This document shows positions 1 through 64,000 of a stretch of 64,000 bases of DNA, piece after piece. Made by a program: the position numbers and the translations under genes. Positions within the stretch are counted from its first letter, which is position 1, and the number at the start of each line of letters is the position of its first letter. This stretch comes from Desulfobacterales bacterium (GTDB lineage: Bacteria; Desulfobacterota; Desulfobacteria; Desulfobacterales; JAAELO01): NCBI GenBank assembly GCA_024226555.1, contig JAAELO010000762.1, positions 25,531 through 89,530 on the forward strand, read 5' to 3'. The notes below the pieces were generated by a model. The model did no database searches. It had not been told where the DNA came from and saw nothing but the letters and a program-made list of their open reading frames with translations.

Positions 1-161
1 GCCAGGCAAATAAATACAAGATAAGATCTATTCCAACCCAGATATTTTTTGATAGTTCTGGAAAAGAAATTTACAGGCATGTTGGTTTTATGAGCGAAAA
101 AGCCATTATTGAACAATTTACAAAAATGGGTGTTAATACTCCTGCCAAAATTAAAGGATAA
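1..161 (+). CDS. Thioredoxin-family protein, C-terminal fragment (5' end outside window)
   Basis: Open frame from window start to TAA at 159-161: ...QANKYKIRSIPTQIFFDSSGKEIYRHVGFMSEKAIIEQFTKMG; 'RSIPTQIFFD' is the thioredoxin cis-Pro region; next to ccdA-like gene. Confidence 0.75.
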   Translation, partial: QANKYKIRSIPTQIFFDSSGKEIYRHVGFMSEKAIIEQFTKMGVNTPAKIKG

Positions 162-170
162 TTTCTGTTT

Positions 171-875
171 ATGCTGGATACAATTTTCCTGACTGTGAAT
201 CAATGGATGACAAGTGGAACTATTGTTGCTGCAATTGGGTGTTTTATCTGGGGAATGATCAGTGTGCTTTTCAGTCCTTGTCATATTGCTTCCATTCCTC
301 TTATTGTCGGTTACGTTGGTGGGCAGGACAAAATGGTTCACCCTAAACAAGCAGGTCTCTATTCCATTCTCTTTACATCAGGTCTTTTTATAACAATCGC
401 TTTGGTAGGGATCATATGCGCTCTGCTTGGCAGAATGCTCGGAGATGTTGGAAATTACTGGCAGATACTTGTTGGAACTATTCTTATTTGGGTTTCTTTA
501 GGCATGCTTGGGGTGGAAAAGTGCTCTTTATCCGGAAGCCTTCTATATAAATTAAATATAAAAGGTCTGTTTGGCGCATTCGTGCTGGGTCTGGCATATG
601 GAGTTCTTTCAGGTTCATGTACTTTTGGTTTCATAGCTCCAATTCTTGCAATTATTACAGTTCAGGAAAAAATCATAACCGGTATTATTATGATAACACT
701 TTTTGCCACAGGTCACTGCCTTCCAATATTTATTGCCGGAAGTTCAACAGCTATAGTAAAAAAACTGATCGAAAGTAGTTCCTGGAATGGAGCGGGCATT
801 TGGTTTAGAAAATTAGCTGGATTTACAATTATGGCTTTGGGTGTTTACTTCATTGCAAATCCAATTTTCGTATAA
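171..875 (+). CDS. ccdA: Cytochrome c biogenesis / thiol-disulfide transmembrane protein, CcdA family
   Basis: Polytopic protein with SPCHIASIPLIVGYVGG and GSCTFGFIAPILA Cys-containing TM motifs; follows thioredoxin gene. Confidence 0.8.
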   Translation: MLDTIFLTVNQWMTSGTIVAAIGCFIWGMISVLFSPCHIASIPLIVGYVGGQDKMVHPKQAGLYSILFTSGLFITIALVGIICALLGRMLGDVGNYWQILVGTILIWVSLGMLGVEKCSLSGSLLYKLNIKGLFGAFVLGLAYGVLSGSCTFGFIAPILAIITVQEKIITGIIMITLFATGHCLPIFIAGSSTAIVKKLIESSSWNGAGIWFRKLAGFTIMALGVYFIANPIFV

Positions 876-1063
876 GTTAGGTATAAAATTAATAGAAGCT
901 ATCTCAAAATAGAAAAGAACCACATGAAACAACCTCCTGTAAGCGAACAAAATTAAATCATTTTTGTTCTATTGGAAGCTAAACTTTTGAAAAGTTTAAC
1001 AAACAGATTTTTATTTATAATCGAGATTGGTCGTCATTCCCGAGAATATTTTTTAGATGGATT

Positions 1064-1786
1064 CTAATTAAACCTTACTTTGAGATGAGCACCTATAAAC
1101 ATTAAACCTTCATCAGGGCTTCCATCTGAATCAAGGTACTCAAACTTCAGGAAAACTGCAATTCTGTCCTCAAAAGGACTTTGAATAAAACCTATAGGAT
1201 TCATGTTTAATATAGTACTATTCCCTTTACGCTTATATTTGTAGATAGCCTTTTGACCAATAGCCCCTTCAATAACCAATTTTCCACTTGCCAGCATCTC
1301 AATAGTTGCTGGCGGTACCGCTTCAGGTGCTTCAAAAGGTTTGTATTTAAATTTTTCTGTATATGAATCAAATCTTAAATAGTAGCTTCTACCTTTGTAT
1401 TTAAAGCTATTACCTCCTGTTACATATCGCTTCTGAGAAACTATTCCAAACTTCTTTAAATATTTCTTAAATTCAACCTGATTCTTTTCCCAGATCTCTT
1501 CAACAGTTTTAATATTATCCTTTGTTTTCTCTGAAAATGCTTCAATGGTTTTTGTAACAAGCTTCTTATCCGTAACCATAGACTGAATAACAAAATCATA
1601 CCGGGGACAAAAACCGCATGCTCCACCAATGTTGTACATAAAAAGATATGCAAAACTACCCTTTTTGGACCACCCAATAGGATAGATTTTATTCTTGATT
1701 GCAATTTTTAAAGGTTCTGGTGGGGTATCGGCAAATACCAATGATGAAGAAAGTAATATCAATGTGATTATAAGTATTTTTTTCAT
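1064..1786 (-). CDS. Secreted hypothetical protein
   Basis: N-terminal signal peptide MKKILIITLILLSSSLVFA; no recognised domain. Confidence 0.6.
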   Translation of the reverse strand: MKKILIITLILLSSSLVFADTPPEPLKIAIKNKIYPIGWSKKGSFAYLFMYNIGGACGFCPRYDFVIQSMVTDKKLVTKTIEAFSEKTKDNIKTVEEIWEKNQVEFKKYLKKFGIVSQKRYVTGGNSFKYKGRSYYLRFDSYTEKFKYKPFEAPEAVPPATIEMLASGKLVIEGAIGQKAIYKYKRKGNSTILNMNPIGFIQSPFEDRIAVFLKFEYLDSDGSPDEGLMFIGAHLKVRFN

Positions 1787-1876
1787 ATCTCTTCCTATCT
1801 ACGGCGCAAAATATACAACTTTTAAATTTAATAGTAAAACGAATATGTGGTTGAATGACCTGATCCATTTTTTAGT

Positions 1877-1998
1877 GCTAAGTAAAAAGCTTCTTTTACA
1901 AGGCTTTGATTTTATTCAGGCGTGAAGACGTACGTTTTTAGTACTTCGAACGTCTGATAAAATCTATAACGCAGTAAATGGAGTTTTTTTACGACGCA
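1877..1998 (-). repeat. Family A palindromic interspersed repeat, copy A1
   Basis: gctaagtaaaaagcttc...acaaggc...caggcgtgaagacgtacgtttttagtacttcgaacgtctgat...taacgcagtaaatggag..tttttacgacgc; same architecture as copies at 36849 and 47699. Confidence 0.8.
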
Positions 1999-2358
1999 CT
2001 AACCGCCGGACTTCTTAGCTTTGAACCCCAACTTAATTAACTCTTCTACTAAGAACTCCCTGTGGTCTCCCTGTATTTCGATAACACCGTCTTTTACAGC
2101 TCCCCCGGTTCCACACTTTTGCTTCAGTTTTTTAGCAAGATCCTTTAGTTCACGATCCTCAAGTGGAAGTCCGGTAATCAGAGAAACTCCTTTTCCTTTT
2201 CTTCCCTTTGTTGATCTTTCAACTCTGACCTTGCCATCACCTTTAGGGGCGCTGGCTTTCTTCTTTTGACACTTACATTTCTTATTCTGCTTACCACACT
2301 TTGGACAGATATCCCCAAACTCAGTGGAGTATACTAATTCACTGTTACTATCTCTCAT
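1999..2358 (-). CDS. yciH: Translation initiation factor SUI1/eIF1-like (YciH family)
   Basis: KGKGVSLITGLPLEDRELKDLAKKLKQKCGTGGAVKDGVIEIQGDHREFLVEELIKLGFKAK matches SUI1 domain. Confidence 0.9.
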   Translation of the reverse strand: MRDSNSELVYSTEFGDICPKCGKQNKKCKCQKKKASAPKGDGKVRVERSTKGRKGKGVSLITGLPLEDRELKDLAKKLKQKCGTGGAVKDGVIEIQGDHREFLVEELIKLGFKAKKSGG

Positions 2359-2406
2359 TTATATTGACCTTTTGATATTATATCTCAAAACTATAAGGAA
2401 CCTTAC

Positions 2407-2832
2407 TTATTCCTGTCCTTTACCCACAACAAACTTATGTGTGAAATATTTTGTTCTGATTTCAGAAGATTCCTCAATCCATTTCTCTATTCCATATTTT
2501 TGAATTCTACAGAGATTATATACCTTCATATTATGAGGGTACATGGAAGCTCCTTCAGAAAGAGGCGCTAAAAGCTTACATGGAAAATCGGAACATTCAC
2601 TACAAAGATCATGTCCTTTCTCTTTAACACAAGAAAGGGTCTCACAACCATTTGGTATATGATAATGCTTACCATCCTGTGCTCTGCAACCTTTACAGGA
2701 AATATCATCTTTTGGAACACCCATTTTACTGTGAATCATCTCCTGTAATTTGTCAGTAAGATTTTCTTCATAAAGTTCACAATTAAAACAATCGAGGCCA
2801 CAGGGCGCTGTTAAGACTACTTTCTTTTCCAA
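2407..2832 (-). CDS. DUF3795-like cysteine-rich protein
   Basis: APCGLDCFNCELYEENL..CKGCRAQDG...CVKEKGHDLCSECSDFPC Cys pattern. Confidence 0.7.
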   Translation of the reverse strand: MEKKVVLTAPCGLDCFNCELYEENLTDKLQEMIHSKMGVPKDDISCKGCRAQDGKHYHIPNGCETLSCVKEKGHDLCSECSDFPCKLLAPLSEGASMYPHNMKVYNLCRIQKYGIEKWIEESSEIRTKYFTHKFVVGKGQE

Positions 2833-2853
2833 TTCTATTCTCCTCGATCATCT

Positions 2854-3681
2854 CTACTTCAGTTTTATTCCATCCTTGTTTAGCTCTATTAATCCGCTTT
2901 TAAACAGACTTCCTATTGCTTTTTTGAACTCTTTTTTACTCATGGAAAACACCTTCTTTATATCATCCGGGGAACTTTTGTCATGATATGGAAGAGATCC
3001 TCCAGCTTCTTTTAATTTGGCAAAAACAGATTCGCCAGATCCTTCAACAGAGTTATAACCTGGTGTTTTTAGAGTCAGGTCTATTTTGCCATCCTCACGA
3101 AGACGCATGATATAACCAGTAACCCTTTCACCAACACTTAGTTTCTTATAAGTCTCATTTTTATATAGCATTCCAAAGTATCTGTTATCAATAACAGCCA
3201 TAATACCAATGTTGGTTTCAGAGTGGATCAGAAGTTCAACTTTCTGCAATTCAGTGAGCTCTTTCAGGTCTTTTTCGCTATTTGCAGATATTTTGGTTGT
3301 CCCGTAAACCCTGTCTGTAATTTCATCCAGGCATATTTTAACAATATATTTTGATCCTATAATCAGTTTATCCTGCTGTTCACTTTTTGGAACCAACAGA
3401 TCCTTTTCAAGTCCCCAGTCCATAAATGTTCCAAATGGCGCCACATCTTTAGCTTCAATATAAACAAAATCCCCTACAACACCACTTGGTTTTATAGTTG
3501 TTGCAATGGGTCTATCCTCTGAGTCTGTATAGACAAAAACATTTATAGAGTCCCCAACATTAAGATCCTCGGGGACATATTTTTGTGGTAATAATATTCT
3601 TTCCTCTTCAGAATGGAGGTATACTCCAAATTCAACAACACTATCTACGATAAGCTCATTATAACTTCCAATTTTAAGCAT
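2854..3681 (-). CDS. CvfB-like S1-domain RNA-binding protein
   Basis: Tandem S1-like segments (GVYLHSEEERILLPQKYVPEDLNVGDSINVFVYTDSEDRPIATT...; FGTFMDWGLEKDLLVPKSEQ) and winged-helix C-terminus. Confidence 0.8.
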   Translation of the reverse strand: MLKIGSYNELIVDSVVEFGVYLHSEEERILLPQKYVPEDLNVGDSINVFVYTDSEDRPIATTIKPSGVVGDFVYIEAKDVAPFGTFMDWGLEKDLLVPKSEQQDKLIIGSKYIVKICLDEITDRVYGTTKISANSEKDLKELTELQKVELLIHSETNIGIMAVIDNRYFGMLYKNETYKKLSVGERVTGYIMRLREDGKIDLTLKTPGYNSVEGSGESVFAKLKEAGGSLPYHDKSSPDDIKKVFSMSKKEFKKAIGSLFKSGLIELNKDGIKLK

Positions 3682-3803
3682 TCTTTTCCCTGTATTAATT
3701 AGTATTAAAGCTCATTTTTTGAGCTTTTTATTGTAAAGTAACAACAATATCAGTATTATTTACTTTTTGAAAGATTAATACCGATACCTTCAAATAATTA
3801 AAA

Positions 3804-3871
3804 TTTCATTGAAATAGATGGTCGTTTATAGAGATTTTTCATTTAATAAACGACCATCTATTTCAGTGAAA
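3804..3871. repeat. 26-bp near-perfect inverted repeat with 16-nt loop
   Basis: TTTCATTGAAATAGATGGTCGTTTAT (3804-3829) / ATAAACGACCATCTATTTCAGTGAAA (3846-3871), one mismatch (T/G wobble). Confidence 0.95.
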
Positions 3872-3946
3872 GGACAATTATTAACAATTTTTCTTACCAA
3901 AAAATTTAAGATTCAAAAGGTTTTTACTCTTAATCAGGAATATATA

Positions 3947-5158
3947 ATGAATAATTGTAAGTCACAAAGTGCAGCTTTTGCAAATACAATAAAACGAAAC
4001 TATCAGTTTACCGAAGAGGATGCTCGTAAACTAAAAGAGATGTTATCTCTGATGGAAAAATACAGAGATGATTTTGTTAAAAAATTTTACGATTTTATAT
4101 TTAATTTTGAACATGCATCAGCCTTCCTGGAAACAAAGGAAATTATTGAACTACACAATGAAAAAATGAAAGAGTGGTTCAATAATCTGTTTTCAGGTAA
4201 CTACGACCCCAACTATTTTGAAAGTTTAAAGCAGATAAGTGAAGCCCATTCACGTATCAGCCTTCCAACGCATTATACTAATGCCAGTTTTAATTTTGTA
4301 CGTCGATATTTTTTACAAATACTGGTTACAAACAATCATATGGAATATCTGGATGTTGTGGAGAAAATTGTTGATATTAACCTCGATGTTTTAACAAGTT
4401 CCTATCTGCTTGAGGACACCAAACGTATTATTCAAACAATTAAATCAATCAAAAGAGCACTGGATTCAAAATCCGTTGTTCCTTTCTATCAACCAATTGT
4501 TGATAACAAAATGAATCATATAGTAAAATTTGAATGCCTGGTAAGGATTATAGAAGATGATGGGAGTTTTTTGTATCCTATGGATTTCCTTCCCATCTCC
4601 AAACAGGTTAAACTGTATGATGATATAACAAAAGAGGTTATCCGAAAATCGTTTAAGGATTTTGAAAAACTTAGAATGCCATTCTCTATCAACCTTTCAA
4701 TTAATGATATTGAAAATGAAAAAACCAAGACTTTTATCTATGAGAAATTAAAAAAATACCAAAGTATAGGAAGCAAACTTACTTTTGAAATCCTTGAATC
4801 GGAACAGATAAAAAATTATGCTCAAATTCTGGAGTTTATTCAAAGTGTTAAAAAATATGGGGTTAAGATTGCAATTGATGACTTTGGAAGTGGGTTTTCA
4901 AACTTTGACCATATAACAAAAATGGGAGTTGATTATCTAAAAATAGATGGTTCTCTCATTCGTGACCTACCTGAAAATAAAGAGAAACAAGTAACGGTTG
5001 AAACTATTGTTGATCTTGCTGCAAAGTTAGGTATCGAAACCATTGCTGAGTTTGTAAATGGTAAAGATGTTTATGAGATAATAAAGGCAAAAGGAGTAGA
5101 CTACTCGCAAGGTTTCTTTTTTGGTAAACCGGAACCGATAAACTTTTATTTGGAATAA
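3947..5158 (+). CDS. Globin-coupled sensor EAL-domain c-di-GMP phosphodiesterase
   Basis: N-terminal globin-coupled-sensor-like helices with HSRISLPTHYTNASFNFVRRYF; C-terminal EAL-type domain with FECLVRI, DDFGSGFSNF, KIDGSLI, SQGFFFGKP. Start placed at ATG 3947 because the longer ORF runs back through the 3804-3871 palindrome. Confidence 0.8.
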   Translation: MNNCKSQSAAFANTIKRNYQFTEEDARKLKEMLSLMEKYRDDFVKKFYDFIFNFEHASAFLETKEIIELHNEKMKEWFNNLFSGNYDPNYFESLKQISEAHSRISLPTHYTNASFNFVRRYFLQILVTNNHMEYLDVVEKIVDINLDVLTSSYLLEDTKRIIQTIKSIKRALDSKSVVPFYQPIVDNKMNHIVKFECLVRIIEDDGSFLYPMDFLPISKQVKLYDDITKEVIRKSFKDFEKLRMPFSINLSINDIENEKTKTFIYEKLKKYQSIGSKLTFEILESEQIKNYAQILEFIQSVKKYGVKIAIDDFGSGFSNFDHITKMGVDYLKIDGSLIRDLPENKEKQVTVETIVDLAAKLGIETIAEFVNGKDVYEIIKAKGVDYSQGFFFGKPEPINFYLE

Positions 5159-5161
5159 TCT

Positions 5162-6178
5162 ATGTTCGTTAATAAGAAAAAGTTAGTTCTTCTTTCAATT
5201 ACAGTTTGTCTTTTAATATCTAATTCTGCATTAGGGAAGACTTTAAGCAGAAAAACACGTCTTAAAAAAACTATGTCATGGATGTATCAAATCCAGGGCC
5301 TTGAAACAAAATCCCAGATTAATGCACTTGCTAAAACTCCATACCCTCTTCTTGTTGTGGAACCAAATTTTAATCACAGAGATATGACCGATTTTGACTG
5401 CAAAAGTATGACTAAAAAATTAAGGGTTATGCCAAATGGCAAAAATCGCCTGATCCTTGCTTATATTGACGTTGGTCAGGCTGAGGGCTGGAGAACTTAC
5501 TGGAAAAAGAGTTGGGTCGCCCCAACAGTAAAAAAGAAGGGAACCCCCGAATTTCTGGTTACCGTAGATCCCGATGGTTGGGAAAACTGCTATCCTGTAG
5601 CATATTGGAAAAAGGGGTGGAAAAAAATCTGGGTGGGTAAAAACGGTCTGATAGAACAACTTGCCAAAATGTGTTTCGATGGAGTTTACATTGATTGGGT
5701 AGAAGCCTATGATGATGACTTAATCAGAGTTGCTGCTAAAAAAGATAGAATCAATCCTGAAATTGAGATGATCAAATTTGTTGAAGAGATAGGAAAAGCT
5801 GGAAAAAGGGTAATAAAAGATTTTCTTGTGGTTCCTCAAAATGCTCCATTTTTAATCGATACAGCTCCCAAAAGATACGCCGCTGCTATCGATGCCTTAG
5901 CCGTCGAAGACACCTGGTTCCACGGCGAAGCGGATGCTAAATGGGATAGCCCAAAAGCCGGGGATTTAAGAACAAGGCATGATGGAATATGGGCTACAAA
6001 AGGAAGGCTTAATCAATACAAAAAATACTTACGCCTTGGGCTCCCTGTTTTTTCTGTGGATTACTGCGTTAAAAAGAGTAATGTAAAAATGGTGTATAAG
6101 GAAGCCCTAAAAGCTGGTTTAAGGCCCCTTGTTTCCAGAGTGGATCTATCGAGAATTACTGAAACACCTCCTGAATAA
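5162..6178 (+). CDS. Secreted TM1410/GH114-like (endo-alpha-1,4-polygalactosaminidase-related) protein
   Basis: Signal peptide; LILAYIDVGQAEGWRTYW, FDGVYIDWVEAYDDD motifs. Confidence 0.75.
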   Translation: MFVNKKKLVLLSITVCLLISNSALGKTLSRKTRLKKTMSWMYQIQGLETKSQINALAKTPYPLLVVEPNFNHRDMTDFDCKSMTKKLRVMPNGKNRLILAYIDVGQAEGWRTYWKKSWVAPTVKKKGTPEFLVTVDPDGWENCYPVAYWKKGWKKIWVGKNGLIEQLAKMCFDGVYIDWVEAYDDDLIRVAAKKDRINPEIEMIKFVEEIGKAGKRVIKDFLVVPQNAPFLIDTAPKRYAAAIDALAVEDTWFHGEADAKWDSPKAGDLRTRHDGIWATKGRLNQYKKYLRLGLPVFSVDYCVKKSNVKMVYKEALKAGLRPLVSRVDLSRITETPPE

Positions 6179-6329
6179 GAATTCTTTTTTGTATTTTCTA
6201 ATAATCTATATCGACGATTATTAGGTTATAAGATTAATATACAACATCTTTTTATGACCAATTTGATCTGTATTATCGAACGTATTTTTCATTTAATAAA
6301 ATATATCCCATGTGTTATTAGAAACTATG

Positions 6330-7046
6330 AATAAAAAAATACTAAATTATATTCCCTGGCAAGAGTTAACAAAAGGAAAACTGATTAAGCGGTATAAACG
6401 CTTTTTGACAGATGTTGAACTTGAAGACGGATCAATAGTTACAGCACATTGCCCGAATACCGGATCTATGAAGACATGTGGGGAGCCTGGTAGCCCTGTT
6501 TATATATCATACCATGACAATCCAAAGAGAAAACTGAAATACACCTGGGAACTGATTCAAATGCCCACCTCCCTAATTGGTGTAAATACAAACATTCCCA
6601 ATAAACTTGTGAAAGTTTCCATAGAAACTGGTCTTGTTGAAGAGCTTAAAGGTTATGACAATACCAAAGCAGAGGTAAAAACGAGCGAACACTCAAGATT
6701 GGACATCATGCTTTCAAAAGAGACCGGTGAAAAATGCTATGTTGAAGTTAAAAACTGTACACAGGTTATTGATAGAGTCGCCTCTTTTCCAGACGCAGTT
6801 ACCACAAGAGGTTTAAAACACCTTGTGGAGCTCCAAAGATTAGTAAAAGAGGGAACCAGAGGCGTAATGTTCTATCTGATTCAGAGAATGGATGCTGATA
6901 GCTTTGAGCCTGCGGATTCAATAGATCCTGCTTATGGCAAAGAGCTTAGAAAAGCAGTTAAGAATGGCGTTGAAATTGTTTGTTATGATGTTGATATAAA
7001 CATGAAGAGGATTAAGCTAAATAAGGCTATTCCTATCAAATTATAA
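6330..7046 (+). CDS. sfsA: SfsA (sugar fermentation stimulation protein / nuclease family)
   Basis: GKLIKRYKRFLTDVELEDGSIVTAHCPNTGSM, YVEVKNCT, FPDAVTTRGLKHL. Confidence 0.92.
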   Translation, partial: NKKILNYIPWQELTKGKLIKRYKRFLTDVELEDGSIVTAHCPNTGSMKTCGEPGSPVYISYHDNPKRKLKYTWELIQMPTSLIGVNTNIPNKLVKVSIETGLVEELKGYDNTKAEVKTSEHSRLDIMLSKETGEKCYVEVKNCTQVIDRVASFPDAVTTRGLKHLVELQRLVKEGTRGVMFYLIQRMDADSFEPADSIDPAYGKELRKAVKNGVEIVCYDVDINMKRIKLNKAIPIKL

Positions 7047-7208
7047 TAAACTGGGCAGAAACCTCCCTTTTTATTAGTGTAAATCCAAACCCTATAGAGA
7101 TATCCAATCCACTGGAATCTATATATCTATATTAAAAATTGGTGTTCTATCAATTTTTAGACTATTCACCTTAGCTCAATCACAAACAATTTAAGAAAGA
7201 GCTCTGAA

Positions 7209-8048
7209 ATGTCTGATATCAGAAAGATTAAAATACCATACCACCCGTGTATGGATGAAGGTGCGCATTCCAAAATTGCAAGGCTTCATCTTCCTGTTGC
7301 TAAGAAATGCAATATTAAGTGTGGTTATTGTGAAAGAAAAATTGACCATAACATTCAAAGACCCGGAACATGCAGTTCTGTTATATCACCCAGTGAAGCG
7401 CTTTTTGAGGCAAAAGAGTTTATAAAAGAATGGGGAGATAGTTCAATTATTGGAATTGCAGGCCCCGGAGACCCACTTTACAATGTTGAAACCTTTGAAA
7501 CAATAAAGCTTCTAAATGAACATGTCCCAAATATCAGGATATGTCTTTGTACAAACGGGTTAAAACTTTATGAATCCATAGGCTTTCTCGTTGAGGCCAA
7601 AGTTAAGCATGTAAGCATTACTATAAACGGTATCGATGCAGGTATCGTTAAAAAGATCCACCCCTTTATACATTCAGATGGATTTAAGATTGTTGGAAAA
7701 AAAGCTGCAGAAATACTGATTACAAATCAGCTTAAAGCAATTGAATCAGCAGTTTCAAATGGTATCTTTATAAAAATTAATTCAGTTGTAATACCAGGCT
7801 TAAATGATTTTCATCTTATGGATGTGGCAAAAAAAGTTTCTGAGATTGGAGCGGGAATAATGAATCCTATGCCCCTTATTCCAGCAGGAAAATTCAGGGA
7901 TATTAAGAGACCAACATCAAATTTTATGGATTCTATTTACAATGGATGTGGAAAATATATAGAAGTTTTTAAAAAATGCAGGCAGTGCAGAGCCGATGCG
8001 CGGGGAATTCCCGGAAAGGAGAATTGCAGATGGAAAAAAACAGCATAA
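7209..8048 (+). CDS. NifB-like radical SAM protein (FeMo-cofactor biosynthesis family)
   Basis: HPCMDEGAHSKIARLHLPVAKKCNIKCGYCERK (NifB-type CxxxCxxC context), IAGPGDPLYN. Confidence 0.85.
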   Translation: MSDIRKIKIPYHPCMDEGAHSKIARLHLPVAKKCNIKCGYCERKIDHNIQRPGTCSSVISPSEALFEAKEFIKEWGDSSIIGIAGPGDPLYNVETFETIKLLNEHVPNIRICLCTNGLKLYESIGFLVEAKVKHVSITINGIDAGIVKKIHPFIHSDGFKIVGKKAAEILITNQLKAIESAVSNGIFIKINSVVIPGLNDFHLMDVAKKVSEIGAGIMNPMPLIPAGKFRDIKRPTSNFMDSIYNGCGKYIEVFKKCRQCRADARGIPGKENCRWKKTA

Positions 8049-8881
8049 GCCGAAGAGGATTTATAAAAACAGGCGGGCTTGCATTGGGCGCAACTCTGAT
8101 TTCAGGTAAAGATGCTCTTGCTAAAAACTATGAAAATGAAGCTATGCAGGTTTGGTCCTGTGGTGGACTTGCCGAAGCTTTCATACCTGCCAATAAAAGA
8201 TTTGAGGAGCGTACTGGTTCTTCAATAGCATACACAGGTGCTTTTGCCGGTGCTCTTGGAAAATCCCTTCTGGGAAGTGCAAAAACAGAGATTTTTGCAC
8301 CAAGGGTTCTAAAATTAGCTCAGAAGCTAAAAAAAGAGGGAAAAATGCTTAGTTATAAACCTCTTTGCTTTACAAAGTATGTTGTGGCGACTCCAAAAGG
8401 AAATCCAAAGGGAATTAGTGGAATAGCTGATATGGGAAAGAATGGTGTAAAAACGGTTATTGCTCCTGATGCCTCTCCACCTGGAGGAAAAGCTGCAATG
8501 ATTATTCTTAAAAAAGCAGGGGTTGAAGAGGGCGCCATAAAAAATGCCGTAAAAGTAGGTGATTGTGTTCAAACGGCTGTTACAGATCTTGTAAATGGCA
8601 GGGGTGATGCGGCAGTTATTGAAAAGAGAATTACAGAACTTCCCCAGTTCAAAGGTAAACTTGACCAGTTCGATATACCTGAAAAATTTATTCCACCAGT
8701 TCCGGTACCTTTTACAATCGGTATTATGAAGTGGGCTAAAAACAAAGCTTTTGCAGAGACTTATGTAAATTTTGTTCTTTCAGGTGAAGGTCAGAGGTGT
8801 TTTGAAAAGGCAGGATTTATTCCGGCTATATCAGATGAGGGACAAAGACTTATTAAGAAATATGGGGTTACCAATGCATAG
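8030..8881 (+). CDS. Tat-exported ModA-like (type II) periplasmic substrate-binding protein
   Basis: SRRGFIKTGGLALGATL twin-arginine signal; MQVWSCGGLAEAFIPANKRFEERTG, C-terminal AETYVNFVLSGEGQRCFEKAGFIP. Start at ATG 8030 rather than 7976. Confidence 0.8.
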   Translation: MEKNSISRRGFIKTGGLALGATLISGKDALAKNYENEAMQVWSCGGLAEAFIPANKRFEERTGSSIAYTGAFAGALGKSLLGSAKTEIFAPRVLKLAQKLKKEGKMLSYKPLCFTKYVVATPKGNPKGISGIADMGKNGVKTVIAPDASPPGGKAAMIILKKAGVEEGAIKNAVKVGDCVQTAVTDLVNGRGDAAVIEKRITELPQFKGKLDQFDIPEKFIPPVPVPFTIGIMKWAKNKAFAETYVNFVLSGEGQRCFEKAGFIPAISDEGQRLIKKYGVTNA

Positions 8882-9647
8882 TATCAAATCATTTTTTCAG
8901 AACTGGAAAAGAAGAGCTGTGCAACTAATATCTCTTTTCTTTATTGGTGAGTGGTCATTTTATGGAATTTTCAGATGCCCCTATGCTGTTCCCTATATTG
9001 GATGTGGGAACTGTCCGGTTGTTCAATGTCCGGGAAGAAGTCTATGGATGTGGTCATGGATCTTAATAGGAGTTTCAGCAATATTCATGGGAAGAGTATT
9101 TTGCGGATGGATTTGCCCCGGCGGATTAGTCTCTGAGATTTTAGGGATGTTCTCTCTTATGAGAAACAGGATAAAAGGAACTCTTAGTATCTTCTTAAGC
9201 TACGGAAAATACATTGTTCTATTAACTTCATTGTATTTTTTCTTTATTTTAAACAATCCAAGATGGGCTATTCCGATAAGAACAGGCGAATTTTTCAATT
9301 CAGTCGTGTTAACCTTTGAACATGCAGATCCAATCTGGATTTATAAAACAGCTACTATTTTAGTTCTTTTAGCAATAGGAATTGCTGTTCCACATCTCTG
9401 GTGCAGATTCCTTTGTCCAACCGGTGGTGCCTTAGAGATTTTCAATAAGATCTCAATCTTCAAATATTCCATGAATGAAAATTGTAACAACTGTGATAAG
9501 TGCATTCAAAGTTGTGCTGCTGAAACCAGGCCTTCCGAAATTAACTGTACAAACTGCGGGGACTGCGTGGAAACATGCAAAACTTCAGCAATAGAAATAA
9601 GAGGTTTAAATGGAAGGGTTGAAAATAATATCCAATATGAAAGCTGA
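8874..9647 (+). CDS. NapH-like membrane polyferredoxin (4Fe-4S)
   Basis: GRVFCGWICPGGLVSE, CRFLCPTGGALEIF and C-terminal CNNCDKCIQSC / CTNCGDCVETC clusters; ATG 8874 overlaps the stop of the preceding gene. Confidence 0.85.
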   Translation: MHSIKSFFQNWKRRAVQLISLFFIGEWSFYGIFRCPYAVPYIGCGNCPVVQCPGRSLWMWSWILIGVSAIFMGRVFCGWICPGGLVSEILGMFSLMRNRIKGTLSIFLSYGKYIVLLTSLYFFFILNNPRWAIPIRTGEFFNSVVLTFEHADPIWIYKTATILVLLAIGIAVPHLWCRFLCPTGGALEIFNKISIFKYSMNENCNNCDKCIQSCAAETRPSEINCTNCGDCVETCKTSAIEIRGLNGRVENNIQYES

Positions 9648-9659
9648 TTAAAAGTGTTT

Positions 9660-10064
9660 CTAATTATTGAGTTGCTGGATACTTAACTTTACCACCGGGT
9701 TCTGGTATCCGGTAACTTCAAGTAATTTAAACCTGTAATTTTTCCACTCTTTGGATAATATACTCTCATATGGTTTTGTAATTTCTAAAAGTGTTATTTT
9801 TTTTGATTCACCACCACTTTTTACCAGTAAATATACATTCACGCCACTTCCTTCCGGATATGAGTCTGAATCAGGTTCAGGTTCAACCTCTTCAAAAATA
9901 ACATCGGTAACTTTTAAGGTCAGTTTTTCAAAAACGGTGATATTTTCATTAATTTTTAATTCTATTGTCTTGTTCTTCATAAGATCTCCTTTATGAAATG
10001 TGCAATTAGCTATAGCTATTAGAATAAAAAATATTACGAATAATGTGAATGGGGTTTTAATCAC
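9660..10064 (-). CDS. Putative lipoprotein
   Basis: MIKTPFTLFVIFFILIAIANC lipobox-like N-terminus. Confidence 0.55.
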   Translation of the reverse strand: MIKTPFTLFVIFFILIAIANCTFHKGDLMKNKTIELKINENITVFEKLTLKVTDVIFEEVEPEPDSDSYPEGSGVNVYLLVKSGGESKKITLLEITKPYESILSKEWKNYRFKLLEVTGYQNPVVKLSIQQLNN

Positions 10065-10069
10065 TTAAA

Positions 10070-10153
10070 GGAACCTCTAATAACAACCGTTTTTATAACA
10101 GTTATTTTTGAATATAACACAGTATCGCCAAAAGTTTTTTTATTAGAGATTCC
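10070..10153. repeat. Family B MITE-like repeat (copy B6, degenerate)
   Basis: ggaacctctaataa...ttattagagattcc inverted ends. Confidence 0.65.
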
Positions 10154-10454
10154 TTAATGCTCCATAAGAATCTCTTAATAATTCAGTATCATACCAATGT
10201 GGAATGAATTCTTAAAGATAAATTATTATGAGGTTCAAACTGATGTGGATTTAATTTTTGATATTAACACAAAAAGCTACCGTTCTGCCTATCGGTTAAA
10301 AAAGGAGGTCAGTTGAATGACATGTTACCAAATAGACAGAACAGGTGCTTAAAATGTTTTTATTCTTTTATATGAGATTCCCAATCAAGCTGGGAATGAC
10401 ACGCTGTAATTAGAATTCCAGTTTAAAAATTTTTTTAACTTAAATCAAAACCCT

Positions 10455-10513
10455 GATGGATTCCTGATACGCTCCAAAAAACAAGTTTCTTGTAGCGTTC
10501 TGGAATGACGACC
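10455..10513 (+). repeat. Family D 'GGATTCCTGATAC...TTCTGGAATGACGACC' palindromic repeat
   Basis: Same ends as copy at 36699-36753; internal hairpin ACAAG ttt CTTGT. Confidence 0.75.
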
Positions 10514-10703
10514 GATCTTTTAATTATATAATAATAAAAGATTACATATCCCTCTAATAAATTGATTTTTAGATGAAATACAAGGCGCAAAGTGAAATAT
10601 AATTCGAAGGAATATGTAGTTAATATTTCGAGAATTATATTTTACTTTTAACTCTGTTGTTATGTTTTTTATAACAACTTAAGTATTTCGCTTTAAAATT
10701 AAC

Positions 10704-11783
10704 TTATAAATGGGACATAGGGTTTTTGTTACGCGCCATCGCAATATTCATATAAGTCTCTGCGCCACTCTTAGGTGGTTCATAAAGATCAGCATCATCT
10801 TTCTTAAGAAGCTTAATAGAATCACCCGGACAGGTTGTTACACAAAGTCCGCATCCTATACATCTGTTATCGATTAATTCTGCAACATCATCCTTCATCT
10901 CAATTGCTTCCATCTGGCATCTCTCAAGACAAAGCTCACAACCTGTACATTCATCTGCTTCAATTATTGCATAATAGTTAGATTTCACAGCTTCAGCAGG
11001 ATCTGGTTGCAACCTTAAAGACCTTAAAACACCACAACAATCGCCACAACAGCTGCACATACCACCAACTTTTTGAGCGTTAAACGGCATCATCACAAGG
11101 CCAGCTTCGTCATTCTTCTTTATGATCTCAAGGGCTTCCTCTTTCTCAATATAGCGACCCATTTTGTTTTCAACATAGTAATCTCCATGGGAGCCAAACT
11201 GAAAACAGGTTTCTATGGGTTTGTCACATGCATCATCGTTAATTAACTTATGTGATGTTCTGCAAATACAATCTGCTATAGCTATTCTATCCTGGTCTTC
11301 AATAATTTTTACAACATCTTCATATGGAGCTATGGGCCATTCTGCAACTATCTTCTTATTGATTGGAACTGACCTTAACTGAGGTGTACCTGAACCCTGA
11401 ATTGTTTTTCCAAACCCTTCGTAGAAATATTTTTGAATATTCTCCATGGTCTCTTTTTTCATACGATTAACCTGATATTCAAAGATTCCTATAACAAATG
11501 GAGAAGCTGCATATCGAGAACCTTTATCATTTTTTAACCTGAAGATAAGACCTCTTTTGGCCATCTCTTCTAAAAATTCAGCCATTACACTTTCATCTTC
11601 ACCGCATCTTTCAGCTATGACTTGAGGGGTTTCAATAAAAGGGGCCATTTTTAAGAAGACACCTGCTTCTTTTTCAGAAAAAAGCTGCTTAAGAATTTTT
11701 AACTCCACTCCGCTTTCTGTTTCTGGAAATCCTGTTGCTAACTCATCAAGCCTGATTTGTAAATTTCTGTAAAGATCTGACAT
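10704..11783 (-). CDS. 4Fe-4S ferredoxin-domain protein with N-terminal winged-helix-like region
   Basis: CTGCELCLERCQMEAIE and CIGCGLCVTTCPGDSIK clusters plus CSCCGDCC and CICRTSH motifs. Confidence 0.85.
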   Translation of the reverse strand: MSDLYRNLQIRLDELATGFPETESGVELKILKQLFSEKEAGVFLKMAPFIETPQVIAERCGEDESVMAEFLEEMAKRGLIFRLKNDKGSRYAASPFVIGIFEYQVNRMKKETMENIQKYFYEGFGKTIQGSGTPQLRSVPINKKIVAEWPIAPYEDVVKIIEDQDRIAIADCICRTSHKLINDDACDKPIETCFQFGSHGDYYVENKMGRYIEKEEALEIIKKNDEAGLVMMPFNAQKVGGMCSCCGDCCGVLRSLRLQPDPAEAVKSNYYAIIEADECTGCELCLERCQMEAIEMKDDVAELIDNRCIGCGLCVTTCPGDSIKLLKKDDADLYEPPKSGAETYMNIAMARNKNPMSHL

Positions 11784-11799
11784 TTCGATGTATCTCCTC

Positions 11800-12324
11800 T
11801 CATTCCTCTATATTTTCAAGTTTTTCTATTGTATCGATTATATTTTTACTCAGATCACTGAAGAATCTAAGTCCAAACTCATAATTAATCAGTTGGAAAG
11901 CATCTCCGGTTCTTCTTGCAGTTTCATTAACAGATTTAAGGTTCTCTTCCTTTTCTTTAACAACATTTTGATATTGCCTTGCAAGTTCAACCCTCTCTTC
12001 CTTATGGATTTCTGAAAAGAAAAACAGTTTTGACAGAAAGCCACTTCTCATTTTGTCTTCCTTGACAGGTTTTTTTAGAGACTCTACAAAAACATCTCTA
12101 CCCTTATCAGTGATAGTATATATCTTTTTATTAGGTGCATTTTCCTGCACCTTTATGCTCATTGTTATTAACTCTTCTGACTCCATTTTTTTAAGAGCTG
12201 GATAGATAGAACCATAACTCAGACCTGAAAAATATGAGAATGACATGGTGAAAGTCTTCTTTATGTCATATCCTGACAGATTTCTGCTCATCAACAAACC
12301 AAGTATAAATGTTTTTGTATCCAT
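11800..12324 (-). CDS. PadR-family transcriptional regulator
   Basis: MDTKTFILGLLMSRNLSGYDIKKTF...LSYGSIYPALKKMESEELIT...KKIYTITDKGRDVFVESL. Confidence 0.88.
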   Translation of the reverse strand: MDTKTFILGLLMSRNLSGYDIKKTFTMSFSYFSGLSYGSIYPALKKMESEELITMSIKVQENAPNKKIYTITDKGRDVFVESLKKPVKEDKMRSGFLSKLFFFSEIHKEERVELARQYQNVVKEKEENLKSVNETARRTGDAFQLINYEFGLRFFSDLSKNIIDTIEKLENIEE

Positions 12325-12465
12325 TTTTTTCCCAATGATTTTAGCTATATTTAAATGATATATATCAATTTGATATAGCCGGGTCAAATAAATTTTTAAT
12401 ATAATTTAAAAAATCAAATAGATTTTTACCGGGATTTCTTTAATATAAGTTTGAAGGATCTTTAA

Positions 12466-12497
12466 ACGCAAAAATTCCCTGATTCGGGAAATTTTTT
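12466..12497 (-). terminator. Rho-independent terminator downstream of tRNA pair
   Basis: Minus strand AAATTTCCC gaatca GGGAATTTTTGCG. Confidence 0.6.
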
Positions 12498-12532
12498 GTT
12501 TGTAAATGATTTTTGTTCTTAGATGTATGTGG

Positions 12533-12607
12533 CGACCCCAAGGGGATTCGAACCCCTGTTGCCTGGATGAAAACCAGGTGTCCTAGGCCTGACTAGACGA
12601 TGGGGTC
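12533..12607 (-). tRNA. tRNA-Glu (anticodon TTC)
   Basis: Minus strand GACCCCATCGTCTAGTCAGGCCTAGGACACCTGGTTTTCATCCAGGCAACAGGGGTTCGAATCCCCTTGGGGTC; cloverleaf with loop TTTTCAT. Confidence 0.95.
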
Positions 12608-12623
12608 GCAACAAAAAAACTGG

Positions 12624-12696
12624 TGGGTCATGTTGGGCTCGAACCAACGACTCTCTCCTTAAAAGGGAGATACTCTACCGACTGAGTTAATGACCC
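12624..12696 (-). tRNA. tRNA-Lys (anticodon TTT)
   Basis: Minus strand GGGTCATTAACTCAGTCGGTAGAGTATCTCCCTTTTAAGGAGAGAGTCGTTGGTTCGAGCCCAACATGACCCA; loop CTTTTAA. Confidence 0.95.
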
Positions 12697-12925
12697 GTAT
12701 CAAAAGAACAGCGAATGTTTATCCGATTTTTTTTTCTTTGTCAACTGATATATTCAACTTTTTATTTTTTTTTAATGGGTAATTTTGAATATCTTTACCT
12801 ATCTCTTTATAATATAGCCTTTTTCAGAAAAATTAAATAAAAAAATTGGTTGTATTAAAATAGCAAACTATTATAATCAGATATTATTTTACTATATCAA
12901 AACTTTTAATATTCAGGGAAAAACA

Positions 12926-14740
12926 ATGCTAAAAAAAATTGGTCGATTCTTCAAATTTATCTGGAACGGGGTCACTTTTTTAAAGAACCTTACTACAAAC
13001 TTCATATTTATAATTCTTGTTTTATTTGTAATTTCTATTTCCCTTTTTAAGAGTCTGGACACGGTTGCAATTGAAAAAAATTCTGCATTACTCCTTTCAA
13101 TAAAAGGAAATGTTGTGGAGCAGAAAAGTTATGAAGACCCTCTATCTTCACTCAGTGATGAAGATGATGATCTGGAAACCAAACTCTCAGATATATTAAA
13201 AGTTATAAAATCTGCTAAAAACGATAAAAGAATAAGCTGTATTGTTCTCGACCTTAAAGGTATGGGTCACTGTGGAATGAGCAAGCTTCAGGATATAGGC
13301 AAGGAACTTACATTATTTAAAAGATCTCAAAAAAAGATATATGCTGTTGGAGACTATTACTCTCAAGGACAGTATTATCTTGCTGCCCATGCTGATAAAA
13401 TTATTATGAACCCATATGGACAAGTTATACTTAGTGGATTCGGAAACTACAAAATGTTTTTTGAAAAAGCTTTAAAAAAACTAATGATAACTTTCCATAT
13501 CTTCAGGGTTGGTAAATATAAATCTGCTATTGAACCTTTTATTAGAAACGATATGTCAAGAGAAGCCAAAAAGGCCAATTATGCATACCTTAGTGATCTT
13601 TGGGCTGAATATAAAAGAGATGTGGCAAAATTAAGAAAAACAACACCGGAAAAAATAGATAGCTTCATCAACAATCTTGATACAAATCTGAAAACCTTTG
13701 AAGGAAACACTGCAAAGATGGCCTACAAAATGGGTTTTGTAGACAGCCTTTATCCAAGAGATATAACTAAAGGTTTTTTATATAAAGTTACTAAAACCCC
13801 GAAGTCAAAAAGCAGTTATAATAAAGTTACCTTTAAAAATTATCTTTCAGCAATTAATACCGGGATTAACTCTGATTCAAAAAAAGTTGCCGTTTTAATA
13901 GCAAAGGGCTCAATATTAGATGGTAAGCAGAAAGAGGGTAAAATAGGTGGGGATTCCTTTTCAGCTCTGATTAGAAAAGCCAGAAAAAACACGAATGTTA
14001 AAGCTATAGTTATTAGAGTTGATAGTGGTGGTGGAAGTGCCTTTGCATCTGAGTTAATAAGAAGGGAAGTTGAGATAACCAGAAAAAAAGGGATACCTGT
14101 TGTTGTTTCAATGGGATCTGTTGCTGCATCAGGCGGATACTGGATGAGTGCCAGTGCAAATGAGATCTGGGCATCACCTACAACTATCACTGGTTCAATA
14201 GGTATATTTGGAGCCTTTCCAACTTTTGAAAAAACACTTAATTATTTAGGAATAAATAATGATGGTGTTGGAACAAATAAAATATCAGGGGCTTTCGACC
14301 CAACGCGTCCTCTAAACCCTGTTATTGCAAGTTATCTTCAACAAACAATCGATAAAGGTTACCAGGACTTTTTAAAAATTGTATCTAAAGGAAGAAAACT
14401 TCCTCTTGAACAGGTAAAGCTGATCGCTCAAGGTAGAGTATGGTCTGGTAAAAAAGCCCTAACATTAGGTCTTGTTGATAAACTTGGCTCTCTTTCAGAT
14501 GCTGTTGCTTCTGCTGCAAAACTTGCAAAACTTGATAAATATGAAGCCATTGAAATTAAGAGGGATCTGACGAAACAGGAGCAATTCTTTAAGAATTTAA
14601 GCGGGACCGGGATTAAGATTAATATTTCAGGAAAAAGTCCTTTATCAAAATTTATTGGTATCGTTGAAAAAGAAGCATCTGTTGTTCTTGATATGAATGA
14701 TCCTAAGAATTTATATGCGAAATGCTTAACATGTGAATAA
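12926..14740 (+). CDS. sppA: Signal peptide peptidase SppA, long (67K) type
   Basis: Duplicated S49 architecture; VDSGGGSAFASELIRREVEITRKKGIPVVVSMGSVAASGGYWMSASANEIWASPTTITGSIGIFG. Confidence 0.93.
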   Translation: MLKKIGRFFKFIWNGVTFLKNLTTNFIFIILVLFVISISLFKSLDTVAIEKNSALLLSIKGNVVEQKSYEDPLSSLSDEDDDLETKLSDILKVIKSAKNDKRISCIVLDLKGMGHCGMSKLQDIGKELTLFKRSQKKIYAVGDYYSQGQYYLAAHADKIIMNPYGQVILSGFGNYKMFFEKALKKLMITFHIFRVGKYKSAIEPFIRNDMSREAKKANYAYLSDLWAEYKRDVAKLRKTTPEKIDSFINNLDTNLKTFEGNTAKMAYKMGFVDSLYPRDITKGFLYKVTKTPKSKSSYNKVTFKNYLSAINTGINSDSKKVAVLIAKGSILDGKQKEGKIGGDSFSALIRKARKNTNVKAIVIRVDSGGGSAFASELIRREVEITRKKGIPVVVSMGSVAASGGYWMSASANEIWASPTTITGSIGIFGAFPTFEKTLNYLGINNDGVGTNKISGAFDPTRPLNPVIASYLQQTIDKGYQDFLKIVSKGRKLPLEQVKLIAQGRVWSGKKALTLGLVDKLGSLSDAVASAAKLAKLDKYEAIEIKRDLTKQEQFFKNLSGTGIKINISGKSPLSKFIGIVEKEASVVLDMNDPKNLYAKCLTCE

Positions 14741-14745
14741 GTCTT

Positions 14746-14875
14746 GGGAATCTCTAATAATTAGAATTTTGATTGAAATACAAGGCATGAGAAAAAATAA
14801 CGAATCGGTTTTACAACAGTTCTTTTTTTGAAATAACGCTGTAGTTCGATCAAAAGGCAGTTATTAGAGATTCCC
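14746..14875. repeat. Family B MITE-like element, copy B1 (130 bp, clear terminal inverted repeats)
   Basis: GGGAATCTCTAATAAT...AGTTATTAGAGATTCCC; internal TTGATTGAAATACAAGGC and GTAGTTCGATCAAAAGGC. Confidence 0.88.
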
Positions 14876-14884
14876 TTTTTTTTT

Positions 14885-15000
14885 GTAAAATTCCTTCATT
14901 TGCATCGTTGCAGCAACCGTTCAGACGTTCGAAGTACCAAAAACATACGTCTTCACGCCAGATCGAATACTAACGCCTTGTATATGAAGTTTTTTACTTC
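14885..15000 (+). repeat. Family A palindromic interspersed repeat, copy A2
   Basis: gtaaaattccttcatttgca...cagacgttcgaagtac...acatacgtcttcacgccagatcgaatactaacgccttgtatatgaagttttttactt. Confidence 0.85.
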
Positions 15001-15203
15001 AACACAAAAAATGGTCCAACCTAAATGCCTTACAATTTGAATAATTGGATCATGAAACTTTATGTGTGGTTATAAAAGTTCTGGAAGAAAATAGTTCTCA
15101 TCATGCTTGTTATAAAATCAGGGAAAATGAATGAATTGTCAGAAATGTACTCAATTCCAATTGTTTATGGTAAACCTACACAAGAAATATCAAGGATTAA
15201 GAG

Positions 15204-15356
15204 ATGAAATTAATATGCTACTGCTTTAATTACACATATGAAGATATAAAAAAGGATCTGCTTGAAAATGGCAGATCCACGATTATGGAGATGATAATAA
15301 AGGAGAAACAGTTTGGGGGCTGTTCCTGCCATACAAAAAATCCCAGCGGTAAATGA
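15204..15356 (+). CDS. BFD-like [2Fe-2S] small protein (50 aa), absent from supplied ORF track
   Basis: MKLICYCFNYTYEDIKKDLLENGRSTIMEMIIKEKQFGGCSCHTKNPSGK*; CxC...CxC pattern typical of BFD-like/CopZ-N-like domains. Confidence 0.7.
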   Translation: MKLICYCFNYTYEDIKKDLLENGRSTIMEMIIKEKQFGGCSCHTKNPSGK

Positions 15357-15409
15357 TGCCTCCATGATGTCCGCAAGGTTGTGGATTCAATGAGACAATA
15401 GAAAATCTA

Positions 15410-16765
15410 CTAATAGTTTGAGATTATAAGCCTTCTAGTAAGTTTATAAAGTAGATTTCGTTTGAATGTTTTTTCCATTAACTCCTTTTTTTCTGCTTTT
15501 CTATACCACTTGAGCTCATTTCCAATAACCTCCTGAAGATGTTTGTTGAGCTTCTCATCACAAATTTTTATAAGCCAGTCATTGTTCTTTTTTGATGAGG
15601 ACCATGTAAAATTATCGGTTCCAGTATATGTGATATTTGAGTTTTGAAATAATATCAGCTTTCTATGTACAAATGTTTTTTCATTTAATGACCTTGCTTT
15701 TTCAACATCCAGATAGAAAACATTGAAAGTGCCCTTCATATCTTTTGTCTTTAATAGAAAATAGTGCAGGGTCTCAAGGGTATATAAAAAAGGGGTTCCA
15801 AACCAGACAAATTCTTTGTGTGCCTTTTTTCCATTAGTTATAAGGTTTAGCGTATTACCTCTTTGGATAAAACGAACAAATGCTTTAAATAAAGGCTGCG
15901 GAAAACCTATTGAATATGAAGTCAGATCAATGGTCCCTTTAAAATTGTCTATATCAGCAATTAATGTATCGTGACTGTCATTTGGAAGAATCTCTCTGTT
16001 TTTTACCTTCTCTCCGGAAACAACTATATTTGAAATAACATCATTTGAGAGAAGTTGAGCACGATCTGGAATAAACTGATACTCTTTAAGTGGTTTGCTC
16101 AAATCTACCGGTTTACTTAAATGGTTTGTGATTTCATCTATTTTATCTTTATGATCATTCCCTTTAAAACCTTGGGGAACACTGTATTTAATACTTTTTG
16201 AATTTTTTAAAGTTTTCGAGATTTTCGAGATCTCACTGAAGATCTTATTAAAATTATGCTTAACATCCGTTCCAATATAGTACTCTTTTGAGTCTATGGG
16301 CCTGAAGATATATGCAGAATCGGCTGTTAATGTACTGAAATCTGTATAGCCACGACCTCCGACGATAAGCTTTTCATCCTTTGTATCTGCATCAATCAGG
16401 AGCAACTTTTCATGGTAAAAATCATCCCATGAGATTTTTCCTGTACGCTTATTATAAAGGCTTATGGATTGAACTTTTGCCTGGCATTTTTTATCCACCA
16501 TGATCTTTCCGGATCTGTTAAAAAAATCCTTATCTATCCACGAAGCTGTATGGTCATATACAAAACGAACTTTTACTTTTTTTTTGATCTGAACAGATCT
16601 TATTGCATCTAAGAAGATAAGGCCTGTTTCATCTGTGGCCTGGGAAAAAGTAATGATATCTATTGTGTATTTTGCTCTCTTAATAAGCTCAACGCGGACA
16701 CAAAGATCAACGATCATCTCATTAATATAGATTATTTCAGTATTTAACCTTTCGGGATATATCAT
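15410..16765 (-). CDS. Phospholipase D-like protein
   Basis: HEKLLLIDADTKDEKLIVGGRGYTDF (HKD motif) and degenerate second motif HRKLILFQNSNITYTGTDNFTWSS. Confidence 0.82.
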   Translation of the reverse strand: MIYPERLNTEIIYINEMIVDLCVRVELIKRAKYTIDIITFSQATDETGLIFLDAIRSVQIKKKVKVRFVYDHTASWIDKDFFNRSGKIMVDKKCQAKVQSISLYNKRTGKISWDDFYHEKLLLIDADTKDEKLIVGGRGYTDFSTLTADSAYIFRPIDSKEYYIGTDVKHNFNKIFSEISKISKTLKNSKSIKYSVPQGFKGNDHKDKIDEITNHLSKPVDLSKPLKEYQFIPDRAQLLSNDVISNIVVSGEKVKNREILPNDSHDTLIADIDNFKGTIDLTSYSIGFPQPLFKAFVRFIQRGNTLNLITNGKKAHKEFVWFGTPFLYTLETLHYFLLKTKDMKGTFNVFYLDVEKARSLNEKTFVHRKLILFQNSNITYTGTDNFTWSSSKKNNDWLIKICDEKLNKHLQEVIGNELKWYRKAEKKELMEKTFKRNLLYKLTRRLIISNY

Positions 16766-18417
16766 TTTCTATTCTTACCTAATTTGTTTAATTGGGAAAA
16801 TGGCAGTATTCCCGGGCTGATCATAAATTGTTGGATCTTTGATCTGGTTTTTTCCGGTGAAAATGAAGCTTTTACAAAAATCATTAAAACCTGAAAAAAT
16901 GAAGATAACAGTAGAACAGGTTTTCTTCTGGTGATCTTAAGCCAGTTTATAAATGCAAGTTTTGCTGAATCTTTAAGATACTTTTCAAAATAGTATGACA
17001 GGAAATTGATTGTAACCTCCGAATCCTCATAAATCTTACTGTAAAACAAAGTGTATGGGATTCGATACTCCTCATATAGTGAGAATATAACAGGCCTGGT
17101 TATGTTTGATGAGTTTCGTACATTGTGCTCAAGATCTGTATTTTTATAGGGCCGCCATATTTGAAAAATTGGTGTTGCATTGTATTTCTTAAAAAGATCG
17201 AAAGCAAAATAGTATGTTTTTAAAAGGTCTTCCTTGGTTTCTCCAGGCATACCGAAAATAAAAAAGGTTAGTGTATCTATCTCGTTCTCATAGCATAATT
17301 TACAGGCTTTTATAACATCTTCAATATTCAGATCTTTCTTAATTACATTCTCCAGTACCTTTTTACTTCCACTTTCAACACCAAATATCAGATAGGTACA
17401 ACCAGTTTTTTTGCAGAGTTTAACAAGCTCTTCATCAACAAGGTCAGCGCGAACTCCGTTTGGTGTATCCCAGGTGATATTCCATTCGTTTTTTATTATA
17501 CCTCTTAGAATATTCTTGAACCGTTCAGGATTGAATAGAAGATTATCATCCTCAAAATGAATGTTTCTTACTCCGTGTTTTTCAATGAGAAACTTCATCT
17601 CTTCAAGAACATAATCAACACTCTGGGCACGAACCTTTCGACCCATATGTAAGTGGATACAACAGTGACTGCATTTAAAATTGCAGCCTCTGCTTGTAAC
17701 AAGATCAATTGATCTGTGTGAATCTTTATATTTAGCTATTAGCCTTGAGGGGAAACCTTCTCTGTTTATCTCGAAATATTTCTCTAAATCCACAAGGTCG
17801 TAATCACAATAAAGCTCATCAAGATTCTCTATATATGGTCTATCCTCAGTTATTGTAATATTTTCATTTTCTTTATATGCAATTCCCATTATCTCTTTGT
17901 ATGGTTTGTTAGATCTAAGTTTATCTATAAGTTCTTTAAATGTAACTTCTCCCTCTTTCATCACAATTACATCTATTGCAGAAGTTCTGTTAAAGTAATC
18001 GCGATAATCATTTGTTGCATCAGGGCCGCCAACTATTATGAAAATGTCAGGGAAATTTTTCTTTACCAGATTGATAAGCTTTATAGTGTCACTGATATAG
18101 TAGTTTGCTGTGGATGTGACCGCCAGAACATGTGGGGAATAATTTTCAACATAATCTATAATTTCAGAATCTTCCATTCCGAAATATATAGGTGGATTTT
18201 TTCTCTCGGTCCGTACCTTTTTCAGATCTGCATTAACAAGGATATCTAAAAAATCAGTTTGAACCAGATCATCATCTTTAAAAAGACCTGACAGATACAA
18301 AATACTTTTTGGAAGTCCAATCATTGGAGCATCAGGAGGTTCAATCTCCATAAAATACCCACCAGAGCGCATAAACAGAATCTTAAGGGGTTTATCAGCT
18401 TTATAATTCTTTAACAT
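16762..18417 (-). CDS. B12-binding domain radical SAM protein
   Basis: N-terminal VLAVTSTANYYISDTIKLINLVKKNFPDIFIIVGGPDATN (B12-binding fold); TSRGCNFKCSHCCIH (CxxxCxxC). Confidence 0.88.
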   Translation of the reverse strand: MLKNYKADKPLKILFMRSGGYFMEIEPPDAPMIGLPKSILYLSGLFKDDDLVQTDFLDILVNADLKKVRTERKNPPIYFGMEDSEIIDYVENYSPHVLAVTSTANYYISDTIKLINLVKKNFPDIFIIVGGPDATNDYRDYFNRTSAIDVIVMKEGEVTFKELIDKLRSNKPYKEIMGIAYKENENITITEDRPYIENLDELYCDYDLVDLEKYFEINREGFPSRLIAKYKDSHRSIDLVTSRGCNFKCSHCCIHLHMGRKVRAQSVDYVLEEMKFLIEKHGVRNIHFEDDNLLFNPERFKNILRGIIKNEWNITWDTPNGVRADLVDEELVKLCKKTGCTYLIFGVESGSKKVLENVIKKDLNIEDVIKACKLCYENEIDTLTFFIFGMPGETKEDLLKTYYFAFDLFKKYNATPIFQIWRPYKNTDLEHNVRNSSNITRPVIFSLYEEYRIPYTLFYSKIYEDSEVTINFLSYYFEKYLKDSAKLAFINWLKITRRKPVLLLSSFFQVLMIFVKASFSPEKTRSKIQQFMISPGILPFSQLNKLGKNRK

Positions 18418-18419
18418 TA

Positions 18420-19607
18420 TTACATTTCCCCATGCAGGTTGACGTGAACGGTCTCTTCATTTGCTATTTTTAGTGCTATTTCCTGAGCATTTCTCAGGAA
18501 CTGGTCCTCTTTTACAAGCCTTTCAAAAGCCCTTTTTATATTTTTACCGGATATCTTTTTAAAACATATTGGTTTCGGCCCTATTCCAAGCCTTTTCACT
18601 TTATCCCCCCAATAGAACTGGTCTAATAAATGGGGGATAATCAGTTGTGGAACTCCAGATTTTGCTGCATTAAATGTGGTTCCGGCACCACCATGATGCA
18701 CAATAAATCTCATTTTTGTAAACAGTTTCCCGTGTGAAATTTCACCCACCTCTAAAAAGCGGTTGCTGTTTTCTGTTTCAAAACCAGCCCACCCTTTTTG
18801 AATAATAGCCCTTAAACCAAGTGTTTCAATTACTTCTTTAAAAATCTCAATTGTAGAATTTTCTCCTGGCATACTACCAAAGCCAATATATATTGGAGGC
18901 GCGCCATTCTCGATAAATTCTGTAACTAGCTCTGGTAGTGGGTTTATATCTTCAAGATTAAGATAGGAAATGCTTTTAATCTCATCCGGCAGTTTTGATA
19001 AAACAGGGCTATGGGAGATAATTGTTTTATCTTTCAAAGTTTCAAAAATATCTTTTATCGGTTCTAAACTATTTGCCCTGCGATAACGGTTAATCTTTCC
19101 TTTTACAGTCAAATTCACAGCTGATTTAAAGAAGAACCACAGAAGTTTATTAATCGCACCATCTTTGAACTGAACAGGAACCTGTGGTGGAGAGTGAAGA
19201 TTAGATGGAACCCAGTTTGGAGCAAAAAGTATGTGACTGTATTTTACACTCAATTTTTCAGCAATTGAAAAAGCTGAAAGTTGCAGACCACTTCCAATTA
19301 CATAATCATACCCTTTGATTATTTCGCCAAGCACATCTAATTGAACATCCATCACTTCTCTTAAATTTTGTTTAAACCTTAAAGTGCTCGAAAAGGTTTT
19401 CCCAACCACATCTTTATTATTTATGGCGAGTTCTTTAAAACTTATATTTATAGGATAAAATTTAAATGAGTGCTTTTCAGATAGCTTTTTAAAGTCGCGG
19501 GTTGAACAAACAGATACATCATTTCCCTGATCCCGTAAAAGGCAACCCAAAGCTATTATGGGCCTAACATCACCTTCCGTTCCTATGGGTGTTAAAAGTA
19601 TTTTCAT
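18420..19607 (-). CDS. UGT/MGT-like glycosyltransferase (GT1)
   Basis: MKILLTPIGTEGDVRPIIALG...; IVHHGGAGTTFNAAKSGVPQLIIPHLLDQFYWGDKV. Start at 19607; the longer ORF start lies in a MITE. Confidence 0.87.
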   Translation of the reverse strand: MKILLTPIGTEGDVRPIIALGCLLRDQGNDVSVCSTRDFKKLSEKHSFKFYPINISFKELAINNKDVVGKTFSSTLRFKQNLREVMDVQLDVLGEIIKGYDYVIGSGLQLSAFSIAEKLSVKYSHILFAPNWVPSNLHSPPQVPVQFKDGAINKLLWFFFKSAVNLTVKGKINRYRRANSLEPIKDIFETLKDKTIISHSPVLSKLPDEIKSISYLNLEDINPLPELVTEFIENGAPPIYIGFGSMPGENSTIEIFKEVIETLGLRAIIQKGWAGFETENSNRFLEVGEISHGKLFTKMRFIVHHGGAGTTFNAAKSGVPQLIIPHLLDQFYWGDKVKRLGIGPKPICFKKISGKNIKRAFERLVKEDQFLRNAQEIALKIANEETVHVNLHGEM

Positions 19608-19615
19608 AAAACCTC

Positions 19616-19756
19616 GAGGCTGTGTCACAAATGCACTTTTGCCCAATTTCTACGTCAGATAAAAATTTTAATCCTCAAAATATTCTATATGTTCCTGTGG
19701 TTAAAATTTTGATCTTCCTTGAACTAAAACAAAATCTCTATTTGTGACACAGCCTC
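19616..19756. mobile_element. Family C MITE, copy C1 (141 bp)
   Basis: 17-bp perfect terminal inverted repeat GAGGCTGTGTCACAAAT (19616-19632) / ATTTGTGACACAGCCTC (19740-19756). Confidence 0.9.
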
Positions 19757-20409
19757 CCTTTTTTGGAATTTAAAAATGGAAAAAGCCCTGTTGTATTTTT
19801 GTATGAGATATAATCATCTCCAAAATAACCAATAAGGAGCTTCTCCTCATTATGGATACGTATCAGAGTAAATGGAGAGCATATAAGCATTAAAAGAAAG
19901 CCCAAATAAACTCCAAACATTAGAGTTATACCTATCATAGTAAGGAATGTTCCCAAATAAGCAGGATGCCTTACAATTGAATATATTCCGGTTTTAACAA
20001 GTTTATGATCTTCTCTTATCTGAACTGTATAGGTAAAATTTTCATTCAGATCATACCTTGCTTTAACACGAAAAATTAAACCAGTTATAAAAAATAATAT
20101 TCCAATCATAAAAAGATAATTCCAGAGATAGTCCGGCATAACAGGCCATATTTCAAGGTATCTGTAAAATGAAATAAACAGAGTTAAAGTGCAGAATATC
20201 AAACAGCTTAGCACGCCATTATCATCAGATTGAATTTTATCCTCTTTAAGTGAAAGAGACTCATACATGAAACCAATGAGAACTAAAATATTTGCTATAA
20301 GGACTTTAGCCGGGGAAATAAACGTACTGAAATTAAGAATGACATAGCAAAAGGAGATAGTACTGGTTAAGAGAAAAATAGCTATGATATCTTTTCTATA
20401 TTTATTCAT
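19738..20409 (-). CDS. Isoprenylcysteine carboxyl methyltransferase (ICMT/PEMT)-family membrane methyltransferase
   Basis: GIYSIVRHPAYLGTFLTMIGITLMFG...HNEEKLLIGYFGDDYISYKNTTGLFPFL; multiple TM helices. Confidence 0.85.
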   Translation of the reverse strand: MNKYRKDIIAIFLLTSTISFCYVILNFSTFISPAKVLIANILVLIGFMYESLSLKEDKIQSDDNGVLSCLIFCTLTLFISFYRYLEIWPVMPDYLWNYLFMIGILFFITGLIFRVKARYDLNENFTYTVQIREDHKLVKTGIYSIVRHPAYLGTFLTMIGITLMFGVYLGFLLMLICSPFTLIRIHNEEKLLIGYFGDDYISYKNTTGLFPFLNSKKGRLCHK

Positions 20410-21637
20410 GTTTTTTTATTACACATGCTCCGTTATATCCGCCCCAACCAGCACTAACAATTAAAATTCTTTTTATACTCTTTTTTACTGGTGAATTTGT
20501 AGGAGATAGCTCACAAACATCGTCAAGTTTATCAGGTATATTTTTAGTTGGCAAAAGAGTATTTTCTTTTAAACTAAATATTGAGAGTATAATATTTATC
20601 ATCGCTGTGGCAGCACCAGTATGACCTATTACAGGTTCTGCTGTAAAAGTATGAACCTCTTTAAAATACTTACTGCAAACAGTATAAAGGCCAACATCAA
20701 GTAGATAACAGCCTGTTATGGGAAGATAAACAGAGTCTATTTCAAGGTTTTTATACTTCTCAATCACACTTGTCAAACCCATAAGTTTTCTATCTTTACC
20801 ACCATAATTATCTGAATGAAAAAAGAAATTTACAGATTCTACCTCACCATAAACAGGTGCATTACGCTTAATTGCAGAATCCAGAGATTCAAGTAAAACA
20901 GCACCACCACCCTCTGCAATTACTCCCCTGTTACTTAATAGAGGCGATCCATAAGGAATAACATAATCTTCAAGCTCCCGATCAAAAGAGTTATTACCAA
21001 AAAATGATATTGTTTTACCCGCAACTTTTGCTGCTTTATTGTAAAAAAGGAAGGTTACAGGATAAAGATTTGCTTCACCAACCACAGAAAAAACCCTCTC
21101 ACACATTCCGGATTTTATTAGATTAAAGGCAGAAATAACAGTAAGCATACCAGAGCAGCTGGCTCCCTCGACACTATGCACATAACCATTTATTTTAAAA
21201 TGGGATGCTAAAAGATGACAAGCGCCGGCATTTGAAATACTACTAACGAGATGGTGACTTATCTTTGAAAAAGGTTTTGTACCGATCTCTTTTATAGCTT
21301 CTTCAGCTTTATCTGCACCATGGGAAGCGGAACCAAAAATCAGGCCGGTTCCATTATTTGACATTTCATCCAAACATGATGAATCAATACACTCTTTTAA
21401 AGCTGTGATCCCTAAACGACCGTGCCTTGATAGTGGGGTAACTCTTTTCGCAATAGTAAGATCGAAGGGAACTCTTCCAACATATTTAACAGGAAAATCT
21501 TTGGAAAATGCCTCATATTGTGTAAGACAACTCTCTTTTTGCAGACTTTTATTCCAAAGATCATTTGAAGTTCCGGCAGCAGAGCATGAGCCAAAACCAG
21601 TAATTAATATCTTTTTATCATCAATTAAATTTTCCAT
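20402..21637 (-). CDS. Beta-ketoacyl synthase-like protein (atypical active site)
   Basis: ILITGFGSCSAAGTS, VEGASCSGMLTVISAFNLIKSG, VIGHTGAATAMINI. Confidence 0.82.
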   Translation of the reverse strand: MENLIDDKKILITGFGSCSAAGTSNDLWNKSLQKESCLTQYEAFSKDFPVKYVGRVPFDLTIAKRVTPLSRHGRLGITALKECIDSSCLDEMSNNGTGLIFGSASHGADKAEEAIKEIGTKPFSKISHHLVSSISNAGACHLLASHFKINGYVHSVEGASCSGMLTVISAFNLIKSGMCERVFSVVGEANLYPVTFLFYNKAAKVAGKTISFFGNNSFDRELEDYVIPYGSPLLSNRGVIAEGGGAVLLESLDSAIKRNAPVYGEVESVNFFFHSDNYGGKDRKLMGLTSVIEKYKNLEIDSVYLPITGCYLLDVGLYTVCSKYFKEVHTFTAEPVIGHTGAATAMINIILSIFSLKENTLLPTKNIPDKLDDVCELSPTNSPVKKSIKRILIVSAGWGGYNGACVIKKHE

Positions 21638-21728
21638 TAATTCTGTATATCATAAAAAAACTCTTTATTCTCTTTCCGTATAACTATATTTATAACAGGA
21701 ACCTTAAATATAAGAAAAGGTCATCAAA

Positions 21729-22994
21729 ATGAAAAGCCATCAAAAAATCAGAGAACAGAAAACCCTTTCATTATCACCAGATATGTTGATAAATGATGTC
21801 ATAAAAACATGGCCCCAAACTGTAGCAACTTTTTCAAAAATGGGTTTTTCGTCGTTTAAAATACCCATTTTCAGAAAACTATTTACAAGAAATCTTACAA
21901 TTGAAAGTGCTGCCAAATTTAAAAATGTAGATCTGAATATTCTTCTGATTAACTTACAAAATGCCATTGCAAACCCCACTACTCATAATGAGTCATTTAT
22001 AGACCCTAACAGATTGAGGTTTGATGAAAATACCGTTCCGGATTTAACAGGGGATCTAAGTATGTTTGGTATTATTCCCTGCCCTGTAAGAAATGTTATA
22101 ATCGAAAGATTTGATTCTTTTATACAGGAAAATTATACCAAAAGGGATAAAAAAGTTGCGTGGTGGCTTGCATCAGGTGGCCCTTCCATAATGGATATCA
22201 AGAACTATATAAAATCCACTGTTAAGTCCAATCAATTTGAAACATTTCCGGATCTTTTTCTATCCGTTGGAACAGAGGTATTTTTACACGATGATTTCTG
22301 TAGACCATTATATAAAGAGAATTTTTTTAAACAAACAGATGTTAAAACAAGAGCTGATCTAAAAAAACTTGAGGACCCAAACGGAATTTTACAACTCCAG
22401 TTTGCAGCAATTTTTACTTTTTACTGCATACCTGAATCTCTGGGAGGTCTCCCACTTCCAAATAACTGGTTCGATCTGACTGACCCAAAGTATAAGGGAC
22501 ACATTGTTTTACCTTCTCTAAACCTTCCGGTGATTCCGGATCTTCTATCTGCTCTTTATTTTCACCTTGGAGATAGTCATTTCATAAAGTTTTGCCAAAA
22601 TGTTAAGTTTGCACTACATCCATCCCACAGCTCTGATAGGAAAATTAAGAAAAACTCCCCGGGGATCTTTGTTACTCCCATGCACTTTTCCAAAATAAAA
22701 AAATCTCCCGGGCATGTCAATGTAATCCCGGAAGATGGATTTATAGCTGTTCCGGCATATATTGCTAAAACTTCGCAGAATTCAGAAGTTTCTAAAATGG
22801 AAGATTTTCTGCTTTCTAAAGAACTTCTGGATATCTATTACAATAGTGGGTTTATGCCAAACAATCCTGATATTGAAACGGAGTATCCCATGGATAACCT
22901 GATAACAAGACCCTGGAGCTCTCTATTCGACAATATTCCTGATGAGTTCTTACAACAACTCCTGAGAAACTTTAAACTGGAAGTATCGGCATGA
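21729..22994 (+). CDS. DUF1858-like domain fused to type II substrate-binding-protein fold, no signal peptide
   Basis: LSPDMLINDVIKTWPQTVATFSKMGFSSFKIPIFRK...; Fbp/ModA-like C-terminal region (WFDLTDPKYKGHIVLPS...). Confidence 0.7.
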   Translation: MKSHQKIREQKTLSLSPDMLINDVIKTWPQTVATFSKMGFSSFKIPIFRKLFTRNLTIESAAKFKNVDLNILLINLQNAIANPTTHNESFIDPNRLRFDENTVPDLTGDLSMFGIIPCPVRNVIIERFDSFIQENYTKRDKKVAWWLASGGPSIMDIKNYIKSTVKSNQFETFPDLFLSVGTEVFLHDDFCRPLYKENFFKQTDVKTRADLKKLEDPNGILQLQFAAIFTFYCIPESLGGLPLPNNWFDLTDPKYKGHIVLPSLNLPVIPDLLSALYFHLGDSHFIKFCQNVKFALHPSHSSDRKIKKNSPGIFVTPMHFSKIKKSPGHVNVIPEDGFIAVPAYIAKTSQNSEVSKMEDFLLSKELLDIYYNSGFMPNNPDIETEYPMDNLITRPWSSLFDNIPDEFLQQLLRNFKLEVSA

Positions 22995-23692
22995 AGCTAA
23001 TAATTGTTGGAGGACCACCGTCAGTAGGTAAAACTTCTGTTATTATCCATACCATAAACAACTCAGGTATTAACAAGAGTGGTACTACAGTATTCAAGCT
23101 GGATTGCCTTGTTGCAAATGACTATGAAATCTATAAAAAAAACAAAATAAAAGTCATAACAGGATTATCAACAAATATTTGCCCGGATCATTTCCTTGCA
23201 ACCAACATTGAGAGAGTCGCAAAATATGGGCTTAAGAACAAACTTAACTATATCATAGTTGAAAGTGCCGGATTATGTAACAGGTGCTCTCCCCACTTAA
23301 GAAGCTTTTTAGGAGTAACTGTGCTTGATGTACTAAGTGGAATCCATACACCTAAAAAAATGGGTCCTCTTTTAAAAGCAGCTGATATTGTTGTGTTAAC
23401 CCGCTCAGATCTTATCAGCCAGGCTGAACGTGAAGTTTTCAGAACAAGAATCAGAAATCTAAATCGCAAAGCAAAAATTCTTGAAATTAATGGTTTAACA
23501 GGGCAAAACAGCCAAACCCTTGGAAATCTCTTTAAAGATGCAACCGATTTTGATGAATCTATCCCACTATCACTTAAATATGCAATGCCAGGGGCTGTAT
23601 GCTCGTTTTGTTTAGGAGAAAAGAGAGTTGGTGAAACTTACGCAAGTGGCAATGTTAAACTGATGGAATTGAAAGGTTTTCCAAATCAATGA
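22991..23692 (+). CDS. HypB/UreG-like SIMIBI P-loop GTPase
   Basis: GGPPSVGKTSVI Walker A; IIVESAGLCNRCSPHL; VVLTRSDL at the G4 position; C-terminal AVCSFCLGEKRVGETY. Confidence 0.78.
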   Translation: MKLIIVGGPPSVGKTSVIIHTINNSGINKSGTTVFKLDCLVANDYEIYKKNKIKVITGLSTNICPDHFLATNIERVAKYGLKNKLNYIIVESAGLCNRCSPHLRSFLGVTVLDVLSGIHTPKKMGPLLKAADIVVLTRSDLISQAEREVFRTRIRNLNRKAKILEINGLTGQNSQTLGNLFKDATDFDESIPLSLKYAMPGAVCSFCLGEKRVGETYASGNVKLMELKGFPNQ

Positions 23693-23713
23693 GGCACAAA
23701 AGCTATTTGTGCC
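23693..23713. repeat. Short palindrome abutting a stop codon
   Basis: GGCACAAA agcta TTTGTGCC directly after TGA of the GTPase gene. Confidence 0.85.
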
Positions 23714-23838
23714 AACTACTTTGGGTGAAAATTCACTATTGTCTGGTAAAAAAACAGATAAAGGGAATCTCTAATAAATTAGAATTTTTGTATAATATTT
23801 ACATATTTAATAACATACAACCAGACTAATGGTGAAAA

Positions 23839-24819
23839 ATGATTGACGGCTCTGCAAGAGGTAATCAAAACCCAGGGGAAGAAGCTCTTTCTTTAAAAGA
23901 TCTTTCAAAAAAATATCCTGCTATTAAAGGATTGCTAAATGATCTTGGTGTGCCTGTTACTAAAAAACAATCCCTCGCATTTCTCTGCGAAGAAGCAGGC
24001 GTAGATCATAGAGATGTGCTTGATATCCTAAACGGAAAGGTAATTTCAGAGGAATTACCTTCTATAGATGTTGAAGATCTGACAATCATCCCTGGAAAAA
24101 ATAAATCTGGAAAATCTGAATTTAAGGATTCAATTACAATCTGTCGGGGTGAAATTATAGCAATTGTTGGGGCAACTGGTTCCGGCAAATCACAGCTCCT
24201 TAGTGATATTGAAGGAATGGTTCAAGGTGATTCCCCATCAGGACGTTCGATAGAATTGAATAAAAACAGTATTGATGATGATCTAAGATTAAACTCTTTT
24301 CTGTTTATCGCTCAAATATCTCAAAATATGAACTACCTTATAGATCTACCTGTCAGCGAATTTCTCGATCTTCATATAGAGAGTCGAATGGTTAAGAATA
24401 GTAAAGGACTTAAGAAAAAAGTAGTCAAAGAGGCTTGCAAACTGTGTGGTGAGGCTTTTGAACTTAATGATAAGATGGTCTCATTATCGGGCGGCCAGGC
24501 AAGAGCGCTTATGATAGCGGATTCAATCTTTATCAGTGATTCACCAATAATACTGGTGGATGAAATTGAAAATGCCGGTATTGATCAGGAAAAAGCGATA
24601 GATCTTCTTTTAGGAAAACAAAACATAACTATAATTGCCACCCACAGTCCGCTTATCGCTCTTTTAGCCCATAAAAGAATTATTTTAAAAAATGGGGGAA
24701 TTGATAAGATTATTACAAAAACTCCCGAAGAGGAAGAAACTCTGAAATCTCTTTCTGAAATGAATATTTTTCAAAATAACCTAAAAGAGAAATTAAGAAG
24801 AGGAGATAATCTAAGATAG
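23839..24819 (+). CDS. ABC ATPase with N-terminal DUF1858/ScdA_N-like domain
   Basis: LSLKDLSKKYPAIKGLLNDLGVPVTKKQSLAFLCEEAGVDHRDVLDILNG; GATGSGKSQLL, LSGGQARALMIAD, PIILVDEIE. Confidence 0.85.
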   Translation: MIDGSARGNQNPGEEALSLKDLSKKYPAIKGLLNDLGVPVTKKQSLAFLCEEAGVDHRDVLDILNGKVISEELPSIDVEDLTIIPGKNKSGKSEFKDSITICRGEIIAIVGATGSGKSQLLSDIEGMVQGDSPSGRSIELNKNSIDDDLRLNSFLFIAQISQNMNYLIDLPVSEFLDLHIESRMVKNSKGLKKKVVKEACKLCGEAFELNDKMVSLSGGQARALMIADSIFISDSPIILVDEIENAGIDQEKAIDLLLGKQNITIIATHSPLIALLAHKRIILKNGGIDKIITKTPEEEETLKSLSEMNIFQNNLKEKLRRGDNLR

Positions 24820-24833
24820 TTGGGTTAAACCTA

Positions 24834-24852
24834 AGGTGCACAAAGTGCACCT
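24834..24852. repeat. Perfect palindrome between convergent genes
   Basis: AGGTGCAC aaa GTGCACCT. Confidence 0.9.
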
Positions 24853-24864
24853 ACGAATCTTTAA

Positions 24865-26382
24865 TCAATTAATTCTACCAGGCTCTAATGTTTTTGAAAC
24901 GCCTATAGATTTTAGAAATTCCCTGTTATGACTAACAACAATAAGAGTTCCTTTCCATGCTTTTAAAGCTTTTCTGAGGGATGTTTCTCCTACAAAATCA
25001 AGGCTAAAGGTTGGTTCATCCAACACTAAAATCTGTATCCCTGGTTTTTGATGAAATAAACATATTAGAGCTGCTCTCACTCTTTCACCCGGGCTTAGTG
25101 AAGAGATTGGCCTTTCTGCTAAAGCAATCGGAAATTTATGCATCAAAAGAACCCTGGTAACCTCATCAGTTTTTTGACTACCTGAGTAGATCATTAGCCG
25201 TGCGAAAAGGCTTTCATCTGTCATCCAGTTTGCTCCTCCCTGGGAGATCCACCCTAAATTTCCATCAATTGAAACCTTTCCACTAAAGGGTTTAGTGTTC
25301 CCCACAATAATATTGAGAAGGGTTGTTTTTCCTACTCCATTTGAGCCTACAATAGCAAATTTCTCATAACCAATTGATAGATCAATATCTTTGAAAAGAT
25401 AACCTTTATCAAATTTTGCTGATATAGATTCCAAAACAACAGGAGTATTATTTCCTAAAACATCTATCTTTATATCCGGAAGCTCAAGAGGAAGATTCAC
25501 AGAAAGAGCTCTTCTGCTAACAAGAGTCCTTTTCCTTTCTGTACTAATTCTATCCTGCTCTATTCTTGCAGCTTTTCCCTGATTAACCTGAGCTTTACCT
25601 CTTTTTGTATTTAGTCTGGATTTAGGTGTACATCTTTCAAGTTCACTTATTCGTCCAAAGTTCTTTTTCCTTCGCCTTCTTCTTGTCACCTTAACTCTGT
25701 GTTCCTCTTTCCTATCAAGCATATTGATCTGTTTTATATATTGTTTTTCAGCGTCCAGTGCCTGATCTTCAAGTAGTAGCGAAAGTTCATTGAAAGAACC
25801 TGAAAAATAACTACAACCTGATTCTGAAATAATAAAAAAATGCTTAAAGTGAGAAAGTAATAGCCGATCATGGGAAACAACAATTAAGCCCTTTTCCCAT
25901 GATAAAATCCAGTCTATCAGCCACTCAACACCTCTTTCATCCAGATCTTCTGTTGGCTCATCGAGAAGCAGCATATCAGGGGATATTAATTTTGCTAAAA
26001 GAAGATGAAGCTTTCTGATTTCACCATAACTAAAGTTATTTGAATGCATTATTTCTGATGGTTCAGGAAAACCTAACTCTTTAAGCTCTTTCTCCAAAGA
26101 TGATATATTTATAGAAGTGATAGCTTTCAAAACTGTTTCAACACTTGAAGGTAGCTGCTGAGAAACCAGACAGGGCTGTTCTCTAAAACGAACTTCACCT
26201 TGATCCGGCTCCTGAATACCAGCCATAACTTTTAAAAGAGTTGATTTTCCAATTCCATTTCTACCGATAACGGCAACCTTCTCACCTTCAAACACCATAT
26301 TAAGATCATTGAATAAAGGCCTTCCCTCAAGAGTGCTGATGTTAACACCCTTTAATTTAAGTGATGTAGAGTGTTTAGTCAT
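24865..26382 (-). CDS. ABC-F family ATPase (tandem ABC domains)
   Basis: GRNGIGKSTLLKVMAG, FSYGEIRKLHLLLAKLISPDMLLLDEPTEDLD; GSNGVGKTTLLNII, LSPGERVRAALI...LVLDEPTFSLD; no TM domain; charged linker. Confidence 0.9.
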   Translation of the reverse strand: MTKHSTSLKLKGVNISTLEGRPLFNDLNMVFEGEKVAVIGRNGIGKSTLLKVMAGIQEPDQGEVRFREQPCLVSQQLPSSVETVLKAITSINISSLEKELKELGFPEPSEIMHSNNFSYGEIRKLHLLLAKLISPDMLLLDEPTEDLDERGVEWLIDWILSWEKGLIVVSHDRLLLSHFKHFFIISESGCSYFSGSFNELSLLLEDQALDAEKQYIKQINMLDRKEEHRVKVTRRRRRKKNFGRISELERCTPKSRLNTKRGKAQVNQGKAARIEQDRISTERKRTLVSRRALSVNLPLELPDIKIDVLGNNTPVVLESISAKFDKGYLFKDIDLSIGYEKFAIVGSNGVGKTTLLNIIVGNTKPFSGKVSIDGNLGWISQGGANWMTDESLFARLMIYSGSQKTDEVTRVLLMHKFPIALAERPISSLSPGERVRAALICLFHQKPGIQILVLDEPTFSLDFVGETSLRKALKAWKGTLIVVSHNREFLKSIGVSKTLEPGRIN

Positions 26383-27736
26383 TTTGCACCTCCTTTATTC
26401 TTTCACGAATATTTGTGACTATATGTGGCTCACCCTCTAATGAAAACAGCAACCCATCTTCCTTTGCCTCTGTTTCGAGAACACGACATTTCGAATATAT
26501 CAGCTTAAAAACCTCACGGGCTTTGTATGGAACCAATAGCTTACATTTTAAATGTTCTGAGTGAACTTCAGACAGGAGCTTTTCTCTTAGATTCTTTACG
26601 GACACTGAGTCTTCAGAACTCGCTTTTAAAAATTTATGCCCATCACTTAACCTTTCAATATTACTGCCTGGAATATCACTCGTAAGAAGGTCAATTTTGT
26701 TAAAAACATATAAGCAGGGAATCTTATCTGCGCCTATCTTGTTTAATAGTTTTTGAGTTGTCTCTATATGCAACTCTTTCTCACTATCTGAAGCATCAAC
26801 AACCATTACAATTAAGGACGCGTCTTTTATTCCATCCAGAGTTGATTCAAAACTTGATAACAAACTTTCTGGCAACCTTCTTATAAAACCAACTGTATCA
26901 CTTAATAAAACATCTCCTCCGTAGTCAGATAAACATCTGGTTGTCGTATCCAGAGTTTCAAAGGGTTTATCTTTGGCTGAAAGAGCAGCTTTTGTCAGAG
27001 CATTCATAAGTGATGTTTTGCCCGCATTGGTGTACCCAACCAAAGTGATCTGCTTACTTTTCTTTCGACCTGTACGCTGAGTGGAATCCGTTTTTTTGAT
27101 TCTGGAAAGCGCTTTTTTCAGCTCCAATAACCTTCCATCAAGTTTTCTTGCTAACATCGCTGAAGCTGTTTCACCTGGACCTCGTCCTGTTACAACACTT
27201 GATGCCTGTTGATCCATATCAAGACCCAACCCACGAATACGAGGCCTTAAGTACTCAAGATGAGCAATCTCAACCTGAATTTTAGATCGTTTAGTTTTTG
27301 CATGTTTTGAAAATACATTTAATATTATCGCCTCACGATCACATACCGATATTCCGGTAATATCCTCCAGATTTCGCATTTGAGATGGAGAAAGCTCTGC
27401 ATCAATAACTAAAAGATTTGCGCCAGCTTCTATCGCACGATCTGATATCTCCTGTGCTTTTCCCTTTCCAATCAATGTTTTTGGGTTTGGATATAATAGG
27501 TTTACAGTCTCATGGCCAACAATGTGATCTCCCTGGGTTTGAACCAGACTTAATATTTCCGCCAATTGACCGGAGAGGTCTCCTTCTCCCAGAGAAACAA
27601 CATAACAGTTATTATTTTCCGATCTGTTTTCAGTAGTTCTTTTATTATCCCAATTACTAACAAGTTCTTCAAAACGACCCTCATCAGCAACCGGAACTTC
27701 AGGGTGTTCTAAAATAGGTTTTGAATAAAATTTCAT
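26375..27736 (-). CDS. hflX: GTPase HflX
   Basis: RGLGLDMDQQASSVVTGRGPGET, GYTNAGKTSLMNALTKA, DTVGFIRRLPESLLSSFESTL, NKIDLL. Confidence 0.93.
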   Translation of the reverse strand: MKFYSKPILEHPEVPVADEGRFEELVSNWDNKRTTENRSENNNCYVVSLGEGDLSGQLAEILSLVQTQGDHIVGHETVNLLYPNPKTLIGKGKAQEISDRAIEAGANLLVIDAELSPSQMRNLEDITGISVCDREAIILNVFSKHAKTKRSKIQVEIAHLEYLRPRIRGLGLDMDQQASSVVTGRGPGETASAMLARKLDGRLLELKKALSRIKKTDSTQRTGRKKSKQITLVGYTNAGKTSLMNALTKAALSAKDKPFETLDTTTRCLSDYGGDVLLSDTVGFIRRLPESLLSSFESTLDGIKDASLIVMVVDASDSEKELHIETTQKLLNKIGADKIPCLYVFNKIDLLTSDIPGSNIERLSDGHKFLKASSEDSVSVKNLREKLLSEVHSEHLKCKLLVPYKAREVFKLIYSKCRVLETEAKEDGLLFSLEGEPHIVTNIRERIKEVQND

Positions 27737-28057
27737 TTATGTACCTCTATATATAACAGGGCTTTTACGCCCTGGTTTTATTTATGCTTGAAAACAAACA
27801 GCTGTAGTGTTTTACTGGATATTAAAACCCAGTAAATTTAAAATAGATGTATCTATACGTAGAAAACTGAATTTAAATACAGCTCACTTCATAAACTTAG
27901 ATACTCAATTTGTAAAAAAAATGTGGTACTGGCTGAATCAGTCAGAAACCAAAGTGTGGATTATGTGAAGTAATTAATTAACATGTTCTTATCTTATTCC
28001 TTTTTAAAGTAGGAATACTTAATAACCTATTTTCACCAACAATACAAGTTTTTTTAT

Positions 28058-28213
28058 GGCGTCGTAAAATTCCTTCATATGCTGCTAAAAAGAAAAAGCA
28101 AAGCATTTTTCTTTCGATGTAGCTGCCCGATCAGACGTTCGAAGTATTAAAACCATACATCTTCACGCCTGACCGAACGCTAACGCCTTGCATATAAAGT
28201 TTTTTACTTAGCC
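28058..28213 (+). repeat. Family A palindromic interspersed repeat, copy A3 (with internal insertion)
   Basis: ggcgtcgtaaaattccttcatatgctg...cgatcagacgttcgaagta...cttcacgcctgaccgaacgctaacgccttgcatataaagttttttacttagcc. Confidence 0.9.
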
Positions 28214-28371
28214 AGGATAATAAAGATATGATTAAAGACAATTGTTGATTATCTACAATTTAATGTGTTTTCTATTGCCTTGTTAGATACTATGAAATAA
28301 AACTCAACATTTTTCAAAAAATGCAAAAATAAATTTTATGTTAGATCTAACCAGCAAGCCCGCTGCACTTA

Positions 28372-28767
28372 CTATTCAGGTGTTTTACTAAAGCAAAGGT
28401 ATGTATACATTAATCCTGTTATAATACAAACACTGAATATTGCCGGATCAATGCCCCAAAAGTAGATATCTTCCACAGCTCTTTGGAGATAAAAAAAAGC
28501 AATAAAACCTGTTAAAAGTCTACCCAAACCAGATTTAAGCAATTTTATATTATAAAAAAAAGAAAGATAAACGAATAAAATAAGAAGTACTGAACAATGT
28601 AAATTTAAACAGTACATAATCGAACGATTATCTTCAGAAAGACATTTTAAAGTTTCAGACCAATTTTGGATTTTAAAAAACATCAAATGGAGAAAAACAA
28701 GTAGTAAATTTATTACCCCACCAATATAGAAAAAAAATTTTTTCATATTACCTACCTTTATGTGCAA
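28372..28767 (-). CDS. Small integral membrane hypothetical protein
   Basis: Predicted TM segments; no family recognised. Confidence 0.5.
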   Translation of the reverse strand: MHIKVGNMKKFFFYIGGVINLLLVFLHLMFFKIQNWSETLKCLSEDNRSIMYCLNLHCSVLLILFVYLSFFYNIKLLKSGLGRLLTGFIAFFYLQRAVEDIYFWGIDPAIFSVCIITGLMYTYLCFSKTPE

Positions 28768-28964
28768 CTACTATATTTTACAAACTCAATTATAAGTCAT
28801 AATATATAGTTTTTTTACATAAGGCAACAAAATTACATTTTAAGCTCTTTAGGTAAAAAACCTTGGATTTAGTTTGCAGGTTAACAATGAAGATTTTGTT
28901 GATTCAAAACAAGCTGATTAGACATTCCTTAAGACAACACTTTTTAAATAGCTCACTTTAGCTC

Positions 28965-29723
28965 TTACTTTGAATAGCGGTCGATAATATCCTGATATTT
29001 TCCTTCTTTTTTGAGCTCATCGAAAGCTGCTTGAAATCTTAGAATTAGTTTGTCAGGTGCCTGTTTATGAAATGCAAAATAGAAATCATCTGTTGGACCT
29101 AAATGGTATATTATTTCAAAATTTTGGGGATTTAATCCACTCTTTTTGATGATCCATATGCCAACAGCTTCACCATAAGCCCACATATCGACTCTGCCAA
29201 TATTTAATTTTTTTGCATTTTGCTCTGGATAAGCCACTCTGTATAAATTTCTCTCGGGAATTCCTTTTTCAATCAAATATTGTTCAGAGATATCATCTCT
29301 AACCACCCCAATTTGATATCTCTTTAAATCTTTAATTGAATTAATTCTTATATTTTTGCTTTTTAGTGCAAATAATACAATTGGATTGGGAGAATAAGGG
29401 CCCACCCATTTAAATAATTTTTCTCTTTTCCTGGATCTTGTCATTGCAAAAAGACAAGTATTTGGTGTTGTCTGAACATAATAATATCCACGAGCCCAAG
29501 GATATAATTTAATATCACTTCGCAACAACTTTGATTTGAGTTTTTGTAACATTAATACCATTAAATCAACGGAAATACCTTTTAATTTTCCATCTTCTTT
29601 AAAATTATAAGGGGGATAATCTTCAGTTATATATTTTATATCATCTATATTTTGGGCTAAAGTGATTGAATGGAAAATCAAAAAGGAAACTATCAAAGCC
29701 AAAATTTGTTTTATTTTCATCAT
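28965..29723 (-). CDS. Periplasmic solute-binding protein family 3 (TransportSubstrate/HisJ-like)
   Basis: Signal peptide; YITEDYPPYNFKEDGKLKGISVDLMVLML, DLKRYQIGVVRDDISEQYL. Confidence 0.8.
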   Translation of the reverse strand: MMKIKQILALIVSFLIFHSITLAQNIDDIKYITEDYPPYNFKEDGKLKGISVDLMVLMLQKLKSKLLRSDIKLYPWARGYYYVQTTPNTCLFAMTRSRKREKLFKWVGPYSPNPIVLFALKSKNIRINSIKDLKRYQIGVVRDDISEQYLIEKGIPERNLYRVAYPEQNAKKLNIGRVDMWAYGEAVGIWIIKKSGLNPQNFEIIYHLGPTDDFYFAFHKQAPDKLILRFQAAFDELKKEGKYQDIIDRYSK

Positions 29724-29832
29724 AGTTTCCTAAAAGTTGAAGTTAAATCATTAAAAAATAAGTATAGTTATATTATACAGAAGTTATAAGAAATTTAGAA
29801 TAAAATTATTCAAATGTCCCTGTTACAATAAC

Positions 29833-30288
29833 TTAAGGAACCACTTCAAAACCCTTTATGAGTGATATTGCTCCTGGAATCTGGTCAGCACTTATATTTC
29901 CAATGGCTGTAAAAGAAAGCCAGGAACCAAATACTCCTCCCATAAAAACAATTCCTATAAGCGATAAAGAGATCCCTGTAATAGAAAACCATGGCTTTTT
30001 CTCAAACAACAGATAACCAAGGTATGCAATAGCCGGGATTCCAAAAGGTATCGCTAAATAAATAATGAGATGGGGTATAATAAAATCCATATTGGAGTTT
30101 GAGCTGAATAGCTCCATAAACCGCTCTGGAGATAGTGGTATATATATCCATTTTAGCCTTATTAAATCGACCATAGAATACTCACCCATGTGATGTATTA
30201 CAAATGAAACAATGAGTACCGCCGGAAATATAACTGAAGACAACACCCCTATCCTGTATAACATTTCAATTGCTTTTTGATTATTCAT
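29833..30288 (-). CDS. Integral membrane hypothetical protein
   Basis: Four hydrophobic segments; no family recognised. Confidence 0.5.
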   Translation of the reverse strand: MNNQKAIEMLYRIGVLSSVIFPAVLIVSFVIHHMGEYSMVDLIRLKWIYIPLSPERFMELFSSNSNMDFIIPHLIIYLAIPFGIPAIAYLGYLLFEKKPWFSITGISLSLIGIVFMGGVFGSWLSFTAIGNISADQIPGAISLIKGFEVVP

Positions 30289-30444
30289 AAGTCCCTCCTG
30301 TTGGTTTTATTGAAGGGAACCTATAGTAACTGTTCTTTTGGCGAAATAATTGGAGGTTCCCTAAAACTGTTTAAAGATCTAAGGTGATTTGGCCTTTTCT
30401 TCAAATTAACAGGATGGGGTACTATTTCATTAACATATGTTAAT

Positions 30445-31032
30445 TCACTTTTTTTTTCTTATTCTACTAAGACTTACAGGCGAAATGCCCAGGTAAGAAG
30501 CAATATGAAAATGTTTAACTCTATCAACCATTCCGGGATAATCTTTTAAAAAGTGTCTATATCTCGTTTCCGCATCATCAAACAGGAATTGATATTCTCT
30601 TTTTTCTTTTTTGATATATTGTCGTTCTATTAGTTTTCTGGCAATTTTATTCAAGCTTAAGTTATCTTCAATCAGATTATTAAATTTTTTGAAACTTGAG
30701 ATAAGAGTTTCGGAGTTTTCCAGAGCTTCAATATAAAACTTTGATTCCTCTCCTGTAAGAATAGCTGAATAGGAAATCAGTAAATCATTTTCAAGAGCAA
30801 AATACTTTGTATATTCCTTTCCATCATTATCGATATAAAAGTAACGAAATATTCCAGAAGAAACTATTCCAAACTGATCAGGATCTTCTCCAGCATTTAT
30901 AAAGAATTCATTTTTCTTTACTGTGGACGGGTAAAAAATATTATCAATCACAGATAAATCGGATGAAGAAATATTCGAAATACTTTGAAAAAAGGATGTG
31001 ATTTTTTTAATTTTTCCTTCGGCTGAGATCAT
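30445..31032 (-). CDS. Crp/Fnr-family transcriptional regulator
   Basis: cNMP-binding-like N-terminus, C-terminal HTH VKHFHIASYLGISPVSLSRIRKKK. Confidence 0.85.
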   Translation of the reverse strand: MISAEGKIKKITSFFQSISNISSSDLSVIDNIFYPSTVKKNEFFINAGEDPDQFGIVSSGIFRYFYIDNDGKEYTKYFALENDLLISYSAILTGEESKFYIEALENSETLISSFKKFNNLIEDNLSLNKIARKLIERQYIKKEKREYQFLFDDAETRYRHFLKDYPGMVDRVKHFHIASYLGISPVSLSRIRKKK

Positions 31033-31161
31033 AACAATCCTTACTGTAGTTGGTAAAAGTAGCTGTTTTTTTAAACTCAGCCTTTATTAGTAATTTTTAT
31101 TGCTCATCCAACCCTCTAAAACCTGTCTTTTGACCGAACTACTGCGTTTTCAATAAAAATA

Positions 31162-32772
31162 CTAGTTTATAGAGGTTCCCTTTATTAACTTTTTTATATT
31201 TTTTCTTATATCTTCTTCTGGTTCTTCATCAATAATACTTTCTAAAAAGGATTCTGTTTCAGAAGGCCAATTATCTTTTCCCCATTCATATAAAGCCTGA
31301 AGGGACATATTTCTGTTTCGAACAACCGGGCTTTTAAATCCAGTTTTAATAAATTCAAAACCTTTACCGGGAAATTCTCTTAGTTCCTGAAGAATACAAT
31401 CCAAACATGAGTGTAGATTAAACTCATCCCCAAAACCCATATCATCGGAAGGCCCTGTTGATAGTTCAGAAAGTGGTAAAACTTCTTTTGCAAAACTTAG
31501 AACTTCATCTATTTTACTATGATCAGCTTCAACCATAATATCATACCAACTACCCTGATCATGTGGCATTTTATTCAATTTTTTCCAGTAAACCCCCCAA
31601 ACGTTAATATTCAGCAGTTTGGCAGCCCTTGTAATTTCCCAAAACAGAAGGTTCTCTTTATAATTTAATGAACCAAGGCTGGTTGAAACTATCAGTTTCC
31701 ACCTCGGATTTTCAATTATTCTCTTTAAAGACGCTTCCATATCATTTCGTTCATAACGGTCCCACCCATTAATCTTAGCTCTGTCTTTCCAGCTATCTTC
31801 TTCCTGTATAAATTCCAGAATATCATGTGAATTTAAAAAATGTTGAATTGATGTTGCATGAGATTCAAGATGCTCTATGTAATGAAAAATCAAATCTGCT
31901 GCATGTTCATAATCATCGATATCTTCAGCAGGGCCTCCTGCAATTAACGCCCTGATAATCTCACCTGCTGATTCAATCATATTCAGGCTGATAACTGGCT
32001 TTGAAAGTACAAGGTGAAGATCTCCCGCAACAGCGCAGGAATACGCAAGATACTCGTACATTATTGAATTTTTATAGCCTTCAGTAATAAACCAGCTCTT
32101 AATTTCAGAACTCTTAGTATCTAAAAGTCGCTCTACTAAGTGTATTCGTCCCCAGCCATCAACTTTTTTTGCTATATCCCAAAGAATAGTTTCTGGTTCT
32201 GCAAGGGTATTGGAAAGAGCTGTGGCTGAAAAAAGCGTAAACTCTTCATGTTTACTTAATATAATAAGATCCTCAAGGCTGAATACGTCTGACAGAAGTC
32301 CCATTAGTGAAATTCCAAACTTTAAAGGCCCTCTGTCAGGGCTCTTTAGTATGAGCCATCTTGCAAAATCATACAGATAAGGTTGTTGTTCAGGATTCTT
32401 CTCTATTATCAATTCAAGTGATGAATCAAGAAAATCGAGCAGAGAATCCTCTTTTAACAAATTATACAGATCAATTTTTTTTGATTTTTCTCCGGTTTTG
32501 GCTATTTCAACAATTAACTTAGCTACTTTTTCAGCTTCTTCTGTATTGCTTCCTGAACTATGGCGACCAAGTGCTCCATCCAAACCACCAGCAACCCACC
32601 TTAAATCTCCAGGCTTGAAAAAACGCTCATCATCAGGAAGCTTCTCTCCTGCAGGTTTTAACTTTCCTTTTGAATCGAGGTTCTTTTTGATGTGTGAATA
32701 GATTGATGGATAATATCTCCAGGGGATTTCCCTTTTCTCATCTTTTCTATTGAAGAGTGATATTACATTCAT
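31162..32772 (-). CDS. Hypothetical helical (HEAT-like) protein, 536 aa
   Basis: Long intact ORF; repetitive helical composition; no confident family. Confidence 0.5.
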   Translation of the reverse strand: MNVISLFNRKDEKREIPWRYYPSIYSHIKKNLDSKGKLKPAGEKLPDDERFFKPGDLRWVAGGLDGALGRHSSGSNTEEAEKVAKLIVEIAKTGEKSKKIDLYNLLKEDSLLDFLDSSLELIIEKNPEQQPYLYDFARWLILKSPDRGPLKFGISLMGLLSDVFSLEDLIILSKHEEFTLFSATALSNTLAEPETILWDIAKKVDGWGRIHLVERLLDTKSSEIKSWFITEGYKNSIMYEYLAYSCAVAGDLHLVLSKPVISLNMIESAGEIIRALIAGGPAEDIDDYEHAADLIFHYIEHLESHATSIQHFLNSHDILEFIQEEDSWKDRAKINGWDRYERNDMEASLKRIIENPRWKLIVSTSLGSLNYKENLLFWEITRAAKLLNINVWGVYWKKLNKMPHDQGSWYDIMVEADHSKIDEVLSFAKEVLPLSELSTGPSDDMGFGDEFNLHSCLDCILQELREFPGKGFEFIKTGFKSPVVRNRNMSLQALYEWGKDNWPSETESFLESIIDEEPEEDIRKNIKKLIKGTSIN

Positions 32773-32775
32773 ATT

Positions 32776-33141
32776 TTAGTCTTTATAAGTGGTTGTCATC
32801 TTTTTAATATTAATAGTGTGATAAACAAATATTACTATCCCAAAAACTGTAAATCCTGATCCAAGAATTAAGGATAAACTTTGATTTCGCTGATAACCAA
32901 AGTAAGCAAATACCAAACCCATAAAAATTGAAAAAAAAGGAACAATCAACCTTGCTTTTGGTTGAGAAGCATACACCAACTTATTGTTATCAATTAAACT
33001 CTTGATAGCCTCAACTTCATCTCTATGGTTTTTACAAGAAAGTCCATGACCAAGATCTAAACAACACTCTTTACATAGTGCTCTTGAACAGTGCTTACAA
33101 ATTCCTACAGCGTCTGTTTCTATGTGATTAAAACATTTCAT
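32776..33141 (-). CDS. B-box-type zinc-finger membrane protein
   Basis: MKCFNHIETDAVGICKHCSRALCKECCLDLGHGLSCKNHRDEVEAIK then two TM segments; start chosen at internal Met 33141. Confidence 0.65.
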   Translation of the reverse strand: MKCFNHIETDAVGICKHCSRALCKECCLDLGHGLSCKNHRDEVEAIKSLIDNNKLVYASQPKARLIVPFFSIFMGLVFAYFGYQRNQSLSLILGSGFTVFGIVIFVYHTINIKKMTTTYKD

Positions 33142-33322
33142 GTGTTCACCTTTGGCGACATTAAAAAAGATTAGTGCACATAATTTATAAGAGAAGTTTG
33201 GAGAGATCAAGTGTTTCGTTTTATTGAGTTGAGATACGAGCTGCAAAGTGCATTATTGTTGACCTTCTTTTTGAAATATAATAACTTGCTTATCCTTATA
33301 AATATTACATGGATTTAAATTA

Positions 33323-33910
33323 ATGAAACAATTTAAGCTTTTAATAATAATTATACTGTTTATGGCCTCTCCCCAAAATTCACTGGCTTTATCTGACTAT
33401 TATCATAATAACAAAATGGTCAGGTTTAATTACTATATTGATAACGAAATTGTTTTACTATATAAGCTCGTTAACTGGTGGTATAGCTGTGATGTTGATT
33501 GCCAGTCCTTTTTATGCGGCAGAGAGATCAAATTAAACTTAATTGGACAAAACAAGTTAAGCGGTAACCTCTTTCTAACTACCGATTTTCCAGAACTTCA
33601 AATACAAATACCTGAATTAAAGAAAACCATAAAAAGCATAGATAAAAAAACTGATATTACATTTTATGATACTAAGATTAAAGTTAAAATTTCAAAACTA
33701 CCGAAACAAACTATTAAGCATATAAAGAAAAATCTTTCTCAAATAGGCTTTATTATAAAAGGAAATATATCAGGCATACTTAACAGCAAAGTCCTGTTAA
33801 GGAAAAACCTTAAAGCTGAAAAAAAGTGTAATAAAACCGGAGGTAAAACACTCGTTCATCTTATGGATTTTAAACGATCTAAAATTATAACATCATTTGA
33901 AATTATCTAA
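33323..33910 (+). CDS. Secreted hypothetical protein
   Basis: MKQFKLLIIIILFMASPQNSLAL signal peptide. Confidence 0.5.
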   Translation: MKQFKLLIIIILFMASPQNSLALSDYYHNNKMVRFNYYIDNEIVLLYKLVNWWYSCDVDCQSFLCGREIKLNLIGQNKLSGNLFLTTDFPELQIQIPELKKTIKSIDKKTDITFYDTKIKVKISKLPKQTIKHIKKNLSQIGFIIKGNISGILNSKVLLRKNLKAEKKCNKTGGKTLVHLMDFKRSKIITSFEII

Positions 33911-34880
33911 AATTGCCTTTCAGTGTCCCTGCAATTATTACCTGTTAAATTTGCGATGAAAATAAATTTCATTTTTTTGAAGCTAATATCTATTTGTAAA
34001 TATTACTCATATTGCAATCGAATTTCTTTTGATATTTACGATTATATAGATTTTACAAAATATATATAAACATAAATAACCACCCTATTTTTCTATCAAA
34101 ACAATTCCACCCGCACCTAATCGTCCGTAATTAGCAGCTAACAACTGATTTAAAAAGAAAACATTAAATTCAATTTAATTTCTCAATGGAATAATTTTTG
34201 AAATTTTACAAAAAATGAAAGTGAAATGAAAATTTATTAAAAATAATATTATTTTATCCTTGAATTAACAAAAGGGAAATTATAGACTTTTTAAAAAGTT
34301 AGTAAAAAACAGTTTTATTATAGAAACGAGCCGGAAAGAGGTGTGCGCCCCTAACCAGCTCTCACCAATTACTCTTAACCACTATAAGGAAGAAAAGAGC
34401 TATGGCTATCCATTCTTTTATCGAGAAACAGAGGTTCCGTCAACGCCTCTTTCACTCACTGGATCAATTTTCACACCAAAAATTAAGCTTTAAATGGATT
34501 AAAACGCGTATAAATTGCTGCATTTGCATCTATTGTGCAGGATTTGCCCCTTTTATACTAAGATTTAATCCAGGATACGGTGTGAATTGAATCGGTAAAA
34601 AACCTAAAGAAACTTCATCGTTTTGCATGGAAAAAATTAGTTGAAGAATTTCTTCATACTAAACACTGGATCTACGTTCAGACTCAATTAACCATCTGAG
34701 TTGAGAAGTTGTTAATAAAAAAAGACCTCTTCTTATCTATTATGCTCCAGTGAAAGACGAGTAAAAAATGTTTTTTTATTTTTTATGCAATGCTTTATCA
34801 AAGAATTTCTTCAGGGAACTGGTTCTGTATCCAAAACTCAGGTTATCTTCTTGAGGGGAGAAAGAGGCGTTTTATTAAAA

Positions 34881-34910
34881 AAGGAGTGGTCTGATTTTTT
34901 GCCACTCCTT
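34881..34910. terminator. Stem-loop in gene-poor interval
   Basis: AAGGAGTGG tctgattttttg CCACTCCTT. Confidence 0.5.
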
Positions 34911-34958
34911 CACTTCTTAAACTATACCGGTCAAGACCCAACCTGCTAACTGCTTTTG

Positions 34959-35762
34959 CTAATCAACAGTCTCTTCTATTTTTTCAAACGTTTTGAATTT
35001 AAACGCAACAGGAGCATTATTTCTATTATATGACAAAGTATATTTATACTTCCCTTTTTCTGTATCCACAGTTCCTACTAAAAAGCCCAAAAAAAATGTT
35101 ACTCTTGTTTTAAATATTCCTTTAAACTCAACTCCTTCTGAGTTTATATATATCCCTTCACCCAAAGGAACACTTCCAGAATAATGATAATCTCGACTAT
35201 TATCACGATCTGCTGGTACCATCCCAAACTTACCAATATATTTACTACCATCAGCCCATGATATTTTACCTGTTAATAAAATTAAATCTTTATATGAAAA
35301 AAAAGGATCATTGCTATTAGTGTATTCGCCATAACAGTCTACTATATCTGAAGTGAATTTGAATTTTCCAACTGGTTTTCCCTCTCTCCACAAACCTGAT
35401 AAAGTTCCATCTATAAATACAACTTTACCTTTCCCATGGAAACGACCTTCTTTCCATTGACCATAAAGATCGTAGTATTCTTTTGAAAAGAAATTGTATA
35501 CTTTTAGTTTTTTTCCTTCACCATGGTATAAATCATTTTTCCAATGACCTATATACATATACCCAAAATTAGATTTGTAAGAGCCTTTTCCATTTTTTTT
35601 TTCGTTTTTTAAATGGCCGATATAAATTCCAGATCTATCTCTTTTTATAGAAAATCCATCATGACAATCTCCTAAAATGCATTTTGAATTATCCTGTAAT
35701 TCCATTGTCATGCAACTTGATAACAATAAAGTTATTACTACTAATAAATATTTTTTAAACAT
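34959..35762 (-). CDS. MORN-repeat lipoprotein
   Basis: MFKKYLLVVITLLLSSC lipobox; repeats YIGHWKNDLYHGEGKK, YGQWKEGRFHGKGKV, SGLWREGKPVGKFKF. Confidence 0.82.
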   Translation of the reverse strand: MFKKYLLVVITLLLSSCMTMELQDNSKCILGDCHDGFSIKRDRSGIYIGHLKNEKKNGKGSYKSNFGYMYIGHWKNDLYHGEGKKLKVYNFFSKEYYDLYGQWKEGRFHGKGKVVFIDGTLSGLWREGKPVGKFKFTSDIVDCYGEYTNSNDPFFSYKDLILLTGKISWADGSKYIGKFGMVPADRDNSRDYHYSGSVPLGEGIYINSEGVEFKGIFKTRVTFFLGFLVGTVDTEKGKYKYTLSYNRNNAPVAFKFKTFEKIEETVD

Positions 35763-36463
35763 TATAAAACCACCGTCCATTCAAATCCAGAGCCTGGAAT
35801 ATATTTAATTTTTGGTATTTTAATTGTTTCTTTTTTGTATTGAAAATCAGGTAGAATTATTTCAATTTTCTTATCAGGAAATACCAATTGATCGTAAATC
35901 AATTCTATTAACAAGATGTCTAAATCATTCAAATTATCTTTTTTGTAGTATTCACCTTTTTTACAATCACATTCTCTATCCTTACCAAGGAATGAATATT
36001 TATATCTCAAGGGGTAAGTACTATTTCCTTTTTCTTTTGATAACCCTACTTTACATAAATTTATAGACAATTTATCTGGTTCTCTTGCAAATATCGCAAC
36101 GGAAACAGTCACCCCTTCTTTTCCATTTAATAATTCACCTCGATAACCTCCCTTAATTAAACCAAATGTAGGAATTATGGAGAAAACATAAGGACCTATT
36201 GCCCACATTGATTTATAATGATTATCAATTCGAGCTTCAATAATAAGATCTTTTTTCTTTATTTGAAAAACATTATTAATTGAGTATCCATATTTCCAAC
36301 CACCTCTACCACTACCTTTCATAATAAAACCTGACTTAGAATTATTATTTTCAGGTATGCTGTAATAATCTTTAGCAAGCATGCCACAACCTGAAAAAAT
36401 TGAGGTAATTATCAAAAAAAGTAACAATTGAACCAATTTATATCTTTTATTTAATTGTAACAT
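35762..36463 (-). CDS. Hypothetical lipoprotein
   Basis: LLLFLIITSIFSGCGML lipobox; stop overlaps start of MORN gene (TAATG). Confidence 0.6.
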   Translation of the reverse strand: MLQLNKRYKLVQLLLFLIITSIFSGCGMLAKDYYSIPENNNSKSGFIMKGSGRGGWKYGYSINNVFQIKKKDLIIEARIDNHYKSMWAIGPYVFSIIPTFGLIKGGYRGELLNGKEGVTVSVAIFAREPDKLSINLCKVGLSKEKGNSTYPLRYKYSFLGKDRECDCKKGEYYKKDNLNDLDILLIELIYDQLVFPDKKIEIILPDFQYKKETIKIPKIKYIPGSGFEWTVVL

Positions 36464-36698
36464 TTTTTCCTTTCTAACTCCTTTTTAAACTTCTTATATT
36501 GTTTTTGAATAAATTAGCAACGACTATGCCACATTAGAAAGTAGTAGATTTTATCAGGGTTTATAAGATTATAGCTTAAGTGCTTTACTTTGAATATACC
36601 ATATATAGTATACTCAGTTTACATTTAATGTTAGTGGATTTTATGCAGATTTTTCTAACAGCCCATGTCATGAATAAAAAAATTGAGTAAAAACCTCT

Positions 36699-36753
36699 GG
36701 ATTCCTGATACCTGATTAAGAACAAGCTTTAATCAGGTTCTGGAATGACGACC
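36699..36753 (+). repeat. Family D palindromic repeat
   Basis: CTGGATTCCTGATACCTGATTAAGAACAAGCTTTAATCAGGTTCTGGAATGACGACC; stem CCTGATTAA/TTAATCAGG. Confidence 0.85.
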
Positions 36754-36848
36754 AATTGTTTCATATTCTATATTTTCAAAATAGAACTTTTTTATGTAAG
36801 GGCTGTCTATCATTTAAGCCTAAAACAAGTTTGGGTAAATTTACTATT

Positions 36849-36972
36849 GGCTAAGTAAAAAACTTCATTTGCAAGGCATTAACGTTCGGTCAGGCGCGAG
36901 GCGTACGTTTTGGGTACGTTGAGTGTCTGATCGGTTGTTATAACGCTGCAAATGGAGGAATTTTACGACGCC
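36849..36972 (-). repeat. Family A palindromic interspersed repeat, copy A4 (124 bp)
   Basis: ggctaagtaaaaaacttcatttgcaaggcattaacgttcggtcaggcgcgaggcgtacgttttgggtacgttgagtgtctgatcggttgttataacgctgcaaatggaggaattttacgacgcc. Confidence 0.95.
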
Positions 36973-36983
36973 ATTAAACAGAA

Positions 36984-37994
36984 CTAACAAATCCTAGGAA
37001 GCTGTTCGCCTGTTAGCATGTCTATTATTCTCCTGCCTCCGATCAATGTTTCAAGAAAAACCCTGCCCGGATTCTCCTCAACAACCTCACCAATAACACA
37101 GGCATCTTTTCCAAACTCACTTTTTCTAATGGACTCTAAAACCTTGTCACAATCCTCTTCCGCAACAAAGCAAAGAAGTTTCCCTTCATTGGCAACATAA
37201 AGTGGATCAAAACCAAGAAGCTCGCAGATCGCTTTAACAGAATCTTTTACAGGAAGCTTGTTTTCATAAATCAAAATACCTTTGTCAGATTGTCCGGCAA
37301 TCTCATTTAGAGTTGTTCCAACGCCGCCTCTGGTTGGATCTCTTAAAACATGAACATTAGAACTTATCTCAAGCATATCTGAAATCATATGATTTAGTGG
37401 TGCTGAATCTGTGACTATATCTGTGTCAAAATCCATGCCTTCACGTTTTGCAAGGACAGCCATTCCATGGTCTGCTATTGTTCCGCTAACGATAATTTTA
37501 TCGCCAACCCTTGCGTTCTGACCATTGATATTAAGATTATTATCCACAACACCAATGCCTGAAGTATTAATGAATATTTTATCGCAGGCTCCCTTTGAAA
37601 CAACTTTTGTATCTCCTGTTACGATCTGAATACCAGCTTTTTTAGCTGCTTCACCCATGGATTTTATTATTATTTCCAGATCTTCAAAAGGAAAACCCTC
37701 TTCCATGATTATACCAACGCTAAGATAAAGCGGCTTTGCTCCGCACATGGAGACATCATTTATTGTCCCATTGACTGCAAGTTCGCCAATATTTCCACCT
37801 GGGAAAAATATAGGATCGATTACATAGGAATCTGTGGAAAAGGATAGCTTTTTTCCATCTATTTCAAAAACAGCGCTGTCATTTAGTGCTGCAAGCATTG
37901 GGTTATCAAATGCCGGTAGGATAATATCTGAGATCATCATGTTTGATCTTTTTCCACCACTGCCATGATCCAAAAGTACGTTCTTGTCTTTCAT
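36984..37994 (-). CDS. hypE: Hydrogenase maturation protein HypE
   Basis: DHGSGGKRSNMMISDIILPAF...; C-terminal LPRIC typical HypE Cys terminus. Confidence 0.95.
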   Translation of the reverse strand: MKDKNVLLDHGSGGKRSNMMISDIILPAFDNPMLAALNDSAVFEIDGKKLSFSTDSYVIDPIFFPGGNIGELAVNGTINDVSMCGAKPLYLSVGIIMEEGFPFEDLEIIIKSMGEAAKKAGIQIVTGDTKVVSKGACDKIFINTSGIGVVDNNLNINGQNARVGDKIIVSGTIADHGMAVLAKREGMDFDTDIVTDSAPLNHMISDMLEISSNVHVLRDPTRGGVGTTLNEIAGQSDKGILIYENKLPVKDSVKAICELLGFDPLYVANEGKLLCFVAEEDCDKVLESIRKSEFGKDACVIGEVVEENPGRVFLETLIGGRRIIDMLTGEQLPRIC

Positions 37995-38025
37995 TTGTTT
38001 AGTTCCTTTATTAAATCCACTCTTT

Positions 38026-38100
38026 AGATTGTTTTCACAAATAGAAATTTTGCTTTATCTGATACAGAAATTAAGCAAAAGAGCATTTGTGACACAACCT
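38026..38100. repeat. Family C MITE-like element, copy C2
   Basis: agattgttttcacaaatagaaattttgc...gcaaaagagcatttgtgacacaacct; inverted ends related to C1. Confidence 0.7.
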
Positions 38101-39187
38101 ACACATGATATTTGTAAAATGCTGCACAGGTTCCTTCATTTGAAACCATACATGGTCCAATTGGATTAATTGGAGTGCACACTTTTTTGAACAGTTTACA
38201 ATCAGGTGGTGACATGAGCCCTGTTAATATAGCTCCACAAGCACACCCTTTTGGTTCATCAACCTCTTTTACATCTAAACCAAGAGCTATTGAAGCATCG
38301 AACTCTTTGTATTTATCGTTTATTGATAGACCACTCTCTGGGATTGGTCCAATTCCTCTCCAGATAGCTGTGGATGTTTCAAAAACATCATACATCGCAT
38401 TTTTCGCTATAACGTTCCCCTCTGCGCTAACAGCTCTTTGATATGCATTTTCAAGAGTTCCTTTCCCCTCTTCAAACTGCTGAATCATCATTAGCATTGC
38501 ATGGAGAATATCAACTGGTTCAAAACCACCAACAACTGTTGGTATTTTGTATTTTTCCACAAAGGGAACATATTCATCTGTCCCTGAAATAAGAAGAACG
38601 TGGCCCGGAAGAAGAAATCCATCAATCTTTACGCCTTCTGTGTTCATTAATACTTCAAGAGCTGGCGGGACAAGCTTGTGAGCGGTATAAACAAAAAAGT
38701 TTTTCAGCCCCATCTTGCTGGCAGCCTGAATTGAAGCTGCTATTGTTGGCGCTGTTGTTTCAAAGCCAACTCCTAGAAAAACCACTTTCTTATCAGGATT
38801 TTCCTGTGCAATTTTAATGGAATCCAAAGCGGAGTATACAATTCTTACATCTGCTCCATTTGCTCTCTCAAGCATTAGTGTTGAATCTCCACCAGGAACC
38901 TTCATCAGGTCGCCGAAAAGAGTTACAATTGTATTTTCCATCCTTGCAATATCGATAAATGCACAGATATCTTTTTGTGCTGTAACACAAACAGGACAAC
39001 CTGGCCCTGAGATCAAAGAGACCGTATCCGGCAGCACATCTCTGATTCCATTTTTAAAAATGGACATAGTATGTGTTCCGCAAACCTCCATGACTTTGAA
39101 ATCTTTTGTACTTGTTTCATGGATTCTTTCAATTAGCTTCTTAGCTATTTCAGAATCTCTGTATTCCTCTACATGTTTTAGTGCCAT
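38099..39187 (-). CDS. hypD: Hydrogenase maturation protein HypD
   Basis: VMEVCGTHTMSIFKNGIRDVLPDTVSLISGPGCPVCVT; GFETTAPT; C-terminal Cys motifs. Confidence 0.96.
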   Translation of the reverse strand: MALKHVEEYRDSEIAKKLIERIHETSTKDFKVMEVCGTHTMSIFKNGIRDVLPDTVSLISGPGCPVCVTAQKDICAFIDIARMENTIVTLFGDLMKVPGGDSTLMLERANGADVRIVYSALDSIKIAQENPDKKVVFLGVGFETTAPTIAASIQAASKMGLKNFFVYTAHKLVPPALEVLMNTEGVKIDGFLLPGHVLLISGTDEYVPFVEKYKIPTVVGGFEPVDILHAMLMMIQQFEEGKGTLENAYQRAVSAEGNVIAKNAMYDVFETSTAIWRGIGPIPESGLSINDKYKEFDASIALGLDVKEVDEPKGCACGAILTGLMSPPDCKLFKKVCTPINPIGPCMVSNEGTCAAFYKYHV

Positions 39188-39208
39188 GAATAATAATCCC
39201 CAAATTAT

Positions 39209-41473
39209 TTATATTGAAGCCGCCGCTATCATAGCTTGTCCCAGTGATAACCCGCCATCATTTGCCGGAACTATATTCTGGCAATATACTTTAAATCCGT
39301 TTTCATCTAATTTTGACAAAAAACCCTCAAGCAGTATAGAGTTTTGAAAAACTCCTCCACTTAAGGCAACACTGTTTAATTTAGTATCGCTCCTTATCTC
39401 ACAACAGATCTCTGTAAAAAGATTAATAATTGTGTTGTGAAATTTTGAGCTTATAACAGAAACATCTGTTTTTTCCAGAAGATCTTTTACAACTGACTCT
39501 ATTATTTCTTTATGTGAGATTTCGTACAGATTTGTTTTTTTATAAGAGTAGTTGTAGCTCTCTGTTACTCCCTCTTTGGCAATCATCTCAAGCTCTATTC
39601 CTGCTTGTCCCTCAAAGAAGACTTTATTTCTAACACCAGTTATAGATGCTATACCATCAAAGAGCCTACCAAGGCTGGATGTGAGGGGACAATTCAATTT
39701 TTTTTTGATCATAGCTGTTAGAAAATCAAATGATTTTTGTTCAGAACTTTTAATAAAAGGTATATCGAGATTTTTGTAGTCAGAGCCAAAAGTTGAAAAC
39801 AGGTAACTAAGACCCATTCTGTAGGGTTCCTTAATAGCAAAACCACTTCCTGGCATTGGAGCATAGGATAGGTGAGCAGCCCTTTCAAATCCTTTGAAAT
39901 CTGATATTAAAACCTCTCCACCCCAGATATTACCATCAGACCCAAGACCTGTTCCATCAAAAGCCAAGCCAATAACCGGTTCATCTATTTTGTTCTCAGC
40001 CATACAACTTGCAATATGGGCATGGTGATGTTGTACCTCTATTATTTTTGTATCCAGCTCTTTAGCATACATTGTACTCATGTAATCGGGGTGAAGATCA
40101 CAAGCTACTATTTCAGGCTCCACATCTAAAATACGTTTCATATGTGAAACTGTAAGTTGTAAAAACTCAAGGGATTCATAGTTTTCAAGATCACCAATAT
40201 GCTGACTTAAAAAAGCCCTGTCCTCTTTAGTTACACAGATTGTATTTTTTAATCCGCCACCAACAGCAAGCACTGATGGAATATTATCCTTTAAAAAAAC
40301 GGGAATTGGCACATATCCTCTTGATCTTCTTATAAAAGATGTGGCATTTTTTGTTTTTTTTACAATGGAGTCATCAGACCTAAGATATATGTCTCTATCA
40401 TGGATTAGAAAATAATCTGCAATATCTGAAATTGAATCAAAGGCGTCATCATTACTAATGGAGATGGGTTCATCACTCCTGTTTCCACTTGTCATAACGA
40501 GTGCTTCTATCTCATTTAAAATAAGATAGTGAAGCGGAGTATATGGTAGCATTGTACCAAAATATCTGTTCCTTGGAGAAACATCTTCTGAAATCTTATT
40601 TCCTTCCCTTTTTTTGAGAAGAACAATAGGTCTTTTATTTGATTCTAAAAGTTTCTTTTCATCTGTGTTTAAGTGAGCAAACGATTCAACCTTTTCTGAA
40701 TCAAATGCCATCAGAGCAAAGGGTTTTTCTTCACGCAGTTTTCTTTGCCGAAGAGTTTTAACAGCCTTATCGTTTAAAGCATCACAGGCAAGATGGAAAC
40801 CACCTAAACCTTTAATTGCTATTATATAACCCTTCTTTAGCAGATTTATAGTCTCTTCAACCGGATCTTTAACATCTATAATCTCGTTATTATTGTTCCA
40901 GAGAGAAACCTTTGGACCACACACTGAACATGCATTGGGTTGAGCATGAAATCTTCTGTTCTTTGGGTCATCGTACTCTTTTTGACATTCATCGCACATT
41001 TTAAAGTGCTTCATAGATGTCTTTGGCCTGTCATAGGGAATATCATCAATTATTGTGTATCTTGGGCCACAATTTGTGCAATTTAGAAATGGATAGTGGT
41101 ATCTTCTGTCTGCTTTATCGAAAAGTTCAGAAAGGCAATCTTTACATACAGATACATCCGGAGAAATAAGCGCATTGGTGCTTTCCTCTTTTTCACTTTG
41201 AACTATTGAAAATTCAGAAAAGTGTTCAAGCTCAATTGTTGTAACAGAGATATCTGTAATTATGGAAAGTTCCGGGTGGTTACTTGAAATATCTTTACAA
41301 AAACTATCTAATGTAGCTCTTAAACCAGTAACCCTTATGACAACTCCAGAGGAGTTGTTTAGAACAGTACCTTTAAGTTTAAATTTATCAGCAAGTTGAT
41401 AAATAAAAGGTCTGAATCCAACACCCTGAACAATCCCTTTCACTTCAATCTGTTTTGAGACTAAATCGTTCAG
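39209..41473 (-). CDS. hypF: Carbamoyltransferase HypF (non-ATG start, boundary uncertain)
   Basis: KGIVQGVGFRPFIYQLA acylphosphatase motif; CxxC zinc fingers; YPFLNCTNCGPRYTIIDDIPYDRPKTSM; HHHAHIASCMAEN. Confidence 0.94.
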   Translation of the reverse strand: MNDLVSKQIEVKGIVQGVGFRPFIYQLADKFKLKGTVLNNSSGVVIRVTGLRATLDSFCKDISSNHPELSIITDISVTTIELEHFSEFSIVQSEKEESTNALISPDVSVCKDCLSELFDKADRRYHYPFLNCTNCGPRYTIIDDIPYDRPKTSMKHFKMCDECQKEYDDPKNRRFHAQPNACSVCGPKVSLWNNNNEIIDVKDPVEETINLLKKGYIIAIKGLGGFHLACDALNDKAVKTLRQRKLREEKPFALMAFDSEKVESFAHLNTDEKKLLESNKRPIVLLKKREGNKISEDVSPRNRYFGTMLPYTPLHYLILNEIEALVMTSGNRSDEPISISNDDAFDSISDIADYFLIHDRDIYLRSDDSIVKKTKNATSFIRRSRGYVPIPVFLKDNIPSVLAVGGGLKNTICVTKEDRAFLSQHIGDLENYESLEFLQLTVSHMKRILDVEPEIVACDLHPDYMSTMYAKELDTKIIEVQHHHAHIASCMAENKIDEPVIGLAFDGTGLGSDGNIWGGEVLISDFKGFERAAHLSYAPMPGSGFAIKEPYRMGLSYLFSTFGSDYKNLDIPFIKSSEQKSFDFLTAMIKKKLNCPLTSSLGRLFDGIASITGVRNKVFFEGQAGIELEMIAKEGVTESYNYSYKKTNLYEISHKEIIESVVKDLLEKTDVSVISSKFHNTIINLFTEICCEIRSDTKLNSVALSGGVFQNSILLEGFLSKLDENGFKVYCQNIVPANDGGLSLGQAMIAAASI

Positions 41474-41482
41474 GATTTTTTA

Positions 41483-41731
41483 TTACTCCTTTTTATCGGG
41501 TTCAAGCCCCTGTGAATAAAAAGCAACCTCTCTAAGAGTATCAAGCATCTTACCTGCTTCAACCTCATCTATCTTATGAAGTGCAAAACCAGCGTGCACA
41601 ATCACATAATCGCCAATCTGGGGGCTATCGATCATAAGAAGGCTACAATCACGCTTTACGCCATCAACATCAATAATTCCCAGACCCGCTTCATTAATTT
41701 CAACAATTTTTGAAGGAATTGCTAAACACAT
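41483..41731 (-). CDS. hypC: Hydrogenase assembly chaperone HypC
   Basis: MCLAIPSKIVEI...GDYVIVHAGFALHKID. Confidence 0.96.
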   Translation of the reverse strand: MCLAIPSKIVEINEAGLGIIDVDGVKRDCSLLMIDSPQIGDYVIVHAGFALHKIDEVEAGKMLDTLREVAFYSQGLEPDKKE

Positions 41732-41732
41732 A

Positions 41733-42233
41733 TCAATTAACTCCTATTTTTTCGTACGATCCACCAAAATTAACAACCTCTTTAAGGGTCATCTCAATTA
41801 AGGGGTCTATCTGTGCTTCCACTGTTTTTGTAAGCTCAGGGTTCAGTGTTGCTATATCTTCTGGTTCAACACCAACTATTACAGTTTCAGGTGTTCCATT
41901 TGGAAGCGCAAAACAAAGAGTTAAAGCTTCTAAAACATCCACCTGGTGAAGTGATGTTTTTGCCATAATTCTTTGGGGTATCTGATCTCCAACAAGCCTG
42001 TGAAGGTCACCCGGGTTTCCTTTATTATAAACGGAATCCACAATAATCAGGTGTGTTGCCATGGACATAATACCAAGTAAATTAATACCTAATATGCCTC
42101 CATCTACCGGTGTTACATTATCTGGAAATTCATATTCATTCATTATTCTTTCAATGACCTTAATCCCAATTCCATCATCTGAATAAAGGATATTTCCAAC
42201 ACCTAAAATTATGATTTTTTTTTCATCTGTCAT
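41733..42233 (-). CDS. [NiFe] hydrogenase maturation protease (HyaD/HybD family)
   Basis: ILGVGNILYSDDGIGIKVIERI...VDGGILGINLLG...HQVDVLEAL. Confidence 0.93.
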   Translation of the reverse strand: MTDEKKIIILGVGNILYSDDGIGIKVIERIMNEYEFPDNVTPVDGGILGINLLGIMSMATHLIIVDSVYNKGNPGDLHRLVGDQIPQRIMAKTSLHQVDVLEALTLCFALPNGTPETVIVGVEPEDIATLNPELTKTVEAQIDPLIEMTLKEVVNFGGSYEKIGVN

Positions 42234-42417
42234 TTCTAATTCCTGAACCTAATTATTGGAATTTACTAATAATTAGAAAATATCAATTATTATAGATTCC
42301 ATTTAAAAAAAAGAGTTGCATGATACAACAAACTTATTGAAGAAATCAATCCGAAAATAAAACATTTAGATTTTATTTTCAATTTTAATATACTGATTTC
42401 CTTAAGAAATTTCTTAA

Positions 42418-42456
42418 AATAAAAAGTCCGGATACCGATAAATCGATAGCCGGACT
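42418..42456 (-). terminator. Rho-independent terminator after hydrogenase large subunit
   Basis: Minus strand AGTCCGGCTATCGATTTATCGGTATCCGGACTTTTTATTTT. Confidence 0.8.
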
Positions 42457-42489
42457 AATATTTTATGCGATGATTACAAGGCTAAAAAA

Positions 42490-44124
42490 TTAAAGAACTT
42501 TAACTTTGTAAGTCTCATTTGTATGAGGATCAATAACATGAACCGCACAAGCTATACATGGATCAAATGAGTGTATCGTTCTAAGAACTTCAAGAGGTCT
42601 CTTAGCATCAGCAATTGGAGTACCAATTAATGCATTTTCATAAGGTCCCATCTGACCTTTTGCATCTCTTGGTGACATGTTCCATGTTGTAGGAACAACA
42701 TACTGATAGTTCTTAATTTTTCCACCCTTAATTACTACCCAGTGACCCAAACCACCACGAGGAACATCATTAAGTCCACGTCCTTTAATCTCACCTTTAG
42801 GGAAACTCCATTCCTGATAAGTCTTGGTTTTTCCTTTAGAGATATTAGACTTTAACTGGTTTAACCATCCGCCCATTTCGTTACCGATAAGAACTGTTTC
42901 AAGTCCTCTTGCCGCTGTACGACCAAGAGTTGAGAAAAGAGCTCCAGCACCAACGTTAAGCTTCTTAAGGGTTGCACCAACAAGTTTTTTTACAGCAGGA
43001 TCACCCTTAGCATAAGCAACAAGTACTCTTGCAAGAGGACCAACTTCCATTGGAGCACCATTATAACGAGGAGCTTTACTCCATGAGTAATGGCTATCAG
43101 AATGCTTAATATCTTCAGCAAGAGGTTTGGTTTCACCTTTATAAGGATGCTTTGCAGATCCTTTTTCATACCAACCGTGGGAAACATCCTCTGTAACTTT
43201 TTTATCATCAAATTTTCTATACCTAAGATCACCTTTTAGGTAACCGGAAGGTAAGAATAGTTTTGATTCGCTATCATTTAGTGGGAATTCACCATAAGCA
43301 AGAAAGTTCTTATTTCCACCAATTGCACCCCAATCTTTGTAGAAAGAAGCAACCGCAAGAAGATCCGGAATATAAATTTCATCGATGAATTTTTTTGTTT
43401 CTTTCCAGATACTTTCAAACTTTTTAAGGTTTTTAACTGTCAAATCGCTGCTTAGTGTAACACCACCAACAACAAGAGACTGTGGATGTGGGTTTTTACC
43501 ACCAAGAATAGCATGCATTGTTGCAGCTTTTGCCTGAAGCTGAAGAGCTTCAAGATAGTGAGCTGCTGCCATAAGGTTAGCTTCTGGTGGAAGCTTCATA
43601 GCAGGGTGCCCCCAGTAACCATTGCTAAATGGACCAAGCTGGCCACTGTTAACAAAATTCTGAAGAATTCCTTTAACTTTCTTGAAATAATCTGCGCTTT
43701 CTGGTCTTCCACTTGCATTTGCAGAAAGTTTTGCTGTTGCTTTTGGATCAGCACTTAGAGCACTTACAATATCTACCCAGTCAAGGGCATGTAGATGATA
43801 GAAATGCACGATATGGTCCTGCTGGTACTGAGCACCATGCAGAAGGTTTCTTATTAAACGGGCATTTTCAGGAATTGTAAGATTTAGTGCATCTTCAACT
43901 GCTCTAACTGAAGAAAGAGCATGAATATATGTACAAACACCGCATGATCTCTGAACAAAATGCTGAGCATCTCTCGGATCACGTCCTGTAAGCATGTTCT
44001 CAATACCTCTGAACATCTGACCGGAACTCCAGGCATTTTTAACTTTACCGTTTTCAACTTCCACGTCTATACGTAGATGACCCTCTATTCTAGTAATAGG
44101 ATCAATTGTTATTCTTTTACCCAT
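42490..44124 (-). CDS. Periplasmic [NiFe] hydrogenase large subunit
   Basis: RITIDPITRIEGHLRIDVEVENG, RSCGVCTYIHALSSVRAVEDAL, FDPCIACAVH-VIDPHTNETYKVKVL. Confidence 0.97.
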   Translation of the reverse strand: MGKRITIDPITRIEGHLRIDVEVENGKVKNAWSSGQMFRGIENMLTGRDPRDAQHFVQRSCGVCTYIHALSSVRAVEDALNLTIPENARLIRNLLHGAQYQQDHIVHFYHLHALDWVDIVSALSADPKATAKLSANASGRPESADYFKKVKGILQNFVNSGQLGPFSNGYWGHPAMKLPPEANLMAAAHYLEALQLQAKAATMHAILGGKNPHPQSLVVGGVTLSSDLTVKNLKKFESIWKETKKFIDEIYIPDLLAVASFYKDWGAIGGNKNFLAYGEFPLNDSESKLFLPSGYLKGDLRYRKFDDKKVTEDVSHGWYEKGSAKHPYKGETKPLAEDIKHSDSHYSWSKAPRYNGAPMEVGPLARVLVAYAKGDPAVKKLVGATLKKLNVGAGALFSTLGRTAARGLETVLIGNEMGGWLNQLKSNISKGKTKTYQEWSFPKGEIKGRGLNDVPRGGLGHWVVIKGGKIKNYQYVVPTTWNMSPRDAKGQMGPYENALIGTPIADAKRPLEVLRTIHSFDPCIACAVHVIDPHTNETYKVKVL

Positions 44125-44180
44125 TATTTATCCTTTCCTTTACCTTTTAAGGTATCTTTTCAACGTCAGTTTATAAAAAA

Positions 44181-45116
44181 TTAAGCTTCTTCATAAAAAG
44201 GTGTCATCTCATCCCAGAAACCTGGCTCACTGCAACCTATGCATGGATGGCCAGCCTGGATTGGGAAACTTGTTCCACCGTTGAATTTAGCTGTAGGACA
44301 ATTATTATAGGTATCAGGACCTTTACATCCCATCTTGATCAGGCAGTATCCTTTTTTAGCTTCAGGAGAATCAAAGCTTGTAACAAACTCTTCATTCTCA
44401 TAATGCTCAAGTCGTGGACACTTATCATGAACTGTTTCACCATATGCAAATGTTGGTCTGCCGCTGTCATCAAGATCTATCTTCTTACCACCAAGATATT
44501 TAACAACTGTGTTTAACAGGTTAAGTGGGTTTGGAGGGCATCCGGCAATATTAATAGTTGAAACACCTATTGCATCCTTAACTCCCTTATAACCACCTTG
44601 ATTTGGTGCTGCTGCTGGAAGACCGCCATAATTAGCACATGTTCCCATTGCAATAACAGCTGCTGCTTTTGGAATAACATCTTTAGCAATTTCAAGGAAC
44701 GTTCTTCCACCAACTTTTCCATAAGCTCCATTGTATTTAGTTGGAATGGAACCCTCTACGATGCATACAAATTTACCATCGTATTTTTTCACAGCATCAT
44801 GAAGACTTTTCTCTGCCTGATGACCAGCTGCTGCCATAATGGTTTCGTGATACTCAACTGAAATTACTTCAAGTATTACTTTACCAACATCCGGTGTTCT
44901 TAAAAATGCTTCAGAACAACCAGTACATTCACCAAAGTGCAGCCAGATTACGGCTGGGCGTTGTTTAGCCGCATTTTCAATATCATCCGCCACTTTAGAA
45001 GCACATGATGCTGACAAACCCATTGAAGCTGTTAGCAATGTGCAAAATTTCATAAAGTCTCTTCTTGAGACTCCTTTTTCTTCAAGCTTTTTATAAAACT
45101 TGTTTTCCTTCTCCAC
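44181..45116 (-). CDS. Periplasmic [NiFe] hydrogenase small subunit (Tat signal)
   Basis: SRRDFMKFCTLL Tat motif; WLHFGECTGCSEAFLR; GCKGPDTYNNCPT; GHPCIGCSEPGFWD. GTG start at 45116 with upstream AAGGAGGT. Confidence 0.95.
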   Translation of the reverse strand: MEKENKFYKKLEEKGVSRRDFMKFCTLLTASMGLSASCASKVADDIENAAKQRPAVIWLHFGECTGCSEAFLRTPDVGKVILEVISVEYHETIMAAAGHQAEKSLHDAVKKYDGKFVCIVEGSIPTKYNGAYGKVGGRTFLEIAKDVIPKAAAVIAMGTCANYGGLPAAAPNQGGYKGVKDAIGVSTINIAGCPPNPLNLLNTVVKYLGGKKIDLDDSGRPTFAYGETVHDKCPRLEHYENEEFVTSFDSPEAKKGYCLIKMGCKGPDTYNNCPTAKFNGGTSFPIQAGHPCIGCSEPGFWDEMTPFYEEA

Positions 45117-45765
45117 TGGCACCTCCTTGATGTCATTATAAAAGGTCGCATCTTCTCCATATAAAAAAATCCCTGTAAACACCTTTACAGAGATAAATAT
45201 CCAGATATCACATCATTTGAAATGCGTATTGGTTCATTATTTTTAAAATACCCGAAAGTATTAATTTATGATTGTATTCCATATTAATCTCACAATAATG
45301 AACTACAATTAAATTCATATTTTATTTAAAAAATGATTAGATAAAGTAAATAAAGTTAGTCACAAAACACAATAAACATTAATATTGTACAACTATTGAT
45401 ATGTCAAGCCAAAAAGCTCCTTAATTCACGGTTGTTAGAGATGTTCGCATATTCAAAAAACTATTATTTTTAACTATTGAATAATATTTAGTTTTTTGTT
45501 TTTTGTAGTAGTGTTGTTTTGTTTTTGGAATGAGTATTCTATTAATAGGCTGTATATCATTGAAAAAATTTAATATTTTCTGCATTTTTTATTCTCTTTC
45601 TGTAGTACTACCAAAAAGTTCAAAATCTTATTGAAAAACTATATTGAAGTATTTGTTAAATACTGTTTACCCTTAACTCTTCGCTTTTTTTATGTTGCCA
45701 TTCACTAACTTTTATACTAAAAGAATTAAGTTTTATTATTTTAATACGTAAGCTGGAGTATAAAT

Positions 45766-46056
45766 ATGTTCGGAATGGGTTGGCTCGAAATTCTTTTAAT
45801 ATTAGCTATTGCACTTATTGTAATAGGTCCCCAAAAACTCCCTGAATTAGCCAAAACATTAGGAAAAGCCATGGGAGAGCTAAAAAGAGCAACTTCAGAT
45901 CTAAAAGAATCTGTTGATTTAGATATAGAGGACTTCAAAAATCCAATGGAAGAGTTTAAAGAGGATTTTGAAACTGTTGTAAAAGATGAAATGAATAAAG
46001 ACGAGATGGATATCAAAGATACTCCAGAGAAAGATAAGGTCAAAGAAAATGAGTAG
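45766..46056 (+). CDS. Twin-arginine translocase TatA/TatB-family protein
   Basis: [46 protein letters not shown]. Confidence 0.93.
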
Positions 46057-46792
46057 CCTGCCTGCCAAACAAGCATTTGGTGAACATTTAGAAGAGCTTC
46101 GGAAAAGACTTATACGATGTTTTGTTGCTTTACTTATTGGTTTTGGAATTTGCTATAACTTTAAAGAAAAGCTATTTGAAATTCTTAGTTCTCCACTGGT
46201 TGAAGCCATGGGTCAAAACCCTGAAATGATTTATACAGGTCTTACAGAGCCTTTTTTCGTATACATTAAAGTTGCTTTTCTTGCAGGATTTTTGTTAATA
46301 TCTCCATATATATTCTTAGAGTTCTGGTTTTTTATAACTCCAGGCCTTTATAAAAAGGAAAAAATGGCGTTACTCCCTGTTGTTTTTCTTTCAGGATTCT
46401 TTTTTGTTGGAGGAGCGCTCTTTGGTTATTTTGGTGTATTTCCAATAGGTTTTAAGTTTTTTCTTGATTTTTCAGAAGGGGTTATTGTTGCAAGACCAGC
46501 GGTAGGCCAGTATTTTACTCTTGCAAGTAAACTTCTAATAGCATTTGGAATTGTTTTTGAACTTCCACTGGTTTTAACAGCTCTTGCACGATTTGGAATT
46601 GTAAGTGTTGAATTTTTAACAAAGAACAGAAAATACGCTCTTTTACTCTTTTTTATATGTGGAGCAATACTAACTCCACCAGATCCAGTAAGCCAGTGTA
46701 TGATGGCTGTACCTCTGATAATAATGTATGAATTAAGTATTATTGGAGCAAAAATACTGGGCAAGAAGAAAGAGGTTGAAGAGGATGTATAA
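46049..46792 (+). CDS. tatC: Twin-arginine translocase subunit TatC
   Basis: [24 protein letters not shown], polytopic; [30 protein letters not shown]. Confidence 0.96.
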
Positions 46793-46860
46793 AGGATTTT
46801 ATTAAACCTGGAAAAAGGTTTATTTTTTGTATAATTATTTTTATTAACCTAGGGGGAAAA

Positions 46861-47322
46861 ATGGGAACAATTAGTAAAAAATTTGTTGTAGTTACTGTTC
46901 TTATGATTTCAGCTATTTTCCTTTCAACAGGACTTTACGCTGGGACTAAAGTTAAGGACATTATTCCAATGAACAACAAAGCTTATAAGAAACACAAAAA
47001 GCCTGTTGTTATATTTACTCACAAAAAGCACGCTGAAGATTACAAAATTTCATGTGGTGACTGTCATCATGATGATAAGGGAAAAGCTCTTAAGTTAAAA
47101 ATGGGCGATAATGTTCAGAACTGTATTGAGTGCCACAAAAACACCGGTAAACTTCCAAAGAAAATCAAGAAGTTAAAAGGTAAGAAGAAGAAAGCGGCAA
47201 AGATCAAAGAGATGCACAAAGAAGCTATGCACGCTAACTGCATCAATTGCCACAAAGCTTTCAACAAGAAAACAAAATCTAAAAAAGCTCCAAAGTCTTG
47301 TAAAAAGTGCCACCTTAAGTAG
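46861..47322 (+). CDS. Tetraheme cytochrome c3 (class III)
   Basis: Four CxxCH (CGDCH, CIECH, CINCH, CKKCH), HKKHAED, signal peptide. Confidence 0.92.
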   Translation: MGTISKKFVVVTVLMISAIFLSTGLYAGTKVKDIIPMNNKAYKKHKKPVVIFTHKKHAEDYKISCGDCHHDDKGKALKLKMGDNVQNCIECHKNTGKLPKKIKKLKGKKKKAAKIKEMHKEAMHANCINCHKAFNKKTKSKKAPKSCKKCHLK

Positions 47323-47345
47323 TCTTTTTTAGTTAAGATTTATAA

Positions 47346-47385
47346 AGAGGGGAGAAGGGTTGAAAAACCTTACTCCCTTTTTTTA
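47346..47385 (+). terminator. Rho-independent terminator
   Basis: GGGAGaAGGGTTgaaaAACCTTaCTCCCTTTTTTTA after cytochrome c3. Confidence 0.85.
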
Positions 47386-47698
47386 TTCTATAAAATAATT
47401 TATTCTTGAAATGTCGGCTTTCGTTCCTCTAGACCGACCTACTGCTAAAACCTAATTTCAATATAACAAGCAATTCTATTTCTTTATATGGATTCCCTAC
47501 GCAATAACGACCAATTGTGGATTGGGTGTAAAGATTAAATATTTTAAAAAAAAATTCATTTGCAAGACGTTAACGTTCGATAATAGAAAAATACTTAGAA
47601 TTGGAAAATTGGTATTCAGGAAATTAGGTTGGTTTATGAAAATTAGGATTTTTTAAATTTGAATTCCCGGTCGACTTTATCGGTCGCTAACTTCTATG

Positions 47699-47822
47699 GG
47701 CTAAGTAAAAAACTTCATTTGCAAGGCATTAACGTTCGGTCAGGTGTGAGGCGTACGTTTTGGGTACGTTGAACGCATGATCGGTTGTTATAACGTAGCA
47801 AATGGAGGAGTTTTACGACGCC
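47699..47822 (-). repeat. Family A palindromic interspersed repeat, copy A5 (124 bp)
   Basis: Near-identical to A4; overlaps 3' end of the dsrN-like gene. Confidence 0.95.
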
Positions 47823-49216
47823 TTACGCTTCCTGTATTCTGAGGATAGTTTGATCATGGACTCTGCCCACTCGGGCGTTCCAAGGGCATGAATGTGGGTA
47901 TAGGTTGCTAAAACGTTTTTATAACATGCTCCATCGCAACTATCAGCCATACCAACTCCTCTTACCATCTCAAAAACCATATTTTTATCATCCTGATCCC
48001 ACTTAATGATTTTTGAATATCTGAACTCATGGCCTTTTATCTCATAACCTTTTTCATAGTATGGATTATCCTTTGCAACCTTAACATTCACATAACCATG
48101 ACCCTGGGGTTTTTTCCCTATCCCGTAGGATATGGGGAAAATATTTACCATTGGAAAGATTTCATCTTTAATAACGATCTCTTTGCCTAAATATATTAAA
48201 CCACCACACTCTGCATATATTGGCATACCGCAATCTGCCAACTCTTTAACCCTATCTCTGAATTTAATATTTTCAGAGAGTTCTTTTGCGTGGGTTTCAG
48301 GAAAACCACCTCCAATATAAAGAGCATCTATTTCTGGTAGTTCATTATTATTTAGTGGGCTGATAAATTTAATTTCAGCGCCGTGTCTTTCAAGCATCTC
48401 TATATTTTCAGGATAATAGAACTGAAAAGCTGAATCTCTTATAATACCTATTACTGGTTTTTCTTTTGAAGACACCTTCTTTATTTCAATAGATTCTATT
48501 TTTTTAACAGGTTCTTTTGATTTTGAAATATCTATCAAAGCATCCAAATCAACATTGTTTAAAACCATCTCTTTTGCATTATTTATAGAATCGTGAGCCC
48601 ACTTGTGCTCATCCATTGGAACCAGTCCCATATGTCTTTCTGGAAAGGCATCGCCCTTTAATCTTGGGATAGCTCCAATTACTTTAATACCTGTGTGATG
48701 TTCAATTGTTTTTGTAACTATATTTCTATGCCTTGGTCCGCCATATCTGTTTAAAACAACCCCTTCTATTTTAACATCAGGATCAAAATGCATACAACCA
48801 AGAACTGTTGCAGCTACTGTTCTTGTACTTTTAGTACAATCAAGACAAAGAATAACAGGGGCTTTTAAAAGCTTTGCTATTTCTGCAGTACTGGTGTTTC
48901 CCGCAACATCAATACCATCAAACAAACCTCTGTTTCCCTCAATAAGTGATAGTTCTGCATCTTTTGCGTTTGAATAAAATGAATTTTCAGCAATCTTTTC
49001 ATCCATTAAAAAAGTATCCAGACTATAACAGTTTTTTCCTGAAGCAAGGGATAACCAACCTGCATCAATATAATCCGGCCCTTTTTTAAAAGCTCTTACA
49101 TCAACACCCTTTTCTTTTAGAGCTGACACAATTCCAATTGAAAGGATTGTTTTTCCGGAACCACCTTTTAAAGCAGAAATTACTAATTTATTTATATTTA
49201 TAATGTTTTGATGCAT
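47813..49216 (-). CDS. dsrN: Cobyrinate a,c-diamide synthase-family amidase (DsrN-like, siroheme amidation)
   Basis: ISALKGGSGKTILSIGIVSALKEKG, KGPDYIDAGW, YAECGGLIYLG; downstream of dsrABD on the same strand. Confidence 0.88.
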   Translation of the reverse strand: MHQNIININKLVISALKGGSGKTILSIGIVSALKEKGVDVRAFKKGPDYIDAGWLSLASGKNCYSLDTFLMDEKIAENSFYSNAKDAELSLIEGNRGLFDGIDVAGNTSTAEIAKLLKAPVILCLDCTKSTRTVAATVLGCMHFDPDVKIEGVVLNRYGGPRHRNIVTKTIEHHTGIKVIGAIPRLKGDAFPERHMGLVPMDEHKWAHDSINNAKEMVLNNVDLDALIDISKSKEPVKKIESIEIKKVSSKEKPVIGIIRDSAFQFYYPENIEMLERHGAEIKFISPLNNNELPEIDALYIGGGFPETHAKELSENIKFRDRVKELADCGMPIYAECGGLIYLGKEIVIKDEIFPMVNIFPISYGIGKKPQGHGYVNVKVAKDNPYYEKGYEIKGHEFRYSKIIKWDQDDKNMVFEMVRGVGMADSCDGACYKNVLATYTHIHALGTPEWAESMIKLSSEYRKRKAS

Positions 49217-49248
49217 TGAATTTACTGATTTTTTTGAGGTAAAAAAAC

Positions 49249-49319
49249 AAGAGCATTTTGGGAATACTATAGTTGTTTTGTTTATAAAAACAAAAAAAGT
49301 ACAATCCCAAAATGCTCTT
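49249..49319 (-). terminator. Long stem-loop between dsrD and dsrN (terminator/attenuator candidate)
   Basis: 15-bp perfect arms AAGAGCATTTTGGGA / TCCCAAAATGCTCTT followed on minus strand by GTTTTTTT. Confidence 0.75.
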
Positions 49320-49349
49320 TGTATTAAAAGCTAATAAAAAAGAATTTGG

Positions 49350-49601
49350 CTATTCTTCGCCTTCTTCAACACCAGCTTGTTTTCCAACTCCTTTAAGTCC
49401 GATCATAGTAGTACTTCCACTTGACCAGTACTCAAGAATCTCTTCCTGAACCATCTCGTTAACGATTTTTTTAACCGCGCGTGGTTTTTCCTCTGGAAAA
49501 AACTTATAGAAATCTTTTAGGTAAAACTTTGACTTAGTTTTGGATTTCTTAGTTAATCCAGCGACAATAACTTCTCTGGCTTCTTTAGGATCTAATGCCA
49601 T
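49350..49601 (-). CDS. dsrD: Dissimilatory sulfite reductase-associated DsrD
   Basis: Small winged-helix protein directly downstream of dsrB; KSKTKSKFYLKDFYKFFPEEKPRAVKKIVNEMVQEEILEYWSSGSTTMIGLKG. Confidence 0.92.
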   Translation of the reverse strand: MALDPKEAREVIVAGLTKKSKTKSKFYLKDFYKFFPEEKPRAVKKIVNEMVQEEILEYWSSGSTTMIGLKGVGKQAGVEEGEE

Positions 49602-49679
49602 ATTATTGTTCTCCTGTGATAGAAATTAAACCGGGGAAGATTCCCCGGTTTTTTTAAATATAACACACAAAACTTTTTA

Positions 49680-50828
49680 TTAGAACTTGAATTGTGTTGA
49701 CTGACGCCATGTATTATAAGCTTGATCACGGAAATCATCCACAAGGTGATGAGTGAACGGTAGTTCACAAATGTCGAAAAATCTTTCCCAACCAATTCTG
49801 TCAGTCCAGTCTCCAAAACGCTCATACTTTCTTGCGCCTTCAGAATACTTTTCAATCATGTTCTTGATTGCATCTACCATACTAGGCCATCTTGGCACTT
49901 CATTTGGAATGAAACCAACAACAACTTTTGAAAACTTAGGAGCACTGATTCTGTTTGAAACTTTACCACCAGCCATAAGAACAATACCGTCACCTTCTGT
50001 ATCAGAAAGAGGCATTGATGGGCACATTGTGTAGCAGTTACCACAGAACATACACTTTTCGTTCTTAACAGCAACGGAGTTTACTTTAGTTCCGTCTGGA
50101 AGCTCATGCTTAGCTGGCTTAATAGCAGCAGTTGGGCAAGAAGCAACAGCAAGTGGAACTTCACACATTTTATCAAGATACTCATGATCTAATAATGGCG
50201 GCTTTCTGTGATATCCTAGAATAGCTATATCTGAGCAGTGAACTGCACCACACATGTTTAGACAGCAAGCCATAGAAATTCTAAGCTTTGCTGGCATTCT
50301 GTGATCCTGGAAATCTGCGAAAACCTCATCCATAGTTGCCTTAACTGTACCAGAAGCATCTGATGCAGGAGTATGGCAGTGGATCCATCCCTGAGTGTGA
50401 ACGATGTTACTGATACCAGCACCAGTTCCACCAATTGGGAATTTGAAACTTCCACCAGTAAATTTTCTGCTGGATAGTTCATCTTTAAGAGGCTTTACCT
50501 TAGCTTCGTCATCAACCATGAACTCAATGTTGTTTCTGGTTGTAAATCTAAGGTATCCATCACAGTGCTTATCAGCAATTTCACATGCTTCACGAATTAG
50601 TGAGGAACTCATTAAACGAGCTGCACCAACTCTTACTGTGTATACTTTATCTCCTGAAGCAGCAACGTGTACAAGTACACCTGGCTCAAGAATTTCATGA
50701 TACTTCCACTGACCTTTATTTTTTGCAATAACAGGTGGGTAAAAGTTATCATATTTAATAGGACCAATATCTGTAACCCTATTTTCCATTGGTTTATCTG
50801 GGTTATATCCTGAGGATACAAATGCCAT
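49680..50828 (-). CDS. dsrB: Dissimilatory sulfite reductase beta subunit
   Basis: [49 protein letters not shown]. Confidence 0.97.
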
Positions 50829-50840
50829 TTCAAATCCTCC

Positions 50841-52160
50841 TTATCTGTTGTGGTGTTTTCTGTATTCGTTGATGTCTCTGTCCCATCCACCCTCAACTTC
50901 TTCTTCTTTCCAGAAGATATAAGGATTGGTTCTTGGATGCTGAACATTCTGTGGTACCGGATCAAGCTCACACTTTTCAATAAGTGTTTTGAAGCCCTGA
51001 CGAAGCATAAGTTCACCAAGACGCTCACGGTTCTTACCTTCTTCCATCCAGTAATCCCAAATAAGCTCGATAACATCTTTGATTGCCTGATAGTCATCTT
51101 CTTTGTTAACTTCAACAAAAGGAACAAGAAGAGAACCCATCTGAGCACCATCTACGATAGGTGCTTTTGCACCAACAAGCATGGAGCAACCAGTTTCTTT
51201 ACCAATATGAAGAGCTTTAGGCATTGTGTTGATGCAATGCATGCAACGAACACATTCTCTATCGTCTATTGAAAGTTTTCCACCTTCATACTTCATACAT
51301 TCTGATGGGCAAAGATCTACAACTTCTTTTACGATGTCAAATGGACCCCAGTCACGTCCTGAGTGAGCACCACCGTTAGAAGGAGTCTGACCATCAACAT
51401 AAGCCTGAACTTCAGCAGCATCTACCTGGATAGCGTCTTTCCAGGTACCGATGAAGGATATGTCTGAACGTGCAATAGATGCTACACATCCGTTTGGACA
51501 TCCGTCAAACTTAAACTTAAATTTGTAAGGGAATGCAGGTCTGTGAAGTTCATCCTGATATTCCATTGTAAGGTTGTAACATAGATCGTTTGTATCATAA
51601 CATGCAAATTCACATCTTGAAGTTCCAAGACAATCTGCTGGTGTTCTAAGGTTAGAACCTGATCCACCAAGATCCTGACCCATTTCGTGGGTTAGCTCAT
51701 AGAAAAATTCTTCAAGCTGAGGTGTTGTTGTTCCAAGAAGAATGATATCACCTGTGGAACCGTGCATGTTAGTCAAACCACTACCACGTAGATCCCAAAG
51801 ATCCATTAGTTGTGTTAGAAATTTTGTTGTGTAGTATTTACCACTTGGCTGAGCAACACGTACTGTATGGAAAGCTGCAACTCCAGGGAATGCGTCAGGT
51901 TGATCACAATATCTACCTATAATTCCACCACCATAACCGAAAACACCAACAATACCACCGTGCTTCCAGTGGGTTCTTCCATGCTTATAGGATAGTTCCA
52001 AAAGCCCAAGTAAATCATCACATACATCTACAGGTATTTGGTAGTCTATTCCTTTCTCGTTCTTAGCCCTTACTTCTGCTTCCCACTTAAGGTCGGAAAC
52101 AAAGCTTGGCCATGGACCTGATTCAAGCTGGTCCAATAAAGGGGTTTCATGCTTTGCCAT
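50841..52160 (-). CDS. dsrA: Dissimilatory sulfite reductase alpha subunit
   Basis: KHETPLLDQLESGPWPSFVSDLK, HWKHGGIVGVFGYGGGIIGRY, GSTGDIILLGT, CVRCMHCINTMPKAL. Confidence 0.98.
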   Translation of the reverse strand: MAKHETPLLDQLESGPWPSFVSDLKWEAEVRAKNEKGIDYQIPVDVCDDLLGLLELSYKHGRTHWKHGGIVGVFGYGGGIIGRYCDQPDAFPGVAAFHTVRVAQPSGKYYTTKFLTQLMDLWDLRGSGLTNMHGSTGDIILLGTTTPQLEEFFYELTHEMGQDLGGSGSNLRTPADCLGTSRCEFACYDTNDLCYNLTMEYQDELHRPAFPYKFKFKFDGCPNGCVASIARSDISFIGTWKDAIQVDAAEVQAYVDGQTPSNGGAHSGRDWGPFDIVKEVVDLCPSECMKYEGGKLSIDDRECVRCMHCINTMPKALHIGKETGCSMLVGAKAPIVDGAQMGSLLVPFVEVNKEDDYQAIKDVIELIWDYWMEEGKNRERLGELMLRQGFKTLIEKCELDPVPQNVQHPRTNPYIFWKEEEVEGGWDRDINEYRKHHNR

Positions 52161-52507
52161 TGATTACCTCCATTAATAAATTTTCTTAACCTGACTGAAA
52201 AGAATTGTTCCTAATAGCACAAATTCAAACTTGCCAAGTCACTTCACCATTAACCTATTAAAAAAATTTAAATTGTTATTCCAACAACTTAAATAAAATA
52301 CTAATTAATTAAATCTTAAGAAATAATTAAAGATACAACTAAACGTCAGGATATAAGATTAAAGCGCCTTCTTGTCAATAAAAAAGGTTTTATAACCTGC
52401 TTTTCATATTATTAAGAGATACTTTTAACACATTATATTGATTTATTTTTCTCAAACTATCCCTATTTTGTATGAGCTAAAAAATCATTTAATCCGTAAT
52501 AAATTTT

Positions 52508-53599
52508 TTAAAAAAGATCAAATATTTTTTTTGCATGAATTTCTATATTGTTTCGTATCAGCGGAATATCCGGTGAGTTTTCATTGTATGAATCAATGAT
52601 ATCTTCACACATTTCAAAAAAATCATTAAAACATAATGAACTCATGTAGTTACAAAAACATTCTTTCAGGGAAATGTTTCCACCAACAAAAGGTTCCTTT
52701 TGAGAAAGGGCTTCTAAAAATCCATCAATAAAACCTTCTATGGCATGTTCTTTAGCCCACACAGTTTCATCAACACCATTTAACCTGTCTAACCTCATCC
52801 TTATCGAAAGACCTATAAAAAAAAATAATAAGCCATATAGTTTCATGTCGCTATCTGGTTCTTCTGTTTCAGCAAAAGGTGCGAACTGCCTTACAGTTAT
52901 AAGCTTTACATCCAAATTTTTATTTTCTTTCTTTAAAATAAAGTCACCGGCTGCATGGTGCCATGGAGATATTTGAGAAAATGAGTTTTCATCATAATAG
53001 AGAGTCATTATTTTTGAGCACTGTTTGTAGACCTCTATCTCTTCATCTTTTGTTAGGTAATAATTTCCGGACGGGTCCCAAACTATTATTTTTTGTGAGT
53101 CTTCATATGGTGATATGTGAAATTCACAGTAATTTTCAAACCAGTTTCCACAAAACATTGAAAGTTCTGTTTCTTCTGTTTGAATATCACCAGAAAAATA
53201 TATTTCAGGTATAAATTTAAAGCCTTTTTTATTAAGCTTTGAAAGAGAGTCTATCTCAAAATTCATACACATTTTTCCGGTTTCTGTAACAGCGGTATTT
53301 AAAACAAAACATAAATTATAACTATCCTGCTCAACCTCTATTCGGGCAGGATGATAAAATTTTCCATGTTTATCTAAAAAAATAGAGATATTTTTAACAT
53401 CTATATCTTTCAAAACAGGAATTTTTTCTATATTTTTTTCTAAAAATCTGTGGGCAGCTAAAAAAAAAGAGCCGTAAGTGATACTTTCATCGCTTTGGTT
53501 TCTTTTTTTTCTGTCATCAGGAATTAAATCATTCCACAGATCGCTATCTTTAAGGACTTTGTTGTTTGTGTGTGAGATGTAGTATTGGAAGTTCAGCAT
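52508..53599 (-). CDS. Conserved-looking hypothetical protein
   Basis: 363-aa intact ORF with ISPWHHAAGDFILKKEN motif; no recognised family. Confidence 0.55.
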   Translation of the reverse strand: MLNFQYYISHTNNKVLKDSDLWNDLIPDDRKKRNQSDESITYGSFFLAAHRFLEKNIEKIPVLKDIDVKNISIFLDKHGKFYHPARIEVEQDSYNLCFVLNTAVTETGKMCMNFEIDSLSKLNKKGFKFIPEIYFSGDIQTEETELSMFCGNWFENYCEFHISPYEDSQKIIVWDPSGNYYLTKDEEIEVYKQCSKIMTLYYDENSFSQISPWHHAAGDFILKKENKNLDVKLITVRQFAPFAETEEPDSDMKLYGLLFFFIGLSIRMRLDRLNGVDETVWAKEHAIEGFIDGFLEALSQKEPFVGGNISLKECFCNYMSSLCFNDFFEMCEDIIDSYNENSPDIPLIRNNIEIHAKKIFDLF

Positions 53600-53668
53600 G
53601 TTTTTTTAAGAGAGCAACATACCATAATTAAAATTTGAAATTTTTATACTATAATTGCTCTCTTTTAT

Positions 53669-54277
53669 CTATTCCTTAAAATCTTTTTCAAGTTCAGGTG
53701 GAATTTCATAACCCAGTTCAACCGCTTTTTTTGAATGCTCAATAGCGAGTTCCTTCTGGTTATCTTCAAGGTAAGCAAGTGCTAAATTAAAATGGGAAAC
53801 TGCAAAATTAGGTTCAAGTTTAAGGGCTTTTTTATTTGCCTCGATACTCTCTTTAATTTCTCCGTTCATCAGGTATGCATTTGCAAGAGTTGCCTGGGCC
53901 TGAAGAAATGAAGAGTTAAAAGATATGGCTTTTTTAAGGCTTTTTATAGCAGCTTCTACGTTTCCTCTCTGTAGTTCAACAAAACCAATATTTCCATGTC
54001 CTATTGAAAAACCAGCTCTGGCCTTAACAGCTCTTTTATTATAGTAAAGACAACCATCAAGATCATTTTTATATAGACAAATACCACCTAACTGAACATA
54101 GGCCTCAGCAAGGTTTGGGCTACATGATATAGCCTCCTGGAGTGATTGTTCAGCTTCGTCATATTTTTTCTGTCCAAGGTAGGCCACGGCCAAATTGTAA
54201 TGAGAGTTGCCGCATTCAGCATTTTGAGCTAACGCTGCTTTTTGCTTAGCTATGTACTCTTCAGCATTTTTTTCCAT
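53669..54277 (-). CDS. Tetratricopeptide repeat protein
   Basis: Consecutive TPR units (HYNLAVAYLGQKKYDEAEQSLQEAISCSPNLAEAYVQLGGICL...). Confidence 0.88.
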   Translation of the reverse strand: MEKNAEEYIAKQKAALAQNAECGNSHYNLAVAYLGQKKYDEAEQSLQEAISCSPNLAEAYVQLGGICLYKNDLDGCLYYNKRAVKARAGFSIGHGNIGFVELQRGNVEAAIKSLKKAISFNSSFLQAQATLANAYLMNGEIKESIEANKKALKLEPNFAVSHFNLALAYLEDNQKELAIEHSKKAVELGYEIPPELEKDFKE

Positions 54278-54544
54278 TTTTCAAAAACCTCAATTTATAT
54301 TATATTTCCAAATAAGAACTTAAATACATAATTTTATTAACAATTTTTGTCAATAAAATAGGATTGTTCAAAAACCATAGACATTATTTTCTAAAATCAC
54401 TGAAAAATATAATCATTTCAAAATATTTATCAACACTGAGTTTTTCTATTACTATAAATTTATCTAATTTTTATTTAATTAAAAAAATAAGTTTGGTTGA
54501 AGTTTTTAATTATTCCCTTTATATTCCAGTTTCAAATTTATTAA

Positions 54545-54595
54545 GGGAATCTCTAATTAATTTGATTTTGATTAAAAGCAATTATTAGATTCCCC
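54545..54595. repeat. Family B minimal copy B4 (51 bp)
   Basis: GGGAATCTCTAATTAAT...GCAATTATTAGATTCCCC. Confidence 0.75.
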
Positions 54596-54627
54596 AGAAT
54601 TAATTCATTAAGAAACGGGGGGTAATT

Positions 54628-55662
54628 ATGATCACAGGATGTTACACAGCTCTTGTGACTCCATTTACGGGGAAAACGGTTGATTATGATGAACTTACAA
54701 AATTAGCTGATTTTCAGATAGATAGTGGAATAACCGGAATTTTAGCAGTTGGAACAACAGGTGAAAGTCCTACTCTATCCTGGGAAGAACATAATACAAT
54801 AATTGAAAAAATATCTAATAAAACAAAGGGTAAATGCCTTTGTATTGCAGGAACAGGTAGTAACAATACAAAAGAATGCCTGCTTGCAACAGGTCACGCC
54901 AAAGATGCCGGTGTTGATGCTGTTCTTTTAGTTGATCCATACTACAACGGACCTAGTTCACTTGAAATCAGACGCGAATATATTGAACCAGTAGCCGAAA
55001 AATACCCCGACCTTGATATAATACCTTATGTTATTCCTGGTAGAACAGGAGCTCAGCTTTTACCTGAAGATTTAGCAATTATCTCTGAAAAATACAGTAA
55101 TGTAAGGTGTGTAAAAGAAGCTACCGGTGATCTTGAAAATATGGAAAAAACAAGAAAACTATGCATTGATAATTACAAGATATTTTCAGGGGATGATGCT
55201 CTCCTTTTCGAGATGATGAAAAACAAAAATATCGATGCAAGTGGTGTTATTTCAGTAGCTTCAAATATTGTTCCTGCTTCTGTTACAAAATTAGTTAGGC
55301 TAATGGAAAATAAAGAGTATGATGAAGCTAAAAAACTATTAGACGGATTAGCACCTCTTTTTGATATCACAACTGTTTTCACAAAAGAGATATCAAAATA
55401 TGGAGAAGTTACAGTTCGTGCCCGAAACCCACTCGGTTTAAAAACGCTAATGGCTGTTTTAGGTATGATAAAAGGTGGTGTAAGAAAACCACTTGGTAAA
55501 ATGACAAAACAGGGATTTGATAAAGTTGTTAATATTGCTAAAGAAGTTCAAAAGAATAATCCTGAGCTATTAAATCCAATATCTGAATTTTTTAATGTTG
55601 ATATTGAGGAAAAACTAGAAAATTCTGATAAAATGACAAATCTTTATTACAACGAATATTAA
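54628..55662 (+). CDS. dapA: Dihydrodipicolinate synthase-family protein (DapA-like)
   Basis: GCYTALVTPF, GTTGESPTLSWEEH, VDPYYNGPS, IPYVIPGRTGAQL, CVKEATGDL; C-terminal extension relative to the typical family. Confidence 0.85.
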   Translation: MITGCYTALVTPFTGKTVDYDELTKLADFQIDSGITGILAVGTTGESPTLSWEEHNTIIEKISNKTKGKCLCIAGTGSNNTKECLLATGHAKDAGVDAVLLVDPYYNGPSSLEIRREYIEPVAEKYPDLDIIPYVIPGRTGAQLLPEDLAIISEKYSNVRCVKEATGDLENMEKTRKLCIDNYKIFSGDDALLFEMMKNKNIDASGVISVASNIVPASVTKLVRLMENKEYDEAKKLLDGLAPLFDITTVFTKEISKYGEVTVRARNPLGLKTLMAVLGMIKGGVRKPLGKMTKQGFDKVVNIAKEVQKNNPELLNPISEFFNVDIEEKLENSDKMTNLYYNEY

Positions 55663-55701
55663 AAAAAACCCCTTAAATAATTATTATTTAAGGGGTTTTT
55701 T
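55662..55701. terminator. Bidirectional Rho-independent terminator
   Basis: AACCCCTTAAATAA tta TTATTTAAGGGGTT with flanking A/T tracts between convergent genes. Confidence 0.92.
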
Positions 55702-55748
55702 GTATCTGCATACCTAATAAATAGAATATTGAGGCTAATTATATATTT

Positions 55749-56558
55749 CTATTTAGCTCTTTTTGTAGCAACTTCCTCATTTTTATCAAATTCACCCTCT
55801 TGAAACAGGATAAATTTAAGCCACTCAAACCCAAACTCAATCAAAGCTATGTCATCATCTTTTATATTCTTAAGGGTTTCTTCTTCAATATTATAAAGAG
55901 TTAAGAAAGTGCTTTCAAATATAAACCTTCTGAATTTCTCAGTGTTATAACTTATATCATAGAACATCTTTTTACTCTGTTCAGTTAACTTTACGCTCGA
56001 AGGTATGGATTTTTTACGAACAAGAATATTTGTCCATCCATCATTTACTCTATCACATTCAACAACACCTTCATGATCTCTCCAACTATTAACAGACCAG
56101 GTTTTATCTTCATCAAAACCTTTACAGTGTGGTTCTTCTACCATAAAGAAGAAATCTTCTTCGTCAGTTTCTTCTTCTGTATAACTTAGAGAAGCAACAC
56201 CAAGTGGATAATATCTGCATGTTGTGGGTCTGTCATCATAAATGATACAACCAACATCATCTTTAACAAAAGGACAGGATTCCCGTTCATCATCTAATAA
56301 TTTCAAAGTTGCAACAGGCATATCTGTATTTTTCAAAAGTTTAATTTCTGTATATAAAAGAAGAAATTCGTCGGAATTTAATTCCAGTCTTTTCTTCATT
56401 CTAATGACATCATAGGGAGTAAGCATGATATCTATTTTTCTGCAGCATGCCGTAAAACAGGAACAATCTTTATGGCAATCAAACTTAAATTCTGTATTTG
56501 GTCCCAACTGAACCGGAGCTAACTGGGGTTTATTTTTATTGTTTTCTGAGTTTTCCAT
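55749..56558 (-). CDS. YkgJ-family cysteine cluster protein
   Basis: FDCHKDCSCFTACCRKIDIMLTPYDVIRMK...CPFVKDDVGCIIYDDRPTTCRYYPLG. Confidence 0.88.
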   Translation of the reverse strand: MENSENNKNKPQLAPVQLGPNTEFKFDCHKDCSCFTACCRKIDIMLTPYDVIRMKKRLELNSDEFLLLYTEIKLLKNTDMPVATLKLLDDERESCPFVKDDVGCIIYDDRPTTCRYYPLGVASLSYTEEETDEEDFFFMVEEPHCKGFDEDKTWSVNSWRDHEGVVECDRVNDGWTNILVRKKSIPSSVKLTEQSKKMFYDISYNTEKFRRFIFESTFLTLYNIEEETLKNIKDDDIALIEFGFEWLKFILFQEGEFDKNEEVATKRAK

Positions 56559-56574
56559 TTCTGTCTCCGTTGCT

Positions 56575-56946
56575 TTAGTATTTTAGATCATTAAACTGTT
56601 TGATAATAAATTTGGCGGGAAAGTCTTCTTTTGCAAGATAATTAAGAGATGTTTCAACAAAAGTATCCATTAATGATTGAAAAATCTTTTCTTTTTCTTC
56701 AATCTTTATAAGATTTCTCTCTTTAATTATTTCAAAAACAGCATAATCTCCTAACTTTTTTTGAATCTCCTTAAAATCTATTTCTTTATATTTATCATCT
56801 TTAAAAAGAGACTCTACAACAGGAACATTCATTCTTAAAATCAACTTAACATGACTTGCATCTATACCTATTTTTTTAGATGCATCAAAAATTTCAACTT
56901 TATAACCATTATCAAGATTAATTTCTCTATAAGATATCTCTTTCAT
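56575..56946 (-). CDS. Hypothetical protein
   Basis: 123-aa ORF directly upstream of the YkgJ-like gene on the same strand. Confidence 0.5.
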   Translation of the reverse strand: MKEISYREINLDNGYKVEIFDASKKIGIDASHVKLILRMNVPVVESLFKDDKYKEIDFKEIQKKLGDYAVFEIIKERNLIKIEEKEKIFQSLMDTFVETSLNYLAKEDFPAKFIIKQFNDLKY

Positions 56947-57087
56947 AAATCCTCAAACTTAAATAAATCTTTAATTTTTTCAACACTTTATCTTTAATAA
57001 AAAATTCAAAATCAAAATAACATACATCTTTTTTATTTATTATTAAAGATATAAACTCCGGTTTATTAAATAAAAAAGGATATTTTA

Positions 57088-57215
57088 GGGAAGTCTAATA
57101 ATTGCCTTTTAACCGAACTACTTCGTTATTACTAAAAAAAAAATGTTTTAAAATCAGCTCTTTATTTTTTATAATGCCTTGTATTTCAATCAAAATACTA
57201 ATTATTAGAGTTCCC
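57088..57215. repeat. Family B MITE-like element, copy B2 (128 bp)
   Basis: GGGAAGTCTAATAATTGCCTTTTAACCGAACTACTTCGTTATT...TGCCTTGTATTTCAATCAAAATACTAATTATTAGAGTTCCC. Confidence 0.88.
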
Positions 57216-57283
57216 TTTAGCTAAAAATATCCTTTAAACTAATTACAAAATAGAAAAAATCAATTCTAATTTATTATTTTTTA

Positions 57284-58441
57284 TTAATTCATTTTATCAG
57301 CTATATTTATAATTCTTTCACAAAGCATATTAACATAACTTCCGAACTCATTATCGTACCATCCATAAATAACAGCCTGGTTTACAGAAGTTCCATTAAC
57401 ATCTGAACTATTACAATCAGTTTCATTTGATTCTATAATAGCAGCTGCCTTTGGAACACCTATTATATCTGAAGAAACGTTTTGTTTATCTGAATATATT
57501 AAATAACCATTACCTTCTTTTTCAGAAGTTTCCTTATATATAAGATTTAGATCCTCTTTAGAAATTAAACTATCTTTAATATTCACAACAAGTATTATAA
57601 GTGAACCTGTTGTAGTTGGAACCCTAACCGACTCGGCACTAAAACCAATTTTTTTCATCTCCGGAATTACAAGAGAAAGAGCTTTTGCAGCGCCCGTTGT
57701 TGTTAAAATTATATTGTTAAGGATGCTTCTGTTTTTTCTAAGATCTGTTTTTCCTTTTTTAGCAAGAGAGTCCAGAACATTTTGTGATCCTGTTGCAGCG
57801 TGGATAGTTGTCATAGCGCACGACATAATATTATCAGATCCATATTTATTTAAAAGAGGCTTTATCATATGGGCAAGGCAGGTTGTCGTACACGATGCAT
57901 TTGAAATTAAATTATGTTTTGTAGAATCATAATCAGATCCATTTATACCCATAACTGTAGTGATAGCATCTTCAGGCATATTTTTTGATGAATCTTTTAT
58001 TTTAAAAGGAGCAGATGCTACTACTTTTTTAGCTCCACCTTTAATATGTCCTTTTAAAAACCCTTTATCAGACTCATTAATTGTTGGATCCAGAAACTGC
58101 CCTGTTGTATCAACAACCAATTCAACTCCATTTTCTTTCCACTTTATATCCTGGGGGTTTCTATCAGTTCTTAAAAACTTAACTTTTATGCCATCTATAA
58201 CAATTGAACCATCTGATTCATTAATATTCTCAATTACAGAATCTTTTTTAAATCCATATAAAAAGCTGCTTAAAGATCCATATGTGGAATCTCTTTCAAC
58301 ATAATGGGCAATATCATTTATGGAAGTTCCTACTTCCCTTCCCAAATTTACAACGAGTTCGTCAAAGTATTTATGGCCAATCTGGTGCCAAACAGTTAGT
58401 TTTCCTATTCTTCCAAAACCATTAATTCCCAGTTTTTTCAT
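57284..58441 (-). CDS. gap: Glyceraldehyde-3-phosphate dehydrogenase
   Basis: KLGINGFGRIGKL, SNASCTTTCLAHMIKPL, TTIHAATGSQN, WYDNEFGSYVNML. Confidence 0.94.
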   Translation of the reverse strand: MKKLGINGFGRIGKLTVWHQIGHKYFDELVVNLGREVGTSINDIAHYVERDSTYGSLSSFLYGFKKDSVIENINESDGSIVIDGIKVKFLRTDRNPQDIKWKENGVELVVDTTGQFLDPTINESDKGFLKGHIKGGAKKVVASAPFKIKDSSKNMPEDAITTVMGINGSDYDSTKHNLISNASCTTTCLAHMIKPLLNKYGSDNIMSCAMTTIHAATGSQNVLDSLAKKGKTDLRKNRSILNNIILTTTGAAKALSLVIPEMKKIGFSAESVRVPTTTGSLIILVVNIKDSLISKEDLNLIYKETSEKEGNGYLIYSDKQNVSSDIIGVPKAAAIIESNETDCNSSDVNGTSVNQAVIYGWYDNEFGSYVNMLCERIINIADKMN

Positions 58442-58530
58442 ATATGAACTCCTGAAATATTTTCAAATTTAATAAAATTATTATCTGCTAATAAATACAA
58501 TAAAAGCTTCTATAGCATAATTAGTACAAT

Positions 58531-58634
58531 GAATCTCTAATAAATAGAATTTTGGTTGAAATGCAACTTTTATAAAAGCTTTTGTTTTATAAAAAAAAAG
58601 CAGGTTCCATCAAAAGGGCTTTATTAGATATTCA
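58531..58634. repeat. Family B MITE-like element, copy B3
   Basis: GAATCTCTAATAAATAGAATTTTGGTTGAAATGCAAC...CATCAAAAGGGCTTTATTAGATATTC. Confidence 0.7.
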
Positions 58635-58840
58635 TTATTTAAAAATATCCATTAATAATGGTTTTTATATTTTTTTATCATACCTTATATAAAATGTTAT
58701 ATTTTTTTATTATAGTTATCTAAAAAATATATGTTATTAAGTAAAACTTTTATTTTTAATAAAGATGACCTCTAATAATTATAATTTAAATCAATAACCA
58801 GTTATTAGTAGTTCACACTAAATAGTTTAATGGAGTAAAT

Positions 58841-59455
58841 ATGGGAATTTTATCAGCCAGCGCCTCAATATCAAAATACAGAGTCGTAGGCGAAATAAGT
58901 GAGAAAATAATTGAAGTTGTAACTGAAGGGCTTAAAAAAAATACCATTATAGATATAGATGATGGGACAGCTGAAGTATCAGTAGGATGGACCTCTACAC
59001 AAAATAATTTCAAACCTTATTTTGAAGATTCATCTTTTCTTGTGGGCCAGTTCTTTATTTTTTCTTTAAGGGTGGACAAAAAAAAGGTACCTGCAAAGGT
59101 TCTTAAAAAACATGTAACACTTCAAACAGACAAAAAACTTGAAGAAACAGGTAAAGAGTTTATTTCAAAAAGTGAAAAGCAGAGAATTAAAGAACAGATC
59201 AATGAGATGCTTTTGATGAAAATGCACGCAACACCAAATACTTACGATCTTATATGGAATTTTGAAGATAAAGAACTTCTTTTTTTTACTACTCAAAAAG
59301 CTGCTAATGAAGAACTTGAAACGCTATTTTCAAAGTCATTTGGATTAACTTTAATCAAAATGTTTCCATATACTATTGCAGATCTTACACTTGATCTGAG
59401 TGAAGATGATAAAGATAAATTAAATAAATTAATACCTGCAAATTTTAAGGAATAA
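58841..59455 (+). CDS. RdgC-like recombination-associated protein, N-terminal part
   Basis: MGILSASASISKYRVVGEI...VGQFFIFSLRVDKKKVPAKVLKKHV...SEKQRIKEQINEMLLMKMHATPNTYDLIWNFEDKELLFFTTQKAANEELETLFSKSFGLTL. Confidence 0.75.
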   Translation: MGILSASASISKYRVVGEISEKIIEVVTEGLKKNTIIDIDDGTAEVSVGWTSTQNNFKPYFEDSSFLVGQFFIFSLRVDKKKVPAKVLKKHVTLQTDKKLEETGKEFISKSEKQRIKEQINEMLLMKMHATPNTYDLIWNFEDKELLFFTTQKAANEELETLFSKSFGLTLIKMFPYTIADLTLDLSEDDKDKLNKLIPANFKE

Positions 59456-59458
59456 TAA

Positions 59459-59980
59459 ATGATAGATGTATCTGTTTCATATAATAAATATAAGTTTTTA
59501 GGTAACGAATTTCTAACATGGTTATGGTTTATCATCGAAAATGAGGAGATAAACCTAAAAGATCATGAACATGTTGTTTTAGAGATTGGTAATAAAATAG
59601 TTTGTGAAAGGGCAAGTGGGGATGATTCCGTTGAAAATATAACTATTAAAGGTGATGATGCTGGCCTTGAAGAGGGAAAACTTGCTCTTAAAAAAGGCGC
59701 GGTTGTTACCGAAATATCAGTGGTCTATAAATCAGGTGAACACCAGTGGAAGTTCACTATTAAAGGTGAAAGTCTCAATCTTAGCAATCTTAAAACTCCT
59801 GAAACGGAAAGTTTAAAAAAGAAAGATGAATATGAGGGAGCTATTCTTGAAAAATACTATCTATACAACAAAATAGTGGATTTTATAGATAAAATTTATA
59901 AAAAGTTTGTTGAAATAAGATTATCAAAAAAGTGGGATGAAGAGACTCTTATCAATATAACTGACTGGATTAAAAGTTGA
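59459..59980 (+). CDS. RdgC-associated protein / possible split C-terminal part
   Basis: KFLGNEFLTWLWFIIENEE; 3-nt gap from the upstream RdgC-like gene. Confidence 0.55.
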   Translation: MIDVSVSYNKYKFLGNEFLTWLWFIIENEEINLKDHEHVVLEIGNKIVCERASGDDSVENITIKGDDAGLEEGKLALKKGAVVTEISVVYKSGEHQWKFTIKGESLNLSNLKTPETESLKKKDEYEGAILEKYYLYNKIVDFIDKIYKKFVEIRLSKKWDEETLINITDWIKS

Positions 59981-60450
59981 TAAAGGTAATTGTTAATAAC
60001 TTTCAACTTATTAACAATTACTAATAATTAAAAAATTCAGGAAAAATTCCATTTTTTTTGAAATATAAAAATTCTATTATTTCAACATTATGGAAATTTT
60101 TAATTATTTTAAAATTGTTAATAACTAATGATAAAAAATGTTAATAAATATGCTAATTTTAAACAATTTTAATTTTATATTCATAACTAATATTGTATTA
60201 GAAATTTATAATAAAAAGAATATGAATAATTAACATAAAAAAAGGTAAGAAAAACATATATTTATAGAGTTATTAGTATTATTAACAGGACTAATAATAT
60301 AAAGAGTTAATTAAAAAGAATAAATAACTAAAAGCAATAAATCTCTATTTAATTTTAAATTTAAAATCATTGATATTTATTGTATTTACTACTATTGTAT
60401 TAGAGTTTTTTTGTTATATATAAACCTTAATTCAAATCTGAGATTACCAA
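59981..60450. other. Candidate replication origin (oriC-like) region
   Basis: Highly AT-rich intergenic DNA directly upstream of dnaN-gyrB with five copies of TTATTAACA/TGTTAATAA at 59991-59999, 60008-60016, 60116-60124, 60139-60147, 60279-60287. Confidence 0.55.
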
Positions 60451-61569
60451 ATGAAATTTATAGTTAATAAAAATGATATAATTTCTGTTCTTTCTAATAT
60501 TCAGGGATTAACCGGAAGAAAATCAAGTTTGGCAATAACATCTAACGTTCTTATTGAAGCTTTTGATAATAAGATTAAATTTTCCGCTACAGATCTTGAG
60601 ACCGGTTATAGAGGAGTATTCCCTGCCAATGTTGAGAAAGAAGGGATTATAGCAATAAATGCAAGAAAATTTTATGAGATTGTTAACAATTTTCCAACTG
60701 ATCAAATAGAGATTAATGAAGAGGAAGAACAATGGATCAGAATTGGAAACGAAAGTGTTGAGTATTATATAGTTGGTATGAATCATGTTGATTTTCCAGA
60801 GATAGAGATTCCTGATGAGATAGATTTTTTTGAAATAGAGTCTCAAACATTGAAAGAGATGATAGAAAAAACTATAGTAATATCCCATACAGGAGATGAA
60901 AAAAGAGCTCATATTACAGGAATTAATTTTGACAAGCATATTGCTGATGACAATAAATTTTTAAGATTAGCATCAACTGATGTTAAAAGATTAAACCTTG
61001 TAACATATGAATTTAAAAATCAACCAGCTAATTATAACGAAGAACAACTTATACTTCCAAAAAAAGGTATGAGTGAAGTTAATAAATTTCTTGATAATGA
61101 AGGTTTAATAAAAACAGGTTTCTTTAAAAACCATTTCTTTGTTAAAAAAGATAATGAATCTATAGTAATAAGAATCCTTGAAGGAAAATTTCCAAAATAC
61201 GATACTTTAAATAATATAGATGAAGAGTTTAATATTAAAATTGATAAAATTAAGTTTTCAATGCTTTTAAAAAGAATGTCAATTTTAACATCTGACAAAT
61301 ATAAAAGTGTTGTATTTAGTTTTAGTGAAAATAAACTTACTATAACAGCTACAAATCCTGAGATTGGTGAATCAAAAGAGGAATTTGAAATAGAGTATAA
61401 CAGGGAAGAGATTGAAGCTGCATTTAATCCAAGATATTTCCTTGAAACAGTTAATATGATTGGCAGCGAAAAAGTTGTCATTAATATAGAAAATAATCAA
61501 AAACCTTGTAAAGTATTTGGTGAGGATAATATGGATTTTTTAAGTATTATCATGCCAATGAAGATGTAG
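60451..61569 (+). CDS. dnaN: DNA polymerase III beta subunit (sliding clamp)
   Basis: MKFIVNKNDIISVLSNIQGLTGRKSSLAITSNVLIEA...; C-terminal DFLSIIMPMKM. Confidence 0.95.
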   Translation: MKFIVNKNDIISVLSNIQGLTGRKSSLAITSNVLIEAFDNKIKFSATDLETGYRGVFPANVEKEGIIAINARKFYEIVNNFPTDQIEINEEEEQWIRIGNESVEYYIVGMNHVDFPEIEIPDEIDFFEIESQTLKEMIEKTIVISHTGDEKRAHITGINFDKHIADDNKFLRLASTDVKRLNLVTYEFKNQPANYNEEQLILPKKGMSEVNKFLDNEGLIKTGFFKNHFFVKKDNESIVIRILEGKFPKYDTLNNIDEEFNIKIDKIKFSMLLKRMSILTSDKYKSVVFSFSENKLTITATNPEIGESKEEFEIEYNREEIEAAFNPRYFLETVNMIGSEKVVINIENNQKPCKVFGEDNMDFLSIIMPMKM

Positions 61570-63999
<2,430 letters not shown>

Positions 64000-64000
64000 A

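What the first reader, a model, noticed from the sequence alone, without database searches (positions are those of the whole stretch)
21729..24819. Candidate undescribed module: two DUF1858-type proteins flanking a HypB/UreG-like GTPase, with an ABC ATPase but no permease
Seen: three co-directional genes. Gene 1 fuses a DUF1858-like helical domain (LSPDMLINDVIKTWPQTVATFSKMGF) to a periplasmic-type substrate-binding fold but has no signal peptide. Gene 2 (4-nt overlap) is a P-loop GTPase with Walker A GGPPSVGKT and two Cys pairs (CNRC, CSFC). Gene 3 is an ABC ATPase with an intact signature LSGGQ whose N-terminus (LSKKYPAIKGLLNDLGVPVTKKQSLAFLCEEAGVDHRDVLDILN) resembles ScdA_N/DUF1858. No TM subunit is adjacent. 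Known: HypB/UreG/CooC-type GTPases insert metals. Inference: a cytosolic metal-center or cofactor chaperone machine in which a binding protein and an ABC ATPase dock through matching helical domains, rather than a transporter.
Basis: partly seen in the sequence, partly recalled or inferred. Interest (0 to 1): 0.78.

Follow-up and report, generated by a model that had tools for sequence, protein, structure and literature searches.

The report
Cytosolic binding-protein, GTPase, ABC-ATPase module
Three neighbouring genes form a widely conserved but apparently undescribed set in oxygen-avoiding bacteria that looks like an energy-driven machine for moving metal inside the cell, and in many relatives it is switched on with the nitric-oxide defence protein Hcp, though not visibly in this genome.

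Summary
At 21729-24819 lie (1) a 421-aa DUF1858 + ferric-binding-type solute-binding protein without a signal peptide, (2) a 233-aa HypB/UreG/CobW-type GTPase, and (3) a 326-aa ABC ATPase whose N-terminus is a diverged DUF1858-like domain. The trio is a real module: in 83 loci from many phyla of mostly anaerobic bacteria the ABC gene accompanies the GTPase in 82 and all three are present in 72. In the main clade there is normally no permease. The binding protein shows no signal peptide and carries an invariant Cys. New here: many relatives have a fourth gene, an ~80-aa zinc-ribbon protein starting MH(D/E)GC, and sit beside the hybrid cluster protein gene (17/83 loci, two opposite arrangements). 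Their promoters carry published HcpR sites: of 25 perfect GTAAC-N4-GTTAC sites in 1.17 Mb, 18 lie at the trio and 6 at hcp. So the main clade belongs to the nitric-oxide/Hcp stress regulon. Best reading: a cytosolic NTP-driven metal (probably iron or Fe-S) delivery or repair module. The window copy is divergent and stands alone: no fourth gene, no HcpR site, Hcp elsewhere. Its client is unknown; mechanism is inference. No description was found in the open literature searched.

The parts
21729..22994 (+). Gene 1: DUF1858 domain (aa 16-72) fused to an FbpA/FutA-type solute-binding fold, 421 aa, no signal peptide; invariant P117-C118 and H297
   Evidence: AlphaFold2 model pLDDT 83; best PDB folds are P5PA, FutA, FbpA
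22991..23692 (+). Gene 2: P-loop GTPase of the CobW/HypB/UreG class, 233 aa; Walker A GGPPSVGKT, C64-P-D-H67, C96xxC99, C204xxC207
23839..24819 (+). Gene 3: stand-alone ABC ATPase, 326 aa, with N-terminal diverged DUF1858-like helical domain (about aa 15-70); Walker A, LSGGQ, E242 and H269 intact
23693..23713 (.). 8-bp perfect inverted repeat (GGCACAAA-5-TTTGTGCC) just after the gene 2 stop, in the 146-bp gap before gene 3; no T-run on the + strand, terminator-like on the - strand only
21638..21728 (+). Intergenic region with the presumed trio promoter, divergent from a ketoacyl-synthase-like gene; no HcpR1, HcpR2 or FNR-type palindrome (best 7 of 10 positions in the 300 bp upstream)

Best explanation
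A cytosolic, NTP-driven metal-trafficking module, most likely for iron or Fe-S centres. Gene 1, a ferric-binding-protein fold kept in the cytosol with an invariant Cys, would hold the metal or metal complex. Gene 2, a HypB/UreG-like GTPase with a Cys-Pro-Asp-His metal motif and two further Cys pairs, would gate its hand-over. Gene 3, an ABC ATPase without membrane partner, would drive the conformational work, as SufC does in the Suf system. The DUF1858-type domains on genes 1 and 3 would hold the parts together. In the main clade the module, often with a ~80-aa HypA-like zinc-ribbon partner, belongs to the HcpR nitric-oxide regulon and so probably helps build or repair metal centres damaged by NO, including those of Hcp. 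Shown: anatomy, synteny, regulatory sites, Hcp linkage, absence of permease and signal peptide. Inferred: metal binding, docking, direction of transfer, the client, and that the divergent window copy, which lacks the fourth gene and HcpR sites, does the same job.
For: Trio complete in 72 of 83 loci across many phyla. Hcp gene within 6 kb in 17 of 83 loci, in two independent arrangements: same-strand downstream in Bacillota, divergent upstream in Desulfuromonadales; my estimate of chance is below one locus. Of 25 perfect HcpR2 sites (GTAACnnnnGTTAC, PMC1274295) in 1.17 Mb, 18 are at trio promoters, 6 at hcp, 1 elsewhere. HcpR1/FNR-type sites are enriched at trio promoters. Among 83 nearest neighbour genes scanned, 7 are Crp-family and 3 Rrf2-family regulators. 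Metal-type GTPase motifs. Gene 1 fold nearest to ferric-binding and related proteins. Side branches sit beside FecBCD-type importers, TonB receptors, DUF364 heavy-metal-chelation, NifH, cysteine desulfurase and Fe-S protein genes. The fourth gene resembles the HypA zinc ribbon and 33 of 37 begin MH(D/E).
Against: No metal binding or activity is shown by any tool result. Solute-binding folds of this class also bind phosphonates, sugar phosphates, pyridoxal phosphate and polyamines. The window copy has none of the Hcp/HcpR signatures and its GTPase is a long unplaced branch. Parvimonas micra and a Leptotrichia carry the trio without an Hcp match, so Hcp cannot be the only client. The fourth gene is found in only 37 of 83 loci. 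The HypA ribbon similarity covers 28 residues and may be generic.
Confidence: 0.5

Rival explanations
1. Dedicated maturation or repair factor of the hybrid cluster protein: the trio and its zinc-ribbon partner assemble or re-metallate the hybrid cluster of Hcp.
For: Operon or divergent-promoter linkage with hcp in several phyla, shared HcpR sites, Hcp present in 24 of 28 trio genomes without linkage and in 11 of 11 same-order trio genomes.
Against: Four trio genomes lack a detectable Hcp. Most Hcp-bearing genomes of the phylum sample lack the GTPase (16 of 297 have it, 226 of 297 match the Hcp model), so Hcp does not need it.
Confidence: 0.17
2. Ordinary ABC importer whose permease is encoded elsewhere.
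For: Solute-binding fold plus an ABC ATPase; a minority of relatives lie beside FecBCD, SsuABC or ModABC importers.
Against: No signal peptide seen in any of 73 binding proteins. No permease beside most of the main clade. Where FecBCD-type importers are adjacent they bring their own periplasmic binding protein, permease and ATPase. A permanent GTPase partner is not an importer feature.
Confidence: 0.06
3. Nickel insertion for [NiFe] hydrogenase, urease or CODH, as HypB, UreG or CooC do.
For: HypB is the closest named NCBIfam model (E 3e-10); the window itself holds a [NiFe] hydrogenase large subunit.
Against: HypB score 39.9 against a cut-off of 121.2. 19 of 28 trio genomes searched have no hydrogenase large-subunit match. 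Urease and CODH presence were not searched, so those two clients are not excluded by test.
Confidence: 0.06
4. A ligand-sensing or small-molecule system (for example for a phosphorylated or polyamine ligand) in which the NTPases act as switches and the Hcp link only reflects a shared stress regulon.
For: The same fold class binds sugar phosphates, PLP and polyamines; co-regulation alone does not prove a metal role.
Against: Invariant Cys in gene 1, invariant Cys/His motifs in gene 2, and neighbours of the side branches that concern metal uptake and Fe-S metabolism.
Confidence: 0.15

Closest known systems
HypB / UreG nickel metallochaperone GTPases (SIMIBI class)
   Same: P-loop GTPase fold; Cys-Pro metal motif aligned with UreG CPH; a HypA-like zinc-ribbon partner starting MH(D/E) in many relatives
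   Different: Scores far below the HypB and UreG family cut-offs; extra invariant C96xxC99 and C204xxC207; nearly always with an ABC ATPase and usually a cytosolic binding protein; found in genomes without [NiFe] hydrogenase
FbpA/FutA-type ferric-binding proteins (SBP_bac_6)
   Same: Predicted fold and sequence profile
   Different: No signal peptide, N-terminal DUF1858 domain, invariant Cys at the first strand-helix turn, GTPase partner
SufC (ABC ATPase without permease in Fe-S assembly)
   Same: Soluble ABC ATPase working in the cytosol (analogy, from general knowledge)
   Different: No SufB/SufD homologue seen in the module; DUF1858-like N-terminal domain; SufC not among the listed family matches
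HcpR regulon (hcp, frdX) of anaerobes, PMC1274295
   Same: Same published operator motifs at trio promoters, often with an hcp gene beside
   Different: The paper's main text has no mention of ABC transporters or GTP-related genes and says most Bacteroides, Fusobacterium nucleatum, Treponema denticola and Thermotogales regulons hold only hcp; its supplementary tables were not read
RIC/ScdA (YtfE) iron-centre repair proteins
   Different: No hemerythrin-like di-iron domain; the relation of ScdA_N to DUF1858 was not tested here

Membership tests
HypB/UreG GTPase family | Score above the curated family cut-off | tested here: not met
   hypB 39.9 of 121.2 bits, ureG 26 of 204.2 bits
HypB/UreG GTPase family | Shared superfamily domain (PF02492) and CP-type metal motif | tested here: met
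   PF02492 48.1 bits against 20.7; C64-P65 aligned with the UreG Cys-Pro
HypB/UreG GTPase family | Nickel enzyme client in the genome | tested here: inconclusive
   No NiFe hydrogenase large-subunit match in 19 of 28 trio genomes; urease and CODH not searched
ABC importer | Permease conserved beside binding protein and ATPase | tested here: not met
   None next to the trio in the window or in most main-clade loci
ABC importer | Exported or lipidated binding protein | tested here: not met
   N-termini of 73 homologues inspected, none with a signal peptide; no dedicated signal-peptide predictor was available
HcpR regulon member (main clade) | HcpR operator at the promoter | tested here: met
   18 perfect HcpR2 sites at trio promoters of 25 in 1.17 Mb
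HcpR regulon member (window copy) | HcpR operator at the promoter | tested here: not met
   No site upstream, although the window genome's own hcp carries a perfect TTGACGTAAGTCAA
DUF1858 domain in gene 3 | Pfam DUF1858 match | tested here: not met
   No hit at E up to 1; profile-profile comparison with gene 1's domain is positive
Metal-binding module | Metal or Fe-S cluster bound by the purified proteins | not testable with these tools
   Needs experiment

The most novel reading that the evidence does not exclude
A previously unrecognised NO-induced metallocluster assembly or salvage machine of anaerobes, in which a cytosolic ferric-binding-type protein takes iron from damaged or nitrosylated centres and a GTPase/ABC-ATPase pair delivers it to Hcp and other Fe-S enzymes.
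Probability: 0.22. Interest if true: 0.88.

Novelty: new variant of a known kind. Interest (0 to 1): 0.66.

Why it matters
The placement of its main clade in the HcpR regulon gives a direct, testable handle on how strict anaerobes protect or rebuild metal centres under nitric oxide, and on whether Hcp needs a maturation partner. It also shows binding-protein and ABC-ATPase parts used inside the cell together with a metallochaperone-type GTPase.

Tried and rejected
Hcp co-occurrence as proof: Hcp is too common in these taxa (226 of 297 genomes of the phylum sample match), so only adjacency and operator sites carry weight. NsrR-type motif: not enriched (2 against 1.4 expected). HcpR, FNR or CRP-type sites in the stand-alone trios of the same order: none convincing. 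Fourth gene in the window genome: no match (the tool notes that an empty answer alone is weak). Solved structures for the fourth gene: none significant. Rfam families at 20000-26000: none. RecA hits of the GTPase profile are repeated weak P-loop matches. Literature searches for the module found nothing. Placing the window GTPase on the tree failed: long branch, no supported group.

Full report
What is in the window. Three co-directional genes occupy 21729-22994, 22991-23692 and 23839-24819. Gene 1 (421 aa) has DUF1858 at residues 16-72 and SBP_bac_6 at 172-390; gene 2 (233 aa) matches the CobW/HypB/UreG nucleotide-binding domain; gene 3 (326 aa) is an ABC ATPase. Flanking genes, judged from their translations, are a divergent ketoacyl-synthase-like gene upstream and, convergent downstream, an ABC-F-like and an HflX-like gene; none is a permease. 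An 8-bp inverted repeat lies in the 146-bp gap between genes 2 and 3, so gene 3 may have its own promoter; this was not resolved.

Is it more than chance? Yes. Relatives of the GTPase were fetched from a phylum sample (16 of 297 genomes) and from a survey of bacterial and archaeal species (at least 574 relatives before the limit, best 80 kept). In 83 loci the ABC ATPase accompanies the GTPase in 82, the binding protein in 73, and all three in 72; several of the missing ones are at contig ends. Order is normally gene 1, gene 2, gene 3. The loci come from Bacillota, Bacteroidota, Spirochaetota, Fusobacteriota, Thermodesulfobacteriota, Cloacimonadota and others.

Protein anatomy. The GTPase family has invariant C64-P-D-H67, C96xxC99 and C204xxC207; C64-P65 aligns with the Cys-Pro-His motif of UreG, a known metal site in UreG (general knowledge). 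Nearest solved relatives are UreG and HypB, but scores are far below the curated family cut-offs, so it is not filed as a HypB or UreG. Gene 1 shows no signal peptide among 73 homologues (by inspection) and carries an invariant P117-C118 and H297. Its model (pLDDT 83) resembles ferric-binding proteins but also PLP- and sugar-phosphate-binding proteins. C118 follows the first strand of the binding fold; that this is the place of the His ligand of FbpA is my inference from secondary structure, not a structural superposition. Gene 3 (pLDDT 86) is a CbiO/ECF-like nucleotide-binding domain with intact catalytic motifs. Its N-terminal helical domain is related to gene 1's DUF1858 by profile comparison (E 7.5e-7; shuffled controls no better than E 0.023).

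The Hcp and nitric-oxide link. Directly downstream of gene 3, 37 of 83 loci encode an ~80-aa protein that begins MH(D/E)GC and has two CxxC pairs. Its zinc ribbon resembles that of HypA over 28 residues and 33 of 37 begin MH(D/E), as HypA begins MHE; homology is not proven. The hybrid cluster protein gene (Prismane, E 2.4e-183) lies within 6 kb in 17 of 83 loci: downstream on the same strand in Bacillota, divergent upstream in Desulfuromonadales. With about one Hcp gene per multi-megabase genome I estimate well under one such locus by chance. The published HcpR operators (PMC1274295) were then tested. Of 25 perfect GTAAC-N4-GTTAC sites in 1.17 Mb of trio loci, 18 lie at the trio promoter, 6 at hcp and 1 elsewhere; shuffled promoters give none. 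Several of the 18 are closely related Marinifilaceae, but Bacillota and a Fusobacterium contribute independently. TTGAC-N4-GTCAA sites with at most one mismatch are also enriched (10 against 0.6), mainly in Desulfuromonadales, as the paper describes for that group. The paper states that HcpR2 regulons of most Bacteroides and of Fusobacterium nucleatum contain only hcp, so trio membership appears to be an addition.

Side branches. More distant GTPase-ATPase pairs sit with a shorter binding protein, a SAM methyltransferase and a complete FecBCD-type importer, sometimes with a TonB receptor, DUF364, NifH or NifV-like genes; others sit with SsuABC-type or ModABC importers, or with a Fe-S protein, cysteine desulfurase and Rrf2 regulator. 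The common thread is metal uptake and metallocluster metabolism.

The window copy. It does not share the Hcp signatures. The genome has no match to the fourth gene, the promoter has no HcpR-type site, and its Hcp gene lies on another contig with a perfect HcpR1-type site of its own. Gene 1 is only 19-24% identical to relatives and the GTPase is an unplaced long branch. In its order the trio is sporadic (24 of 391 genomes match the GTPase); most of the trios inspected there stand alone in the same way, without Hcp or the fourth gene nearby, and all 11 genomes searched do encode Hcp. The catalytic motifs are intact, so it is probably functional, but its regulation and client are unknown.

Mechanism. 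Best reading: metal-carrying binding protein, GTPase gate, ABC-ATPase motor, acting in the cytosol on metal centres, as set out above. No step of metal binding or transfer is shown. Hcp is a likely beneficiary in the main clade but not the sole client: Parvimonas micra, a Leptotrichia and two MAGs have the trio without an Hcp match, and most Hcp genomes of the phylum sample lack the GTPase. [NiFe] hydrogenase maturation is disfavoured by its absence from 19 of 28 trio genomes.

Literature. Searches of the open library found no description of the module. Subscription papers and preprints were not covered, so 'undescribed' means not found there.

Noticed in passing
window 42538-44010 (-): [NiFe] hydrogenase large subunit (PF00374, E 8.4e-215) about 18 kb from the trio.
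   Followed up: no
window 16762-21637 (-): Operon-like run of radical SAM, glycosyltransferase-like, methyltransferase-like and ketoacyl-synthase-like genes, possibly a natural-product cluster; named from translations only.
   Followed up: no
L026, L064, L091, L163, L171: GTPase-ATPase pair with cytosolic binding protein, SAM methyltransferase and FecBCD-type importer: a recurrent metal-chelate-like cassette of unknown substrate.
   Followed up: partly
L020:3839-8872: Same kind of cassette beside NifH, a FeMo-co-binding-domain protein and a sigma-54 activator.
   Followed up: partly
L083:1077-6982: Methyltransferase, GTPase, ABC ATPase and binding protein followed by two HMGL/homocitrate-synthase-like genes and a second ABC ATPase.
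   Followed up: no
L029, L030, L031: GTPase-ATPase pair with a PF04060-type Fe-S protein; in L029 and L031 also an Rrf2-like regulator, in L029 a cysteine desulfurase.
   Followed up: partly
G000 contigs C764, C701, C69, C194: Four Prismane-family genes in the window's genome, two of them matching the Hcp model.
   Followed up: partly
window 24834-24852: Perfect 8-bp inverted repeat AGGTGCAC-3-GTGCACCT just after gene 3.
   Followed up: no
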